From Streptomyces sp. XD-27 (lineage in GTDB: Bacteria > Actinomycetota > Actinomycetes > Streptomycetales > Streptomycetaceae): 64,000 nt of DNA. The notes under the pieces were generated by a model. It was not told the DNA's origin and did no database searches. It saw nothing but the letters and a program-made list of their open reading frames with translations. Of the stretch, positions 1 to 64,000 are shown in pieces. The stretch lies in NCBI RefSeq assembly GCF_030553055.1, contig NZ_CP130713.1, forward strand, positions 6,634,001-6,698,000, read 5' to 3'. How positions within the stretch are numbered: the stretch's first letter is position 1; every line of letters starts with the position of its first letter. The translations under genes were made by a program, and so were the position numbers.

Positions 1-357
1 ATGGTCGATGAGCCCCAGCCGGATGCCCAGGACGACTCCTTCGCCGGTTCGCGCGAGCACGTACCGGGCGACTGCCTGGACCGCCGCCTGGGCGACGAAG
101 AGGGCGATCAGCACGCCGATGTAGCCGCCGAGACCGCGGTCGGAGCCGGCCGCCTCGATCACGTTCTTGACCACCAGGGGCTGGGCCAGGCCGAGCGCCG
201 AGCCGACCAGCGTCAGGGCCACCGCGCCCGAGATCCAGCGCCAGTGCCCGCGCAGGACGCGCAGCACCTGGCGCGGCGCCGACGCCGGTACGGCGGGCAC
301 GGGATTCCGGGGCGCGGGACCCGTGGCCGCGGACTCGCGATCGGGGCGGCGGCTCAT
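1..357 (-). CDS. ABC transporter with fused membrane and ATPase parts, lasso-peptide exporter (partial)
   Basis: Only the first 119 residues are present; the gene runs off the left edge. The visible part is a short polar, Pro/Ala-rich N-terminus followed by a hydrophobic segment at about residues 40-65 and another at about 78-95, as in the first two membrane spans of an exporter half-transporter. The ATPase domain would lie outside the window. The ATG at 355-357 overlaps the TGA of the transglutaminase-like gene (ATGA), so the two are translationally coupled. Position at the end of a lasso cluster makes it the likely D component that exports the mature peptide and gives self-immunity; this role is inferred from context. 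Confidence 0.8.
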   Translation of the reverse strand, partial: MSRRPDRESAATGPAPRNPVPAVPASAPRQVLRVLRGHWRWISGAVALTLVGSALGLAQPLVVKNVIEAAGSDRGLGGYIGVLIALFVAQAAVQAVARYVLARTGEGVVLGIRLGLIDH

Positions 358-764
358 GGGACGGTGAAGAAGGTCCGGAAGTAGTCGGGCGGGTGGTCCT
401 CGCCGACCACCAGGCCCTCCGCCTCCACCCAGGCGTGCGCGCCGAACGGGGGTATCCGCCGGACCCCCACGCACCAGGTCGGCCACTGGCCGTGCACCCG
501 GCAGAGCAAGGCGGTCGCCAGGGACCTGGGCAGGCAGCCCTCGGGACCGGTGCAGGCGAGGCTGACCGCGGTGACGGCGTCCCGCGCCGCCTTGGCCTCC
601 GCGTAGCTGGCCGGCCGGGCATCGCGGCTCACCCGGGCGAGCACCGCGCGGATCCGGCGGGGCGGCCGGCGGGCGAGCACCCGGGCGCAGCCGACGGCCA
701 GGTGGGTGAGCATCCGGCGCGGCATCGGCACCGAGCGCGGGTTGTAGGAGATCACGTGGCTCAC
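354..764 (-). CDS. lasso peptide leader protease B2 (transglutaminase-like)
   Basis: A 136-residue protein of the lasso B2 family, the cysteine protease that removes the leader peptide with help from B1. The papain/transglutaminase-type triad is visible: Cys in GCLPRSLA (about residue 77), His in FGAHAWVE (about 110) and an Asp in the following GEDHPPDY stretch. The GTG start at 762-764 is chosen because a strong ribosome site (GGAGAGGAG) sits just before it; the same frame is open far upstream but only as a shadow. It lies 32 nt after B1 and overlaps the exporter start by 4 nt, so B1, B2 and the exporter look like one operon. Confidence 0.9.
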   Translation of the reverse strand: MSHVISYNPRSVPMPRRMLTHLAVGCARVLARRPPRRIRAVLARVSRDARPASYAEAKAARDAVTAVSLACTGPEGCLPRSLATALLCRVHGQWPTWCVGVRRIPPFGAHAWVEAEGLVVGEDHPPDYFRTFFTVP

Positions 765-796
765 CGGACTCTCCTCTCCGACCTGCCGGGTGGACG

Positions 797-1054
797 TCAG
801 GGCTCCAGCAGCCCCGCCGACCGCAGCGTCGCAACCAGCTCCGTCACGTCCACGCGGGCGGTCTCGGCGTCCACGTCGTATGCCTCGGTCAGCTCCCGGG
901 CCGCCTGCTCGGGGGTGCCTCCGGCCAGGAGCGTGCGCAGCGCCTGGGCCCCGGTGGGGTTCAGGTTCCAGTACTGGCCGGTGTCCTCGTCGAGCAGTGC
1001 GATCCCCTCGTCGGTGTCGGCGCGGGACACGCCGTCGCGCAGCCTGAGCGTCAT
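797..1054 (-). CDS. lasso peptide RRE protein B1 (PqqD-like)
   Basis: An 85-residue stand-alone RiPP recognition element of the PqqD fold. In lasso pathways this protein binds the YxxPxLxxxG motif of the leader and delivers the precursor to the B2 protease. Family features are the GIALLDEDTGQYWNLN strand pair at about residues 17-32 and the helical C-terminus rich in Ala, Leu and acidic residues. The ATG at 1052-1054 overlaps the TGA of the cyclase gene in an ATGA junction. The longer reading frame to 1177 is rejected because it runs into the cyclase gene. Confidence 0.9.
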   Translation of the reverse strand: MTLRLRDGVSRADTDEGIALLDEDTGQYWNLNPTGAQALRTLLAGGTPEQAARELTEAYDVDAETARVDVTELVATLRSAGLLEP

Positions 1055-2900
1055 GGCCTCGCTCCCGTGCTCGGGACGGTCGTACGCCGCAGCGTGCGGA
1101 GCCACACCTCGCAGGCGACCGTCTGGTAGAGCGCACCGTGCAGGTCGTGGGGACCGGCGCGCATCGGATTGCGGCACAGCTCACGAAGCCGGGCGGCGTC
1201 GATCAAGCCCATTCTCGCGAGCAGCGAGTCCTCCCACAGCCGTAGGAGTTCCGCCTGGTTCTCGCGCAGGGCGACGTCCAGGTCGGAGATGCCCCCCGCC
1301 TTGGACTGCCGGGTCAGGGCGTCGGCCGGGACGACGCCGCGCATCGCCTCCACGAGCAGCGGTTTGTACTGCCAGGGGGTGTACTTCTCCTCCGGCCGTA
1401 CGGACAGGGACGCCTCGAGCACCCGGTCATCGCTGTAGGGGGCGGCAAGGGTGAGCCCCGCCCGGTCCGCGAGCCAGGCCACCTCGCGGAGCGGACGGGC
1501 CGCGTCCAGTACGCCCAGCAGATTGCCGTGGTGGTCTCGGCGCCCGGCCAGTGGCTCGGCCGACGGCGCCTCGGCGCGGATCAGCTCCCGTACGGCGGTG
1601 GCGGTGTCCACGGTCGCCCACGGCGGCAGCAGCGGCGGTGGCCCCCAACCGAGCGGCGGAGTGTCCCGGGGCGGCGGGGGCCGGTCAGCCGCTCCGAGAC
1701 TCCGAGCAACCAGGCACTGTAGCCCCGGTTGTCCCACAGCTGCCGCAGCATCAGCCCCAGCGGCCAGCGGTACGCGGCGGCGATGCCGCGCAGCCGCCGC
1801 GTAGCGACCACCGGGTGCCGGACCAGCAACGCCCGCAGGTGGAAGGGCAGGCCGCTCAGCAACTCGTCGCCGCAGAAGCCGGTCAGGTGCAGCCGCGAAC
1901 CGCGGGCGAGGGCTCGGTGCGCGATGGTGAACCACCGCGCGTGGTCCGCGGCTGCACGGCAGGGTTCGTCCATGGGCTCGTTGAGGTCCAGCAGGCCGTG
2001 GTAGACGAGCGGTAGCTCCGCCACCGGAATGACGTGGTGCTCCAGGGCGGGCAGCGCGCCCGCGGTGCGCCGCGCCCAGGTCACGTCATCTTCCAGCGGG
2101 TCCGGGCTCGCCGCCGTATACGCGACGACCCGCGCGCCCGACCGGACGGCCAGGCAGCACACCGACGTCGAATCCAGGCCGCTCAGATCGCTGCTGACGA
2201 GCTCGTGCCCCTCGACCCGGGCGGCCACCGCTGCTGCCAGCGCCTCCCGTAGCGCGGCGGCGCCTTCGGCGAGGGACCACCGCGCCTCCGGCGGTGTCCA
2301 CCACCTGGTGTGGTGTGACTGCCCGTCATCGTCGAGGACCAGACAGCTGTCCGTCGGCAGCCCGCGCACCCCACGCCACAGGGGGACGTCGGTCAGCGGC
2401 GGCAGCGCGGGCGGGTCCAGCAGATGCAGCGCCAGACGGCCTTCATCCAGCGGCGCGTCGAGCAGGAAAGCCAAAGTGTCGGCCCGGTCCGCGGCGACGG
2501 TGACGGGCCCGAATTCCGCCGCGAACACCCGTCGGATTCCGGTGACCGTGCCCTGAATGCGAACCTTTCCCGCCACGGACGCGACGACATGGGAACTCCC
2601 GGCCAATGTCGCCGATATGTGGTCGACGTCAGTGACATGATGCAACCGGGCAGCGGCTTCGGTGAGTTCGCGAGTGGTCACGACGTGTTGCCCGATGACC
2701 GCGAGCGCGTTGTTCCCGCAGGTCCCGACGGTCACGGTGCCTGGACGCCAACGTCCCACCAGCCACGGGCGGCCGGAGGGATGTCGGATTCTCTGGTCGG
2801 CGCAACCGCGCAGAGCGCCTTCGACAGGGCCTGCCGCGGAATGATCCGGAAGAGCCACGAACCACGAGGGAAGTGCGGCGAGGCCGGTCGGTCGCACCAC
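1051..2900 (-). pseudogene. lasso cyclase C, asparagine-synthetase-like, interrupted by a frameshift
   Basis: The two halves together give the usual length of about 616 residues. The N-terminal half (GTG at 2898-2900, preceded by GGAAGGGG) has the glutamine-amidotransferase-like region, then the ATP-pyrophosphatase signature LSGLDSTSV near residue 240 and LTGFCGDELL near 340. The C-terminal half continues one frame over from about 1680 with PYSDDRVLEASL and the conserved SKAGG region. The family adenylates the Asp/Glu side chain and closes the isopeptide ring. One extra base in the G4 (1668-1671) or G5 (1676-1680) run of the plus strand restores one open frame, so this may be an assembly error rather than a dead gene. 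It ends in an ATGA overlap with B1. Confidence 0.85.
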
Positions 2901-2922
2901 TGCAAACCGCCCCTTCCAGCCC

Positions 2923-2950
2923 GGTGGCAGGCGATTACACGCCTACCACC
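2923..2950 (-). promoter_or_regulatory. hairpin between lasso precursor and cyclase genes
   Basis: Two 11-bp arms (2923-2933 and 2940-2950), differing by one position that can form a G-U pair in RNA, enclose a 6-nt loop. It lies about 40 nt after the precursor stop and about 25 nt before the cyclase start. Hairpins here are expected to limit read-through so that precursor mRNA exceeds enzyme mRNA; that role is inferred. Confidence 0.5.
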
Positions 2951-2990
2951 AGGTCTTATCCGGATTGGTTACGGTCACTCCGCCGACCGC

Positions 2991-3116
2991 TCAGGTGAAC
3001 AGCGCGTGGTTGCGCCCCAAGAAGTCCTTGGGGCCACGCCGCTTGAACAGGAACAGCCCGGTCGCCTTGGTGAAGGTGCCGACCGCGGTCAGCGTGGGAC
3101 GCTCATATGCGCGCAT
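2991..3116 (-). CDS. lasso peptide precursor A
   Basis: A 41-residue peptide, too short for most gene finders. The leader carries the actinobacterial lasso recognition motif Y4-x2-P7-x-L9-x3-G13, then F15 and the conserved T19-G20 at the usual -2/-1 cleavage positions. Cleavage after G20 leaves a basic 21-residue core beginning L21-F22-L23-F24-K25-R26-R27-G28-P29-K30-D31. The only acidic residue is D31, at core position 11, whereas known rings close at 7 to 9. The codons for L21-F22 and L23-F24 are an exact 6-bp duplication; with one copy the ring would be a normal nine residues. A strong ribosome site (GGAGGTGG) precedes the ATG. It is the first gene of the cluster. Confidence 0.88.
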   Translation of the reverse strand: MRAYERPTLTAVGTFTKATGLFLFKRRGPKDFLGRNHALFT

Positions 3117-3335
3117 ACGGTTTCCACCTCCGTCCGTGCGGGTCGCGCGTGCCCACGACCCCGAACCGGGACGGTATTGAATTGCTCAACTACCAACACT
3201 CGTCCGTGTTTCGGTGGTTCGTTGGCATATACCCAGGATAGACCCGCGTGTGTGCCGTACGCCGTACAGGCGAGTTGCCGGGACCCGCGCGGCGGCAGTG
3301 GGGTGGCGGGCCCGGCAGACGCAGCGGGGGGTGTG

Positions 3336-3364
3336 TTGACGAAACATACGGCGGAGTGCATACT
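3336..3364 (+). promoter_or_regulatory. argG promoter, possibly overlapped by an ArgR box
   Basis: TTGACG at 3336-3341 and CATACT at 3359-3364 are separated by 17 bp, a good housekeeping-type promoter 37 nt before the argG start. The A/T-richer stretch from about 3357 to 3375 (TGCATACTTATACC) resembles half of an arginine-repressor box and would cover the -10 region. The promoter is well supported by spacing; the ArgR site is only a suggestion. The rest of 3117-3335 contains the divergent promoter region of the lasso precursor, where I see no clear -35/-10 pair. Confidence 0.55.
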
Positions 3365-3400
3365 TATACCCATCAGCGTATGGATCGTAAGGAGAATCCC

Positions 3401-4594
3401 GTGACCGAGCGCGTCGTACTCGCCTACTCGGGCGGACTGGACACCTCTGTCGCCATCGGCTGGATCGCCGAGGAGACTGGCGCCGAGGTCATCGCCGTCG
3501 CCGTGGACGTCGGCCAGGGCGGCGAGGACCTGGGCGTCATCCGTAAGCGCGCGCTCGCCTGCGGTGCCGTCGAGGCCGAGGTCGCGGACGCCAAGGACGA
3601 GTTCGCCGACGAGTACTGCCTCCCGGCGATCAAGGCCAATGCGCTGTACATGGACCGTTACCCGCTGGTGTCGGCGCTGTCCCGGCCGACGATCGTCAAG
3701 CACCTCGTCGCCGCCGCCAAGAAGCACGGTGCCTCCACCGTCGCGCACGGCTGCACCGGCAAGGGCAACGACCAGGTCCGGTTCGAGGCCGGGATCTCCT
3801 CCCTCGCCCCCGACCTGAAGTGCATCGCCCCGGTCCGTGACTATGCGATGACGCGGGACAAGGCCATCGCCTTCTGCGAGGCGAAGAACCTGCCGATCGC
3901 GACCACCAAGAAGTCCCCGTACTCGATCGACCAGAACGTCTTCGGGCGGGCCGTGGAGACCGGCTTCCTGGAGGACATTTGGAACGCGCCGATCGAGGAC
4001 ATCTACGAGTACACCTCGAACCCGGCGGTCGCGCGTGAGCCCGACGAGGTCGTGATCTCCTTCCGCGAGGGCGTGCCGGTGGCCATCGACGGCAAGCCCG
4101 TCACCGTGCTCCAGGCCATCCAGCAGCTGAACGAGCGGGCGGGCGCCCAGGGCATCGGCCGGATCGACATGGTCGAGGACCGGCTGGTCGGCATCAAGTC
4201 CCGCGAGGTCTACGAGGCCCCCGGCGCCATCGCGCTGATCACCGCCCACCAGGAGCTGGAGAGCGTCACGGTCGAGCGTGAGCTGGCCCGTTACAAGCGG
4301 CAGGTCGAGCAGCGCTGGGGCGAGCTGGTCTACGACGGCCTGTGGTTCTCCCCGCTCAAGCGGGCCCTGGACGGCTTCATCAACGAGGCCAACCAGCACG
4401 TCACCGGCGACATCCGGATGACGCTGCACGGCGGCCGCGCCGTCGTCACCGGCCGGAAGTCCGACGCCTCGCTGTACGACTTCAACCTCGCCACGTACGA
4501 CACCGGCGACACGTTCGACCAGTCGCTGTCGAAGGGCTTCATCGAGATCTTCGGCATGTCATCGAAGATCGCGGCCAAGCGCGACCTGGCCTGA
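3401..4594 (+). CDS. argG: argininosuccinate synthase
   Basis: A 397-residue enzyme that joins citrulline and aspartate using ATP, the penultimate step of arginine synthesis, in the cytosol. The N-terminal P-loop [10 protein letters not shown] (about residues 7-16), [13 protein letters not shown] near 125 and the KSPYSIDQN stretch near 170 are diagnostic, and the length is typical. The GTG at 3401 is preferred because AAGGAG lies at 3389-3394; an in-frame ATG at 3380 sits upstream of that ribosome site. argH follows, but a perfect hairpin separates them, so they may not share all transcription. Confidence 0.97.
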
Positions 4595-4604
4595 CGGTTA
4601 CCGC

Positions 4605-6138
<1,534 letters not shown>

Positions 6139-6178
6139 CCAGGGCGGAGGGGGCCCGCCTGACCGGCCTCACCACGAA

Positions 6179-6220
6179 GAAGCCAGCCCGGTGCCGCTCC
6201 AGCGGCGCCGGGCTGGCTTC
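6179..6220 (+). terminator. hairpin terminator after argH
   Basis: Two 20-nt arms (6179-6198 and 6201-6220), complementary at all but one position, lie 40 nt after the argH stop. The innermost few pairs must open to form a loop. Confidence 0.75.
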
Positions 6221-6236
6221 GCGTCTCCACCCTCCC

Positions 6237-6260
6237 GGATGAGACATTGATGTCTCATCC
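6237..6260 (+). promoter_or_regulatory. TetR-type operator
   Basis: A perfect palindrome with 10-nt arms (GGATGAGACA and TGTCTCATCC) around 4 nt lies 17 nt before the regulator start. A third half-site, TGTCTCAT, recurs at 6271-6278 and runs into the start codon. This is what an autoregulating TetR repressor normally binds; no other gene lies between it and the TetR-MFS pair. Confidence 0.75.
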
Positions 6261-6276
6261 GGGTTATGTTTGTCTC

Positions 6277-6828
6277 ATGTCTGTTGATCGTGCCCACGTG
6301 CTCCGGGAAGCCGCCGCGCTGCTCACCCGTAAATCGACCGCGTCCATGGACGAGATCGCCAGAGCCGCCGGCATCAGCCGCGCCACCCTCCACCGGCACT
6401 TCGCCGGCCGCGACGCGCTGATCCGCGCCCTGGAGGAGCTGGGCATCGAGCAGTTCGAAGGGGCGCTGGACGCTGCCCGACTGGAGGAGGGCGACGCTGT
6501 CGACGCGTTGCGCCGACTGGTCGCGGCCGCGCGCCCGGTCTCCGGGTTCCTCGCCTTCCTCTACACCGAGAACCAGCTCTTCGAGGGCGAGGAGATCAAC
6601 GCGGGCTGGGCCCGGCTGGACGCGCGCGTGGGCGCCCTCTTCCGGCGCGGTCAGGAGGAGGGCGTGCTGCGCATCGACCTGACCCCGGCCTGGCTGACCG
6701 AGGCGTTGTACGGGCTGATCGCGGCGGCCGCCTGGGCGGTCCACGACGGACGGCTCGCCACCAAGGACATGGACTACATGATCGCCGAGCTGCTGCTCGG
6801 CGGAGCGCGGAGGAGTGCCGGGCGATGA
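6277..6828 (+). CDS. TetR-family transcriptional repressor
   Basis: A 183-residue regulator with an N-terminal helix-turn-helix at about residues 22-45 (STASMDEIARAAGISRATLHRHF) and a C-terminal helical ligand domain. The ATG at 6277 is used because the only earlier in-frame start lies inside the operator palindrome. There is no ribosome site before 6277, and TATGTT-like -10 bases lie about 8-10 nt upstream, so the mRNA may be leaderless. It overlaps the efflux gene in an ATGA junction. It probably represses both genes and is released by a substrate of the pump; the ligand is unknown. Confidence 0.92.
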   Translation: MSVDRAHVLREAAALLTRKSTASMDEIARAAGISRATLHRHFAGRDALIRALEELGIEQFEGALDAARLEEGDAVDALRRLVAAARPVSGFLAFLYTENQLFEGEEINAGWARLDARVGALFRRGQEEGVLRIDLTPAWLTEALYGLIAAAAWAVHDGRLATKDMDYMIAELLLGGARRSAGR

Positions 6829-8363
6829 GCGCCAAGCTGACCGAACGGGAAGCCGCCCCCCAGCTGCGGCCCGGACGGTGGCTCGCCCTCGCCGTCCTGG
6901 TGCTCGCCGTCCTGCTGGTCGCCGTGGACGCGACCGTGCTGGGCCTGGCCACCCCGTACCTGAGCGAGGATCTGCGCCCCTCCAGCACCCAGCTGCTGTG
7001 GATAGGCGACGTCTACTCCTTCGTCATCGCCGGACTGCTGGTCTCCATGGGCAGCCTCGGCGACCGCGTCGGCCGCAAGAAGCTGCTGCTCTGGGGCTCG
7101 GTCGCGTTCGGTGCCGTCTCCGTGCTCAACGCCTACGCCGACAGCCCCGAGATGATGATCGCCGCCCGGGCCCTGCTGGGCGTGGCCGGTGCGACGCTCA
7201 TGCCCGCCACCCTCGCCCTGATCCGCAACCTCTTCCACGACCCGCGGGAGCGCAGCCTCGCCGTCGGCATCTGGGGCGCGACCGCCTCGGCCGGTGCCGC
7301 GGTCGGCCCGGTCGTCGGCGGGTTCCTGCTGGAGCACTTCTGGTGGGGGTCGGTGTTCCTCATCAACCTGCCGGTGATGGCGGTCCTCGTCCTCGTCGGC
7401 GTCCGGCTGCTGCCCGAGTCGCGCGACCCCGCGCCCGGCCCCTGGGACCTGCTCAGTGTGGCGCTGTCCCTGGTCGGCGTGGTCGCCGTGGTCTACGGCG
7501 TGAAGGAGGCGGCGGCCTACGGGATGCGCTGGGACGTCGCGGCGGCGGGTGCGGTCGGCGCGGGCGCCCTGCTGTGGTTCGTACGGCGGCAGCTCACCCT
7601 CCCCGTACCGCTGCTGGACATGCGGCTGTTCCGGCACCGCGGCTTCTCCGGGGCGATCCTGGCGGACCTGCTCACGATCCTCGGGCTCTCCGGCCTGATC
7701 TTCTTCCTCTCCCAGTTCCTGCAACTGGTGCAGGGCCGCGAGCCACTGGAGGCGGGGCTCGCCGAACTGCCCGCCGCCATCGGAGCGGTGACGGCCGGGC
7801 TGGTGGCGGGGACGGCGGCCCGCCGGTTCTCGGTGCGGGCCGTGGTCGCCGGCGGACTGGCGGCGGTCGGCCTCGCCCTCGCCGCGCTGGCCTGGCTGGA
7901 GACCGGCACCGGCTATCCGGTGCTCGGTTCGGTCCTGCTGGTCGTCGGCGTCGGCGCGGGCTTCTCCTTCACCGTCACCGCGGACGTCATCCTCTCCAGT
8001 GTGCCCAAGGAGCAGGCCGGTGCCGCCTCCGCGGTGTCGGAGACCGCGTACGAACTGGGCGCGGCGCTCGGCATCGCCGTGCTCGGCTCCATCGTCACCG
8101 GGGTCTACCGCGACTTCACCGTCCCCGCCGGCGCGGCGGGCGTGACCGGCGACGCGCACGACTCCCTCGGCGGTGCCGTGGAGTCGTCGGCCGGGCTGCC
8201 CGCCCCCGTCGCCGCGGACCTGCTGGACTCGGCCCGCGAGGCGTTCGTCGAGGGGCTGCGGAGCGCGGCCGTGGTGGGCGCGTCCGTGCTCCTGGTGGCG
8301 GCGGTGGCGGCCTGGTTCCTGCTGCGCGGGCAGAGGTTGGCGGACAGCGCGCACGAGGAGTGA
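6825..8363 (+). CDS. MFS multidrug efflux transporter, DHA2 (14-TMS) family
   Basis: A 512-residue inner-membrane proton antiporter. Family marks are the VAVDATVLGLATPYLSEDL region in TM1, the cytoplasmic loop motif GDRVGRKK near residue 82-89 and the long hydrophobic series typical of the 14-span QacA/SmvA type. TM5 carries the antiporter motif region GATASAGAAVGPVVGG. It is translationally coupled to the TetR gene, so it is most likely a drug or metabolite exporter under that repressor's control. Substrate cannot be told from sequence. Confidence 0.93.
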   Translation: MSAKLTEREAAPQLRPGRWLALAVLVLAVLLVAVDATVLGLATPYLSEDLRPSSTQLLWIGDVYSFVIAGLLVSMGSLGDRVGRKKLLLWGSVAFGAVSVLNAYADSPEMMIAARALLGVAGATLMPATLALIRNLFHDPRERSLAVGIWGATASAGAAVGPVVGGFLLEHFWWGSVFLINLPVMAVLVLVGVRLLPESRDPAPGPWDLLSVALSLVGVVAVVYGVKEAAAYGMRWDVAAAGAVGAGALLWFVRRQLTLPVPLLDMRLFRHRGFSGAILADLLTILGLSGLIFFLSQFLQLVQGREPLEAGLAELPAAIGAVTAGLVAGTAARRFSVRAVVAGGLAAVGLALAALAWLETGTGYPVLGSVLLVVGVGAGFSFTVTADVILSSVPKEQAGAASAVSETAYELGAALGIAVLGSIVTGVYRDFTVPAGAAGVTGDAHDSLGGAVESSAGLPAPVAADLLDSAREAFVEGLRSAAVVGASVLLVAAVAAWFLLRGQRLADSAHEE

Positions 8364-8445
8364 CCCCGCGACAGTAACCTTCGGTAACGGTGCGGTAGTG
8401 ACGCAGTACTCATTGACGGGCAGTTAACGCGCTAGTGAAATAGCT

Positions 8446-8476
8446 GATCGCCGGTCGACATTGTCGACCGGCGATC
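8446..8476 (+). repeat. 15-bp inverted repeat upstream of the lipase gene
   Basis: Arms 8446-8460 and 8462-8476 are exact reverse complements with a single central base. It lies 28 nt before the lipase start, after possible promoter bases (TTGACG at 8413-8418). It may be an operator or a 5' hairpin; as a terminator for the upstream MFS gene it is 80 nt from that stop. Confidence 0.5.
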
Positions 8477-8503
8477 GGCATGTCCCGATGATGGAGGGGT
8501 TTC

Positions 8504-9328
8504 ATGCGCCTTCGCGCGATTGTCCGTTCGCTGTTCGCCACCGCCGCGGTGGCCGCACTGTCGCTGACCGGGTTAGCCGCCCCGGCAGCCGCCTCGGGAG
8601 CGGACCTTCCGCCGCCCGGAGCCAACAACTGGGCCTGCAAGCCCGATTCCGCCCACCCGGAACCGGTCGTGCTGGTCAACGGCACGCTCAAGCACATGTG
8701 GGAGAACTGGCTCACGCTCTCGCCCAAGCTCAACAGAGCCGGCTACTGCGTCTTCGCCTTCAACTACGGCACGTTGGGCACCGCCCCGATCGCCGACTCC
8801 GCGGCCGAACTGCGCGACTTCGTCGCCGCCGTGCGCTCCGCGACCGGCGCGAGCAAGGTCGACATCGTCGGACACAGCCAGGGCGGCATGATGCCGCGCT
8901 ACTACGTGAAGTTCCTGGGCGGGGCCGACAAGGTCGACGACCTCGTGGGCATCGTGCCGTCCAACCATGGCACGGCCAACCCGCTCGCCCTGGCGGCCGG
9001 CTGGACGTTCTGCCCGGCATGCCTGGACCAGCGCCCCGACTCCGACCTGCTGCGACGGCTCAACTCCGGCAGCGAGACGCCGCCGGGCCCCGACTACACC
9101 GTCATCACCACGCGCTACGACGAGGTGGTGATCCCGTACACCAGCGCCTACCTCAGCGGTCCGGCCGAGCGCGTCACCAACGTCAAGCTCCAGGACCGCT
9201 GCCCGCTCGACCCCTTCATGCACGACCAGTCCCCCAAGGACCCGGTCGTCGCCCAGTGGGTGCTGAACGCCCTGGGCCGCCAGGGCCCGGCCGACCCCGA
9301 CTTCCAGCCCCACTGCCTCAGCCTCTGA
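8504..9328 (+). CDS. secreted triacylglycerol lipase/esterase (lipase class 2, EstA type)
   Basis: A 274-residue alpha/beta hydrolase. A Sec signal peptide covers about residues 1-31 (basic start, hydrophobic core, APAAAS cleavage region). The nucleophile elbow G123-H124-S125-Q126-G127 carries the catalytic serine; the Asp of RYDEVV and a later His in FMHDQ are candidate triad partners. Cysteines in WACKPD, YCVF, CPAC, DRC and the C-terminal HCL suggest disulphides in the exported enzyme. Ribosome site GGAGGGG precedes the ATG. Likely role is extracellular ester or fat hydrolysis. Confidence 0.9.
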   Translation: MRLRAIVRSLFATAAVAALSLTGLAAPAAASGADLPPPGANNWACKPDSAHPEPVVLVNGTLKHMWENWLTLSPKLNRAGYCVFAFNYGTLGTAPIADSAAELRDFVAAVRSATGASKVDIVGHSQGGMMPRYYVKFLGGADKVDDLVGIVPSNHGTANPLALAAGWTFCPACLDQRPDSDLLRRLNSGSETPPGPDYTVITTRYDEVVIPYTSAYLSGPAERVTNVKLQDRCPLDPFMHDQSPKDPVVAQWVLNALGRQGPADPDFQPHCLSL

Positions 9329-9349
9329 AGCCGCCGGCCGCTGAAACGC

Positions 9350-9386
9350 CCAAGGGTCTTCGGAGCGAACCTCCGAAGACCCTTGG
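9350..9386. terminator. bidirectional terminator between lipase and acyltransferase genes
   Basis: A perfect 16-bp stem (9350-9365 with 9371-9386) and a 5-nt loop lie between the converging stops at 9328 and 9407. Confidence 0.85.
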
Positions 9387-9406
9387 GGTCGGTCAGCCGG
9401 CGGGCG

Positions 9407-10132
9407 TCAGGCGGCCTTCTGCGCCCTGGCCTTGGTGGCGTAGATGTCCACGTACTCCTGGCCCGAGAGCCGCATCACGTCGGTCATCACCTCGTCGGTG
9501 ACCGCCCGCAGCACATAGCGGTCGCGGTCCATGCCCTCGTACCGCGAGAAGTCCAGCGGCGCGCCGAAGCGGACCGTCACCGGCGCGATGCGCGGCATGC
9601 CCTTGCCGTCGGGCTGCACCCGGTCGGTGCCGATCATCGCGAACGGCACCACCGGCGCACCGGTCATCAGTGCCAGCCGGGCGATCCCGGTGCGGCCCCG
9701 GTACAGCCGGCCGTCGGGGGAGCGGGTGCCCTCCGGGTAGATCCCGAAGGCATGACCCTCCTCCAGCACCCGGCGGCCGGTCATCAGCGCCGCGACGCCG
9801 CCGTGGCCGCCGTCCCGGTCCACCGGGATCATGCCGGCGGCAGTGAAGAACCAGGCCATCAGTCGGCCCTTGAGGCCCTTGCCCTTGACGTACTCGTCCT
9901 TGCCGATGAAGAACACCGGCCGCTTCACCACCAGCGTCAGGAACATCGAGTCGATGAACGTGACGTGGTTCCCGGCGACGATCACCGGACCGCTGCCGGG
10001 GATGTGCTCCGCCCCCTCGACGCGCGGGCGGAACAGTACGCGCAACAGCATTCCGAGCGTCGCCTTGAGGAAGATGCGGGACAACGGGTCCTCCGGTGGT
10101 GGTGGTCGGTCGGCGCTGCGGCGTACGGCCAT
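9407..10132 (-). CDS. 1-acyl-sn-glycerol-3-phosphate acyltransferase (PlsC family)
   Basis: A 241-residue membrane-associated acyltransferase that converts lysophosphatidate to phosphatidate. The family blocks are present in order: the catalytic HX4D box NHVTFID (H56, D61), the GMIPVDRD region, the YPEGTRSPDG glycerophosphate-binding block (about residues 136-145) and PVVPFAMIG. The start at 10132 lacks a convincing ribosome site, so the true N-terminus may be slightly shorter. Genomes of this type carry several PlsC paralogues, so the exact acyl acceptor is not certain. Confidence 0.92.
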   Translation of the reverse strand: MAVRRSADRPPPPEDPLSRIFLKATLGMLLRVLFRPRVEGAEHIPGSGPVIVAGNHVTFIDSMFLTLVVKRPVFFIGKDEYVKGKGLKGRLMAWFFTAAGMIPVDRDGGHGGVAALMTGRRVLEEGHAFGIYPEGTRSPDGRLYRGRTGIARLALMTGAPVVPFAMIGTDRVQPDGKGMPRIAPVTVRFGAPLDFSRYEGMDRDRYVLRAVTDEVMTDVMRLSGQEYVDIYATKARAQKAA

Positions 10133-10338
10133 CCGGCGCAGCCGTCCACCGCACCTTGCGCAGCTGAGGACGATACTCGCGGGTCACACCCGTTCGCACA
10201 CCGGGTTCACACAGCCGATACGCACTGTTGACTGAGGTTTTCCGCGCGTTTGGCCCGCCGCCTCGCGCCGGCAAGCCGATCGCGCCTACGATCACCAGGT
10301 CTTTTGGCAGGTGCCGGACAGCACGACAAGGAGTGTTC

Positions 10339-11484
10339 ATGGAGCAGGAGCAGCAGCTGGGGCGGCGCGCCCTCCTGGGGGCCACGGCCCTCGGTACGGG
10401 AGCGATGGTGCTGGGCGCGGCGGGCACCGCCGCGGCCGGCGGGAACGGCGGCCCGGCCTCGTACAAGGAGCTGCCGGTGCCCACCGTCGTCGGGCACCGC
10501 GGCGCCTGCGGCTATCGGCCCGAGCACACCCTCGGTTCCTACCAGCTCGCCCTCGACCTGGGCGCGGACGTCATCGAGCAGGACCTGGTCCCCACCAAGG
10601 ACGGGCACCTGGTCTGCCGGCACGAGAACGACATCACCGCCACCACCGATGTCGCCGACCGCCCGGAGTTCGCCGGCCGCAAGACCACCAAGACGGTCGA
10701 CGGGCAGGCGCACACCGGCTGGTTCACCGAGGACTTCACGCTCGCCGAGCTCAAGACGCTGCGCGCCAAGGAGCGCATCCCCGACGTCCGCCAGCGCAAC
10801 ACCCTCTACGACGGCGTGTGGCAGGTGCCCACGTTCGAAGAGGTCCTCAAGTGGGCCGAACGCGAGGGCCGCGCCCGTGGGCGCCGGATATGGCTGTACG
10901 TCGAGACCAAGCACCCCACCTACTTCCGCAAGCTGGGCCTGGGCCTGGAGGAGCGGCTGGCCAAGCTGCTGCGCCGGTACGGCCGGGACACGGCGGGTTC
11001 CCCGACCTTCCTGCAGTCCTTCGAGCCCAGCAGTATCCAGCGGCTCGGCAAGCTGGGCCTGCGGTGCCCGAAGGTCGTGCTGCTCGACGAGCCGACCGTC
11101 AAGCCCTGGGACTTTGTGGAGTCCGGTGACCCGCGCACCACGGCCGACCTGCTCAAGCCCGAGGGCCTCAAGTGGATCGCCGGCTTCGCCCAGGGCATCG
11201 GCCCCTGGCTGCCGCAGGTCATCGCGCAGGACGACAAGGGCAAGCTCGGCGAGCCCACCACCCTCGTCCGCGACGCGCACGCCGCGGGGCTGCTCGTCCA
11301 CCCGTACACGATGCGCAACGAGAACAGCTTCCTGCCGCTGGACTTCCGGGTCGGCGACGACCCCGCCGCGTACGGCAATGCCCTCGGCGCCGTGAAGGCG
11401 TACTTCGCCACCGGCATCGACGGCATCTTCTCCGACAACCCGGACACGGCACTGCTGGCGCGGCAGGCGTTCCGGCGGTCCTGA
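10339..11484 (+). CDS. exported glycerophosphodiester phosphodiesterase
   Basis: A 381-residue enzyme hydrolysing glycerophosphodiesters to glycerol-3-phosphate and an alcohol. A twin-arginine signal (GRRALLGATALG, about residues 8-19) followed by an Ala/Gly-rich hydrophobic stretch and AAAGG shows Tat export. The GDPD core begins with the catalytic GHRGACGYRPEHT (about residues 53-65), continues with the metal-binding IEQDLVPTKDGHLVCRHEN and ends with the IDGIFSDNPD block. The ATG is set by AAGGAG at 10328-10333. It probably scavenges phosphate or glycerol from outside lipids or teichoic acids. Confidence 0.95.
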   Translation: MEQEQQLGRRALLGATALGTGAMVLGAAGTAAAGGNGGPASYKELPVPTVVGHRGACGYRPEHTLGSYQLALDLGADVIEQDLVPTKDGHLVCRHENDITATTDVADRPEFAGRKTTKTVDGQAHTGWFTEDFTLAELKTLRAKERIPDVRQRNTLYDGVWQVPTFEEVLKWAEREGRARGRRIWLYVETKHPTYFRKLGLGLEERLAKLLRRYGRDTAGSPTFLQSFEPSSIQRLGKLGLRCPKVVLLDEPTVKPWDFVESGDPRTTADLLKPEGLKWIAGFAQGIGPWLPQVIAQDDKGKLGEPTTLVRDAHAAGLLVHPYTMRNENSFLPLDFRVGDDPAAYGNALGAVKAYFATGIDGIFSDNPDTALLARQAFRRS

Positions 11485-11539
11485 CGCCGCGTCGGGGCCG
11501 TCCACCCGGCGGCGCCGACATCCCCCGGTCGGGTGAGCT

Positions 11540-11575
11540 GTGGCCGCGTCGGCAACCATGCGCCGACGCGGCCAC
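11540..11575 (+). terminator. hairpin terminator after the phosphodiesterase gene
   Basis: A perfect 14-bp stem (11540-11553 with 11562-11575) with an 8-nt loop, 56 nt after the stop. Its position argues that the next gene starts downstream of it rather than at the in-frame GTG at 11540. Confidence 0.75.
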
Positions 11576-11587
11576 GTCCCGCCCGGC

Positions 11588-12103
11588 ATGGACCTTGTGG
11601 AGGAACTGAGTCCGCTGCTCGCCGCCGAGGCCGCGGCCGAGGCGCACGGCGCCGGCATCGACCCCGCCGACCTGGAGCAGGGCGTGTGGCTGCGGCTGCT
11701 GGAGCTCACCCGCGCCGCGGGCCCGCCGCCGCACCCCGCCGCCTGGCTGCGGACCGCGGTACGGGAGGAGGCGCGCGGCGCCCGCCACCGCGCCCACCGG
11801 GAGGTGCCCTATGACCCTGTCGGCGGCGGGCCGTCCGGCGGCCCCGAATCCTGCGCCGAGGGCCGGGTGCTGGCCGCCGAGACCGGGCGCGCGCTCCGCG
11901 AGGCGGTGCGCCGGCTGCCCGGCCGCTGCCCTCGGGTGCTGGGCGCGCTGCTGTCCCGATCCGATCCGACGTACCGGGAGATCGCGGGCGAGTTGGGAAT
12001 CTCACAGGGCAGCCTGGGGCCGGTTCGTTCCCGATGTCTGGGTTGCCTGCGCAGAATGCTCACGGCGGAGGTTGCGGCTCCTGACCTACGGGGAAGAGCG
12101 TGA
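11588..12103 (+). CDS. small sigma-70-like DNA-binding protein
   Basis: A 171-residue protein resembling the shortest sigma-70 family members. Residues about 20-75 look like region 2 (acidic DPADLEQGVWLRLLE, then HPAAWLRTAVREEAR), and the C-terminal YREIAGELGISQGSLGPVRSRCLGCLRRML is a region-4 helix-turn-helix. ATG 11588 is chosen because the alternative starts at 11540 and 11558 lie in a terminator hairpin; there is no clear ribosome site at any of them. No anti-sigma gene adjoins it. Whether it acts as a true sigma factor is unknown. Confidence 0.75.
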   Translation: MDLVEELSPLLAAEAAAEAHGAGIDPADLEQGVWLRLLELTRAAGPPPHPAAWLRTAVREEARGARHRAHREVPYDPVGGGPSGGPESCAEGRVLAAETGRALREAVRRLPGRCPRVLGALLSRSDPTYREIAGELGISQGSLGPVRSRCLGCLRRMLTAEVAAPDLRGRA

Positions 12104-12231
12104 GTGACAATCGGCCCGCCACTCGGAGACGGCGTGCACCCACGGCGGCTCCACCAGGCCACACACCCCGGTCGCCTACCCTCACCCTCGTCGCGGCCGG
12201 GTGACTTCGGACATGGGGAGGCATGCGCACC

Positions 12232-12735
12232 ATGGGCATGAGCGTGACCATCTCTGCGGCGACCGGGCACGACGCCGAGCAGATCCTCAAACTCCAGTAC
12301 CTGTGCTACCAGCGGGAAGCGGAGCTCTACAACGACTACTCCATCGAGCCGCTGACCCAGTCCCTCGACGACCTCCGTGCCGAACTGGGCGAGGGCTGCG
12401 TGCTCGTCGCCCGGCTCGGCGCGGAGGTCGTCGGCTCGGTCCGCGGTGTCGTCGACGAGGACGGCACCGCCGCCATCGCCAAGCTGATCGTCCACCCCCG
12501 GATGCAGCGGCACGGCCTCGGCGGCCGGCTGCTGGCGGCGATCGAGGAGCGGCTCGCCGAAGAGGGGGCGGCCAAGCGGTACCGGCTGTTCACCGGGCAC
12601 CGCAGCGAGGGCAACCTGCGTCTGTACCGCCGATGCGGCTACGCCCAGGTCGGAACGGAGGAGGTCAACCGCCGCCTGAGCCTGGTGCTGCTGGAGAAGG
12701 CGGTCACGGCGTCGGCGTTCGCCACCAGCGCCTGA
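12232..12735 (+). CDS. GNAT-family N-acetyltransferase
   Basis: A 167-residue single-domain GNAT. The acetyl-CoA-binding motif A appears as LIVHPRMQRHGLGGRLLAA (about residues 83-101), with the R/Q-x-x-G-x-G/A core, and motif B as SEGNLRLYRRCGYAQVG. The ATG at 12232 sits 10 nt after GGGGAGG (12215-12221); the upstream ATG at 12223 is too close to that site. Substrate unknown. It stands alone between a sigma-like gene and two convergent membrane-protein genes. Confidence 0.85.
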   Translation: MGMSVTISAATGHDAEQILKLQYLCYQREAELYNDYSIEPLTQSLDDLRAELGEGCVLVARLGAEVVGSVRGVVDEDGTAAIAKLIVHPRMQRHGLGGRLLAAIEERLAEEGAAKRYRLFTGHRSEGNLRLYRRCGYAQVGTEEVNRRLSLVLLEKAVTASAFATSA

Positions 12736-12752
12736 TCTCCCCAAGCTCCGCG

Positions 12753-12785
12753 AGGCCCGCCGGGACTACGCTTCCCGGCGGGCCT
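12753..12785. terminator. bidirectional terminator overlapping a stop codon
   Basis: A perfect 13-bp stem (12753-12765 with 12773-12785), 7-nt loop. The TAG of the convergent membrane-protein gene lies in the loop. It serves both the acetyltransferase and the minus-strand genes. Confidence 0.8.
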
Positions 12786-13236
12786 TTCGCAGCCAGACCA
12801 GGCCGGTGACCGGCAGGAAGATCGGGATGAACAGATATCCCATGCCGTAGTCCGACCACACCGTCTCGTCGGGGAAGGCGGACGGCGCCGCCAGCGTCCA
12901 GGTGCCCACGGTCAGCACCCCCAGCAGCTCGGCGGCGCAGCAGACCAGCGCCGCCTTGCGGGCGCCCTCGCCGCCGCGTACGAGCGAGAGGGTGATGAAG
13001 GCGTACACCGCGGCGGAGACCGCCGACAGCACGTACGCCAGCGGGGCCTCCTCGTACTGGGCGATCAGCTGGTAGATCGAGCGGGACGCCGCCGCGACGG
13101 TGAACACCCCGTACAGCATCACCAGCAGCCGGCCCGGCCCCTGGCCCAGGCCCGCGCCCGCCGCGGACGCGGACGGCCGGGACGACGCGGACCGCGAGGA
13201 CGAGGGCGCGGACTGCTCGGAAGCGGACTCAGGCAC
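12766..13236 (-). CDS. conserved integral membrane protein
   Basis: A 156-residue protein with a Ser/Ala-rich cytoplasmic N-terminus (about 30 residues) and four predicted membrane segments at about 36-55, 67-85, 93-112 and 132-148, ending in a basic KARREA tail. I recognise no catalytic motif. Its GTG start overlaps the end of the upstream gene by 8 nt and follows GGGGAGG, so the two membrane proteins are made together. Streptomycetes carry this pair as conserved hypothetical proteins; function unknown. Confidence 0.8.
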   Translation of the reverse strand: MPESASEQSAPSSSRSASSRPSASAAGAGLGQGPGRLLVMLYGVFTVAAASRSIYQLIAQYEEAPLAYVLSAVSAAVYAFITLSLVRGGEGARKAALVCCAAELLGVLTVGTWTLAAPSAFPDETVWSDYGMGYLFIPIFLPVTGLVWLRKARREA

Positions 13237-13597
13237 CGGTGCCTCCCCAGATGTCGAACAGCCGGACTTCGAGGACGGCCATGACCACCGCGCCGGCGGC
13301 CACCGTCGCCGAGCCCCAGCGGGTCCGCTCCGCCAGCGACATGAACCCGCCGATCGGCACCGCGAGGGCCGAGCCGATCAGATACGCCAGGAAGATCGCC
13401 GTGCCCTGGTCGGGCTTCTCGCCGCGCGCCAGCTGGACGACCCCGATCACCAGCTGGACGAGCCCGAGCACGGAGACCACGGCCATGCCGATGAAGTGCC
13501 AGTCCTTGGTGGGCTGGTCGCGGTAGGCGGCGAACCCGCACCAGGCGGCCAGGGCGAGGGCGGTCACACCGATCGCGACCGTCAGAGGGTCAAGCAT
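13229..13597 (-). CDS. conserved small membrane protein
   Basis: A 122-residue protein with four hydrophobic segments (about residues 5-24, 36-55, 67-85 and 95-113) separated by short polar turns such as YRDQPTKDW and ARGEKPDQG. No known domain is recognisable. It is the first gene of a two-gene operon with the membrane protein that overlaps its stop codon, which suggests the products form a complex; that is inference. Confidence 0.78.
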   Translation of the reverse strand: MLDPLTVAIGVTALALAAWCGFAAYRDQPTKDWHFIGMAVVSVLGLVQLVIGVVQLARGEKPDQGTAIFLAYLIGSALAVPIGGFMSLAERTRWGSATVAAGAVVMAVLEVRLFDIWGGTGA

Positions 13598-13722
13598 GGG
13601 ACGACTCTAATCGGCGCGAATCCCCGCGTTGCGCCCGACCCCGTGTCCGAAGACTGATCAGAGGTGTCCGCTATATGGACTTAGTTGAGTCGTTCATCAG
13701 TCCGTCTGCTTTACTGATCCGC

Positions 13723-13809
13723 ATGACCGCGACGAGCAACCGCACCTGTGCGACCGAGGCGATGGAAGCGCCCGGTGCTCGTTGTATGTGTCGAATGTGT
13801 GACTGCTGA
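13723..13809 (+). CDS. Cys/Met-rich leader peptide upstream of metNIQ
   Basis: A 28-residue open frame whose end is packed with sulphur amino acids: after G18-A19-R20 comes C21-M22-C23-R24-M25-C26-D27-C28 and stop. There is no ribosome site, but promoter-like bases (TTGAGT near 13684, TTTACT near 13711) place the ATG close to a transcription start, so translation is probably leaderless. It lies 170 nt before the methionine importer. Cys-rich upstream peptides that sense cysteine by ribosome stalling are known in actinobacteria; here both Cys and Met codons could be read out. The rest of 13598-13978 holds this element and no other gene I can support. Confidence 0.6.
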   Translation: MTATSNRTCATEAMEAPGARCMCRMCDC

Positions 13810-13978
13810 GGGCCCCTGCCTGCACCTCGCGCCCCGAAGCGAGATAGCCGCGCCCCGCGTCACCGGAACCCGCAGCCGCGCCCACGCGCCCGCCGGGTCC
13901 TCCTCATGCCGCGTTCCGCAATGAATGCCCCGTGCCCGGCGGCACCACCGCCGCGCACTCGACAGTGACGGAATCCCT

Positions 13979-15037
13979 GTGATCACCACTACGGGCCTGA
14001 CAAAGGTCTACCGCTCACGAGGCCGCGAGGTCACCGCCCTCGACGGTGTCGACCTGCACGTCCGCGAAGGAGAGGTGTACGGCGTCGTCGGCCAGAGCGG
14101 CGCCGGCAAGTCCACCCTCATCCGCTGCGTGAACCTCCTGGAGCGGCCCAGCTCCGGCACGGTCACCGTGGCGGGCCAGGACCTCACCGAACTGGCCGGC
14201 CGCGGCCCGCGCGCGGGCAAGGCGCTGCGCCGGGCGCGCACCCGCATCGGCATGGTCTTCCAGCACTTCAACCTGCTCTCCTCGCGGACGGTGCAGGACA
14301 ACATCGAACTGCCGCTGGAGATCCTGGGCGTCTCCGGCAAGGAGCGCACCCGCAAGGCCCTGGAGCTGCTGGACCTCGTCGGCCTCGCCGACAAGGCGAA
14401 GGCGTACCCCGCCCAGCTGTCCGGCGGGCAGAAGCAGCGCGTGGGCATCGCCCGCGCCCTGGCCGGCGACCCGAAGGTGCTCCTGTCCGACGAGGCGACC
14501 AGCGCCCTCGACCCCGACACCACCCGCTCCATCCTCCAGCTGCTGCGCGACCTCAACCAGCAGCTCGGGCTCACCGTGCTGCTCATCACGCACGAGATGG
14601 ACGTGGTCAAGACGATCTGCGACTCGGCCGCGCTGATGCGCGGCGGACGGATCGTGGAATCGGGCACCGTCGCCGAACTGCTGGCCACCCCCGGCTCGGA
14701 GCTGGCGCACGCGCTGTTCCCGGTCGGCGGGGAGGCATCGGCCCCGGGCCGCACGGTCGTGGACGTCACCTTCCAGGGCGAGGCCGCGACCCGGCCGGTC
14801 ATCTCCGAACTGGCCCGTACGTACAACGTCGACGTCTCCATCCTCGGCGCCGCCATGGACACCGTCGCGGGCCGCCAGGTCGGCCGGATGCGGATCGAAC
14901 TGCCCGGCCGCTTCGAGGAGAACGTCGTCCCGATCGGATACCTGCGCGAGCAGGGCCTGCAGGTGGACGTGGTCGACGCGGCGGCCGCCGCCGAGGCCCC
15001 GGCCGCGCCCGCGCTGCTGAAGGAAGGTGCCAAGTGA
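13979..15037 (+). CDS. metN: methionine ABC transporter ATP-binding protein
   Basis: A 352-residue ATPase of the MetNIQ importer, peripheral to the membrane. Walker A is GQSGAGKST (about residues 38-46), the signature is LSGGQKQRVGIARAL near 150 and Walker B VLLSDEATSALD near 170. The C-terminal 90 residues form the NIL domain, which senses internal methionine and inhibits transport. The start is taken as GTG 13979, matching the family N-terminus I(T)TTGLTKVY; an upstream in-frame ATG at 13925 would add 18 arginine-rich residues. It couples to metI by a GTGA overlap. Confidence 0.95.
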   Translation: MITTTGLTKVYRSRGREVTALDGVDLHVREGEVYGVVGQSGAGKSTLIRCVNLLERPSSGTVTVAGQDLTELAGRGPRAGKALRRARTRIGMVFQHFNLLSSRTVQDNIELPLEILGVSGKERTRKALELLDLVGLADKAKAYPAQLSGGQKQRVGIARALAGDPKVLLSDEATSALDPDTTRSILQLLRDLNQQLGLTVLLITHEMDVVKTICDSAALMRGGRIVESGTVAELLATPGSELAHALFPVGGEASAPGRTVVDVTFQGEAATRPVISELARTYNVDVSILGAAMDTVAGRQVGRMRIELPGRFEENVVPIGYLREQGLQVDVVDAAAAAEAPAAPALLKEGAK

Positions 15038-15711
15038 CCTGGTCGGAGATGCAGCCCCTGCTGGAGCAGGCGTCCGACGAGACCCTCTACATGGTCGGCT
15101 GGTCGGCGCTGATCGCCATCCTCGGCGGCCTGCCGCTCGGTGTCCTGCTGGTCCTGACGGACCGTGGCGGCCTGCTGCAGAACGCCCTGGTGAACAAAGT
15201 CCTCGGCCAGGTGGTGAACATCGCGCGCTCGATGCCGTTCATCATTCTGATGGTCGCCCTGATGTCCTTCACCCGATGGGTGGTCGGCACCACGATCGGC
15301 CAGGACGCCGCGATCGTCCCGCTGGCCATCGGCGCCATCCCGTTCTTCGCGCGGCTGGTGGAGACCTCCGTACGCGAGGTGGACCACGGGCTCGTCGAGG
15401 CCGTCCAGGCGATGGGCGGCAGCACCTTCACCGTCGTACGCAAGGTCCTGCTCCCCGAGGCGCTGCCCTCGCTGATCGCCGGCGCCACCACCACCGTCGT
15501 CTCGCTCATCGGCTACTCGGCCATGGCGGGCACGGTCGGCGCGGGCGGCCTCGGCGACCTCGCCGTCCGCTACGGCTACCAGCGCTTCGAGTCGGACCTG
15601 ATGTGGGTCATCGTGGCCATCCTCGCCGTCGTCATCTCCCTCATCCAGCTCGCGGGCGACCTTGCCGCACGGCTGCTGTCCCACCGGGGTCGCGCCTCCA
15701 CCGGCTCCTGA
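15034..15711 (+). CDS. metI: methionine ABC transporter permease
   Basis: A 225-residue membrane permease with about five spans. The ABC-permease EAA-type loop is seen as VEAVQAMGGSTFTVVRKVLLPEALPSLIAG (about residues 119-148), which docks on MetN. Family features include ARSMPFIILMVALMSFTR. The GTG start overlaps the metN stop. Together with MetN and MetQ it imports D- and L-methionine. Confidence 0.95.
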   Translation: MTWSEMQPLLEQASDETLYMVGWSALIAILGGLPLGVLLVLTDRGGLLQNALVNKVLGQVVNIARSMPFIILMVALMSFTRWVVGTTIGQDAAIVPLAIGAIPFFARLVETSVREVDHGLVEAVQAMGGSTFTVVRKVLLPEALPSLIAGATTTVVSLIGYSAMAGTVGAGGLGDLAVRYGYQRFESDLMWVIVAILAVVISLIQLAGDLAARLLSHRGRASTGS

Positions 15712-15768
15712 CCCCGCACGCGGCGGACTCCCGCCGCACCCCCTCAGTAAGAGAGAAAGGCACTTTTC

Positions 15769-16581
15769 GTGCGTAATTCCATCAAGATCACCACTGCTGT
15801 CCTCGCCGCCGGAGCCCTCAGCCTCGGGCTCACCGCCTGCGGAGGAGACAAGAACGACGACGCGTTCGTCGTCGCCGCGAGCCCGGTCCCGCACGCGGAG
15901 ATCCTCACCTTCGTCAAGGACAACCTCGCCAAGGACGCCGGCCTCGACCTCGAGGTCAAGGAGTTCACCGACTACATCACGCCGAACACGGCGACGCAGG
16001 ACGGCTCGGTCGACGCCAACTACTTCCAGACCCAGCCCTACCTCGACAACTTCAACAAGAAGAACCACACCGACATCGTGTCCGTGGTCTCCGTCCACCT
16101 GGAGCCCCTCGGGCTGTACTCCCGCTCGCTCAAGTCGTTGGACGACCTGAAGCAGGGCGCGACCGTCGCCGTCTCCAACGAGGCCGTGAACGAATCGCGT
16201 GCGCTCAAGCTGCTCGAGACGCACGGCATCATCACCCTCAAGAGCGACGCGGGCACCGAGGCCACCCCCAAGGACATCGAGAAGAACCCCAAGGGCCTGG
16301 AGTTCAAGGAGCTGGACCCCGCCCAGCTGCCGCGCTCCCTGGACGACGTCGACGCGGCCGTGATCAACGGCAACTACGCCATCGAGGCGGGCTACAAGCC
16401 CGCGAAGGACGCCCTGGTGCTGGAGTCCGCCAAGGACAACCCGAACAGCAACCTCCTGGCCGTGAAGAAGGGCCACGAGAACGACAAGGACGTCAAGACG
16501 CTGGCCAAGCTGCTCACCTCTCCCGAGGTGAAGAAGTTCATCAAGGACAAGTACGACGGCTCCGTCATCGCCTCCTTCTGA
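15769..16581 (+). CDS. metQ: methionine-binding lipoprotein
   Basis: A 270-residue NlpA/MetQ solute-binding protein. The N-terminus is a lipoprotein signal with lipobox L-T-A-C at about residues 21-24, so the mature protein is anchored to the outer face of the membrane. The body has the family pattern ASPVPHAEILTFVKD, then DYITPN and NYFQTQPYLDNFN. The ribosome site GAGAGAAAGG (15751-15760) precedes the GTG. It delivers methionine to MetNI and is the last gene of the operon. Confidence 0.95.
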   Translation: MRNSIKITTAVLAAGALSLGLTACGGDKNDDAFVVAASPVPHAEILTFVKDNLAKDAGLDLEVKEFTDYITPNTATQDGSVDANYFQTQPYLDNFNKKNHTDIVSVVSVHLEPLGLYSRSLKSLDDLKQGATVAVSNEAVNESRALKLLETHGIITLKSDAGTEATPKDIEKNPKGLEFKELDPAQLPRSLDDVDAAVINGNYAIEAGYKPAKDALVLESAKDNPNSNLLAVKKGHENDKDVKTLAKLLTSPEVKKFIKDKYDGSVIASF

Positions 16582-16602
16582 TCCGGCGGCTGACCCGTAC
16601 CA

Positions 16603-16647
16603 CCGAGGGCTCCCGTCCGTCCCGCCCGGCCGGACCGGAGCCCTCGG
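16603..16647 (+). terminator. terminator after metQ
   Basis: Exact 11-nt arms (16603-16613 and 16637-16647) with a GC-rich interior that can pair further, 22 nt after the metQ stop. Confidence 0.7.
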
Positions 16648-16734
16648 CCGCCGCAATCCGTGCTGCACGTCAGGGGCCGATGCTGCATGCTGGGCTCTCC
16701 CGATGGCCCTGGCCCTGGTGTAACGGAGCGACAC

Positions 16735-17373
16735 ATGACATCCACCTTCCCGGATATCTCCATCAACACGGACCGGCTGGTGCTGCGCCCGTTCGACGCG
16801 TCGGACGTCCCCGAACTGACGGACATGATGAACGACGAGCTGGTCACCGCCTGGACCTCCGTCCCGCACCCGTACACCGCCGCCGACGCCCGCGAGTGGG
16901 TGACCCGCACCGCCCCCGCCGAACGGCTCTCCGGCCGCGGCATCGCCTTCGCCGTCACCGAGTTCCTCACCCAGCGACTGGTGGGCATCGCCCATCTGAC
17001 GAACACCGACTGGCGCTGCCTCTCCAGCGAGATCGCCTACGTCACCGCCCCGTGGGCGCGCGGCGAGGGCTACGCCTCCGAGTCCGTCCTGGCCGTCGCC
17101 GGCTGGCTCTTCCGCGACCAGAAGTTCGAGCGCCTGGAGCTGCGGACGGCCGCCGACAACACCGCGTCCCAGCAGGTCGCCCAGAAGGTCGGCTGCGTCA
17201 GCGAGGGCGTCCTGCGCAACGCCTGGATAGCCCGTACCCAGACGGAGGACGGCGGCTGGACCGACATCCGCACCGACCTCATCGTCTGGAGCCTGCTCCC
17301 CGAGGACCTCGAAGGCGGCGCGGGGGAGCCCCTCAGCGGAGCCGGCTACGCCACGTTCGCCGACTGGAGCTGA
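16735..17373 (+). CDS. GNAT acetyltransferase, RimJ/RimL type
   Basis: A 212-residue GNAT of the ribosomal-protein acetyltransferase branch, judged from the opening TDRLVLRPFDASDVPELTDMM and the C-terminal NTASQQVAQKVGCVSEGVLRNAW. The acetyl-CoA block is APWARGEGYASESVLAV near residue 103. A GGAG at 16725-16728 fixes the ATG; the frame is open upstream without a better start. The target may be a protein N-terminus or an amine; it cannot be told from sequence. Confidence 0.88.
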   Translation: MTSTFPDISINTDRLVLRPFDASDVPELTDMMNDELVTAWTSVPHPYTAADAREWVTRTAPAERLSGRGIAFAVTEFLTQRLVGIAHLTNTDWRCLSSEIAYVTAPWARGEGYASESVLAVAGWLFRDQKFERLELRTAADNTASQQVAQKVGCVSEGVLRNAWIARTQTEDGGWTDIRTDLIVWSLLPEDLEGGAGEPLSGAGYATFADWS

Positions 17374-17460
17374 CATACCCGGTCCTTCGGCCCCTATCGG
17401 CCGGGGTACGCTCAACCACGCCGCCACCCACCTGCGAGAACGACCGGGAGACTCACGACG

Positions 17461-18708
17461 ATGGCCGACCGCGTCACGGTGATCGGTTGGGACGGTTCCC
17501 CGCTGACCGACGCGGCTCGCTCCGCCGTCGCCGCCGCCACCCTCGTGGCCGGCGCCGCACACCACCTGGCCCTGCCCGACGTACCGCCCGGAGCGGAACT
17601 GATCAGGCTCGGCAGCGTCGACCTCGCCGCCCGCCGGATCGCCCAGCACCGCGGCTCCGCCGTCGTCCTCGCCGACGGCGACCCCGGCTTCTTCGGCGTC
17701 GTACGGACCCTGCGGGCCCCCGAGCACGGCCTGGAGGTCGAGGTCGTGCCCGCCGTCTCCTCCGTGGCCGCCGCCTTCGCCCGCGCGGGCATGCCCTGGG
17801 ACGACGCCCAGGTCGTCGTGGCCCACAGCCGCGACCTGCGGCGCGCGGTCAACGTCTGCCGCGCCCACACCAAGGTCGCCGTGCTCACCTCGCCCGGCGC
17901 GGGGCCCGCCGAACTCGCGCTGCTGCTCCAGGGCGTCCACCGGACCTTCGTCATCTGCGAGGCGCTGGGCACCCAGCGCGAGCAGGTGACCGTTCTCACC
18001 TCCGACAAGGTCGCCGACCACGGCTGGCGCGACCCGAACGTGGTCATCGTCATCGGCGGCTCCGCCACCCGCCCCGCGCCGCCGCAGGTCAGGGGCCAGC
18101 TCCGGCCCGAGACCCAGGGCGGCTGGATCGCGGGGCGCGAACCGGACTACCCCGCGGGTGTCCGGGGCTGGGCGCTGCCCGCCTCCGCGTACGCCACGGT
18201 GCCGGCCGAGCACGAGTCCCCGCAGCTGCGCGCCGCCCAACTGGCCCGCCTCGGGCCGCGCGTGGGCGACCTGGTGTGGGACATCGGCGCGGGCAGCGGC
18301 GCGGCCGCCGTCGAGACGGCGGGCTTCGGCGCGGCCGTCATCGCCGTGGACCGCGACGCCGAGTCCTGCGCGCGCATCACCGCCCTGGCCCGCCGCTTCG
18401 GGGTGCAGCTCCAGGTCGTCCAGGGCGTCGCCCCGCAGGTGCTGGAAGACCTGCCGGAGCCGGACGTGGTCCGGGTCGGCGGCGGTGGGGCGGCCGTCGT
18501 TGCCGCGTGCGCCGCCCGCCGCCCGGAGCGGATCGTCGCCCACGCCGCCACGCGCGACGAGGCCGAGGCGATCGGCGACGTGCTCGGCGAGAGCGGCTAC
18601 GGCGTGGAGTGCGTCCTGCTGCAGTCGGTCGAGATGGACACCCGCGTCTGGGCCGAGCGGGAGCGCGCTGTCGCCTTTCTGCTCTGCGGTCACCGGCCCC
18701 ACCCATGA
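17461..18708 (+). CDS. cobL: precorrin-6Y C5,15-methyltransferase (decarboxylating), CbiE-CbiT fusion
   Basis: A 415-residue cobalamin enzyme joining two methyltransferases. Residues 1 to about 205 are the CbiE tetrapyrrole methylase half (TVIGWDGSP, then LADGDPGFFGVVRTL). Residues about 230-415 are the CbiT half, a class I SAM methyltransferase with VWDIGAGSGAAAVE (about 274-287) and the acidic IAVDRDAE. The enzyme adds methyls at C5 and C15 and decarboxylates the C12 acetate in the corrin ring. It precedes other corrinoid genes on the same strand. Confidence 0.94.
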   Translation: MADRVTVIGWDGSPLTDAARSAVAAATLVAGAAHHLALPDVPPGAELIRLGSVDLAARRIAQHRGSAVVLADGDPGFFGVVRTLRAPEHGLEVEVVPAVSSVAAAFARAGMPWDDAQVVVAHSRDLRRAVNVCRAHTKVAVLTSPGAGPAELALLLQGVHRTFVICEALGTQREQVTVLTSDKVADHGWRDPNVVIVIGGSATRPAPPQVRGQLRPETQGGWIAGREPDYPAGVRGWALPASAYATVPAEHESPQLRAAQLARLGPRVGDLVWDIGAGSGAAAVETAGFGAAVIAVDRDAESCARITALARRFGVQLQVVQGVAPQVLEDLPEPDVVRVGGGGAAVVAACAARRPERIVAHAATRDEAEAIGDVLGESGYGVECVLLQSVEMDTRVWAERERAVAFLLCGHRPHP

Positions 18709-18949
18709 CCGCCGCTGAGCGGGGCGCGGGGTAGGCTGGCAGATCGTTGTACCGCCTGTACCACCGCCCGGCGTTCGGTGATTTATATGCCAATGGCCGG
18801 AATGCGCCCCCCGCTTGGTGGGCCGCGGTACGGCAGGGCCGGGGACGTGCAACGTGCCGCGCACCGCGCACGCTCGTTCTTGCTGTGGGCGGGTTGGAAT
18901 GAGCACGAGCTGAGCACTGGCTGAGCACTAGCGATGGGCGAGGGAACGC

Positions 18950-21900
18950 ATGACCGACACCGGCCAGGTCCCGGGCGAGGGGCTGCCGGAGAACGCAGGC
19001 GGACAACCCGGACTTCCGCCGCACTCCGCGGACGTTCACACCCCTGCCGACGCCGCACACCTCCAGCACCCGGGCGCGCCCGCACCGACGGCGTACGCCT
19101 ACCCCGACCCGCAGGTCGCGCATCAGCACGACGGCGCGGTCGGCGCTGACGAGGACGACCAGCTGCTGATGCCGGGCGCGCAGGGCGCGTGGGTGGAGCA
19201 CCAGGCGCAGTACCAGGTGCCGCAGCAGGCGTCGCCGTCCAACCGCCGCCCGCTGCACATGGGCCCGCCGGTGCCGGACGCGCCCACCGGCGGCGTTGTC
19301 CGCTCGCTCGCCGACCGCGGCCCGGCCACCGTGCCCCCGGCCCCGGCCGCCGCTCCGGCGGTCGCCCCGCAGAGCGCGCCGCTGCCGCAGCAGGCCGCGC
19401 CCATGCCCGCCGGGGGACCGGAGTACCTGGACACGCAGGCCGCGGAACCGGCCGCGCCGGACGCGCAGATGAACGCCCAGACGGATGCACAGATGAACGT
19501 GCAGATGAACGCGCAGACGGCGGAGCCGCTGCCGGGTCCGCAGCTCGGTGAGCTGCCGCCGATGGCCGCCGAGCCGTGGCCGGGCGACCCGCAGCAGGGG
19601 CTCGCCGCGCCGGAGGACACGGCCGGTCAGACGGCACAGCACGCCGCCGAACCGGTGTACGTGGACTCGCTCCCGCCACCCGCGGAGGCGCCCGGCGCCG
19701 AGGTGCCGGTGACCGGTGTGCCGGTGGCCGAGGCGCCCGGTGCGGGCGCACCCGCGGGCGAGGTTTCCGCGGGCCAGGCGCAGGTGCCCGCGGCGTCGGG
19801 CGGCGACGCGGCCGCGCCGGAGGCCGCCGTGAACGAGAACGAGGCGCCGGTCGCCGCCGTGAGCGAGGCGCCGGTGGCCGAGGCCGTGCCGACGCCTGAG
19901 CCCGCGGTGTCCGAGGTGGCGGCGGATCAGACGGCGGCCGCGGCGCAGCCGGTGGCCGACGTGCCCGTCGCCGGGCCGGACGCCGAGCTCGCGGCCGGGG
20001 TTCCGGCCGCCGCACCAGCCGCCGCACCCGACGCTGTCGCACAGCATCCGGCGGACGGCAGCGTCCCGCCCGAGCAGACGGGTGCGGTGGTGGCTGAACA
20101 GCCCGCGGTCGCCGAGCAGCCTGGTGTCGTCTCCGAGCAGCCTGGTGTCGTCTCCGAGCAGACGGGTGCGGTGGCCGAGCAGCCCGGCCTCGTAGCCGAG
20201 CAACACGCCGTCGCGGCCGAGCAACAGGGTGCCGCAACCGAGCAGGCTGCGGTCGCAGCGCCGTCCGGTGGCGCATCCGAGCAGACCGCTGGCGTCGAGC
20301 AGCCCGGGGTCGCACCCGAGCAGACGGCGATCGCCGCGCAGCCGGGTGCCGTACCCGCGCCACCCGGCCCGTCCGTCGCATCGGGGGCACCGGTGGAGGG
20401 CGCGCAGTGGGCCGCGGCTGGCGAGGCGCAGCCCGAGCCGCTGCCGCAGGCGGTGCCGGTGGCCCAGGCCGTGCCGGGGCAACCGACGCCCGGTGGCGCG
20501 CAGGAAGCTCAGCAGTCCGCGCCGACCGCGCAGTCCGCGGCCCCCGCGCCGGGCGGCGAGCCGCAGGGCGCGGTCCCGTTCGTACCGGCGCAGGCGGCCG
20601 GTGAGCCTGCCCCCGCCTCTGCCTCTGCTCCCGCCCCCGTACCGGAGCAGCCCGTGCCCGTACCGGCGCAGACGGCCGAAGCCGACATGGCGGAGGCCGA
20701 AGCCTCCGCCGCCCAGCCCGGGGCCGCTCCGAGCGACACCGAGCCGGAATCCGCAGCCGAGGAAGGGCAGGAAGCCGTGGCGGTCCCGCCGACCGAGCAG
20801 GCTCCGACGGCAGCAGCGGCCGAGCCGGTCGAGACCGCCGGGGCCGCGCCGGTGCCGGAGCCCGCGACCGTCACCGGTGACGCGCCCGCGCCTCAGGCCG
20901 AGGCTGCTCCCGCGACCGGGGCCGCCGCTTCGGCCGGGCCCGCCCCGCAGCCCGAGCAGGCCGCAGCGTCAATAAACAACGAAGCCCCGGCTCCCGCGCC
21001 CGAGGAGAACGTGGCCGAGGGGGCAGAGACGGTCCGGGCCGCCGACGCGCCCGCGGCTCAGGCGCCCGAGGCCCCGGCGGCTGACGCTCCCGCGGTGGAG
21101 GGGACCACTGAGGCCGACGCGGCTGCCGCAGCCCAGCTCGCGCCCGAGACTTCGGCGCCCGACGCCCCGTCCGCCGAGGCCGAGGCCGGGGCCGATGCCG
21201 CGCCCGCGGAGGCCGCGTCCGCCGCCGACGCGCCCGCTGCTGCCGACGCCTCCACCGAGATCCCGACCGACGTCCCGAGCGAGGTTCCGGCCGAGGCGAT
21301 CACCGGTCCCGCGGCGGAGGCCGCCGCCGACGGCACCGAACCCGCTGCCCAGACCCCCGCTGCCCAGCCCGCGGAAGAGCCCGTTGCAGCGGCCGGAGCC
21401 CCGGGCGAGGCGACGGAAGCCGGTGCCGCCGAAGCCGAAGCCCAGGCCGAAGCCGGGGCCGCCGACCCGGCTGCCGCCGCCGTGCCGGAGGAGCCGCCCG
21501 CCCCCGTCGCCCCGGCCGCCGAGGGGTACGGCGAGGCCGAGCGCGCCGCCGTACACCGGGTGATGCGGGAGCGCCGCGACATCCGCAACGGCTTCCGCAC
21601 CGACCCCATCCCGCACGAGGTGCTGCTGCGCGTCCTGGAGGCCGCGCACACCGCGCCCAGCGTCGGCCACTCCCAGCCGTGGGACTTCGTCGTCATCCGG
21701 TCCGAGGAGACCCGCCGCACGATGCACGAGCTGGCCACCCGCCAGCGCGAGGCGTACGCCAAGTCCCTGCCCAAGGCTCGGGCGAAGCAGTTCAAGGAAC
21801 TGAAGATCGAGGCGATCCTCGACACCCCGGTCAACATCGTGGTGACCGCCGACCCCACGCGCGGCGGCCGCCACACCCTCGGCCGGCACACCCAGCCGCA

Positions 21901-23245
21901 GATGGCGCCGTACTCCTCGGCGCTGGCCGTCGAGAACCTCTGGCTCGCCGCGCGCGCCGAGGGCCTCGGCGTGGGCTGGGTCAGCTTCTTCGACGAGCGC
22001 GAGATGGTGCGGGCGCTGGGGCTCCCGGAGCACCTGGAGGTCGTGGCGTACCTGTGCGTCGGGTACGTGGACGAGTTCCCGGACGAGCCGGAGCTGATGC
22101 AGGCGGGCTGGTCCAAGCGCCGCCCGCTGTCGTGGGTCGTCCACGAGGAGACGTACGGGCGGCGCGCGCTGCCCGGCGAGGAGCCGCACGACCTGCTCCA
22201 GGAGACCCTCCGCGGCATCCGCCCGCTGGACGCCAAGGCGCTCGGCGAGGCGTGGGAGCGGCAGAAGCGCATGACCAAGCCGTCCGGTGCGCTCGGCATG
22301 CTGGAGATCATCTCCGCGCAGCTCAGCGGACTGTCCCGGAAGTGCCCGCCGCCGATCCCGGAGCCCGCCGCGGTGGCGATCTTCGCGGGTGACCACGGGG
22401 TGCACGCCCAGGGCGTCACCGCCTGGCCGCAGGAGGTCACCAGCCAGATGGTGGCCAACTTCCTGGGCGGCGGGGCCGTGTGCAACGCCTTCGCCAACCA
22501 GGTCGGCGCCGAGGTGTGCGTGGTGGACGTCGGCGTCGCGGGCGACCTGCCCAGTACGCCGGGGCTGCTGCCCCGCAAGGTCCGCGCGGGCACCGACGAC
22601 TTCACCGCCGGCCCCGCCATGAGCCGCGAGGACGCCCTGCGCGCCATCGAGGTGGGCATCGAGACCGCCCGCGACCTGGTGGCCGCCGGGAACAAGGCGC
22701 TGCTCACGGGCGAGATGGGCATCGCCAACACCACTGTGTCGGCCGCGCTGATCTCGGTGTACACGGGCGCCGACCCGGCGGAGATCACCGGGCGCGGCAC
22801 GGGCATCAACGACGAGATGCACGCGCGGAAGGTCGATGTCGTACGGCGCGCGCTGGAGCTGCACCAGCCGGACCCGACGGACCCGATCGGCGTCCTGGCG
22901 GCGATCGGCGGACTGGAGCACGCGGCGCTCGTCGGCCTGCTGCTCGGCGGCGCGTCCCTGCGTACGCCGGTGATCCTGGACGGGGTCAGCGCGGGTGCCG
23001 CCGCCCTCGTGGCGCGCGCCATCGCGCCGGAGGCGCTGGCGGCGTGCATCGCCGGGCACCGCAGCGCGGAGCCCGGGCACCGGGCGGCCCTGACCAAGCT
23101 CGGGCTGCGGCCGCTGGTCGACCTGGACCTGCGCCTCGGCGAGGGCACGGGCGCGCTGCTCGCGCTGCCGGTGGTGCAGAGCGCCGCGCGGGCGATGCAC
23201 GAGGTGGCGACGTTCGACTCGGCGGGGGTCACCGAGAAGGGCTGA
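18950..23245 (+). CDS. cobT: BluB-CobT fusion with a long disordered N-terminus (lower cobalamin ligand synthesis and activation)
   Basis: A 1431-residue protein. Residues 1 to about 860 are low-complexity Ala/Pro/Glu/Val/Gln with no hydrophobic segment. Residues about 861-1075 match BluB (ERRDIRNGFRTDPIP, SVGHSQPWDF, then LGVGWVSFF), the flavin enzyme that makes 5,6-dimethylbenzimidazole from FMN. Residues about 1080-1431 are CobT, nicotinate-nucleotide:DMB phosphoribosyltransferase, with FAGDHGVHAQGV, TGEMGIANTT and the C-terminal GEGTGA carrying the catalytic Glu. The ATG follows GAGGGA. The fusion would pass DMB directly to its activating enzyme. The 241-nt region before it shows no gene or recognisable cobalamin riboswitch. 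Confidence 0.93.
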   Translation: MTDTGQVPGEGLPENAGGQPGLPPHSADVHTPADAAHLQHPGAPAPTAYAYPDPQVAHQHDGAVGADEDDQLLMPGAQGAWVEHQAQYQVPQQASPSNRRPLHMGPPVPDAPTGGVVRSLADRGPATVPPAPAAAPAVAPQSAPLPQQAAPMPAGGPEYLDTQAAEPAAPDAQMNAQTDAQMNVQMNAQTAEPLPGPQLGELPPMAAEPWPGDPQQGLAAPEDTAGQTAQHAAEPVYVDSLPPPAEAPGAEVPVTGVPVAEAPGAGAPAGEVSAGQAQVPAASGGDAAAPEAAVNENEAPVAAVSEAPVAEAVPTPEPAVSEVAADQTAAAAQPVADVPVAGPDAELAAGVPAAAPAAAPDAVAQHPADGSVPPEQTGAVVAEQPAVAEQPGVVSEQPGVVSEQTGAVAEQPGLVAEQHAVAAEQQGAATEQAAVAAPSGGASEQTAGVEQPGVAPEQTAIAAQPGAVPAPPGPSVASGAPVEGAQWAAAGEAQPEPLPQAVPVAQAVPGQPTPGGAQEAQQSAPTAQSAAPAPGGEPQGAVPFVPAQAAGEPAPASASAPAPVPEQPVPVPAQTAEADMAEAEASAAQPGAAPSDTEPESAAEEGQEAVAVPPTEQAPTAAAAEPVETAGAAPVPEPATVTGDAPAPQAEAAPATGAAASAGPAPQPEQAAASINNEAPAPAPEENVAEGAETVRAADAPAAQAPEAPAADAPAVEGTTEADAAAAAQLAPETSAPDAPSAEAEAGADAAPAEAASAADAPAAADASTEIPTDVPSEVPAEAITGPAAEAAADGTEPAAQTPAAQPAEEPVAAAGAPGEATEAGAAEAEAQAEAGAADPAAAAVPEEPPAPVAPAAEGYGEAERAAVHRVMRERRDIRNGFRTDPIPHEVLLRVLEAAHTAPSVGHSQPWDFVVIRSEETRRTMHELATRQREAYAKSLPKARAKQFKELKIEAILDTPVNIVVTADPTRGGRHTLGRHTQPQMAPYSSALAVENLWLAARAEGLGVGWVSFFDEREMVRALGLPEHLEVVAYLCVGYVDEFPDEPELMQAGWSKRRPLSWVVHEETYGRRALPGEEPHDLLQETLRGIRPLDAKALGEAWERQKRMTKPSGALGMLEIISAQLSGLSRKCPPPIPEPAAVAIFAGDHGVHAQGVTAWPQEVTSQMVANFLGGGAVCNAFANQVGAEVCVVDVGVAGDLPSTPGLLPRKVRAGTDDFTAGPAMSREDALRAIEVGIETARDLVAAGNKALLTGEMGIANTTVSAALISVYTGADPAEITGRGTGINDEMHARKVDVVRRALELHQPDPTDPIGVLAAIGGLEHAALVGLLLGGASLRTPVILDGVSAGAAALVARAIAPEALAACIAGHRSAEPGHRAALTKLGLRPLVDLDLRLGEGTGALLALPVVQSAARAMHEVATFDSAGVTEKG
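20060..20370 (+). repeat. imperfect tandem repeats inside the cobT-fusion N-terminal tail
   Basis: About a dozen 7- to 8-residue units of the form V-x-E-Q-P/T-G lie in a row; two consecutive 21-nt units (20114-20134 and 20135-20155) are identical. Such repeats expand and contract by slippage, so tail length probably varies between strains. Confidence 0.7.
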
Positions 23246-23455
23246 CCCCGCAGAAGTCTGTCCTGTTCCCCCGCCCCCCGGCGCCGCCGAGTGATCCGTA
23301 CCGCAGGTGCGGGCATGCGACGGCGCCGGCCGCAGGTCGTAGGGTATGCGCCAAGAGGACCGGGGGGAGGGGCTCGGCGGAGCCGCCCCCATACTTGATC
23401 AGCCGCTTCAGTGCCGCAGCGGTCAGCGCAACCGTACGAGGAGAGCCGCACCGCC

Positions 23456-24676
23456 ATGCCCGAGAACTTCGCTTACCCCGTCGGACTGCGCCTTTCCGGG
23501 CGGCGCGTGGTCGTGCTCGGGGCGGGGCAGGTCGCCCAGCGCCGGCTGCCGGCGCTGATCGCGGCGGGCGCGGACATCCTGCTGGTGTCGCCGTCGGCGA
23601 CGGCGTCCGTCGAGGCGATGGCCGACGCGGGCGAACTCCGCTGGGAGCGCCGCACGTACCGGGACGGCGACTTCGAGGGCGCCTGGTACGCGCTGATCAC
23701 CACCGACGACCCGCAGGCCAACGCGGCCGCGTCCGCCGAGGCGGAGCGGCGGCGGGTGTGGTGTGTGCGCAGCGACGACGCCGAGGCCGCGTCGGCGTGG
23801 ACGCCGGCGACCGGACGCAGCGAGGGCGTGACCGTCGCCGTGCTGACCGGCCAGGATCCGCTCCGCTCGGCGGCCGTGCGGGACGCGGTGGTGGAGGGGC
23901 TGCGGGACGGCTCGCTCGCCGCGCCGCACCGCCGGAGCCGCACGCCGGGCGTCGCACTCGTGGGCGGCGGGCCCGGCGACCCGGATCTGATCACCGTACG
24001 GGGCCGGAGGCTGCTCGCCGAGGCCGATGTCGTCATCGCGGACCGGCTCGGGCCGCGCGACCTGCTGGACGAGCTGCCGCCGCACGTCGAGGTGATCGAC
24101 GCCGCGAAGATCCCCTACGGCCGGTTCATGGCGCAGGAGGCCATCAACAACGCGCTGATCGAGCACGCGCGGGCGGGCAAGGCGGTCGTGCGGCTCAAGG
24201 GCGGGGACCCGTTCGTCTTCGGCCGGGGGATGGAGGAGGCCGAGGCGCTGGCGGAGGCCGGGATCCCGTGCACGGTGGTGCCGGGCATCTCCAGCTCCAT
24301 CAGCGTGCCGGGTGCCGCCGGGATCCCGGTCACGCACCGGGGCGTCGCGCACGAGTTCACCGTGGTCAGCGGCCATGTCGCGCCGGACGACCCGAGTTCG
24401 CTCGTCGACTGGGCGGCGCTGGCCAAGCTGCGCGGCACGCTGGTGCTGCTGATGGCCGTGGAGAAGATCGGCAGGATCGCCGCGGCGCTCATGTCCCACG
24501 GCCGGGACGGGGACACGCCCGTCGCCGTCGTACAGGAGGGGACGACCGCGTCGCAGCGGCGGGTCGACGCGACGCTCGCCACGGTGGGGGAGACGGTCGC
24601 CGCGGAGGGCGTACGCCCGCCCGCCGTCATCGTGATCGGCGACGTCGTCGCCCTCGGCTCACGTAACCGTCGGTAA
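23456..24676 (+). CDS. siroheme synthase-like fusion: precorrin-2 dehydrogenase plus uroporphyrinogen-III C-methyltransferase
   Basis: A 406-residue two-domain enzyme. The N-terminal 150 residues have an NAD-binding fold (VVVLGAGQVAQRRLPAL) of the CysG/Met8 type. Residues about 160-400 are SUMT, with VGGGPGDPDLITVRG, RLKGGDPFVFGRG and VPGISSSISVP. It methylates uroporphyrinogen III at C2 and C7 with SAM and may oxidise the product, feeding siroheme and cobalamin. The ferrochelatase part of full CysG is not evident. GAGGAGAG before the ATG sets the start. Neighbouring cob genes favour a role in B12 as well as sulphite/nitrite reductase cofactor. Confidence 0.9.
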   Translation: MPENFAYPVGLRLSGRRVVVLGAGQVAQRRLPALIAAGADILLVSPSATASVEAMADAGELRWERRTYRDGDFEGAWYALITTDDPQANAAASAEAERRRVWCVRSDDAEAASAWTPATGRSEGVTVAVLTGQDPLRSAAVRDAVVEGLRDGSLAAPHRRSRTPGVALVGGGPGDPDLITVRGRRLLAEADVVIADRLGPRDLLDELPPHVEVIDAAKIPYGRFMAQEAINNALIEHARAGKAVVRLKGGDPFVFGRGMEEAEALAEAGIPCTVVPGISSSISVPGAAGIPVTHRGVAHEFTVVSGHVAPDDPSSLVDWAALAKLRGTLVLLMAVEKIGRIAAALMSHGRDGDTPVAVVQEGTTASQRRVDATLATVGETVAAEGVRPPAVIVIGDVVALGSRNRR

Positions 24677-24720
24677 CGCCCGGCGTTGGCACCACAACCA
24701 GGACAAGGCAGTATCACCCT

Positions 24721-25539
24721 GTGGCTGAACTCATCACCATCGACGACCCCGCCGACCCGCGCCTGAGCGACTACCTCGGCCTGACCGACGTGGAGCTGCG
24801 CCGCAAGCGCGAGCCCGCCGAAGGGCTGTTCATCGCCGAGGGCGAGAAGGTGATCCGGCGCGCCCGGCAGGCCGGGTACGAGATGCGCTCGATGCTGCTG
24901 TCGGCCAAGTGGGTCGACGTCATGCGCGACGTCATCGACGAGGTACCGGCGCCGGTGTACGCGGTCAGCCCCGAACTGGCCGAGCGGGTGACGGGCTATC
25001 ACGTCCACCGCGGCGCACTCGCCTCCATGCAGCGCACGCCGCTGCCGGACGCCGGGACACTGCTGGCCTCGGCGCGCCGCGTCGTCATCATGGAGTCGGT
25101 CAACGACCACACCAACATAGGCGCCATCTTCCGCAGCGCCGCCGCGCTGGGCATGGACGCGGTGCTGCTCTCGCCGGACTGCGCCGACCCGCTGTACCGG
25201 CGGTCGGTGAAGGTCTCCATGGGGGCCGTGTTCTCGGTGCCGTACGCCCGGCTGGAGACCTGGCCGCGCGGTCTGGACGCGGTGCGCGACGCCGGGTTCA
25301 CCCTGCTGGCGCTCACTCCCGACGAGAAGGCCACCGCCATGGACGAGGCCGCCCCGCACCGGCTCGACCGGGTCGCGCTGATGCTGGGCGCGGAAGGGGA
25401 GGGGCTGTCCCGGCAGGCGCTGATGGCGGCCGACGAGTGGGTCCGGATCCCGATGGCCCACGGCGTCGACTCCCTGAACGTGGGCGCCGCCGCGGCCGTC
25501 GCGTTCTACGCGGTCACCGCCGGCCGACCACGGGACTGA
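24721..25539 (+). CDS. SpoU/TrmH-family RNA 2'-O-ribose methyltransferase
   Basis: A 272-residue SPOUT methyltransferase. An N-terminal RNA-recognition domain (residues 1 to about 100, with FIAEGEKVIRRA) is followed by the knotted catalytic domain showing all three motifs: motif 1 NDHTNIGAIFRSAAA (about 126-140), motif 2 LMLGAEGEGLS (about 220-230) and motif 3 IPMAHGVDSLNVGAAAAVAFY (about 245-265). The family includes tRNA Gm18 and 23S rRNA enzymes and the thiostrepton-resistance methylases, so the RNA target is open. GTG start at 24721. It converges on a kinase gene. Confidence 0.92.
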   Translation: MAELITIDDPADPRLSDYLGLTDVELRRKREPAEGLFIAEGEKVIRRARQAGYEMRSMLLSAKWVDVMRDVIDEVPAPVYAVSPELAERVTGYHVHRGALASMQRTPLPDAGTLLASARRVVIMESVNDHTNIGAIFRSAAALGMDAVLLSPDCADPLYRRSVKVSMGAVFSVPYARLETWPRGLDAVRDAGFTLLALTPDEKATAMDEAAPHRLDRVALMLGAEGEGLSRQALMAADEWVRIPMAHGVDSLNVGAAAAVAFYAVTAGRPRD

Positions 25540-25585
25540 TCCGCGCACCGCTCATCGCGCACCGCTCACCGCGGTGGTGACGTCC

Positions 25586-25669
25586 CTCAGAGCCGCCGGG
25601 AGTCCGGGGATGTCTCAGAGCCCGCCGGAGTCTGGGTATGCCTCAGAGTTCGCCGGGAGTCCGGGGAGC
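25586..25669 (-). repeat. three 28-bp tandem repeats straddling the kinase stop codon
   Basis: Copies start at 25586, 25614 and 25642 (plus-strand CTCAGAG at each start). The innermost copy encodes the last residues and TGA of the kinase; the other two lie downstream of it on the minus strand. TGA is kept in each copy, at offsets of 28 and 56 nt, so all three minus-strand frames are closed. Confidence 0.8.
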
Positions 25670-26929
25670 CGTCGGCGCGGGGTGCCGGTCGAGCAGCCCG
25701 TCCACCGGACCCTGGCAGCCCTGCGCCGCTCCGATGCCGAGTGCCGCCAGCAGCGTCACCACGATGAAGACGATCAGCCGCTGACGCAGCAGCCGGCGGT
25801 TCGGGCCGACCGGACGGCGGCCGCCGGACCCGGTACGCGGCGCCGGCCGCCGGCCCGGACGCCGCACCGGGGTGCGCCCGGCCGTCCGCCCGCCCGGGCG
25901 GCTGCCCGGTGCCGTACGCGATCCCGAGCGCGGCGCGGGCGAGCGCGACCCGGACCCGGAGGCCGTCCGGGAGGCGCCCCCGGGGCGCGGCGTCGCCCCG
26001 TCCTCGGGACGGCGCTCCGTGCGCTGCCGCGCGTACTCGTCGGCACGCCGCCCGGTCGGCCGCTCCGGGTGCTGCCGCGGCCCCGGCGCGCGCGTGTCCC
26101 GCACCCCGTGCGCCTCGCGGGCCGCGATCTCCTTCAGCCGCAGCGACAGCTGGAGCGTGCTGGGCCGCTCCTCCGGGTCCTTGGCCAGGCAGGCGTGGAT
26201 CAGCGGGGCGAGCGCGTCGGGCACCGCCATCAGCTGCGGCTCCTCGTGCACCACGCGGTAGAGCATCACCTCGGAACTGCCGTGCCCGAACGGGGTGTCG
26301 GAGGTGGCGGCGTACGCGAGCGTGGCGCCCAGCGCGAAGACGTCCGTGGCCGGGGTCACCGCCGCACCGCGCACCTGCTCGGGCGCGAGGAAACCGGGGG
26401 AGCCGACGGCCGTGCCGACGTGCGTCAGCGTGCTGGCGCCGGTCGCCCAGGCGATGCCGAAGTCGATGATCCGCGGCCCCTTGGGGGACAGCAGGATGTT
26501 CGACGGCTTCAGATCGCGGTGCACGACGCCCGCGTCATGGACCGCCAACAGCCCCTCGGCCAGCGCCGAACCGATCGACGCGACCTGAGCGGCGGGCAGC
26601 GGGCCCGCCTCGTTGATCTTGTCGTGCAGGGACGGGCCCGGGACGTACTGGGTGGCGAACCACGGCCGCTCCGCCTCCAGATCGGCGGCCACCAGCCGGG
26701 CCGTACAGCCGCCGCGGATCCGGCGCGCCGCCGACACCTCCCGCGCGAACCGCGACCGGAACTCCTGGTCCTCGGCCAGATCCGGACGGATCACCTTCAG
26801 CGCCACGCGCTGGCCGCGCCGGTCGGAGCCGAGGTACACCACGCCCATGCCGCCCGCGCCGAGCCGCCGGTGGAGGCGGAAAGAGCCGACGACACGCGGG
26901 TCCTCGCGGCGGAGCCGCATCATCGCCAT
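25643..26929 (-). CDS. Hanks-type serine/threonine protein kinase with one C-terminal membrane span
   Basis: A 428-residue PASTA-less PknB-like kinase. The catalytic domain (about 14-275) has the glycine loop GAGGMGVVY (24-32), Lys45, HRDLKPSN (137-144) and DFG (156-158), so it should be active. A long Arg/Pro/Gly/Ser-rich linker (about 285-380) leads to one hydrophobic span at about 383-403 and a 25-residue outer tail without a sensor domain. The start has ATG at 26927-26929 with further Mets close by. Its last codons are part of a tandem repeat. Substrates unknown. Confidence 0.92.
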   Translation of the reverse strand: MAMMRLRREDPRVVGSFRLHRRLGAGGMGVVYLGSDRRGQRVALKVIRPDLAEDQEFRSRFAREVSAARRIRGGCTARLVAADLEAERPWFATQYVPGPSLHDKINEAGPLPAAQVASIGSALAEGLLAVHDAGVVHRDLKPSNILLSPKGPRIIDFGIAWATGASTLTHVGTAVGSPGFLAPEQVRGAAVTPATDVFALGATLAYAATSDTPFGHGSSEVMLYRVVHEEPQLMAVPDALAPLIHACLAKDPEERPSTLQLSLRLKEIAAREAHGVRDTRAPGPRQHPERPTGRRADEYARQRTERRPEDGATPRPGGASRTASGSGSRSPAPRSGSRTAPGSRPGGRTAGRTPVRRPGRRPAPRTGSGGRRPVGPNRRLLRQRLIVFIVVTLLAALGIGAAQGCQGPVDGLLDRHPAPTAPRTPGEL

Positions 26930-28113
26930 GTCCGTCCCCTACCTCCGGTGGGGAGGCCCCACTCTCCGCTGCCGTTCCGTCTGACGAGCCACAGCTTACG
27001 GATTGACGGCCCGCCGTGCTGCGAGGCCGCGCATGCGTCGGGCGATGGATTGTCAGAGGTCGCCGGGAGCGGCGAGTTGCGGGCCGCAGCCGGGCGAGCC
27101 CGGCTCCGCACCGCGCCGCGTGATCTCAAAGCGCCTCCGCAGAAGGGGGGTTGATCGGGTGGAGGGTGATCGGGCGGGGTCGGCCCGCGCCGCCGGGGAG
27201 ACGACCCGGGCGTGTCAGGTGGCGGCGGACGGGCCGGGCCGCCGGACGGAGACGGCGGTGCGGTGGGGCGCGGCGGAAGTGAGCGAAGTCACCCGGACCG
27301 GGGGCGGTGTGCGTACAACCCGCGCACGGCCGAACGGGTCTGGCATCGGCCGGGCGACCGGGTGCCCAGGGCTGACAAGGGGCAGGTGGGCGGACCCCTC
27401 CGGGACAACCCCGACCGTGAGTCGGCATCTCCACCCAGGGGAGTACGCGCACCGGGTGGACGTCATCCTCATGGAGGCCCGGTAATCAGTACGAAGGCAT
27501 GACGCCGGGGTCGGCCCGCGCGCCTAATGTTGAGGTCAAGCGGCGGGCGCAGCACTCGTCCCCCGAGGTCAGACGCCCGCCGCTGCACATGGATTCCTCG
27601 CTGTCCTGTTCGGCGGCTGGGAAGCGGTCGTCACACAAGCGTCGTCCGTGGCGGGAATGCTGGGGCGCTCAGGCGCCCCGGGTCCGGGAGAGCGGCCCGG
27701 ACCGGGGACTTCCGGCCATCAACCCCGTGGGGACGGGGGTGCGGCGGACGGCACGAATGGCCGGGTAGTTGGGGAACTGCCCGGCCATCGAGCCGTTTTG
27801 GCGCGAGTGGTTCGCGCAACCTGCCCACCAGGAACCCGCCTCCGGGACCGGATGCCCCGCCCTCACCCCCCCCGACACCGCCCCGCCGAGAACCGCGACC
27901 TCCGCACGTGCCGCGCCGCCCGTGCCCCTTGCCCGCCCTGCCCCGGTGCGCGACGCCGCGTGCGGGGCTCCGCCCGGACCCGAGGTCCAGAGGGCGAAGC
28001 CCCTGGTTGCCGGCGGGGACCGGGGGCAGGCGGGCGCGGACGGGGCGCCGGTGTCGCATCGCCACTGGGTAGCATCCCCTTGGCACCAGCACGTACGACG
28101 CGGGGCGGGAACT
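26930..28113. other. 1.2-kb region without a confident gene
   Basis: No open frame here shows both a recognisable family and a proper start. Two structures stand out: an inverted repeat with 11-nt arms at 27539-27549/27574-27584, and a hairpin at 27757-27770/27775-27788 (14-bp stem with one mismatch, GGGG loop) like a terminator. A 58-codon frame (ATG 27590 to a TAG inside that hairpin) and a 22-codon frame ending at 27485 are possible small ORFs. The combination would also fit a small RNA of about 250 nt. The 5' part must contain the kinase promoter. Confidence 0.4.
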
Positions 28114-29238
28114 GTGAGCTCAGGACCGGGCGGTCTCGCCGCACCCCATGTACGGCACCTCGCCGAGGCCGCCCGCCGGGCGGCTGCCCAGGCACCCGAC
28201 GTGCCCAACGGTCCGGACACCCCGCACACGGCGTGGCACGGCAGCGGCCCCGCCGGTGAGGCGACCGTGCTCGCGGACCGCCCCGACGGGACGGTCGTCC
28301 GCTGCGGCCCCGTCGTCGCCAAGGCGCACGCGCCCGCCGCCGGGCCGGGCGAGCCGGCCGCCCTGGCCGCGAGGCTGCGCTTCGCCGCTGGTCCAAGGGC
28401 GGCGGGGATCCTGTTGCCCCCGCTGATGCCCGAGCCGGGCGTCCTGCCGGGCGGTCGCCTCATGACCCTGTGGCCGTACGGCGTACCGGTCTGCCCGGAC
28501 CGGCCCGAGGCGGTGCCGTGGGAGGAGGCCGGAGCGCTCCTCGCGCGGCTGCACACCCTCCCGTGCGACGACCTGCCGCTGCCACTGCCGCCGATGCGCG
28601 GCCCGGCCAAGGCCGCCCTCGCGGTCGCCCGGCTCACCGCGTCCCCCGCCGGAGGCACGGCGGCTGCCGACGCCGTGCTGCGTGCCTGGGCGGGCCTGCC
28701 GCCCTGGGCCCGAGCCGAGGCCCCGGCCCCGGCTGCCCGCGCGGAGACCCCCCGCCCGCGGGGCAGTGGCCGGCCCCCGGCCCCGGGCGCCCGCGTCGAG
28801 GCCCCGGGCCCCGTCGCCCGCTGCGATGGCCCTGCCCCGGGCAGCCGGGCCGTGTGCCACGGCGATCTGCACCTGGGGCAGCTCGTCCGGCACCCGGCGC
28901 CCGATGGTCCGTGGGTGCTCATCGACATCGACGACCTGGGGCTGGGCGACCCGGCCTGGGACCTCGCACGGCCCGCCGCCTGGTACGCCGCCGGGCTGCT
29001 CGCGCCCGGGGAGTGGAACCGGTTGCTCACCGCCTACCGCGACGCGGGCGGGCCCGCCGTCGGCTTCGGCGACGACCCCTGGCCCGCGCTGGACGTGCCC
29101 GCCCGCGCGCTGACCGTGCAGTCGGCCGCCACCGCTCTCGCCAAGGCCGCCGCCGCCCGCGTCGGGCTGGACGAGGCCGCGGAGGCGATGGTGGACGCCT
29201 GTGCCCGCATCGCACGGCTCCCCGAGGCCGTAGGGTGA
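28114..29238 (+). CDS. aminoglycoside-phosphotransferase-fold protein
   Basis: A 374-residue protein of the APH/choline-kinase superfamily. The catalytic loop is CHGDLHLGQLV (H-G-D-x-H-x-x-N/Q pattern, near residue 249) and the metal-binding region is LIDIDDLGLGDPAWDLAR (near 269). An Ala/Pro/Arg-rich insertion of about 45 residues precedes the catalytic loop. Substrate may be a small metabolite rather than an antibiotic; members are common in streptomycetes. GTG at 28114 is taken as start because the upstream frame is proline-rich and lacks a ribosome site; the site before 28114 is itself weak. Confidence 0.8.
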   Translation: MSSGPGGLAAPHVRHLAEAARRAAAQAPDVPNGPDTPHTAWHGSGPAGEATVLADRPDGTVVRCGPVVAKAHAPAAGPGEPAALAARLRFAAGPRAAGILLPPLMPEPGVLPGGRLMTLWPYGVPVCPDRPEAVPWEEAGALLARLHTLPCDDLPLPLPPMRGPAKAALAVARLTASPAGGTAAADAVLRAWAGLPPWARAEAPAPAARAETPRPRGSGRPPAPGARVEAPGPVARCDGPAPGSRAVCHGDLHLGQLVRHPAPDGPWVLIDIDDLGLGDPAWDLARPAAWYAAGLLAPGEWNRLLTAYRDAGGPAVGFGDDPWPALDVPARALTVQSAATALAKAAAARVGLDEAAEAMVDACARIARLPEAVG

Positions 29239-29304
29239 ACTCGACGTGCCCGCCGGGATGTTCCCGGCGGTGCGACTGTCCGATGTGTAAGGAGTTGAGC
29301 GGAC

Positions 29305-29604
29305 ATGCAGTGTCCCAAGTGTCACGCGCCGATGCATACCTACGACCGCAACGGTGTCCAGATCGAGCAGTGCAGCGGCTGCCGGGGGATCTTCCTGGAC
29401 TACGGCGAGCTGGAGGCGCTGACCCGGCTCGAGGCGCAGTGGACGCAGCCCGCCCCGCCGCCCCCCGCCCCGGCCCCGCAGGCGTACCCGGCGCAGCCGT
29501 ACCCCGCGGCCCCGGCCCCCGCCTGGGGCGCTCCGCAGCACCACGGGCATCACGGGCACCACGGCCACAAGCGGGGTTTCGCCCACATGCTCTTCTCGTC
29601 CTGA
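29305..29604 (+). CDS. small TFIIB-type zinc-ribbon protein with His-rich tail
   Basis: A 99-residue protein. The N-terminal 45 residues form a four-cysteine zinc ribbon (CPKC at 3-6 and CSGC at 26-29) followed by GIFLDYGELEAL, the zf-TFIIB family pattern. The rest is Pro/Ala-rich and then a histidine cluster (HHGHHGHHGHHGH-like, about residues 76-89) that could bind metal. AAGGAG before the ATG fixes the start. Function unknown; the family is widespread. Confidence 0.88.
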   Translation: MQCPKCHAPMHTYDRNGVQIEQCSGCRGIFLDYGELEALTRLEAQWTQPAPPPPAPAPQAYPAQPYPAAPAPAWGAPQHHGHHGHHGHKRGFAHMLFSS

Positions 29605-29641
29605 GCCGCTGAGCCGCTGAAGTCCTGAGCGCTGGGCTGCC

Positions 29642-29677
29642 GAGTGCTCCTGAGCTCCCGAGCGCTCAGGAGCACTC
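29642..29677 (+). terminator. hairpin after the zinc-ribbon gene
   Basis: Exact 14-bp stem (29642-29655 with 29664-29677). It lies in a run of short CTGAGC-like repeats that starts at the zinc-ribbon stop codon. Confidence 0.6.
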
Positions 29678-29698
29678 CTGAGCCCGAGCCCCGGAGAC

Positions 29699-29734
29699 GA
29701 CTGAGGGCCGGAGCGTCTGCTCCGGCCCTCAGTC
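29699..29734. terminator. strong bidirectional terminator before the tRNA cluster
   Basis: Perfect 16-bp stem (29699-29714 with 29719-29734), 4-nt loop. It separates the plus-strand zinc-ribbon gene from the minus-strand tRNA operon, whose last tRNA ends 9 nt away, and can stop both. Confidence 0.8.
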
Positions 29735-29742
29735 GATCGGTG

Positions 29743-29814
29743 TGGACGATACTGGGATTGAACCAGTGACCTCTTCCGTGTCAGGGAAGCGCTCTCCCGC
29801 TGAGCTAATCGTCC
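29743..29814 (-). tRNA. tRNA-Val(GAC)
   Basis: 72 nt, full cloverleaf on the minus strand; acceptor arm GGACGAT/ATCGTCC, discriminator A, anticodon loop CUGACAC. 3' CCA is not encoded. Last of five tRNAs in this operon. Confidence 0.95.
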
Positions 29815-29859
29815 TCGGGACCGCGACCGCCATCATGCTCGGCGATCTCGGGTACAGCG

Positions 29860-29931
29860 TGCGCGATACTGGGATTGAACCAGTGACCTCTTCCGTGTCA
29901 GGGAAGCGCTCTCCCGCTGAGCTAATCGCGC
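29860..29931 (-). tRNA. tRNA-Val(GAC)
   Basis: 72 nt; identical to the other two Val-GAC genes except for the acceptor arm, GCGCGAT/ATCGCGC, where both changes are compensated by pairing changes. Anticodon GAC, CCA not encoded. Confidence 0.95.
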
Positions 29932-29974
29932 GGGCAGGCCCTCGCGGGCCTGCGTCAGGTCCTCGCGGACCCAG

Positions 29975-30046
29975 TGGACGATACTGGGATTGAACCAGTG
30001 ACCTCTTCCGTGTCAGGGAAGCGCTCTCCCGCTGAGCTAATCGTCC
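29975..30046 (-). tRNA. tRNA-Val(GAC)
   Basis: 72 nt; same sequence as the copy at 29743. Anticodon GAC, acceptor arm GGACGAT/ATCGTCC. Follows tRNA-Cys by 4 nt in transcription order. Confidence 0.95.
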
Positions 30047-30050
30047 GTAG

Positions 30051-30121
30051 AGGTGGAGACGGGATTTGAACCCGTGTAGACGGCTTTGCAGGCCGTTGCC
30101 TCGCCTCTCGGCCACTCCACC
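30051..30121 (-). tRNA. tRNA-Cys(GCA)
   Basis: 71 nt; acceptor arm GGTGGAG/CTCCACC with discriminator U, as expected for Cys; anticodon loop CUGCAAA gives GCA. CCA not encoded. Confidence 0.95.
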
Positions 30122-30151
30122 AATCGCGGGGGACGGGAATCCCCCACTTCG

Positions 30152-30224
30152 AGCGGACGACGAGATTCGAACTCGCGACCCTCACCTTGGCAAGGTGATG
30201 CTCTACCAACTGAGCCACGTCCGC
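30152..30224 (-). tRNA. tRNA-Gly(GCC)
   Basis: 73 nt; acceptor arm GCGGACG/CGTCCGC, discriminator U, anticodon loop UUGCCAA gives GCC. First tRNA of the operon, so the promoter lies between 30225 and 30360 on the minus strand. Confidence 0.95.
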
Positions 30225-30370
30225 ATATGTCCCCGGATGAGATCCGGGAGGCATCGTATCCCCGGGGCGCTTTCGCGTCCCGGCGACGTGTTGAACTCTA
30301 GCGGATTCCTGAGCCAGCTCAAATTCCGTTTGCCCAGCGTGCTGTGCTGCTCGCGGCGCGCTCACCCGCC

Positions 30371-30407
30371 GTTCACCCGCCTGAGGCAGCGTTCACCCGC
30401 CTGAGGC
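30371..30407 (+). repeat. two 17-bp direct repeats upstream of pabB
   Basis: The 17-mer at 30371-30387 recurs exactly at 30391-30407, a 20-bp period. It lies 33 nt before pabB. It could be a pair of regulator sites or simple slippage; each copy contains CTGAGG like the stop-codon repeats elsewhere. Confidence 0.6.
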
Positions 30408-30439
30408 GGCCCGCCGGAGCCCGCCATACACTCGCAGGC

Positions 30440-31510
30440 GTGTACGACTTGCCCCCTCTGGCTCGCTTCGGCGGCCTCGTCGCCACTGACCTGCGCGATG
30501 TCACCCGGGACCCCGAAGCACTGGAGTCCGCGGGCTTCTGGGCGGTGGTCGCCGACTTCGAGGGCGGTCTGGTCTGCGCCCGCTTCGGGGACGTCCGCGG
30601 CGAGCCCGTTCCCCGGCCCGTACCCGGCGCCTGGCACGGCCCCGCGCCCACCGACTGGACCTCCTCCCTGGATCGGGACGGCTACGTCGCGGGCGTACGG
30701 CGGATCCGCCAGTACATAGCGGCCGGCGACGTCTACCAGGCCAACCTGTGCCGGGTGCTGACCGCGCCGCTGCCGGACCCGGCCCGCGCCGACGTCGACG
30801 CCCTCACCGCGCTGCTGGCGCGTGGCAACCCCGCCCCGTACGCCGGTACGGTCCGGCTGCCCGCCCACGGTGTGGAGGTCGCCACCGCCTCACCCGAGCT
30901 CTACCTGCGGCGCACCGGCCGCGCCGTGGAGTCCGGGCCGATCAAGGGCACCGGGCGGACGGCGGCGGACCTGCTGGAGAAGGACCACGCCGAGAACGTG
31001 ATGATCGTGGACCTGGTCCGCAACGATCTCGGGCGGGTGTGCGCCACCGGCTCCGTGACCGTGCCCGCGCTGTGCGCGGTCGAGCCCCACCCCGGCCTGG
31101 TGCACCTGGTCTCCACCGTGCGCGGCGAGCTCGCCGAGGGGGCGGGCTGGCCGGAGCTGTTCGCCGCGACCTTCCCGCCCGGCTCGGTCACCGGCGCCCC
31201 CAAGTCCAGCGCGCTGCGGATCATCAAGGAGCTGGAGACCGCGCCCCGCGGGCCGTACTGCGGCGGCATCGGCTGGGTGGACGCCGACAGCGGCACCGGC
31301 GAGCTGGCCGTGGGCATCCGCACGTTCTGGATCGACCGCGCCCCCAGTGACCACCCGGGCGGCCCCGTGCTGCGCTTCGGCACCGGCGCGGGCATCACCT
31401 GGGGCTCCGACCCGGAGCGCGAATGGGACGAAACCGAACTGAAGGCCGCCCGGCTGCTCGCGGTAGCGTCGGGAGCGGCACATCAGCTGACGGGAGGGAA
31501 CGCACGGTGA
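30440..31510 (+). CDS. pabB: aminodeoxychorismate synthase component I
   Basis: A 356-residue chorismate-binding enzyme. The conserved C-terminal blocks are present: GDVYQANLCR (about 97-106), ESGPIKGTGRT (about 156-166), HAENVMIVDLVRNDLGRV (about 173-190) and PGSVTGAPK (about 246-254). With a glutaminase subunit it makes 4-amino-4-deoxychorismate for folate. The N-terminal region is short, so it is closer to stand-alone PabB than to a PabA-PabB fusion. An anthranilate-synthase-like role is possible, but the lyase encoded next favours folate. GTG 30440 is inferred; its ribosome site is weak. Confidence 0.9.
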   Translation: MYDLPPLARFGGLVATDLRDVTRDPEALESAGFWAVVADFEGGLVCARFGDVRGEPVPRPVPGAWHGPAPTDWTSSLDRDGYVAGVRRIRQYIAAGDVYQANLCRVLTAPLPDPARADVDALTALLARGNPAPYAGTVRLPAHGVEVATASPELYLRRTGRAVESGPIKGTGRTAADLLEKDHAENVMIVDLVRNDLGRVCATGSVTVPALCAVEPHPGLVHLVSTVRGELAEGAGWPELFAATFPPGSVTGAPKSSALRIIKELETAPRGPYCGGIGWVDADSGTGELAVGIRTFWIDRAPSDHPGGPVLRFGTGAGITWGSDPEREWDETELKAARLLAVASGAAHQLTGGNAR

Positions 31511-32331
31511 GGATCTGGCTCGATGGAGCGCTGCGGGACGTGGCCGACGCACGGGTGTCCGTGCTCGACCACGGGATGACCGTGGGGGACGGCGTCTTCG
31601 AGACCCTGAAGGCGGAGCACGGCAGGGCCTTCGCCGTCACCCGCCACCTGGAGCGCCTGGCCCGCTCCGCGCGTGGTCTGGGGCTGCCCGAGCCGGACCT
31701 GGACGAGGTGCGGCGGGCCTGCGCCGTCGTGCTGGAGGCCAACCCGATGCCGTTCGGCCGGCTGCGGATCACCTACACCGGCGGGCTGTCTCCGCTCGGC
31801 TCCGACCGGGGTACGACGGGCCCGACCCTCGCCGTCGCGCTCGGCGCATGCCCGCGCCGACCGGACACCACCGCCGTGATCACGGTCCCCTGGACCCGCA
31901 ACGAGCGCGGGGCGCTGGCCGGTCTGAAGACCACCTCCTACGCCGAGAACGTCGTGGCGCTCGCCCGCGCGCACGAACAGGGCGCGTCCGAGGCGCTGTT
32001 CGCCAACACCGTCGGCCAACTCTGCGAAGGCACCGGCTCCAACGTCTTCGTCGTCCTCGACGGTGAACTGCACACCCCGCCGGTCGCCTCCGGCTGCCTG
32101 GCCGGCATCACCCGGGCCCTCGTGGTGCAGTGGGTCGGCGCCAAGGAGACGGACCTGCCCCTGGAGGCGCTGGACCGGGCCGAGGAGGTCTTCTTGACCT
32201 CCACGCTGCGGGACGTCCAGGCCGTGGCGCGGCTGGACGGCCGGTCGCTGCCGGGCGCGCCGGGCCCGATCACGGCCGAGGCCCTGCGGATCTTTACCGA
32301 GCGGTCGGCGGCGGACCCCGACCCCGCCTGA
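31507..32331 (+). CDS. pabC: aminodeoxychorismate lyase (class IV PLP enzyme)
   Basis: A 274-residue fold-type IV pyridoxal-phosphate enzyme. The cofactor lysine is in GLKTTSYAENVVAL (about residue 140), and SEALFANTVGQLCEGTGSNVFVV near 160-185 is the family's cofactor-phosphate region. It releases pyruvate from aminodeoxychorismate to give p-aminobenzoate. The GTG overlaps the pabB stop (GTGA), tying the two steps together. A branched-chain aminotransferase is the main alternative, made less likely by the neighbour. The stop codon lies in a tandem repeat. Confidence 0.88.
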   Translation: MRIWLDGALRDVADARVSVLDHGMTVGDGVFETLKAEHGRAFAVTRHLERLARSARGLGLPEPDLDEVRRACAVVLEANPMPFGRLRITYTGGLSPLGSDRGTTGPTLAVALGACPRRPDTTAVITVPWTRNERGALAGLKTTSYAENVVALARAHEQGASEALFANTVGQLCEGTGSNVFVVLDGELHTPPVASGCLAGITRALVVQWVGAKETDLPLEALDRAEEVFLTSTLRDVQAVARLDGRSLPGAPGPITAEALRIFTERSAADPDPA

Positions 32332-32418
32332 CCCGCCGCCCCCGGGGCCGTACCGGCTGACCCGCCGGCCCCTGGGGCCGTAGGCCTGACCCGCCGCCCC
32401 CCCGGGGGGGCGTACGCC
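32328..32418 (+). repeat. three tandem repeats of about 29 bp straddling the pabC stop codon
   Basis: Copies begin at 32328, 32357 and 32386, each opening with CTGACCCGCCG. The first contains the pabC TGA; the other TGAs are at offsets 29 and 58 nt, so all three plus-strand frames are closed. The third copy has a lengthened C/G run. Confidence 0.8.
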
Positions 32419-32488
32419 CGCCGGTTCGGGGAACGAAGATCCGAAAACCGGGGTGACGCGCCGCCCCGGGGCCGGGTAGAACACCAGG

Positions 32489-33325
32489 GTGACCACCACC
32501 TTGCGGCCCACCGGACCAGAGCAGCGCACCGAGGACGGCGGGCGAGCCCGCACGTACGACGTCTGCGTCAACAGCCGCCCCGTCGGCCGGATCGAGCTCG
32601 CCACCGACCACCGCTTCGGCCCCTCGGTGGGGCGGATCGAGCGGCTGGAGATCGATCCGGCGGACCGGCACCGCGGCCGGGGCACGGTCGCCGCGCTCGC
32701 CGCCGAGGAGGTGCTGCGCGGCTGGGGCTGCGAGCGGATCGAGGCCGCCGTCCCCGCCGGCGCCACGACCGCGCTCGGGCTCGCGGGGGCGCTGGGCTAC
32801 GGCGAACGCGGTCGGAACATGATCAAGCACCTCGGCCGGGCCCCGGAACTGCCCGCGGGCAGCACGGACCGTCCCTTGTCGGACGCGGAGTATCCGGCGT
32901 GGCTGGCCCACGAGCGCGAGGGATACATACGGGAGTGGACCAGCCGCGGCGTCCCCGAGGACCAGGCGCGCGCCAAGGCGGACGACGACTACGCGCGGCT
33001 GTTGCCCCAGGGCCCGGCCACGCCCGGGGCGTGGCTGCGCATCCTGGCCCACGGCGGCACCGACGTGGGGACGATATGGGTCGCGCTGCACGACCCGCGC
33101 GGCGACCAGGGGGAGGCGTACGTGTACTCCGTCGAGGTCGCCGAGGACCACCGCGGCCGGGGCCACGGCCGCACCCTGATGCTGGTCGCCGAGCGCGAGT
33201 GCCTGGCGGCCGGCGCGCGCGCCCTCGGACTGCACGTCTTCGCGGGCAACACCCCGGCGCTGCGGCTGTACCAGTCGCTCGGCTACCGCCCGACCCAGTA
33301 CAACCTCTTCAAGCAGCTGATCTAG
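32489..33325 (+). CDS. tandem-GNAT acetyltransferase
   Basis: A 278-residue protein with two GNAT-like halves. The N-terminal half has LEIDPADRHRGRGTVAALAAEE (about residues 51-72), and the C-terminal half has a cleaner acetyl-CoA motif VEVAEDHRGRGHGRTLMLVAE (about 216-236) followed by NTPALRLYQSLGYRPTQYN. Two-domain GNATs of this kind include the mycothiol synthase type, but the usual MshD context is absent, so the substrate is open. GTG start at 32489. Confidence 0.85.
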   Translation: MTTTLRPTGPEQRTEDGGRARTYDVCVNSRPVGRIELATDHRFGPSVGRIERLEIDPADRHRGRGTVAALAAEEVLRGWGCERIEAAVPAGATTALGLAGALGYGERGRNMIKHLGRAPELPAGSTDRPLSDAEYPAWLAHEREGYIREWTSRGVPEDQARAKADDDYARLLPQGPATPGAWLRILAHGGTDVGTIWVALHDPRGDQGEAYVYSVEVAEDHRGRGHGRTLMLVAERECLAAGARALGLHVFAGNTPALRLYQSLGYRPTQYNLFKQLI

Positions 33326-33353
33326 GCCGAAGCCGCGGCCCCCGAGACGCGGC

Positions 33354-33862
33354 CTACTCGGCCAGCAGGCGGGCGGCGATCTCCTCGATGCGCTCGCGCA
33401 GCCCCTCCTGGCTCTTGCCGCCGTCGAGCCGCCCCCCGCCGATCACGTAGGTGGGCGTGCCGGTCACCCCGATCGCCTTGCCCTCGGCCTCGTCGGCGTC
33501 GACGATCAGCAGGTGCCGGCCGTCGATCAGCGCGGTGTCCATCTCCTCGGCGTCCAGGCCCAGTTCGCGCGCCACCTCCACGAGCAGCTCCTCGCCGCGC
33601 GCGCCCAGCTCCTCCGTACGCTCCAGCACCGCTTCGACGTACTCCCAGCCCCGGCCCTGCTCGGCCGCCTCCTCCGCGGCCTGCGCCGCCGCGCGGGCGT
33701 GCTTGTGCCGCTCCAGCGGGAAGTGCCGGAGCCGGATCTCGAGCCGGTCCCCGAACCGGTCGCGCAGCGCGCGCAGATCGGTCAGCGCGGTGCGGCAGTC
33801 GGGGCACTGGAGCTCGCACCACACGTCGAGGACGAGGGGGCGGGGAGGTCGGCGTCGCTCAT
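33354..33862 (-). CDS. DsbA-family thiol oxidoreductase, start and body in different frames
   Basis: The body (about 155 residues) is a thioredoxin-fold DsbA-like protein: the redox site CPDC follows LDVWCELQ, and the cis-Pro loop is GVTGTPTYVIGG. No acceptable start exists in that frame. The ATG at 33860-33862 (MSDADLP) is in another frame and is joined if one base is added to the plus-strand G4 run at 33842-33845, giving 169 residues. I therefore annotate the whole span and suspect an assembly error. There is no signal peptide, so it is probably a cytosolic FrnE-type enzyme. Confidence 0.75.
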
Positions 33863-34028
33863 GGGGCCAGTCTTCCAGCTCCCGCGGGTGTCCTCGAACC
33901 GGGATCCGGCCGGCACCCGGGGAGGAGGGCCGCCCCCGAGATGTCCCTGAGGCGGCCTTCGGATCGTGGCCCGCGGCGCGCCGCAGGGTGCAGGATGGAA
34001 GCACAGCTCCCATCGCCAGGAGGATCCG

Positions 34029-34448
34029 ATGCTGATCGACACCGTGTGCGTCGCGCTCTCCGCGGGCGGCCTGGGCATCGCCCTGCTGACGGCGTACCGC
34101 AAGCGTTTCCTGGCCGCTGCCCGGATCGCCGCCTACGCGCTGATCCCCATCGGCCTGGCCATGACCGGGATCCTCGACTGGATCGCGGACCTGGTCTTCG
34201 ACCCCACGGTGTGGCTCGGCTTCGCCGTGCTCGGCCTGTCCTGGCTGCTGTTCACGGTCACCCGCGCCGTGGAGCGGCGACGGACCCCGGAGCCGGACGG
34301 CGGCGAGAGCGCGGGGCGCACGGCGGTCCGCTCCTCGGACGGCCCCGGACGCCGGGTGCTGGGCAGGGGGAAGGCCAAGCGGTCGGCGGGCTCGGGCGAC
34401 GAGGACCTCGCCGACATCGAGGCCATCCTCAAAAAACACGGGATCTGA
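34029..34448 (+). CDS. conserved small membrane protein
   Basis: A 139-residue protein with three hydrophobic segments (about residues 4-20, 32-52 and 58-74) and a charged, Gly/Arg/Ser-rich cytoplasmic tail ending DIEAILKKHGI. AGGAGG at 34018-34023 fixes the ATG. No enzyme motif is visible. The conserved acidic tail end suggests an interaction site; function unknown. Confidence 0.8.
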   Translation: MLIDTVCVALSAGGLGIALLTAYRKRFLAAARIAAYALIPIGLAMTGILDWIADLVFDPTVWLGFAVLGLSWLLFTVTRAVERRRTPEPDGGESAGRTAVRSSDGPGRRVLGRGKAKRSAGSGDEDLADIEAILKKHGI

Positions 34449-34525
34449 GGTCCACCATCCGAGACGCGCCCCGAACTACCGGGTGAAAATGGCGCGTTGG
34501 CCATCGGGGCCTGCGCCGCTGGGCC

Positions 34526-34711
34526 ATGATCGTGCCCGAGATGCTGCAATCACCAGGGGAGACCTCTCCCGTCGAGAGCCCGACCGTTCCGCCCAGCGAA
34601 GAGCCCCGTGGCTGTCTCTTCGCCCTCTCCCAGCCCCCGCTGATGCTCTTCCTCGGGGTCATCGGCGCACTGCTTCTGCTCACCGCGGTCCACGATCTGT
34701 ACCGGTGGTGA
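34526..34711 (+). CDS. small single-span membrane protein
   Basis: A 61-residue open frame: a polar Pro/Ser/Glu-rich half, then a hydrophobic span at about residues 38-54 and the tail HDLYRW. The clear amphipathic layout supports a real gene. The start could also be the ATG at 34541; neither has a good ribosome site. Function unknown. Confidence 0.55.
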   Translation: MIVPEMLQSPGETSPVESPTVPPSEEPRGCLFALSQPPLMLFLGVIGALLLLTAVHDLYRW

Positions 34712-34727
34712 GCGTCAGGGTGAGAGG

Positions 34728-35285
34728 TCACTCCGCGGCTTCGCGCCGCCGTGCCCGGTAGGCCGCGACGTGCAGCCGGTTGCCGCAGGTACGGCTGTCG
34801 CAGTAGCGGCGTGAGCGGTTGCGGGACAGGTCGACGAAGGCGCGTCCGCAGTCCGGTGCCTCGCAGCGCCGCAGCCGCTCGCGCTCGCCCGCGACCACCA
34901 GGAACGCCAGCGCCATGCCGCCGTCCGCGGCGAGGTGGTCGGCGACGGACGCGCCCGGCGCGAAGTAGTGCACGTGCCAGTCGTAGCCGTCGTGGTCGGT
35001 GAGCCGCGGGGTGGTGCCCGCGGCCGCGACCATCCGGTTCAGCAGGTCGACGGTGCTCCTGGTGTCGGTCGCGGCGAAGACCTGGGCGAACTGGTCGCGC
35101 ACGCCGCGTACGGCCGCCAGGTCGCGTTCCCCGAGCGTCCCGACGTCGCTGATGTCGCTCTGTTCGACGAAGCGCCGCAGTGCGGCGACGTCGGCGAGGT
35201 CGTCGTGGCCCTCGCCCTGCGGCGCGGTGTTCACCAGCTCGACGACCACGTCGAGCGCGTACCGGGTGTCATGGTTGATCAGCAC
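34728..35285 (-). CDS. CGNR zinc-finger (ABATE-domain) protein
   Basis: A 185-residue putative stress-response regulator. Residues 1 to about 130 are the ABATE domain. The C-terminal zinc finger has CEAPDCGRAF (about 141-150) and RYCDSRTCGNR (about 161-171), with the CGNR motif that names the family, then a basic tail suited to DNA binding. GTG start at 35285. Gene lies downstream of ssgB on the same strand but 220 nt away behind a hairpin. Confidence 0.9.
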   Translation of the reverse strand: MLINHDTRYALDVVVELVNTAPQGEGHDDLADVAALRRFVEQSDISDVGTLGERDLAAVRGVRDQFAQVFAATDTRSTVDLLNRMVAAAGTTPRLTDHDGYDWHVHYFAPGASVADHLAADGGMALAFLVVAGERERLRRCEAPDCGRAFVDLSRNRSRRYCDSRTCGNRLHVAAYRARRREAAE

Positions 35286-35369
35286 GGTGTTGGCTCCCTG
35301 GCCGGCCGGGGCGGCGGTGGCCGCTCAGCGGCCGCCGCCTTCGATCCTGCCGACTCTAGCGGCTGCGCG

Positions 35370-35413
35370 CGACGGTGCCGCCGCCACGGGACGCCGCGGC
35401 GACGGCACCGTCG
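35370..35413 (-). terminator. hairpin terminator downstream of ssgB
   Basis: Arms 35370-35384 and 35399-35413 pair over 15 bp with one mismatch, about 90 nt after the ssgB stop. The rest of 35286-35505 has an 11-bp tandem repeat (GCTGTGCCATT twice, near 35423) and no gene. Confidence 0.6.
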
Positions 35414-35505
35414 TCACCTGTGCTGTGCCATTGCTGTGCCATTGTCGTGCGTGCGCCGTCTCCCCGAGTCGGACGGCGCGGTCTCTCAGCTTGTCCCGGA
35501 CCTCC

Positions 35506-35919
35506 TCAGCTCTCCGCCAGGATGTGGGAGAGCTCCGTATCGAGATCGAAGTGGCGGTGCTCGGTGCCCGGGGGCACGGCGGCGTCGGTTCGCTTGAGGA
35601 ACGATTCCAGGGCCCGCGCCGGGGCCTCGAGCAGAGCCTCGCCTTCCGGAGAGCTCAGGGCGATGCAGACGACGCCCTGACCGTGGCTGCGGGACGGCCA
35701 GACGCGGACGTCGCCGGTGCCCGTGGGCCGGTGCAGGCCCTCGGCGAGAAGGTCGCGGGCGAACACCCACTCGACCGTCTCCTCGGCTCCGGTGTGGAAG
35801 GTGGCGTGCACGGCATAAGGATCGGCCGTGTCATACCGCAGGCCCGCGGGTACAGGCAGTGAGGACTCGCTCGACACAACGAGGCGCAGGTGCAGCTCGC
35901 AGCTGACCGTGGTGTTCAT
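35506..35919 (-). CDS. ssgB: sporulation and cell-division protein SsgB
   Basis: A 137-residue SsgA-like protein found only in sporulating actinomycetes. SsgB recruits FtsZ to future septum sites in aerial hyphae. The sequence has the family's beta-barrel core: CELHLRLVV, LRYDTADPYAVHATFHTG, WVFARDLLAEGL and the C-terminal FDLDTELSHILAE. Length and ends are as in known SsgB. The ATG at 35919 is chosen over the upstream frame, which is arginine-rich. Its presence shows that the organism is a spore former. Confidence 0.97.
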   Translation of the reverse strand: MNTTVSCELHLRLVVSSESSLPVPAGLRYDTADPYAVHATFHTGAEETVEWVFARDLLAEGLHRPTGTGDVRVWPSRSHGQGVVCIALSSPEGEALLEAPARALESFLKRTDAAVPPGTEHRHFDLDTELSHILAES

Positions 35920-35978
35920 AAGCGCCAGGGCCTTTCGCTCAGTGTGCGCTCGGGGATTCGCACGTCGGCGAAATCGAC

Positions 35979-36004
35979 ATGCCACCTACGGTGCCGTTGT
36001 AAAC
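35979..36004 (-). promoter_or_regulatory. possible stress-sigma (SigH-type) promoter of ssgB
   Basis: On the minus strand GTTTA at 36004-36000 is followed about 14 nt later by GGTGGCAT (35986-35979), about 60 nt before the start. ssgB is known to be driven by SigH-type sigma factors in S. coelicolor, whose sites have GTTT at -35; the -10 match here is poor. Confidence 0.3.
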
Positions 36005-36109
36005 CCCTCTGCCCGTTTTGTGGGTGTTCTGATAGCTCGTGCGGCGGATTATTCGGCGCGTCGGTTCCGCCGTCCCGGTGACGCCGCGGCATCGGGTACG
36101 TTTGGTTAT

Positions 36110-36565
36110 ATGAATGCGGAGAGTGACGGTCGACAGGGCGTCGCCGATTCGGCGGCCGGCCCTGCGACGACGGGGGACGGCGCCAAGGCGGAACCGGCAC
36201 TCGGTTCCAAGGCGCCGGGATTCATCAAGAGATCCCGTGCCCTGCACCTGAGCTGGCAGGTCGGAGTCTTCGTGGTGGGGCTCGCGGTCGTGGTCGTGGG
36301 CATCATCATGCTGCCCCTGCCCGGCCCCGGCTGGGTGGTGATCTTCGGCGGCATGGCGATCTGGGCGACCGAGTTCGTCTGGGCGCAGCTCGCGCTGCGC
36401 TGGACCAAGCGCAAGGTCACCGAGGCGGCGCAGCGCGCGCTGGATCCGAGGGTGCGGAAGCGGAACCTCACCCTGACGGTCATCACGCTGGTGATCTGCG
36501 CGGCCGCCGCCGCGGTCTACCTCTGGAAGTTCGGCATCGTCATGCCGTGGAAGATCGACGAGTGA
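36110..36565 (+). CDS. PGPGW-motif transmembrane protein (TIGR02611 type)
   Basis: A 151-residue membrane protein with two hydrophobic regions. The first (about residues 49-72) runs into the LPLPGPGWVVIFGGMAIWATEF motif that defines the family; the second is near 123-141. The N-terminal 40 residues are polar, and a basic segment (RWTKRKVTEAAQRALDPRVRKR) lies between the spans. The ATG at 36110 follows TTGGTTAT directly, so the message may be leaderless. Function unknown. Confidence 0.85.
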   Translation: MNAESDGRQGVADSAAGPATTGDGAKAEPALGSKAPGFIKRSRALHLSWQVGVFVVGLAVVVVGIIMLPLPGPGWVVIFGGMAIWATEFVWAQLALRWTKRKVTEAAQRALDPRVRKRNLTLTVITLVICAAAAAVYLWKFGIVMPWKIDE

Positions 36566-36641
36566 CCCAGGGCCCGCCCGTGACCGGCCGACGGTTGGTC
36601 ACGGGCACCGTCTGACATGCGCTAATGTTGGGCCTGCGCCC

Positions 36642-36713
36642 GGGCGATTAGCTCAGTGGGAGAGCGCTTCGTTCACACCGAAGAGGTCACTGGTTCGAAC
36701 CCAGTATCGCCCA
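36642..36713 (+). tRNA. tRNA-Val(CAC)
   Basis: 72 nt cloverleaf; acceptor arm GGGCGAT/ATCGCCC, discriminator A, anticodon loop UUCACAC. CCA not encoded. An identical gene lies at 37319. Confidence 0.95.
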
Positions 36714-36719
36714 CCCGGA

Positions 36720-36757
36720 CCGAGGGCCCGGAGGTTTCACAACCTCCGGGCCCTCGG
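36720..36757 (+). terminator. terminator after the first tRNA-Val(CAC)
   Basis: Perfect 17-bp stem (36720-36736 with 36741-36757), TCAC loop, 6 nt after the tRNA. Confidence 0.85.
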
Positions 36758-36782
36758 CTTTGCCGCGCCGCACACTGAGCCC

Positions 36783-37255
36783 ATGGACTGGTGCCACTAC
36801 CGCTTCCGCAGCCGCTGGGACCTCGACGCCCCACCGGACGCCGTCTACGCGGCGCTCGCGGCCGCCGAGGACTACCCGCGCTGGTGGCCGCAGGTCCGCG
36901 AGGCGGCCCGCTACGAGGACGGCGGCGGCAGCGCCCGGATCCGTTCCCTCATTCCGTACGACCTCGCCGTGACCTCCGACCAGGTGCGTCAGGACCCGGC
37001 GGCGGGGGAGCTGTGGACCGCGCTCCACGGCGACCTGGAGGGCTGGGCGCGGTGGACCGTACACGCCCGTGGCGCCGGTACCCGCGCCCTCTTCGAGCAG
37101 GACGTCGTCGTCCGCAAGCCGCTGCTGCGCCGACTCGCCGTACCGGGCCGCCCCTCTTCCGCGCCAACCACGCGCTGATGATGCGCGGCGGCCTGCGCGG
37201 CCTGCGGGCGCTGCTGGCCGAGCGGGAGCGGGAACGGGACGGAAATGCGGTTTGA
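36783..37255 (+). pseudogene. SRPBCC (polyketide cyclase/START-like) protein, frameshifted
   Basis: The first 118 residues (MDWCHYRFRSRWDLDAPPDA onward, with WWPQVREA) are an SRPBCC fold, a lipid or ligand-binding barrel. The frame then ends early, but the neighbouring frame continues with LFRANHALMMRGGLRGLRALLAER, the usual C-terminal helix of this group. One base added to the C4 run at 37151-37154 joins them into about 157 residues. It lies between two identical tRNA genes. Ligand unknown. Confidence 0.75.
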
Positions 37256-37318
37256 AGGAAGCCGCCCACGACCTGTATTGTTCAGGTCGTTCCGCCGGGC
37301 AGACCGGCCGGAAAGCCG

Positions 37319-37390
37319 GGGCGATTAGCTCAGTGGGAGAGCGCTTCGTTCACACCGAAGAGGTCACTGGTTCGAACCCAGTATCGCCCA
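37319..37390 (+). tRNA. tRNA-Val(CAC)
   Basis: 72 nt, identical over its whole length to the gene at 36642; anticodon CAC. A conserved TTGTTCAGGTCG-like promoter region precedes it. Confidence 0.95.
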
Positions 37391-37396
37391 CCCCGA

Positions 37397-37430
37397 CGAG
37401 GCCGGGCCGCCAACAGGCGGCCCGGCCTCG
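37397..37430. terminator. terminator between tRNA-Val(CAC) and the exonuclease gene
   Basis: Perfect 15-bp stem (37397-37411 with 37416-37430), AACA loop; serves both converging units. Confidence 0.85.
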
Positions 37431-37463
37431 GGCATTGCCGAGGTCCTGCGCATTGCCGAGGTG

Positions 37464-38189
37464 CTACGCCGCGGCGGGCAGCTCCGGGCGCAGCGGCCAC
37501 GCCGGGTCGCACGTCTCGTCCGAACCGTTGCGCGCGAACCACGCCTGGAGACCGCGGGCCTGTGCCGCGTACCACACCGCCTGGCGGGTGTGCAGCTCCG
37601 CCGGGCTCAGCCCCTCCAGCCGGGCCGCGAACCGGCGGCCGACCGCCCGGACGACCTCCAGCGCCGCGACCGCGTCGGCCGCCGCGTCGTGCGCGTCCAG
37701 CAGATCCACCGCGTAGTGGGCGCACAGGTCCGCCAGCGTACGGCGCCCCTTGCGATAGCGGTCCAGATGCTTGTCGAGCACCCGCGGATCGAGCACACAC
37801 AGCGAACTGGTCGACAGATAGGCGGCCAGCGAGCGGTTCCGATGCCGCTTCAACTCCCGGTCCAGCAGCGTCAGATCGAACGGCGCGTTCATCACCACCA
37901 GCGGCGTGCCGCGCAACGACTGCTCCGCCAGCGCCCGCGCCACCTCCTCCATCACCGGCGCCGGCCACCGCCCGTGACGCTGCAGATGGTCGTCGGTCAG
38001 CCCGTGTATCGCGCTCGCCGCCTCCGGGACGGGCACCCCGGGGCTCACCAGCCACCGCATGACCTCCGGCACCCCGCCCGGCACGCGCTGTACGACCAGC
38101 GCGGCGGACACGATCCGGTCCTGTTCGACGTCGACACCCGTGGTCTCCGTGTCGAAGGCGGCGAGCGGTCCCTCGAACCAGCACGGCAT
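37464..38189 (-). CDS. DEDD-family 3'-5' exonuclease (DnaQ-like)
   Basis: A 241-residue nuclease. ExoI is AAFDTETTG (about residues 10-18), ExoII NAPFDLTLLDREL (about 97-109) and ExoIII HDAAADAVAALE (about 174-185), giving the four acidic metal ligands with the His of the DEDDh type. There is no polymerase domain, so it is a stand-alone proofreading-like or RNA-trimming enzyme; the substrate cannot be told. The ATG at 38189 has GAGGAG upstream. Confidence 0.93.
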   Translation of the reverse strand: MPCWFEGPLAAFDTETTGVDVEQDRIVSAALVVQRVPGGVPEVMRWLVSPGVPVPEAASAIHGLTDDHLQRHGRWPAPVMEEVARALAEQSLRGTPLVVMNAPFDLTLLDRELKRHRNRSLAAYLSTSSLCVLDPRVLDKHLDRYRKGRRTLADLCAHYAVDLLDAHDAAADAVAALEVVRAVGRRFAARLEGLSPAELHTRQAVWYAAQARGLQAWFARNGSDETCDPAWPLRPELPAAA

Positions 38190-38393
38190 GGCCCCAACTC
38201 CTCGTGCTTGCGTGCCGAATGGCAGATACGTCCGGGCCCGAGCAGGTGATACCCGAGGAGACCGGCCGCCGAACCGCCCTTCCCGCGCCGCCGACGCCCT
38301 TCGTTTGCCGGTACTCCGGCCAGGAGACAACACAGGTGTACGGTCCGGTGCTTCGCCGGACAGGCACGGCAAAGCCCGGAAGGCGATGGCGAC

Positions 38394-38971
38394 ATGGCGC
38401 TCGCGCAGCCCGACCCGGCCACCCAGGCGCACAGCCCGTCACCCGAGCCGATCGCCCCACTGCGCGGCGCGCTCGCCACCACCGCCTGCATGGAGACCCT
38501 TCAGGTGGGCTATCTGCACGCCGTCGCGGCCGCCGCCGGCTGCTCCCTGGCCCAGCCCTTCCCCGACAACGGCATCGACTGGCACGTCAGCCACAGCTCC
38601 CGCGGCCACACCGTCGACGACGAAGTGACGATCAAGGTGCAGCTGAAGTGCACGTACCAGCTCGGCCCCCGGCCGCCGGGCGCCACCTTCGCCTTCACCC
38701 TCGACAACGACCACCTGGTCAAGCTCGCCCGCAGCCCGGTGTCGGTGCACAAGATCCTCGTCGTGATGATCGCGCCCCGCCGCCAGGAGGACTGGCTCCG
38801 CGCCGGACACGACCGCCTCGCGCTGCGGCACTGTTGCTACTGGACCAACCTGGCGGGCCACCCGGTCACGGGCCGCCGCCGGACCACCGTGCGGATTCCG
38901 ACCACGCGCGTCTTCGACGACCGCGCGCTCTGCGAGATCATGACCCGGGTCGGGCGGGAGGGAGACCCTGA
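38394..38971 (+). CDS. DUF4365 protein, PD-(D/E)XK nuclease-like
   Basis: About 192 residues. The core has GIDWHVSH (Asp62) and, one strand later, IKVQLKC (Q83-x-K85), which fits the D...(E/Q)xK metal site of restriction-like nucleases, where I place the DUF4365 family. In the given sequence the frame runs on past the natural end. One extra base, for example in the C run at 38966-38968, would end it with TGA at 38969-38971, overlapping the ATG of the next gene. I annotate that end. GGAAGG before the ATG sets the start. Confidence 0.7.
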
Positions 38972-40169
38972 TGCACTGGCCGACCGACGAGCCCGTACCC
39001 ACCCCGCATCCCGGCCAGGTCGACCCGGCCGTGCTCGGCGCGCTCCTCGCCCGGCACGGCTGGCGGCGCCGCGGCGGCGCACCGGGCCGGTACGCGCGCT
39101 GGACACCGCCCGGCCCCCTCGGCGGCACCAGCCTGCTCGTACCCGACAGCCGCGATTTCCCCGACAGCGGCGACCTGCTCGCCGAGGCGCTGACCGCGCT
39201 CGCCCGCAGCGCCGCGCCGACCGCCCGCGACGTGCTCATCGGCCTCACCGTCCCCAGCGACGAGATCCGCTGGTGGCGGGATGTCCCCGAGTCCGTCGAG
39301 GGGGCCGCGGCCTGGACCGCCCAGGAGCAGCTGCGGGCCGCCGCCCGCACGATGCTGCTCGCCGGCGCCCTGGCCGCCCAGGAACGCGCCGGCTACCACG
39401 GTGCCCGGCACCGCCGCGCGGTCGAGGCGACGCTCGACCGGGTCCTGGTCGGCCCCGTCACCCCGGCGCCCGGCGGCCGGGCGCTGACCGTGTTCGTCCC
39501 CGTCGCCGCCGGGCGGGCGGTCACGGCCGCCCTGCTGCGCGCGCTGTACGCCGCCCGCGACGCCGCCGACTACCAGCGGGCCACCGGCGGCATGGAGGCG
39601 TTCGACGCCGCGGTGGGGGCGGGCGTGAGCCGCGAGCTGACCGAGTCCCTGGTGGCGCTGGTACGGGGCAGCGAGGGCACCCGCGTCGCGCTGGAGTGGT
39701 CACCCGCCGCGGGCCCGCCGGACGGCTTCACGCCCCGGCCGGAACCGGTCGAGTTCACCCCGGGCGACCTGTCCGCGCTGCGCGAGGCCGGCGCACGCTA
39801 CCTGCGGGACGAGCCGTCCGTCCCGGTCCGGATCACCGGCGCCGTCGTCCGGCTGCGCCGCGCCGCCCCGGAGGCCCCGGCATCGTACGGCTGAGGGTGC
39901 TCGCCGGGGCCGACGTCGACCAGGTGCGCATCGCCCTGGACGAGGACGACTACCGCATCGCGGGCCACGCGCACCTGGTCGGCCTCCCGGTCAGGGTCAG
40001 CGGCCGACTGGAGAGCCGGGGCGGCTTCCGCCGGCTCACCGGCGCGACCGGCGTGACCCCGGTCGAGGTCGACGAGGCCGAGCGGGACCGGCTGGTCAAG
40101 GCGCTCCAGGAGAACCTGGACTTCTTCGAGGAGGCGTGCGGCGGCGCTGCCGGCCTCTCCGACGACTGA
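38971..40169 (+). pseudogene. conserved protein of unknown function, frameshifted near its end
   Basis: Residues 1 to about 305 are in one frame (ATG 38971; ribosome site GGAGGGAG) and are Ala/Arg-rich with DEIRWWRDVPESV and repeated helical stretches. That frame stops at 39894, but the adjacent frame continues at once with VRLRVLAGADVDQVRIALDEDDYRI and a C-terminal QENLDFFEEACGG. One base added to the C4 run at 39875-39878 unites them into about 399 residues. I recognise no domain. Overlap with the DUF4365 gene suggests the two products work together. Confidence 0.65.
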
Positions 40170-40220
40170 GGCACGCGGTCGACGGCTGAGGAACGCGGTC
40201 GAGGACTGAGGAACGCGGTC
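40161..40220 (+). repeat. three 20-bp tandem repeats straddling a stop codon
   Basis: Copies at 40161, 40181 and 40201 share the pattern GA-SACTGAGG-ACGCGGTC. The first contains the TGA of the upstream gene; TGA recurs at offsets 20 and 40, closing all three frames. Confidence 0.85.
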
Positions 40221-40327
40221 AGGGCCGGGTCACGGCGGCAAACCGTTTCGCGGTCACACCCTCCGGCTCGGTACGATTCACGCTGCGCAGTGTCCGCTGC
40301 GACGCATCCATGAGTCAGGAGAGACCG

Positions 40328-42307
40328 GTGTCAGACGTCCGTGTGATCATCCAACGCGATTCCGAGCGGGAAGAGCGCGTGGTGACCACGGGCACGACGG
40401 CCGCGGACCTCTTCGACGGGGACCGCAGCATCGTCGCCGCGCGCGTGGCCGGACAGCTCAAGGACCTGGCGTACGAGGTCGCCGACGGCGACGAGGTCGA
40501 GCCGGTCGAGATCTCCAGCCCCGACGGCCTGGACATCCTGCGCCACTCCACCGCGCACGTGCTCGCGCAGGCCGTGCAGGAGCTGTTCCCGGAGGCGAAG
40601 CTGGGCATCGGCCCGCCGATCCGCGACGGCTTCTACTACGACTTCGACGTCGAGAACCCGTTCCACCCGGACGATCTCAAGCGCATCGAGAAGAAGATGC
40701 AGGAGATCCAGAAGCGCGGGCAGAAGTTCGCCCGCCGCGTGGTGACCGACGAGGCCGCCCGCGAGGAGCTGGCCGACGAGCCGTACAAGCTGGAGCTGAT
40801 CGGCCTCAAGGGCTCGGCCGCCGACGCCGCCGAGGGCGCCTCCGCCGAGGTCGGCGCGGGCGAGCTGACCATCTACGACAACCTGGACGCCAAGACCGGC
40901 GACCTGTGCTGGAAGGACCTCTGCCGCGGTCCGCACCTGCCCAGCACCCGCGTCATCCCGGCCTTCAAGCTGATGCGCAGCGCCGGTGCCTACTGGCGCG
41001 GCAGCGAGAAGAACCCGATGCTCCAGCGCATCTACGGCACCGCCTGGCCGTCCAAGGACGAGCTCAAGGCGCACCTGGAGTTCCTGGCCGAGGCCGAGAA
41101 GCGCGATCACCGCAAGCTCGGCAACGAGCTGGACCTGTTCTCCATCCCGGAGGAGCTGGGCTCGGGCCTCGCGGTCTTCCACCCCAAGGGCGGTGTGATC
41201 CGCCGGGTCATGGAGGACTACTCGCGCAAGCGGCACGAGGAGTCGGACTACGAGTTCGTCAACACCCCGCACATCACGAAGGCCAACCTCTTCGAGACCT
41301 CGGGGCACCTGCCGCACTACGCCGAGTCGATGTTCCCGCCCATGGAGTTCGAGGGGCAGGACTACTACCTCAAGGCCATGAACTGCCCGATGCACAACCT
41401 GATCTTCAGGGCGCGCGGGCGGTCCTACCGTGAGCTGCCGCTGCGGCTCTTCGAGTTCGGCACGGTCTACCGCTACGAGAAGTCCGGCGTGGTCCACGGT
41501 CTGACCCGTGCCCGCGGCTTCACCCAGGACGACTCGCACATCTACTGCACCAAGGAGCAGATGGGCGACGAGCTGGACAGCCTGCTCACCTTCGTCCTGA
41601 ACCTGCTGCGCGACTACGGCCTGACCGACTTCTACCTGGAGCTGTCCACCCGCGACGAGTCCGAGAAGTTCATCGGTGAGCCGGAGGAGTGGGAGGAGGC
41701 CACCGAGACCTTGCGCCAGGCCGCGGAGAAGCAGGGCCTGGACCTGGTCATGGACCCGGGCGGCGCGGCGTACTACGGGCCGAAGATCTCGGTCCAGGCG
41801 AAGGACGCCATCGGCCGTACCTGGCAGATGTCGACGCTCCAGGTGGACTTCCAGCAGCCGAAGCGGTTCAACCTGGAGTACACCGCGGCGGACGGCTCCC
41901 GGCAGACCCCGGTCATGATCCACCGCGCGCTGTTCGGCTCCATCGAGCGGTTCTTCGCGGTGCTCCTGGAGCACTACGCGGGCGCGTTCCCGGCGTGGCT
42001 GGCCCCGGTCCAGGCGGTCGGCATCCCGATCGGCGACGCGCACGTGCCGTACCTGCGGGAGTTCGCGGCCCAGGCGAAGGCCAAGGGGCTGCGGATGGAG
42101 GTCGACGCGTCCTCCGACCGCATGCAGAAGAAGATCCGCAACGCCCAGAAGGCCAAGGTGCCGTTCATGGTCATCGCGGGTGACGACGACGTGGCGCAGA
42201 ACGCGGTGTCGTTCCGCTACCGCGACGGGTCGCAGAAGAACGGCATTCCGGTCGCGGAAGCGCTCGCCGAGATCGCCAAGGCCGTCGAGGACCGCGTCCA
42301 GGTCTGA
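40328..42307 (+). CDS. thrS: threonyl-tRNA synthetase
   Basis: A 659-residue class II synthetase. Domains in order: TGS (about 1-65), the editing domain with [10 protein letters not shown] (about 73-82) and the GFYYDF stretch, the catalytic core with motif 2 ([24 protein letters not shown]) and motif 3 ([21 protein letters not shown]), and the anticodon-binding domain from about 545. Zinc ligands include the Cys of [12 protein letters not shown] 40328 is used because AGGAGAG lies at 40316-40322; the ATG at 40310 is upstream of it. No T-box is seen before the gene. Confidence 0.98.
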
Positions 42308-42322
42308 TCCGCGCACACGGTC

Positions 42323-42354
42323 ACGGGCCCCGGGGCACTGCCCCCGGGGCCCGT
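42323..42354 (+). terminator. terminator after thrS
   Basis: A 13-bp perfect stem (42323-42335 with 42342-42354) followed by TCTTCT, 15 nt after the stop. Confidence 0.85.
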
Positions 42355-42385
42355 TCTTCTGCCCATACGCCATATGCTGGCCCGC

Positions 42386-42934
42386 ATGACGAGTGAGCCG
42401 GAGCAGCAGATCGGAGTCGGCACCCAGGACGCCTTTCAGCGTCTGTGGACGCCTCATCGGATGGCGTACATCCAGGGCGAGAACAAGCCGACCGGCCCGG
42501 GCGCCGGCGACGGCTGCCCCTTCTGCACCATTCCGGAGAAGTCGGACGAGGACGGGCTCATCATCGCCCGGGGCCGCCATGTGTACGCGGTGCTGAACCT
42601 GTACCCGTACAACGGCGGCCACCTCATGGTCGTGCCGTTCCGGCACGTCGCCGACTACACCGAGCTGGACGGCCACGAGACGGTCGAGCTGGCGGAGTTC
42701 ACCAAGGCGGCCATGGTCGCGCTGCGCACCGCGTCGGGCGCGCACGGTTTCAACATCGGCATGAACCAGGGCGCCGCAGCCGGCGCCGGGATCGCCGCGC
42801 ATCTGCACCAGCACGTGGTGCCGCGCTGGGGCGGGGACACCAACTTCATGCCGGTCGTCGGCCACACCAAGGTGCTGCCGCAGCTGCTCGCCGACACCCG
42901 GCGGATGCTCGCCGGCGCCTGGCCGCTGTCGTAG
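42386..42934 (+). CDS. HIT-family protein (AP4A phosphorylase/hydrolase-like)
   Basis: A 182-residue histidine-triad protein. The motif H-x-H-x-H appears as AHLHQHVVPRW (about 143-153); an N-terminal C-x-x-C (CPFC, near 46-49) can bind zinc as in mycobacterial diadenosine tetraphosphate phosphorylase. NLYPYNGGHLMVVP is conserved. ATG 42386 is taken because TATGCT about 7 nt before it could be a -10 for a leaderless message; ATG 42374 is the alternative. Probably degrades nucleotide alarmones such as Ap4A. Confidence 0.88.
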   Translation: MTSEPEQQIGVGTQDAFQRLWTPHRMAYIQGENKPTGPGAGDGCPFCTIPEKSDEDGLIIARGRHVYAVLNLYPYNGGHLMVVPFRHVADYTELDGHETVELAEFTKAAMVALRTASGAHGFNIGMNQGAAAGAGIAAHLHQHVVPRWGGDTNFMPVVGHTKVLPQLLADTRRMLAGAWPLS

Positions 42935-43000
42935 CGGCGGCCAGGCGGCGCCGGCCGCGCGCCACAACGCCATGCGGTTCCACCACGCCTTGCGGCGCCA

Positions 43001-44701
43001 CTACGCCATGTACTCGTCGGCCTTCGACGGCACCGGGGCCTGGACGGCGCCGCTGAGGAACGTCGCCCGCTGCCCGAACTTCTCGGTGTCCACGCCGTTG
43101 TCCTTGAGCACCCGGATCGCCGCCTCGTGGACCACGCGCAGGACGGGGGTGGCCGCCCGTAGCGCGTCGTCGGCCATGAAGCGGTGGCGCCACGGCTTGT
43201 CCGCCCAGGCGTGCCGCAGCCCGAACGGCTCGGGCAGGGTGAGCTTGCCGCCCAGGTAGTCCAGCAGCGGCGGGTACCACGTGAAGGGGGCGCGCGCGGC
43301 GAGCCGTACCACCTCCTTGGCGTCCACCAGCGGCAGCGGGATGTCCTTGGTCTCCCAGAACTTGATCGTCTTGCTGACCGTCTTGGTCGGCGCCGTGGGC
43401 TTGCTGGTGAACAGCGGGTGGACCGGGCCCAGCGCGTGCCCGGTGACCTCGATCCGCAGCGTGTTGTGCAGGTACGTCACCGTGACCAGCATGGTGATCA
43501 CCAACTGGCCGTCCCACAGCACGAACTGCACGCCCAGGTAATGCCGGTCGCCGGCGCCGAACTGCTGCTGGTCGCAGATCCGCTGGAGGTCGACGCCCTT
43601 TATCTGGTAGCCCTCTTCCTCGGTGGTGCCGCCGCGCGCCACCTCCTTGGCGCCCTCGCCGACGGGGGAGACCACCCAGTGCCGGACGGAGGGCGGGGGG
43701 AAGCCGCCGGTGTGCAGCGAGCCGCGCTCCAGCAGCCGCAGCTGGTCGTGGACGGCCTTGATGACGTCCCAGCTGCGGAAGGGGTTGATCTCCTTGCCCT
43801 CTTCGGCCGGCACCAGGTCCTCGGCCAGCTGCCAGCTGGCCCAGCGGGTGCCCATGCCGAGTATGCCCTTGCCGCCCGCGTAGAAGACGACGTTGCTGTA
43901 CTGCTCGGCGGTGAGCTTCTCCAGGCCCTTGCGGAGCTGCTCGGCGGCGCCGCCCGGCGCGCTCGGCACGGCCTCGGGGATCTTGGCGCCGACGCCGCCG
44001 CCGGAGAGCAGGCCCGTCCAGCGGTCCCGCAGGTCCTCGGCCGTGCGCTCGCTGATCCGCTTCGCCAGCCACCAGCCGATCACCGGCGCCACCGGGACCG
44101 CGCGCAGATACCAGCCGAGCGGTCCGCCGAGCGGCATCTTGATCATGAGGAAGACGACGCCGGCGGCCAGGACGACCAGCAGCAGCGTGCCCGCCGCGCC
44201 GACCCGCTTGTCCTGCGCCCCGGCGAACGTACGGCGCAACTGGAAGGCGCCCAGCCACAGCAGCACGCCCGGCAGGAACAGCAGCCCGAAGACGACCATC
44301 AGCGCGGTCAGGCGGGCGTCGCGCTGCCGGCGGATGCGATTGGCCGCCAGGCAGTGCTCCACGACCGTCTGCGGCTCGGTGCCGAAGGACTGGATCAGCT
44401 GCTTGCGTCCGCCGCCGAGCATCCGCAGCTGCACCGCTCGCGCGAACGCCTCACCCAGATTGGGCTCGAAGAGGGATATCCGGGGCGCTTTGACCTCCGA
44501 CACGGCCCACTCGGAGTTGGCGTCCAGCAGTTTGGCCACCGGGCTGTCACGGTACGCCGCCGACGCGAGGGCCTGCGTCGCCGCGGTCTGTCCCGCCGCC
44601 CCCGTGAGCGGGACCTGTGCCCCGGGACTGAAATCGTATCCGTCCGTCACCAACGCCCCCAATAACGCATGCTGCTTGAGCTGCGGTATCAGGGTATCCA
44701 C
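43001..44701 (-). CDS. conserved membrane protein of unknown function
   Basis: A 566-residue protein. It has a soluble N-terminal part (about 1-155), two to three hydrophobic spans between about 165 and 240 (LFLPGVLLWLG, then TLLLVVLAAGVVFLMI), and a long soluble C-terminal region with FYAGGKGILGMGTRWASWQLAEDLVP. No enzyme motif is recognised. GTG 44701 is chosen because the open frame upstream of it lies antisense or out of phase across the GTPase gene. Conserved in streptomycetes as a hypothetical protein. Confidence 0.82.
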   Translation of the reverse strand: MDTLIPQLKQHALLGALVTDGYDFSPGAQVPLTGAAGQTAATQALASAAYRDSPVAKLLDANSEWAVSEVKAPRISLFEPNLGEAFARAVQLRMLGGGRKQLIQSFGTEPQTVVEHCLAANRIRRQRDARLTALMVVFGLLFLPGVLLWLGAFQLRRTFAGAQDKRVGAAGTLLLVVLAAGVVFLMIKMPLGGPLGWYLRAVPVAPVIGWWLAKRISERTAEDLRDRWTGLLSGGGVGAKIPEAVPSAPGGAAEQLRKGLEKLTAEQYSNVVFYAGGKGILGMGTRWASWQLAEDLVPAEEGKEINPFRSWDVIKAVHDQLRLLERGSLHTGGFPPPSVRHWVVSPVGEGAKEVARGGTTEEEGYQIKGVDLQRICDQQQFGAGDRHYLGVQFVLWDGQLVITMLVTVTYLHNTLRIEVTGHALGPVHPLFTSKPTAPTKTVSKTIKFWETKDIPLPLVDAKEVVRLAARAPFTWYPPLLDYLGGKLTLPEPFGLRHAWADKPWRHRFMADDALRAATPVLRVVHEAAIRVLKDNGVDTEKFGQRATFLSGAVQAPVPSKADEYMA

Positions 44702-44775
44702 CGAGGGTGCCCCCTGTCGCCGGGGCGTGTGAGAAGCCGCCCGCCCAAGGGGAGTTGGACGGACGGCGGTGAGGA

Positions 44776-46980
44776 TCAGGCCGCGGCGGTGGCCTGTTCC
44801 CGGACGCGTTCCGCCAGCTGAGGGGGCATCGGCTCGTGCCGGGCGTAGTCGCGGCTGAACCGCCCGGTGCCGTGCGACAGCGAGCGCAGGTCGATCGCGT
44901 ACCGTCCGATCTCGATCTCCGGGACCTCGGCGCGGATCAGGGTGAGGCCGCCGCCGGACTGCTCGGTCCCCATGACGCGGCCGCGCCGCCCCGACAGATC
45001 GCTCATCACCGGGCCCACGTACTCGTCGGAGACGAGCACCCGCACCTCGGCGACCGGCTCCAGCAGATGGATCGGGACGTCGGCGGCCGCCTCCCGCAGG
45101 GCGAGGGCGCCCGCGGTCTGGAAGGCGGCGTCGGAGGAGTCCACCGAGTGCGCCTTGCCGTCGAGCAGGGTGACCCGTACGTCGACCAGCGGGTATCCGG
45201 CGGCGACGCCGCGGGCCGCCTGGGCCCGGATGCCCTTCTCCACGGACGGGATGAACTGGCGCGGCACCGCGCCGCCCACCACCTTGTCCACGAACTCGAT
45301 GCCGGAGCCGCCGGGCAGCGGCTCCACCCGGATCTCGCAGATCGCGTACTGGCCGTGGCCGCCGGACTGCTTGACGTGCCGTCCGCGCCCGGCCGCCGCG
45401 GCGCCGAACGTCTCGCGCAGCGACACCTTGTGCGGGATGGTGTCGACCTGGACGCCGTACCGGGTGCGCAGCCGCTCCAGCGCCACGTCCCGGTGCGCCT
45501 CGCCCAGGCACCACAGCACCACCTGGTGGGTGTCCTGGTTCTGCTCCAGGCGCATCGTCGGGTCCTCGGCCACCAGCCGGGCCAGGCCCTGGGAGAGCTT
45601 GTCCTCGTCCGCCTTGCTGTGTGCGTGGATGGCCACCGGCAGGAGCGGGTCGGGCATCTCCCACGGGGCCATCAGCAGCGGCTGGTCCTTCGCGGACAGG
45701 GTGTCGCCGGTCTCGGCGTGGTTGAGCTTGGCGACGCAGGCCAGGTCTCCGGCGATGGCCTGGGCCAGGGTGCGCTGCTGCTTGCCGAACGGCGCGGACA
45801 GGGCGCCCACCCGCTCGTCCACGTCGTGGTCCTCGTGGCCCCGGTCCTCCAGGCCGTGTCCGGACACGTGCACCGTCTCGTCCGGGCGCAGGGTCCCGGA
45901 GAAGACCCGCACCAGGGAGATGCGGCCGACGTACGGATCGGAGGAGGTCTTGACCACCTCGGCGGCCAGCGGGCCGTCGGGATCGCACGTCAGCGGCGGG
46001 CGCCGGGCGCCGTCGGGGGTGGTGACGGCGGGTACCTCGCGCTCCATCGGGGTGGGGAAGCCGCCGGTGACCAGCTCCAGCAGCTCGATCGTGCCCAGCC
46101 CGTGCCGGGCTCCTTCGGCGGCGGGCGCGGCGGCCAGCACGGGGTGGAAGGTGCCGCGCGCGACGGCCTTCTCCAGGTCCTCGACCAGGGTCTTCATGTC
46201 GATCTCGGCGCCGCCGAGATAGCGGTCCATGAGGGTCTCGTCCTCGCTCTCGGCGATGATGCCCTCGATGAGCCGGTTCCGGGCCTCGGCGATCCGTGGC
46301 AGCAGCTCGTCGGCGGGTGTGGTCTCCTTCCGTTCGCCGGACGCGTAGTCGAAGACCCGCTCGGACAGCAGGCCGATCAGCCCGGTGACGGGACTGTGCC
46401 CGTCCGCGCCCGCCGTGCCGCGCAGCGGCAGGTACAGCGGCAGTACGGCGTCGGGGTCGTCGCCGCCGAACGCCGCCTGGCACGTCTGGACCATCTCCTC
46501 GAAGCCGGCCCGCGCCGACTCCAGGTGGGTGATCACCAGTGCGCGGGGCATGCCGACGGCCGCGCACTCCTCCCACACCATGCGGGTCGCGCCGTCCACC
46601 CCGTCCGCCGCCGAGACGACGAAGAGGGCCGCGTCCGCGGCTCGCAGACCGGCCCTCAGCTCCCCGACGAAGTCGGCGTACCCGGGGGTGTCCAGTAGGT
46701 TGATCTTGATCCCGCCCCATGCGACGGGAACCAGGGACAGCTGCACGGAGCGCTGCTGCCGGTGCTCGATCTCGTCGTAGTCGGAGAGCGAGCCGCCGTC
46801 CTCGACCCGGCCCGCCCGATTGACCGCGCCCGTCGCCAGCGCCAGCGCCTCCACCAATGTGGTCTTGCCCGATCCACTGTGGCCGACCAGCACCACGTTC
46901 CGTACGGAGCCGGGCTGGTCGGCCGGCATAGCCCTGCCGGCGGCCCCTGGGTTCGTCTCGGTCCTCGTCCTCACGCCCAT
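44776..46980 (-). CDS. elongation factor G-like GTPase (EF-G2 type)
   Basis: A 734-residue translational-GTPase paralogue with the five-domain EF-G layout. G1 is GHSGSGKT (33-40) and G3 DTPGY (97-101), but the base-specifying G4 motif, normally NKxD, reads THLE (151-154). Switch I is also short. C-terminal domains IV and V are present, with GGHGQYA, SDAAFQTAGALALREA and GHGTGRFS-like LSHGTGRFS. Known homologues do not replace EF-G in translocation; a ribosome-associated or stress role is possible. GGGAGGCG precedes the ATG. Confidence 0.9.
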   Translation of the reverse strand: MGVRTRTETNPGAAGRAMPADQPGSVRNVVLVGHSGSGKTTLVEALALATGAVNRAGRVEDGGSLSDYDEIEHRQQRSVQLSLVPVAWGGIKINLLDTPGYADFVGELRAGLRAADAALFVVSAADGVDGATRMVWEECAAVGMPRALVITHLESARAGFEEMVQTCQAAFGGDDPDAVLPLYLPLRGTAGADGHSPVTGLIGLLSERVFDYASGERKETTPADELLPRIAEARNRLIEGIIAESEDETLMDRYLGGAEIDMKTLVEDLEKAVARGTFHPVLAAAPAAEGARHGLGTIELLELVTGGFPTPMEREVPAVTTPDGARRPPLTCDPDGPLAAEVVKTSSDPYVGRISLVRVFSGTLRPDETVHVSGHGLEDRGHEDHDVDERVGALSAPFGKQQRTLAQAIAGDLACVAKLNHAETGDTLSAKDQPLLMAPWEMPDPLLPVAIHAHSKADEDKLSQGLARLVAEDPTMRLEQNQDTHQVVLWCLGEAHRDVALERLRTRYGVQVDTIPHKVSLRETFGAAAAGRGRHVKQSGGHGQYAICEIRVEPLPGGSGIEFVDKVVGGAVPRQFIPSVEKGIRAQAARGVAAGYPLVDVRVTLLDGKAHSVDSSDAAFQTAGALALREAAADVPIHLLEPVAEVRVLVSDEYVGPVMSDLSGRRGRVMGTEQSGGGLTLIRAEVPEIEIGRYAIDLRSLSHGTGRFSRDYARHEPMPPQLAERVREQATAAA

Positions 46981-47163
46981 GTGTCTCGCCTCCCGGTCGA
47001 CACCTGCGGTACTTCGAGCTTTCCACCGCGCTCACCAGCCGTCCATACGTCGCACACCCGGGCGTATCGTGATGCGTCCGCTCGGGCCGCCGGGCGCGTG
47101 GCTACGATGGGCCAGCCGGTGGCCTCTTGGCCGCTCGGCCCGTATCGACCCTCTGGGAAGGCC

Positions 47164-47841
47164 ATGCTGAACAAGTACGCGCGTGCGTTCTTCACGCGTG
47201 TTCTCACACCGTTCGCCGCCCTGCTCATCCGCCTCGGAGTCAGCCCCGACGCGGTGACCCTCGCCGGGACCGGCGGTGTGATCGCGGGTGCGCTGGTCTT
47301 CTTCCCCCAGGGCGAGTTCTTCTGGGGCACGATCACGATCACCCTGTTCGTCTTCTCGGACCTGGTGGACGGGAACATGGCGCGGCAACTGGGCCGCTCC
47401 AGTCGCTGGGGCGCCTTCCTGGACTCCACCCTCGACCGGGTCGCGGACGGCGCGATCTTCGGCGGGCTCGCGCTGTGGTACGCGGGCGGCGGGGACGACA
47501 ACGTGCTGTGCGCGGTCGCCATCTTCTGCCTGGCCAGCGGCCAGGTGGTGTCGTACACCAAGGCGCGCGGCGAGAGCATCGGCCTGCCGGTGAACGTGAA
47601 CGGGCTGGTGGAGCGCGCCGAGCGGCTGGTGATCTCGCTGGTGGCGGCCGGTTTCGCGGGTCTGCACAAGTTCGGGGTCCCGCACATCGACATCCTGCTG
47701 CCGATCGCGCTGTGGATCGTCGCCCTCGGCAGCTTCGTCACGCTCGTCCAGCGGATGGTCACCGTCCGCAGGGAGTCCGCCGAGGCGGACGCGGCGGACG
47801 CACGGACCGCCGCGGCGACCCCAGGAGGCGACGCGCGGTGA
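47164..47841 (+). CDS. phosphatidylinositol phosphate synthase (CDP-alcohol phosphatidyltransferase)
   Basis: A 225-residue membrane enzyme. The CDP-alcohol transferase motif is DGNMARQLGRSSRWGAFLDS-TLD (about residues 68-90), containing all four metal-binding Asp, and four to five more spans follow. In actinobacteria it joins CDP-diacylglycerol and inositol-1-phosphate to make the precursor of PI and PI mannosides. The two following genes for PIM acylation and mannosylation fix the role; phosphatidylglycerol phosphate synthase is the alternative. GGGAAGG precedes the ATG. Confidence 0.92.
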   Translation: MLNKYARAFFTRVLTPFAALLIRLGVSPDAVTLAGTGGVIAGALVFFPQGEFFWGTITITLFVFSDLVDGNMARQLGRSSRWGAFLDSTLDRVADGAIFGGLALWYAGGGDDNVLCAVAIFCLASGQVVSYTKARGESIGLPVNVNGLVERAERLVISLVAAGFAGLHKFGVPHIDILLPIALWIVALGSFVTLVQRMVTVRRESAEADAADARTAAATPGGDAR

Positions 47842-48860
47842 GGGAACGGCTGACCGACGCGCTGTACGGACTCGGCTGGGGCACGGTCAAGAAGCTCCCC
47901 GAACCGGTTGCCGTCGGGCTCGGCCGGATAATCGCCGACCAGGCGTGGAAGCGGCGGGGCAAGGGCGTGCTGCGCCTGGAGGCCAACCTGGCGCGGGTGG
48001 TCCCCGACGCCTCGCCGCCGCGCCTCGCCGAGCTGTCGCGCGCGGGCATGCGCTCGTACATGCGGTACTGGATGGAGTCCTTCCGGCTCCCGGCGTGGAG
48101 CAAGGAGCGCGTAAGGAACGGCTTCGACCTCGCCGACGGGCACCATCTCAGGGACGGGCTGGCCAGCGGGCGCGGCGTCGTCCTGGCGCTGCCGCACATG
48201 GCCAACTACGACCTGGCGGGGGCCTGGGTCACCACCGAGCTCGGCGTACCCTTCACCACCGTCGCCGAGCGGCTCAAGCCGGAGACGCTGTACGACCGCT
48301 TCGTGGCCTACCGGGAGGGACTGGGCATGGAGGTGCTGCCGCACACCGGCGGCAGCGCCTTCGGGACGCTCGCCCGGCGGCTGCGCGCCGGGGGCCTGGT
48401 GTGCCTGGTCGCCGACCGCGACCTGTCGGCGTCGGGCGTCGAGGTGGAGTTCTTCGGCGGGACGGCCAAGATGCCGGCGGGACCGGCCCGGCTCGCCGCC
48501 CAGACCGGGGCGCTGCTGCTGCCGGTCACGCTCTGGTACGACGACTCCCCGGTGATGCGGGGACGGGTGCATCCGCCGATCGAGGTCCCCGCGACCGGCA
48601 CCCGGGCGGAGCAGGCGGCGGCCATGACGCAGGAACTGGCCGACGCGTTCGCAGCCGGGATCGCCGCGCACCCGGAGGACTGGCACATGCTCCAGCGGCT
48701 GTGGCCGGCGGACCTGGACCCGGCGGCCGGCCCGGGGAACGGCGAGGACCAGGCGCTGGGGAACGGGTTGCCGGCGCAGCCGGACCGCACCGGGTCCGGT
48801 TCCGGCCGGGCGGCGGCCGGGCCGCAGCGCGACGAGAGCCCCGGAACGGAGAAGCCGTGA
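47838..48860 (+). CDS. phosphatidylinositol mannoside acyltransferase
   Basis: A 340-residue member of the lauroyl/PatA acyltransferase family. The HX4D catalytic box is LPHMANYD (H120, D125), and the ERLKPETLYDRF region follows. It acylates the 2-mannose of PIM on the inner face of the membrane. The last 50 residues are Gly/Pro/Arg-rich and variable. AGGAGG at 47823-47828 precedes the GTG, which overlaps the synthase stop; the next gene overlaps in turn, so the three are one operon. Confidence 0.9.
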   Translation: MRERLTDALYGLGWGTVKKLPEPVAVGLGRIIADQAWKRRGKGVLRLEANLARVVPDASPPRLAELSRAGMRSYMRYWMESFRLPAWSKERVRNGFDLADGHHLRDGLASGRGVVLALPHMANYDLAGAWVTTELGVPFTTVAERLKPETLYDRFVAYREGLGMEVLPHTGGSAFGTLARRLRAGGLVCLVADRDLSASGVEVEFFGGTAKMPAGPARLAAQTGALLLPVTLWYDDSPVMRGRVHPPIEVPATGTRAEQAAAMTQELADAFAAGIAAHPEDWHMLQRLWPADLDPAAGPGNGEDQALGNGLPAQPDRTGSGSGRAAAGPQRDESPGTEKP

Positions 48861-50017
48861 GGATCGGGATCGTCTGCCCGTACTCGTGGGACGTCCCCGG
48901 TGGCGTCCAGTTCCACATCCGCGACCTGGCCGACCACCTGATCCGGGGCGGCCACGAGGTGTCCGTGCTCGCCCCGGCGGACGACGGCACCCCGCTGCCC
49001 CCGTACGTGGTCTCCGCGGGCAGGGCCGTCCCCGTGCCGTACAACGGCTCGGTCGCGCGGCTGAACTTCGGCTTCCTGTCCGCCGCGCGGGTCCGGCGCT
49101 GGCTGCACGAGGGCGCCTTCGACGTCATCCACATCCACGAACCCGCCTCGCCCTCGCTCGGGCTGCTGTCCTGCTGGGCGGCGCAAGGGCCCATCGTGGC
49201 CACCTTCCACACCTCCAACCCGCGCTCCCGCGCCATGATCGCCGCCTACCCGATCCTCCAGCCGGCGCTGGAGAAGATCAGCGCCCGGATCGCGGTGAGC
49301 GAGTACGCGCGGCGCACCCTGGTCGAGCACCTGGGCGGCGACGCCGTCGTGATCCCCAACGGCGTCGACGTCGACTTCTTCGCGCGGGCCGAGCCCAGGA
49401 AGGAGTGGCAGGGCGGCACGCTCGGGTTCATCGGCCGGATCGACGAACCCCGCAAGGGGCTGCCGGTGCTCATGCGCGCCCTGCCGCGCATCCTGGCGGA
49501 GCGGCCGGAGACCCGGCTGCTGGTCGCCGGGCGGGGCGACGAGCGGGAGGCGGTGGCGGGACTGCCGCCCGGGATGCGGGACCGGGTCGAGTTCCTCGGT
49601 ATGGTCAGCGACGAGGACAAGGCGCGGCTGCTGCGCAGCGTGGACGTGTACGTCGCGCCGAACACGGGCGGGGAGAGCTTCGGCATCATCCTGGTCGAGG
49701 CCATGTCGGCGGGCGCGCCGGTGCTCGCCAGCGACCTCGACGCGTTCGGCCAGGTCCTGGCCGGGGGAGAGGCGGGCGAACTCTTCGCCAACGAGGACGC
49801 GGAGGCGCTGGCCGCGTCGGTGGTCCGGCTCCTGGGCGACCCGGCCCGCCGCGCCGAACTGAGCGACCGGGCCCGCCGGCACGTCCGCCGCTTCGACTGG
49901 TCCACGGTCGGGGCGGACATCCTGGCGGTGTACGAGACGGTGGCGGCGGGCGCGGCGTCGGTGGCGGCGGACGAACGCACGGGGCTGCGCGCGCGGTGGG
50001 GACTGGCGCGGGACTGA
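48857..50017 (+). CDS. pimA: phosphatidylinositol alpha-mannosyltransferase
   Basis: A 386-residue GT4 glycosyltransferase adding the first mannose from GDP-mannose to PI. The N-terminal Rossmann half starts VRIGIVCPYSWDVPGGVQFHIRDLA with the glycine loop and has HIHEP; the nucleotide-sugar half has IGRIDEPRKGLPVL and NTGGESFGIILVEAMSAG with the GT4 E-x7-E pair. GTGA overlap with the acyltransferase gene. The stop codon sits in a 23-bp repeat. Confidence 0.93.
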   Translation: MRIGIVCPYSWDVPGGVQFHIRDLADHLIRGGHEVSVLAPADDGTPLPPYVVSAGRAVPVPYNGSVARLNFGFLSAARVRRWLHEGAFDVIHIHEPASPSLGLLSCWAAQGPIVATFHTSNPRSRAMIAAYPILQPALEKISARIAVSEYARRTLVEHLGGDAVVIPNGVDVDFFARAEPRKEWQGGTLGFIGRIDEPRKGLPVLMRALPRILAERPETRLLVAGRGDEREAVAGLPPGMRDRVEFLGMVSDEDKARLLRSVDVYVAPNTGGESFGIILVEAMSAGAPVLASDLDAFGQVLAGGEAGELFANEDAEALAASVVRLLGDPARRAELSDRARRHVRRFDWSTVGADILAVYETVAAGAASVAADERTGLRARWGLARD

Positions 50018-50075
50018 CCCGCCTCCGGGCGCGGGACCGATCCGCCTGCCGGCGCGGGACCGGTGGCGTCTGCCG
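50005..50075 (+). repeat. three 23-bp tandem repeats straddling the pimA stop codon
   Basis: Copies at 50005, 50028 and 50051, each opening GGCGCGGGAC. The pimA TGA is in the first; the later copies read CGA and CGG there, so extra stops are lost. Confidence 0.75.
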
Positions 50076-50226
50076 GCTCCCCTTCCGCGGGGAGTGCGCC
50101 GACGCGCCCCGCGGCAGGCGTCGGGGCCGCGCTGCGCCGTCCGGGTGACAACCGTCGCCGGGGGCACCTCGGTGGCACCCCCGAACGGAGTCCGAGGCCG
50201 CGCCGAGGCAGGTACCGTGGCGCGCC

Positions 50227-50766
50227 GTGAGCACTCTCATCTGGATCGCGGCCCTCCTCGTTCTCGTCGCCGTCTACTTGAGCTGGACCGCGGGCCGCCT
50301 CGACCGCCTGCACAGCCGCCTGGACGCGGCGCGGGCGGCGCTGGACGCCCAGCTGCTGCGGCGCGCCTCGGTCGCCCAGGAGCTGGCCACCGCGGGCGTG
50401 CTGGACCCGGCCGCCTCGATCGTGCTCTACGAGTCCGCGCACGCCGCCCGGCAGGCCGAGGAGGAGCACCGCGAGGTCGCCGAGAGCGAACTGAGCCAGA
50501 CGCTGCGGGTCGTGTTCGGGGAGTCGGCGCAGGTGGAGGCCGTACAGGCGGCGCCGGGCGGCGAGGCCACGCTGGGTGAGCTGGCGGAGGCCGTACGGCG
50601 GGTGCCGATGGCGCGGCGGTTCCACAACGACGCGGTGCGCTCGGCCCGCGCGCTGCGCCGGCACCGCACGGTCCGGCTGCTTCGGCTCGCCGGGCACGCG
50701 CCGTTCCCGCTGGCCTTCGAGATGGACGACGAGCCCCCGGCGACCCTGGTGGCACGAGCGGCCTGA
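50227..50766 (+). CDS. LemA-like membrane-anchored protein
   Basis: A 179-residue protein with an N-terminal hydrophobic helix (about 4-20) and a long helical body (DRLHSRLDAARAALDAQLLRRA...) resembling LemA-type coiled structures, ending with VRRVPMARRFHNDAVRSARALR. The latter fits the LemA signature of a conserved R-x-x-P-x-x-R-x-F/Y-N-D-x-V run. Function unknown. GTG at 50227. Streptomycete genomes keep it between pimA and pdxS. Confidence 0.75.
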   Translation: MSTLIWIAALLVLVAVYLSWTAGRLDRLHSRLDAARAALDAQLLRRASVAQELATAGVLDPAASIVLYESAHAARQAEEEHREVAESELSQTLRVVFGESAQVEAVQAAPGGEATLGELAEAVRRVPMARRFHNDAVRSARALRRHRTVRLLRLAGHAPFPLAFEMDDEPPATLVARAA

Positions 50767-50893
50767 GCGCCGTACCAGGCCACCGGCACAGGGCGGGCCG
50801 CGCTGTACCCCGCCACTGGAACGGGGCGGCCTGAGCCCCGTATCCACGCCACTGGCACGGGCGCACTGAGCGCCGTACCACCCCGCTGGCCTG
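50760..50893 (+). repeat. four degenerate tandem repeats of about 34 bp after the LemA-like gene
   Basis: Units begin near 50760, 50795, 50828 and 50863 and share CTGAGC-CCGTACC ... GCCACTGGCACGGG. The gene's TGA (50764) is in the first; TGA recurs at 50832 and 50867, offsets 68 and 103, so all three frames are closed. The rest of the 250-nt gap before pdxS contains no gene. Confidence 0.75.
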
Positions 50894-51016
50894 CTCTTCC
50901 TCCCGCCTTCGGGACCACCGGGCAATCCACTGGCCTCGGATTGGCCCTTGCCGCCGGACCCCGTCGGCCGGTTTTGTCTGTCTGTCGCGTTTTTTCATCA
51001 TCGAGTGAGGTCAACC

Positions 51017-51940
51017 GTGTCCAGCACGCTTCCCAGCACGCCCCGCCCCGACGAGGCTCCCGCCACCGGCACCGCGCGCGTGAAGCGCGGCATGGCCGAG
51101 CAGCTCAAGGGCGGCGTGATCATGGACGTCGTCACCCCGGAGCAGGCCAAGATCGCCGAGGACGCCGGCGCCGTCGCCGTCATGGCCCTGGAGCGTGTGC
51201 CCGCCGACATCCGCAAGGACGGCGGCGTCGCCCGGATGTCCGACCCGGACATGATCGAGGGCATCATCGACGCCGTCTCCATCCCGGTCATGGCCAAGTC
51301 CCGGATCGGCCACTTCGTCGAGGCCCAGGTGCTCCAGTCCCTCGGCGTCGACTACATCGACGAGTCCGAGGTGCTCACCCCCGCCGACGAGGTCAACCAC
51401 AGCGACAAGTGGTCGTTCACGACCCCCTTCGTCTGCGGCGCCACCAACCTGGGCGAGGCCCTGCGCCGGATCGCCGAGGGCGCGGCCATGATCCGCTCCA
51501 AGGGCGAGGCCGGCACCGGCAACGTCGTCGAGGCCGTCCGCCACCTGCGCCAGATCAAGAACGAGATCGCCAAGCTGCGCGGCTTCGACAACCACGAGCT
51601 GTACGCCGCCGCCAAGGAGCTGCGTGCCCCGTACGAGCTCGTCAAGGAGGTCGCCGAGCTCGGCAAGCTCCCGGTGGTGCTCTTCTCCGCGGGCGGCGTC
51701 GCCACCCCGGCCGACGCCGCGCTGATGCGCCAGCTCGGCGCGGAGGGCGTCTTCGTCGGCTCCGGCATCTTCAAGTCCGGCGACCCGGCCAAGCGCGCCG
51801 CCGCGATCGTGAAGGCCACCACCTTCTACGACGACCCCAAGATCATCGCGGACGCGTCCCGCAACCTCGGCGAGGCCATGGTGGGCATCAACTGCGACAC
51901 CCTCCCCGAGGCCGAGCGCTACGCCAAGCGCGGCTGGTAA
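51017..51940 (+). CDS. pdxS: pyridoxal 5'-phosphate synthase, lyase subunit
   Basis: A 307-residue (beta/alpha)8 enzyme that builds PLP from ribose-5-phosphate, glyceraldehyde-3-phosphate and ammonia. Typical segments are [13 protein letters not shown], the Lys of [10 protein letters not shown] (about residue 95) and [31 protein letters not shown]. It forms a dodecamer that binds PdxT. The GTG at 51017 is preceded by GTGAGG. Followed by pdxT after a hairpin. Confidence 0.97.
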
Positions 51941-51979
51941 CCACCCTCGTCCCGCGGCGCCGCCGCGGAGCGACCCTGC

Positions 51980-52014
51980 GATGGACGGCCCCGTGGCACC
52001 GCGGGCCGTCCATC
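51980..52014 (+). terminator. hairpin between pdxS and pdxT
   Basis: Perfect 12-bp stem (51980-51991 with 52003-52014), 11-nt loop. It may reduce pdxT expression relative to pdxS or protect the pdxS message. Confidence 0.6.
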
Positions 52015-52053
52015 GGCCGTCCCCGTCCCGGAACAGTTCGAGAGGTCCCCTCC

Positions 52054-52644
52054 GTGTCCACCCCCGTTATCGGCGTACTGGCCCTCCAAGGCGACGTCCG
52101 CGAGCACCTCGTCGCGCTCGCCGCGGCCGACGCGCTGGCCCGCCCGGTCCGCCGCCCCGAGGAGCTCGCCGAGATCGACGGCCTGGTGATCCCCGGCGGC
52201 GAGTCCACCACCATGTCCAAGCTCGCCGTCATCTTCGGCGTACTGGAACCGCTGCGCGCGCGGATCCGGGACGGCCTGCCGGTCTACGGCACCTGCGCCG
52301 GTATGATCATGGTCGCCGACAAGATCCTGGACGGCCGCGAGGACCAGGAGACTCTCGGCGGCGTCGACATGATCGTGCGGCGCAACGCCTTCGGCCGCCA
52401 GAACGAGTCCTTCGAGGCCACGATCGACGTCGCGGGCATCGAGGGCGGCCCCGTGGACGGCGTGTTCATCCGCGCGCCGTGGGTGGAGTCGGTGGGCGGC
52501 GCCGTCGAGGTGCTCGCCAGGTACGACGGCCACACCGTCGCCGTACGCCAGGGCAACGTCCTCGCCACGTCCTTCCACCCCGAGCTGACCGGCGACCACC
52601 GCGTGCACGGGCTCTTCGTCGACATGGTGCGCGCAGCCCGTTGA
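52054..52644 (+). CDS. pdxT: pyridoxal 5'-phosphate synthase, glutaminase subunit
   Basis: A 196-residue class I glutamine amidotransferase supplying ammonia to PdxS. PGGEST (about 48-53), the nucleophile in YGTCAGMI (Cys near 86) and the HPEL His near 177 form the expected active site. GTG 52054 with GAGAGG upstream. Confidence 0.96.
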
Positions 52645-52706
52645 GCAGATCCCGGTAGGATCGCAGACGTTCGGATCTCAGAGAGTTACGCGAAGGAGAC
52701 AGGCAG

Positions 52707-53456
52707 ATGTCCGGCCACTCTAAATGGGCTACGACGAAGCACAAGAAGGCCGTGATCGACGCCAAGCGCGGCAAGCTCTTCGCGAAGCTGATCAAGAACA
52801 TCGAGGTCGCGGCGCGCATGGGCGGCGTCGATCTGGAAGGCAACCCGACGCTCTACGACGCCGTCCAGAAGGCCAAGAAGCAGTCGGTCCCGAACAAGAA
52901 CATCGACTCCGCGATCAAGCGCGGCGGCGGTCTCGAGGCGGGCGGCGCCGACTACGAGACGATCATGTACGAGGGTTACGGCCCCAACGGTGTCGCGGTG
53001 CTCATCGAGTGCCTCACCGACAACCGCAACCGCGCCGCCTCGGACGTGCGCGTCGCCATGACCCGCAACGGCGGCTCGATGGCCGACCCGGGCTCGGTGT
53101 CGTACCTGTTCAACCGCAAGGGCGTGGTGATCGTCCCCAAGGGCGAGCTGAGCGAGGACGACGTGCTCGGCGCGGTCCTCGACGCGGGCGCCGAGGAGGT
53201 CAACGACCTCGGCGAGAACTTCGAGGTCATCAGCGAGGCCACCGACCTGGTCGCGGTGCGCACCGCCCTCGTGGAGGCCGGGATCGACTACGACTCGGCC
53301 GACGCCAACTTCGTCCCGACCATGCAGGTCCAGCTGGACGAGGAGGGCGCGCGCAAGATCTTCAAGCTGATCGACGCGCTGGAGGACAGCGACGACGTGC
53401 AGAACGTCTTCGCCAACTTCGACGTCACGGACGAGGTCATGGAGAAGGTCGGCTGA
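52707..53456 (+). CDS. yebC: YebC/PmpR-family protein
   Basis: A 249-residue member of a very conserved family; starts [28 protein letters not shown] and has the central [10 protein letters not shown]. Members were named transcriptional regulators; newer work links YebC proteins to relief of ribosome stalling at proline runs. Ribosome site AAGGAG before the ATG. The position just before ruvCAB is common in actinobacteria. Confidence 0.96.
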
Positions 53457-53471
53457 CACCAGCCGCACCAG

Positions 53472-53501
53472 GGGCCGGCGGGACACACGTCCCGTCGGCC
53501 C
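53472..53501 (+). terminator. terminator after yebC
   Basis: 13-nt arms (53472-53484 and 53489-53501), one mismatch, ACAC loop, 16 nt after the stop. Confidence 0.7.
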
Positions 53502-53571
53502 TCGCGTTGTCAGTGGCGGCCGCTACTGTCAGGGACTGATGACCGAGACGGCGCCGGAAGGGGGGCGTGCG

Positions 53572-54144
53572 ATGCGGGTGCTGGGCGTGGACCCGGGACT
53601 GACCCGGTGCGGCATCGGCGTGGTCGAGGGCGCCGCGGGCCGCCCCCTGCACCTGCGCGGCGTCGGCGTCGTACGGACCCCGGCGGACGCGGACACCCCC
53701 GACCGCCTGGTCCTCATCGAGCGCGGCATAGAGGAGTGGTTGGACGCCCACCGTCCCGAATTCGTCGCGGTGGAGCGGGTGTTCAGCCAGCACAACGTGC
53801 GGACCGTGATGGGCACCGCCCAGGCCAGCGCGGTGGCCATGCTCTGCGCCGCGCGCCGCGGACTGCCCGTCGCCCTGCACACGCCCAGCGAGGTCAAGGC
53901 CGCCGTCACCGGCTCGGGGCGCGCCGACAAGGCACAGGTCGGCGCCATGGTCACCCGGCTGCTGCGGCTGGACGCGCCGCCCAAGCCGGCCGACGCCGCC
54001 GACGCGCTCGCGCTGGCCATCTGCCACATCTGGCGCGCCCCGGCGACGAACCGGCTCCAGCGGGCCGTCGCCGCGCACCGCGCCACGACGTCCCGACCGT
54101 CCTCCGGCCCGCTGCCCGGGGGACCCCAGAGAGGCACCACATGA
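53572..54144 (+). CDS. ruvC: Holliday-junction endonuclease RuvC
   Basis: A 190-residue RNase H-fold resolvase. Catalytic acids are visible in [11 protein letters not shown] (Asp near 7), AVERVF (Glu near 69) and the C-terminal [14 protein letters not shown]. The tail is longer and Ser/Pro/Arg-rich compared with the E. coli enzyme. ATG 53572 is chosen because GGAAGGGGGG lies 6 nt before it; an ATG at 53539 would add 11 residues. Overlaps ruvA by ATGA. Confidence 0.95.
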
Positions 54145-54767
54145 TCGCCTTCGTCAGCGGCCCGGTGGCCGCACTCGCGCCCGACACCGCCGTCATCGAG
54201 GTCGGCGGCGTCGGCATGGCGGTGCAGTGCAGCCCGGGCACCCTGTCCGCGCTGCGGATCGGCGAGCCCGCCCGGCTCGCCACCTCCCTCGTCGTCCGCG
54301 AGGACTCCCTGACGCTGTACGGCTTCGCCGACGACGACGAGCGGCAGGTCTTCGAGCTGCTCCAGACCGCCAGCGGCGTGGGCCCCCGGCTCGCCCAGGC
54401 CATGCTCGCCGTGCACACGCCCGACGCGCTGCGCGTCGCGGTCGCCACCGGCGACGAGAAGGCGCTCACCGCCGTCCCCGGCATCGGCAAGAAGGGCGCC
54501 CAGCGGCTGCTGCTGGAGCTCAAGGACCGGCTCGGCGCGCCGACCAGTCAGGCGGCGGCCCCCGCCGCCGCGCCCGGCCACCGCGCCTCCGACTGGCGCG
54601 AGCAGCTCAGCGCCGCCCTGGTCGGGCTCGGATACGCCGCGCGGGAGGCGGAGGAGGCCGTCGCCGCCGTCGCACCGCAGGCCGAGGCCGCCACCGCCGC
54701 CGGCGGCCGGCCGCAGGTCCCCCAGCTGCTGCGCGCCGCCCTCCAGACCCTGAACCGGGCGCGATGA
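54141..54767 (+). CDS. ruvA: Holliday-junction branch-migration subunit RuvA
   Basis: A 208-residue DNA-junction binding protein. OB-fold N-terminus ([12 protein letters not shown]), two helix-hairpin-helix motifs ([17 protein letters not shown] and [19 protein letters not shown]), a Pro/Ala linker and the C-terminal RuvB-binding domain ([16 protein letters not shown]). Confidence 0.96.
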
Positions 54768-54822
54768 GCCGAAGCAGCCGACCGCACCACCCCGCCCCGC
54801 AACGAACCGTGAGGTTTCACCC

Positions 54823-55914
54823 GTGAACTGGGATGACGAGCCCGTACCCGCGCCCGCGACCGGCCTGCCCGCCGCAGGCGACCGGCTCGTCGGCGCGGCC
54901 GCCGACGGCGAGGAGCAGGCCATCGAGGCCGCGCTGCGCCCGAAGGACCTCGGCGAATTCGTCGGCCAGGAGCGCGTCCGCGAGCAGCTCGACCTCGTCC
55001 TGAAGGCGGCGCGGCAGCGCGGCGGCACCGCCGACCACGTGCTGCTCTCCGGCGCCCCGGGCCTCGGCAAGACCACCCTCTCCATGATCATCGCGGCCGA
55101 GATGGGCGCCCCGATCCGCATCACCTCCGGGCCCGCCATCCAGCACGCCGGCGACCTCGCCGCGATCCTGTCCTCGCTCACCGAGGGCGAGGTGCTCTTC
55201 CTCGACGAGATCCACCGCATGTCCCGGCCCGCCGAGGAGATGCTGTACATGGCCATGGAGGACTTCCGGGTCGACGTCATCGTCGGCAAGGGCCCCGGTG
55301 CCACCGCGATCCCGCTCGAACTGCCGCCCTTCACCCTGGTCGGCGCCACCACCCGGGCCGGGCTGCTGCCGCCGCCGCTGCGCGACCGCTTCGGCTTCAC
55401 CGGCCACATGGAGTTCTACGCCCCGGCCGAGCTGGAGCGCGTCCTCCACCGCTCCGCCCACCTGCTCGACGTCACGCTGGATCCCGAGGGCGCCGCCGAG
55501 ATCGCCGGCCGGTCCCGGGGCACGCCGCGCATCGCCAACCGGCTGCTGCGCCGGGTCCGGGATTACGCCCAGGTCAAGGCGGACGGCCTGATCACCGCCG
55601 AGATCGCCGGCCGGGCCCTGGAGGTGTACGACGTGGACGCCCGCGGCCTGGACCGGCTGGACCGCGGGGTGCTGACCGCCCTGCTCACCCTGTTCGGCGG
55701 CGGCCCGGTCGGCCTGTCCACCCTCGCCGTCGCGGTGGGGGAGGAGCGCGAGACGGTGGAGGAGGTCGCGGAGCCCTTCCTGGTCCGCGAGGGCCTGCTG
55801 GCCCGTACGCCGCGCGGCCGGGTCGCCACCCCCGCGGCCTGGGCCCACCTCGGGATCGCCCCGCCGCGGCAGGGCGCCGGCGGGGGCGGACAGACCGGCT
55901 TGTTCGAAGCGTGA
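54823..55914 (+). CDS. ruvB: Holliday-junction branch-migration helicase RuvB
   Basis: A 363-residue AAA+ ATPase that drives branch migration with RuvA. Walker A is GAPGLGKTT (about 76-84), Walker B LFLDEIHR, then the sensor-1 LVGATTRAG and the winged-helix C-terminus with [11 protein letters not shown] at 54823. Confidence 0.97.
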
Positions 55915-56091
55915 CCGGGACGTGGCGGCGCGGAGACTGGTCCGGTCAGGAACCCTGGTGCCATGCTGGGCGTTGTTCCTTAGGCGCGGGCTCGCTTAGA
56001 CTCCGCCGATGCCGTCCGTAACGTGCGGCATACCACCCCCGTAGACCAGGCCGCGTTTCCCCCCGCGGTCGTGCGAAGGAAATTCCGTCCC

Positions 56092-56577
56092 GTGATTGTG
56101 ACTCTCCTGCCGTTCATCGTGCTCATCGGGGCCATGTTCCTGATGACCCGGTCGGCCAAGAACAAGCAACGCCAGGCCGTGCAGATGCGCGACGCGATGC
56201 AGCCGGGCTCCGGCGTGCGGACCATCGGCGGTATGTACGCCACGGTGAAGGAGGTCCACGACGACACGGTCCTCCTCGAAGTCGCCCCCGGTGTGCACGC
56301 CATCTACGCGAAGAACGCGGTGGGTGCCGTCCTGGAGGACTCCGAGTACAACTTCATCGTCCACGGCATCGAGCCGGAGGCGGCGGACGCCGACACCCCG
56401 GCCGTCCCCGATGACGCCTCCTCGCTGACCGAGGCCGATGCCGACGCTTCCGTCCAGGACGAGGCAGAGAAGACCGACGTCGAGAAGACGGACCTGGCGA
56501 AGGCCGACCTGACCAAGTCGGACGACGACAAGGCCGACGCTCCGGCGGACGGCAAGGGCGACAGCGACACGAAGTAG
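56092..56577 (+). CDS. yajC: Sec translocon accessory protein YajC
   Basis: A 161-residue protein with one N-terminal span (about 3-17), the family GSGVRTIGGMYATV segment and a long acidic/Lys-rich tail (KTDVEKTDLAKADLTKSDDD) typical of streptomycetes. GTG 56092 follows AAGGA; the upstream frame is rejected for lack of a signal and ribosome site. Forms the SecDF-YajC complex with the next two products. Confidence 0.92.
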   Translation: MIVTLLPFIVLIGAMFLMTRSAKNKQRQAVQMRDAMQPGSGVRTIGGMYATVKEVHDDTVLLEVAPGVHAIYAKNAVGAVLEDSEYNFIVHGIEPEAADADTPAVPDDASSLTEADADASVQDEAEKTDVEKTDLAKADLTKSDDDKADAPADGKGDSDTK

Positions 56578-56763
56578 GACCTTTACGGAGCCGCGTCGCG
56601 CCACCCTGGTGATCTTGGTGGGCCCCTTGGGGCCACCCGGGCCCAGGGGGAGCGTCGCGGTTCCATGACGGTCTAGGCTCCGGCGGGGGCTGGTCCCCAC
56701 AACATTCGTGGCCGCCCGGCGCACACCCGGTGCCGGGGCGGTTGGACAGGGAGATACGAGAAG

Positions 56764-58521
56764 GTGGCAGCACCGAAGAAGGGCCGCAGGTCCCCCGGGA
56801 CCCAGGGCCGGCCCGGGCGCACCCTGGTCTTGATCCTGATCGCCATCGTGGCGCTCACCGCGGGGATGTTCGCCTCCGGTGAAACCACGCCGCGGTTGGG
56901 AATCGACCTCGCGGGCGGCACCAGTTTCACACTGCAGGCCAAGAACCAGCCGGGCAAGCCCAACGCGATCAACTCAAAGAATCTGAACACCGCCGTCAAC
57001 GTCATCGACCGGCGGGTCAATGGTTTGGGTGTCTCCGAGGCCGAGGTCCAGACCCAGGGCACCAAGCACATCATCGTGAACATCCCCAAGGGGACGGACG
57101 CGAAGCAGGCCCGCCAGCAGGTCGGCACCACCGCTCAGCTGTTCTTCCGCTCGGTGATCACCAGCGCCCCCGGCACCCCGACCCCGGAGCCGGGCGACAC
57201 GGGTAAGAAGGACCAGGGCAAGGACAAGCAGGGCGACGCCGGCGACAAGGCCGACCAGGGCGACAAGACCAAGCCGTCCGGCACGCCGAGCCCCACCGCC
57301 ACCACCCAGGGCCGCCCCGTCAGCGACGCCCTCAAGGCTGACGACGCCCCCAAGCCCAAGGCCACCGAGAAGCCGGACGCCCAGAAGTCCGGCTCCAAGA
57401 AGCCGGCCGAGGACGACCCGACCAAGCAGTTCGCCGCCCTGGACTGCCGCACGCCCAAGGCGCGCGCCGCGGCCAGCGAGAAGGCCGCGGCCGCCAAGGA
57501 GGACGCGACGATCGCCGCCTGCGGCGAAAAGGGCCAGAAGCACCTGCTCGGCCCGGTCGAGCTGGCCGGCACCGAGGTTTCCAAGGCCAAGGCCGCCTAC
57601 GTCCCCCAGCAGGGTGGCTGGCTCGTCGAGCTCGAGTTCACCGATAAGGGCGGCAAGCGCTTCGGCAAGATCACCGAGGATCTGTCGAAGAAGGCGGCCC
57701 AGGGGCAGAACAACCAGTTCGCCATCGTCCTCGACGGACAGGTTTTCTCCGCCCCCACGGTGGACTCCCCGATCAGGAACGGCAGCGCCGTCATCCAGGG
57801 CAGCTTCACCCAGTCCTCGGCCGACAGCCTCGCCAACGTGCTGTCCTTCGGCGCCCTGCCGCTCTCCTTCGACATCGTCGACGAGCAGACCGTCTCCGCG
57901 GCACTCGGCAGCGAGCAGCTCCGGGCCGGTCTCATCGCCGGCGCCATCGGCCTCGCGCTGGTCGTCATCTACCTCCTCGTGTACTACCGCGGCCTGTCCC
58001 TGGTGGCCCTCGCGAGCCTCGCGGTCTCCGCGGCCCTCACGTACACGATCATGACGCTGCTCGGTCCCGGCATCGGCTTCGCGCTGAACCTGCCCGCCGT
58101 CTGCGGTGCCATCGTCGCCATCGGCATCACCGCGGACTCCTTCATCGTCTACTTCGAGCGCATCCGCGACGAGATCCGCGAGGGCCGGACCCTGCGCCCC
58201 GCCGTCGAACGCGGCTGGCCGCGCGCCCGGCGCACCATCCTGGTCTCGGACTTCGTGTCCTTCCTCGCCGCCGCGGTGCTCTTCGTCGTCACCGTCGGCA
58301 AGGTGCAGGGCTTCGCCTTCACGCTCGGCCTGACCACCCTGCTCGACGTCGTCGTGGTGTTCTTCTTCACCAAGCCGCTGATGACGATCCTGGCGAAGAA
58401 GAAGTTCTTCGCCAGCGGCCACCCGTGGTCCGGCCTCGACCCCCAGCGTCTCGGCGCCAAGCCCCCGCTGCGCCGTAGCCGCCGCACCCCCGCCGCCCCC
58501 GCCGACCCGAAGGAGGCGTGA
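56764..58521 (+). CDS. secD: protein-export membrane protein SecD
   Basis: A 585-residue RND-type subunit using proton flow to pull exported proteins. TM1 near 18-38, the D1 motif GIDLAGGTSFTL, a large outer domain with a Lys/Asp/Pro/Thr-rich insertion (about 135-225), and five C-terminal spans from about 385 with the D5-like GIGFALNLPAVCGAIVAIGITADSFIVYFERIRDEI. The usual helix order is complete. GTG start at 56764; a single base separates its stop from secF. Confidence 0.96.
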   Translation: MAAPKKGRRSPGTQGRPGRTLVLILIAIVALTAGMFASGETTPRLGIDLAGGTSFTLQAKNQPGKPNAINSKNLNTAVNVIDRRVNGLGVSEAEVQTQGTKHIIVNIPKGTDAKQARQQVGTTAQLFFRSVITSAPGTPTPEPGDTGKKDQGKDKQGDAGDKADQGDKTKPSGTPSPTATTQGRPVSDALKADDAPKPKATEKPDAQKSGSKKPAEDDPTKQFAALDCRTPKARAAASEKAAAAKEDATIAACGEKGQKHLLGPVELAGTEVSKAKAAYVPQQGGWLVELEFTDKGGKRFGKITEDLSKKAAQGQNNQFAIVLDGQVFSAPTVDSPIRNGSAVIQGSFTQSSADSLANVLSFGALPLSFDIVDEQTVSAALGSEQLRAGLIAGAIGLALVVIYLLVYYRGLSLVALASLAVSAALTYTIMTLLGPGIGFALNLPAVCGAIVAIGITADSFIVYFERIRDEIREGRTLRPAVERGWPRARRTILVSDFVSFLAAAVLFVVTVGKVQGFAFTLGLTTLLDVVVVFFFTKPLMTILAKKKFFASGHPWSGLDPQRLGAKPPLRRSRRTPAAPADPKEA

Positions 58522-58522
58522 G

Positions 58523-59671
58523 ATGTCGCGACTCGGCACCCTCGGCGCCAGGCTGTACCGAGGCGAGGTCGGCTACGACTTCGTCGCCAAGCGCAAGATC
58601 TGGTACGGCATCTCGATCCTCATCACCATCACGGCCATCGTCGGCCTGGCGGTGCGCGGCCTCAACATGGGCATCGAGTTCTCCGGCGGCGCGGTCTTCA
58701 ACACGCCCAAGACCAGCATGTCCACCTCGGAGGTCAAGGAGACCGCGGAGTCGGCCTCCGGCGGCCACACCGCCGTCGTGCAGAAGCTCGGCAGCGGCAA
58801 GCTGCGCATCCAGATCAGCGATCTGGACACCAAGGAAGCCATCCCGGTCAAGGAGAAGATCGCCGACAAGCTGGGCGTCTCGTCCGACAAGGTCGACGCC
58901 CAGCTGGTCGGTCCGAGCTGGGGTGAGGAGATCGCCAACAAGGCATGGAAGGGCCTGGCGATCTTCATGGTCCTGGTGGTGATCTACCTCGCCATCGCCT
59001 TCGAATGGCGGATGGCGCTGGCTGCGCTCATCGCACTGATCCATGACCTCACCATCACCGTCGGCGTCTACGCGCTCGTCGGCTTCGAGGTCACCCCGGG
59101 CACCGTGATCGGTCTGCTCACGATCCTCGGCTACTCCCTCTACGACACCGTCGTCGTCTTCGACGGTCTGAAGGAAGCGTCGAAGGACCTCACCAAGCAG
59201 AGCCGGTACACCTACAGCGAGATCGCCAACCGGAGCCTCAACTCGACCCTGGTGCGGTCGATCAACACCACCATCGTGGCGCTGCTCCCGGTCGGCGCGC
59301 TGCTGTTCATCGGCGGCGGCCTGCTCGGCGCGGGCATGCTCAACGACATCTCGCTCGCCCTGTTCGTCGGCCTCGCCGCCGGCGCGTACTCCTCGATCTT
59401 CATCGCCACCCCGCTGGTCGCCGACTTCAAGGAGCGCGACCCGGAGATGAAGGCCCTGGCCAAGCGGGTGCGCGCCAAGCGCGCCTCCGCCGTCGCCAAG
59501 GCGGAGTCCGCGGGCGACCCCCAGGACGCCTCCGCCGCGGACGAGGACGACGACCGGGACGACGACCCCGAGGACGACGGCATGGCCGCGTCCGCCGGAG
59601 CCGCCGGCCGGCGCCAGCAGCCCGCCGCCCGCAACCGCGGCCGCGGCCGCCCGTCGGGGAAGCGCCGATGA
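58523..59671 (+). CDS. secF: protein-export membrane protein SecF
   Basis: A 382-residue partner of SecD. TM1 near 30-48, MGIEFSGGAVF motif, periplasmic domain, then five spans with YSLYDTVVVFDGLKE and NRSLNSTLVRSINTT. The last 60 residues are acidic and then basic (Ala/Asp/Arg-rich), a streptomycete extension. Overlaps apt by ATGA. Confidence 0.96.
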   Translation: MSRLGTLGARLYRGEVGYDFVAKRKIWYGISILITITAIVGLAVRGLNMGIEFSGGAVFNTPKTSMSTSEVKETAESASGGHTAVVQKLGSGKLRIQISDLDTKEAIPVKEKIADKLGVSSDKVDAQLVGPSWGEEIANKAWKGLAIFMVLVVIYLAIAFEWRMALAALIALIHDLTITVGVYALVGFEVTPGTVIGLLTILGYSLYDTVVVFDGLKEASKDLTKQSRYTYSEIANRSLNSTLVRSINTTIVALLPVGALLFIGGGLLGAGMLNDISLALFVGLAAGAYSSIFIATPLVADFKERDPEMKALAKRVRAKRASAVAKAESAGDPQDASAADEDDDRDDDPEDDGMAASAGAAGRRQQPAARNRGRGRPSGKRR

Positions 59672-60222
59672 GCGCCGCGGGCGGCGACGAGCTGCGCGGA
59701 CTGCTGCTCAGCCGCATCCACGACGTCCCCGACTACCCCAAGCCGGGCGTGATGTTTAAGGACATCACCCCGCTGCTCGCCGACGCCCAGGCGTTCGGCG
59801 CGCTCACCGACGCGCTGGCCGACCTGTGCGTACGGCACCGCGCCGACAAGGTCGTCGGGCTGGAGGCGCGCGGCTTCATCCTGGCCGCGCCCGTCGCGGT
59901 CCGGGCGGGCGTGGGCTTCGTCCCCGTCCGCAAGGCGGGCAAGCTGCCCGGCGCCACGCTCGGGCAGGCCTACGAGCTGGAGTACGGCACCGCGGAGATC
60001 GAGATGCACGCCGACGCGCTCGCCCCGGGCGACCGCGTCCTGGTGATCGACGACGTGCTCGCCACCGGCGGCACCGCGGAGGCGTCGCTCCAGCTCATCC
60101 GGCGGGCCGGCGGCGAGGTCGCCGGACTGGCCGTACTGCTGGAGCTCGGCTTCCTCGACGGCCGCCGCCGTCTGGAGCCCGAGCTGAAGAACGCGCCGCT
60201 GGACGCGCTGATCACGCTCTGA
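59668..60222 (+). CDS. apt: adenine phosphoribosyltransferase
   Basis: A 184-residue type I phosphoribosyltransferase salvaging adenine to AMP. FKDITPLL near 30, GLEARGFIL near 66 and the PRPP loop VLVIDDVLATGGTA (about 123-136) are diagnostic. Coupled to secF; relA follows, so purine salvage and (p)ppGpp lie side by side as in other streptomycetes. Confidence 0.97.
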   Translation: MSAAGGDELRGLLLSRIHDVPDYPKPGVMFKDITPLLADAQAFGALTDALADLCVRHRADKVVGLEARGFILAAPVAVRAGVGFVPVRKAGKLPGATLGQAYELEYGTAEIEMHADALAPGDRVLVIDDVLATGGTAEASLQLIRRAGGEVAGLAVLLELGFLDGRRRLEPELKNAPLDALITL

Positions 60223-60235
60223 GGCATGGACCGCA

Positions 60236-60274
60236 GGAGGGCGGGAACCCGGGCACCATCGGGTCCCGCCCTCC
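60236..60274 (+). terminator. terminator after apt
   Basis: Arms 60236-60250 and 60261-60274 pair with one bulged base; loop about 10 nt. Confidence 0.65.
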
Positions 60275-60375
60275 GGCACGCCGCGGCGCACGGCGGCCGC
60301 GGAGTCACCTCCGTGGCGGGATCGATACCATGGCATCCCGACCCCTGTGGTCCGGTCCCCGCTTGAGGAGTGCTC

Positions 60376-62916
<2,541 letters not shown>

Positions 62917-62925
62917 CGCCGAACA

Positions 62926-62960
62926 GAAGCGGCCCCGGCGCGCTGCGCCGGGGCCGCTTC
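62926..62960. terminator. bidirectional terminator between relA and the DUF349 gene
   Basis: Perfect 16-bp stem (62926-62941 with 62945-62960), 3-nt loop, between converging stops. Confidence 0.85.
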
Positions 62961-62986
62961 CTGCTGCGGCGAAACCTTCAGCCGCT

Positions 62987-64000
62987 TCAGCCGCCGAACT
63001 CCTCCAGGCCCTTCAGCGCCTGGTCGAGCAGCGCCTGCCGGCCTTCCAGCTCCTTGGCGAGCTTGTCCGCCTTGGCGTTGTTGCCCGCGGCCCGCGCGGC
63101 GTCGATCTGGCCGCGCAGCTTGTCCACGGCGTCCTGAAGCTGGCCGGTCAGGCCCTGGGCGCGCGCCCGCGCCTCAGGGTTCGTACGCCGCCACTCGGCC
63201 TCCTCGGCCTCCTGGATGGCCCGCTCCACCGCGTGCATCCGGCCCTCGATCTTCGGCCGGGCGTCCCGCGGCACATGCCCGATGGCCTCCCACCGCTCGT
63301 TGATCGCGCGGAAGGCCGCCCGCGTCGCCTTCAGGTCCGACACCGGGAGCAGCTTCTCGGCCTCGACGACCAGCTCCTCCTTGCGGGTCAGGTTCTCCCG
63401 CTGCTCGGCGTCGCGCTCCGCGAACACCTCGCTGCGCGCCTGGAAGAACACGTCCTGAGCCCCGCGGAACCGGTTCCACAGGTCGTCCTCGGCCTCGCGC
63501 TGGGCCCGGCCCGCCGCCTTCCAGTCCGCCATCAGCTCGCGGTAGCGCGCCGCGGTCGTACCCCAGTCGGTGGAGCCGGACAGCGCCTCGGCCTCGGCGA
63601 CCAGCTTCTCCTTGGCCTTACGGGCATCCTCGCGCTGCGCGTCCAGCGACGCGAAGTGCGCCTTGCGGCGCTTGGAGAACGCCGAGCGGGCGTGCGAGAA
63701 CCGGTGCCACAGCTCGTCGTCCGACTTGCGGTCCAGCCGCGGCAGGCCCTTCCAGGTGTCGACCAGGGCACGCAGCCGCTCCCCGGCCGACCGCCACTGG
63801 TCGCTGGCGGCCAGCTTCTCGGCCTCGGCGACCAGCGCCTCCTTGGCGTGCCGGGCGTCCTCGGACTGCTTCGCCTTCGCGGCCTTGCGCTCCTCGCGGC
63901 GCGACTCGACCTCGCCGACCAGCTTGTCGAGCCGCTTGGCCAGCGCGTCCAGGTCCCCGACCGCGTGGTGCTCGGCGACCTGCTGACGCAGATGGTCGAT
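62987..64000 (-). CDS. DUF349-domain protein (partial)
   Basis: The C-terminal 337 residues are in the window; the start lies beyond the right edge. The sequence is built of DUF349 repeats of about 75 residues with the pattern WR/KxxGxxxRxxxDxLWxRFxxAxxxFxxxR, for example near 63690-63770 and 63440-63520 on the minus strand, ending with a coiled coil (AEELEGRQALLDQALKGL-like). Highly charged, no membrane span. Function is not known; an internal ATG at 63532 is not the true start. Confidence 0.88.
   Translation of the reverse strand: MDHLRQQVAEHHAVGDLDALAKRLDKLVGEVESRREERKAAKAKQSEDARHAKEALVAEAEKLAASDQWRSAGERLRALVDTWKGLPRLDRKSDDELWHRFSHARSAFSKRRKAHFASLDAQREDARKAKEKLVAEAEALSGSTDWGTTAARYRELMADWKAAGRAQREAEDDLWNRFRGAQDVFFQARSEVFAERDAEQRENLTRKEELVVEAEKLLPVSDLKATRAAFRAINERWEAIGHVPRDARPKIEGRMHAVERAIQEAEEAEWRRTNPEARARAQGLTGQLQDAVDKLRGQIDAARAAGNNAKADKLAKELEGRQALLDQALKGLEEFGG

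Follow-up and report, generated by a model that had tools for sequence, protein, structure and literature searches.

A small Streptomyces subfamily of predicted lasso peptide precursors with the core acid at positions 9 to 11

Excerpted text of PMC10368454 places the acidic residue of lasso peptides at core position 7-9 and describes a Thr at leader position -2 as general up to that time. Among described systems, lagmysin, listed with the core LAGQGSPDLLGGHSLL in excerpts of PMC12427821, has a leader of the same family as the precursor studied here. Precursors with exactly the lagmysin core were recovered in our searches (among them L022, L025, L069 and L070), and two of the loci, L022 and L025, have the same A-C-B1-B2 gene order as our locus. 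Lagmysin differs in having its Asp at position 8 without any insert and a synthetase falling in another clade. The precursors called keywimysin-related RiPP or assigned to DUF5972 share the leader, the T-G dipeptide and the G-P-x-acid ring end with the group described below, several members of which also bear the NCBI name keywimysin-related RiPP. They carry the acid at position 8 in 119 of the 131 precursors listed, whereas it lies at position 9 to 11 in our group, hereafter called late. As to ring size, the fusilassin/fuscanodin enzymes accept rings of 7-10 residues according to partial text of PMC13352647 and PMC8498205, so that 10-residue rings are within reach of a lasso synthetase; this was achieved with an engineered substrate, the native ring having 9 residues, whereas the acid positions 10 and 11 of the late clade are genome-encoded. 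Finally, the class V peptide lariocidin B is described in excerpts of PMC11451635 and PMC12427821 as a lasso peptide with an isopeptide bond on a Lys side chain. In contrast to what is considered below, this is a second bond, made to the C-terminus and dependent on a clostripain-like peptidase, and the lariocidin ring itself runs from the N-terminus to Asp8.

The window analysed here is a stretch of 64,000 nucleotides of the genome of Streptomyces sp. XD-27, which is assembled as one contig of 7.55 Mb. By homology, the ORF of interest is a lasso precursor: its leader scored above the cut-offs of both Pfam DUF5972 (31.3 bits, cut-off 22.6) and NCBIfam lasso_leader_L3 (20.0 bits, cut-off 19). 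Because lasC, B1, B2 and an ABC transporter gene lie downstream on the same strand, the ORF is not a chance one. Its translation consists of the leader MRAYERPTLTAVGTFTKATG followed by the core LFLFKRRGPKDFLGRNHALFT. The leader residues Y4, P7, L9, G13 and T19-G20 on which the original prediction was built were all found, as were the basic core residues K25, R26, R27, K30 and R35. Assuming cleavage after G20, Thr is present at leader position -2 and D31, the only acid of the core, falls at core position 11 as had been claimed, outside the textbook range of 7-9 for Asp or Glu. The coordinates are given in Table 1. The core also holds a perfect inverted repeat on the minus strand (window 3014-3034, codons G28-R35) whose arms, GCCCCAAG and CTTGGGGC, enclose a loop of 5 bases; by eye, it was not seen in the precursors of L011, L012, L101, L076 and L102. 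The precursor mRNA has an ordinary folding energy (z -0.29), and no terminator was found by scanning positions 2850-3420 of the window.

Table 1. Features of the lasso gene cluster and its flank, in window coordinates
Feature	Position	Strand	Basis or remark
ABC transporter gene start	1..357	minus	ABC_membrane/ABC_tran; extends past the window edge in one frame
B2, leader peptidase	354..767	minus	lasso_biosyn_B2 121 bits, cut-off 33
B1, PqqD/RRE protein	797..1057	minus	lasso_PqqD_Strm 110.9 bits, cut-off 70
lasC 3' part, other frame	1051..1935	minus	homologous from about 1,680 on
lasC 5' part (Asn_synthase, macrolactam cyclase)	1581..2900	minus	homology to about 1,710
Lasso precursor A, 41 aa	2991..3116	minus (3116 -> 2991)	ORF; DUF5972 and lasso_leader_L3 matches
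Asp31 codon, sole core acid	3024..3026	minus	core position 11 assuming cleavage after G20
8-residue block F24-K-R-R-G-P-K-D31	3024..3047	minus	lines up with residues 1-8 of canonical rings
Lys25 codon (Asp minus 6)	3042..3044	minus	invariant in 12/12 late cores
CTGTTC x 2, L21-F24	3045..3056	minus	sequence
Insert L21-F22-L23 between T-G and block	3048..3056	minus	12-core comparison
Leader, last residues T19-G20	3057..3116	minus	T-G 15 residues past leader Tyr in 12/12 late precursors
Ribosome-binding-site-like GGAGGTGG, Shine-Dalgarno-like	3124..3131	minus	7 nt 5' of precursor ATG
argG	3401..4594	plus	one flank of shared chromosomal slot
argH (argininosuccinate lyase)	4708..6138	plus	Pfam naming

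B1, with its RRE, and the peptidase B2 adjoin the precursor in a gene cluster, and the ABC transporter (12301-10583 of L104) is 70% identical to its L011 counterpart over 573 residues. No peptidase was recognised among the eight cluster or flanking proteins named by Pfam, the flanks being partly annotated. By translation, a TetR-like regulator adjoins an MFS-like transporter further along (window 6247-8363, plus strand). The macrolactam cyclase gene is not intact in the window: in the sequence as given, lasC is frameshifted, with one break of the reading frame at about 1,680-1,710 (minus strand) in a stretch of G/C runs and homology on both sides of it. The two frame-split parts of the gene scored 133.5 and 94.4 bits against the Albusnodin/ikarugamycin-type cyclase NF033561, for a cut-off of 300. 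The original prediction had overlooked this frameshift. The five late relatives inspected (L011, L012, L076, L101 and L102) all have lasC in a single frame, and the same was found for 34 of the 35 other loci examined, these five included; in this check L037 was flagged with a matched region extending 15 nt beyond the stop, and part of the lasC gene was covered in L040.

The frameshift may be real or an assembly error, so the window strain may make nothing. That the frameshift is real and the precursor no longer matured in this strain is, in our estimate, an even bet, and this reading is compatible with any of those given below for the clade, so that the odds do not sum to one. The homology on either side of the break and the assembly into a single contig speak for a dead cluster. 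An ortholog comparison of 400 kb with one relative gave 98 matched ORFs and 9 candidate breaks (93 and 6 in the reverse direction); most of the 7 candidates inspected coincided with gene boundaries and one stood out as a clear single-base break, so sequence errors are not obviously frequent. This break, at about 8695 of L136 in the genome of the window and defined relative to G676, falls in a gene that looks by eye like an acyl-CoA ligase. On the other side, the lasC break sits in a stretch of G/C runs, the precursor, B1, B2 and the ABC transporter gene are all open, and the assembly has a completeness of 96.92%, compared with 98-100% in the remaining listed genomes of this genus that are likewise single contigs, which is a weak hint of indel errors. 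A codon-usage scan for frame breaks over 404 kb gave 9 candidates, none with a two-sided overrun, and missed the lasC break; a revised version was dropped as too noisy, since it kept 183 of 288 candidates. The same genome holds two further DUF5972 matches above cut-off. One of them is a second lasso precursor (L008 1498-1608, C1:854254), whose core LLQSSGNDRLIFSKN has Asp at position 8 after T-G and resembles citrulassin, given as LLGLAGNDRLVLSKN in a table of the excerpted PMC12427821.

Related precursors were collected by several searches. A scan of genome contigs with five precursors returned 35 loci. The nearest named relatives are those of S. aureoverticillatus, in which WKATG is followed by MALKRTGPPDFLGQHSILR, beginning MALKRTGPPD, and of S. 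longisporoflavus, in which WKVTG is followed by MALKRKGPPDFLGQHSILR, beginning MALKRKGPPD. Asp is at position 10 in both, without any LFLF. The genus search covered 392 genomes, 61 of them with a match, and precursors were read for 30 loci, of which 4 were late: our own, these two and G124, with the core KPFRKGKGPPDIVIKGNLL and Asp at 11. Searching 394 genomes of the family gave 18 with a match and 3 late loci, namely our own, G757 and G676; the new cores are GRVKRTGPPDILHRHRLVG and HFRKGKGPPDILFKGNLL, both with Asp at 10. Two more searches of 346 genomes each, largely overlapping the earlier ones, yielded no new late members. Three late precursors used as protein queries retrieved 15 proteins, among which were those of S. 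albiaxialis (KLIKRTGPPDFLGQHSLLR) and S. flavidovirens (GRVKRTGPPD, GRAVKRTGPPD and GRGVKGTGPPD) and one with LVKKKGPPDFLGQHSILR and Asp at 9. Five cyclases were retrieved from the plasmid collection at E values up to 1e-60, with 39-40% identity.

We parsed 131 listed precursor proteins, one source search contributing 120 of the 165 found. The acid is at position 8 in 119 of them, at 7 in 1, at 9 in 1, at 10 in 4 and at 11 in 4; 1 has no acid from position 7 on and 1 was left unparsed. Including those known from loci only, the distinct late cores number 12, with the acid at 9 (1 core), 10 (6) or 11 (5). By our own grouping they represent about four lineages and are thus less evidence than 12 independent cases. 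Some unusual precursors were met along the way. For instance, S. lomondensis (L019 5001-5096) combines a normal leader with a short core, LAPTEGPNGSSV, without acid at position 7 or later; it lies beside a one-frame lasC and is possibly a decayed precursor. P0039 is of canonical type without the first ring residue, T-G being followed by KNTGPKDVLGGKQLL with the acid at 7 and Lys as residue 1. The metagenomic P0077, P0080 and P0085 have three leader-like repeats before the core (YDCPTL, then ERPTL units), and P0080 has T-A in place of T-G.

Comparison of the 12 late cores revealed a common organisation. T-G is kept in all of them, 15 residues past the leader Tyr. It is followed by an insert of 1-3 hypervariable residues (LFL, MA, MA, KL, L, KI, GR, GRA, GRG, KPF, KPF and HF), then by an 8-residue block of the form [L/I/V/F/R]-K-x-x-[G/A]-[P/S]-x-D. 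Only two core residues are invariant in the 12, namely the Asp and the Lys six positions before it; G, P and P at -3, -2 and -1 from the Asp are each found in 11 of 12. The hydrophobic residue found as L, I, V, M or F at position 1 of 116 of the 119 canonical cores has its counterpart seven positions before the Asp in 9 of the 12 late cores, and a hydrophobic residue comes first after T-G in 4 of 12. Lastly, the block and the tail together make 16 or 17 residues in 11 of 12 late cores, as they do in 118 of 119 canonical ones.

A synthetase tree was calculated from B1, B2 and LasC, leaving the precursor aside; 34 of 39 loci were kept and 5 incomplete ones dropped. All 6 late loci fell on one branch, with support of 100/99 and in 100% of 200 bootstrap trees. 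Two of the 28 tree rows labelled acid8 (L019 and L044) are merely 'not late'. With these two omitted, at least 2 changes of acid position were counted inside the late clade over a branch length of 1.75, versus none over 5.81 elsewhere; by branch length alone, both changes would fall in the late clade with a chance of 0.05, which is at most suggestive. The chromosomal setting is shared by 4 of the 6 late loci: in the window, G124, G757 and G676, argR (97-98% identical) flanks the cluster on one side and argG (92-95% identical) on the other, some loci having extra genes in the interval. We take this slot to be old and probably inherited vertically. Neither argR nor argG was found within the 10-12 kb examined around L011 and L012. 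The late precursors are best regarded as a small monophyletic DUF5972 subfamily in Streptomyces.

Clade-specific changes in the synthetase were compared as a test of a larger ring against a shifted cut. At conserved positions, changes specific to the late clade amounted to 6 of 157 in LasC, 1 of 25 in B1 and 1 of 58 in B2, and those of the lagmysin-type control clade to 10 of 150, 3 of 22 and 0 of 54, respectively. The late-clade changes showed no bias towards LasC (Fisher P 0.68), and similar ones occurred in control clades, so this test does not tell a larger ring from a shifted cut. The PP-loop DLSGLDST of the late enzymes (DLGGLDST otherwise) was rejected as a mark of the clade, its Ser being common to L044, which lies outside. 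A model of the late LasC of L011 has a predicted asparagine-synthetase-like fold, matching AsnB and beta-lactam synthetase, and says nothing on ring size. Searching solved structures with the LasC profile gave no match at E 0.001.

Among the possible maturation routes for the late clade, we favour normal cleavage followed by closure of an enlarged ring, with a rough probability of 40%. B1 would hold the leader and, as is usual for lasso peptides, B2 would cut after T-G; a tolerant cyclase would then join the new N-terminus to the Asp, yielding rings of 9-11 residues. For the window peptide the ring would have 11 residues, provided lasC is intact. The cut site is arguably unchanged because T-G stays at a fixed distance in the leader of all 12 precursors, and the one-frame LasC of the five late relatives, the single clade of the late loci and the shared argR-argG slot were also counted for this route. 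Furthermore, the range of the fusilassin enzymes in the partial texts cited above makes a 10-residue ring enzymatically possible. Against it, the passages and matches listed from open-licence PMC text included no natural ring above 9 residues, the altered fusilassin being the sole case above 9. The size of the ring counts in the same direction: a ring of 10 residues closed on Asp would contain 31 atoms and one of 11 residues 34, compared with 23-29 for rings from 7-Glu to 9-Glu. By the same formula 8-residue Asp and Glu rings have 25 and 26 atoms and a 9-residue Asp ring 28, which equals the figure given for a 9-aa ring in excerpted text of PMC13352647. In our judgement, tails such as IVIKGNLL, without an obvious bulky plug, also weigh against an enlarged ring. 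Finally, a variable insert, a constant block and a canonical length of block plus tail are as expected if the insert lies outside the ring.

Two other routes would place it there. In the first, somewhat unlikely in our view, the insert is an extension of the leader and B2 cuts 1-3 residues later, or the insert is trimmed off before cyclisation, leaving an ordinary 8-residue ring [L/I/V/F/R]-K-x-x-G-P-x-D. Such processing is favoured by the constant length of the block next to an insert that varies freely in both length and sequence, by the hydrophobic residue seven positions before the Asp, as at canonical position 1, and by the canonical length of block plus tail. However, it is T-G that stays at a fixed distance, and positions -2 and -1 of the shifted cut are patternless; excerpts of PMC10368454 give cutting two residues past a conserved residue (Thr, or Ile in one group) as general. 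Cutting and ring closure moreover appear to be coupled, according to partial text of PMC10885120, which leaves little room for trimming; no peptidase was among the eight Pfam-named cluster or flanking proteins of the window, and B2 is changed at the single conserved position mentioned above.

The second route, distinctly less probable again, keeps the normal cut, but the activated Asp would be attacked by the epsilon-amine of the invariant Lys and not by the amine of the N-terminus. The product would be a 7-residue ring closed from side chain to side chain, leaving 2-4 N-terminal residues as a free tail. Such closure would explain jointly why T-G is kept, why the insert is free to vary and why the Lys is invariant, and its 26 ring atoms equal those of an 8-residue Glu ring. 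The Lys and the Asp are the only invariant residues of the 12 cores, and Lys occupies that position in 11 of the 119 canonical ones. The same Lys is present without insert in some relatives with the acid at position 8, which speaks against this route, as do the few independent lineages. Lasso cyclases are not known to accept the amine of a side chain as nucleophile. The Lys isopeptide of lariocidin B shows that the bond exists in a lasso peptide (PMC11451635; PMC12427821, both in part), but it is no precedent for the cyclase, since in excerpted text of PMC11451635 the second-ring form is lost on deleting the clostripain-like peptidase gene.

The idea that a recent CTGTTC duplication pushed the Asp from position 9 to 11 is very improbable: the repeat is exact at the DNA level, but relatives without LFLF, S. 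aureoverticillatus and S. longisporoflavus among them, still have Asp at 10 or 11, and the unrelated inserts KPF, GRA and GRG likewise place it at 11. The two CTGTTC units are exact copies, as the original prediction had stated. Over 404 kb of the same genome, CTG makes up 4413 of 7551 Leu codons and TTC 1865 of 1917 Phe codons; by arithmetic from this usage, both units of an LFLF would carry identical codons in about 43% of cases anyway, making the exact repeat weak evidence of recent duplication. Removing one LF does bring the Asp to position 9 by arithmetic, the norm of the family being 8, however. Inactivation of the product by the duplication found no support; what may have inactivated the window copy is another lesion, the frameshift in lasC. 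A later cut and a ring larger than those known, which had also been put forward, are retained as readings, without the LF duplication as their cause.

Whichever route operates, the late clade breaks the rule of a 7-9-residue ring, or that of a cut two residues after Thr, or else closes its ring otherwise. If the N-terminus closes the ring, the two rules used in genome prediction (Thr cut, acid at 7-9) cannot both hold here, and a late-clade product predicted by both would be wrong; leader-based annotation nevertheless catches several late members, as their NCBI names indicate. The clade also offers natural pairs differing by one residue at the insert (GR/GRA, HF/KPF and L/MA), which make limits on ring size or cleavage site testable with wild-type clusters; two such clusters belong to culture-collection strains, S. 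longisporoflavus JCM 4396 and S. aureoverticillatus JCM 4347. Were side-chain closure true, the N-terminus would be freed while a ring of the usual size (26 atoms) is kept, the tail of 2-4 residues would be free to vary and the two invariant core residues would be the two bond partners. The interest of this locus lies in the late-acid clade to which it belongs, in place of the duplication first proposed, even though the window copy itself may be inactive.
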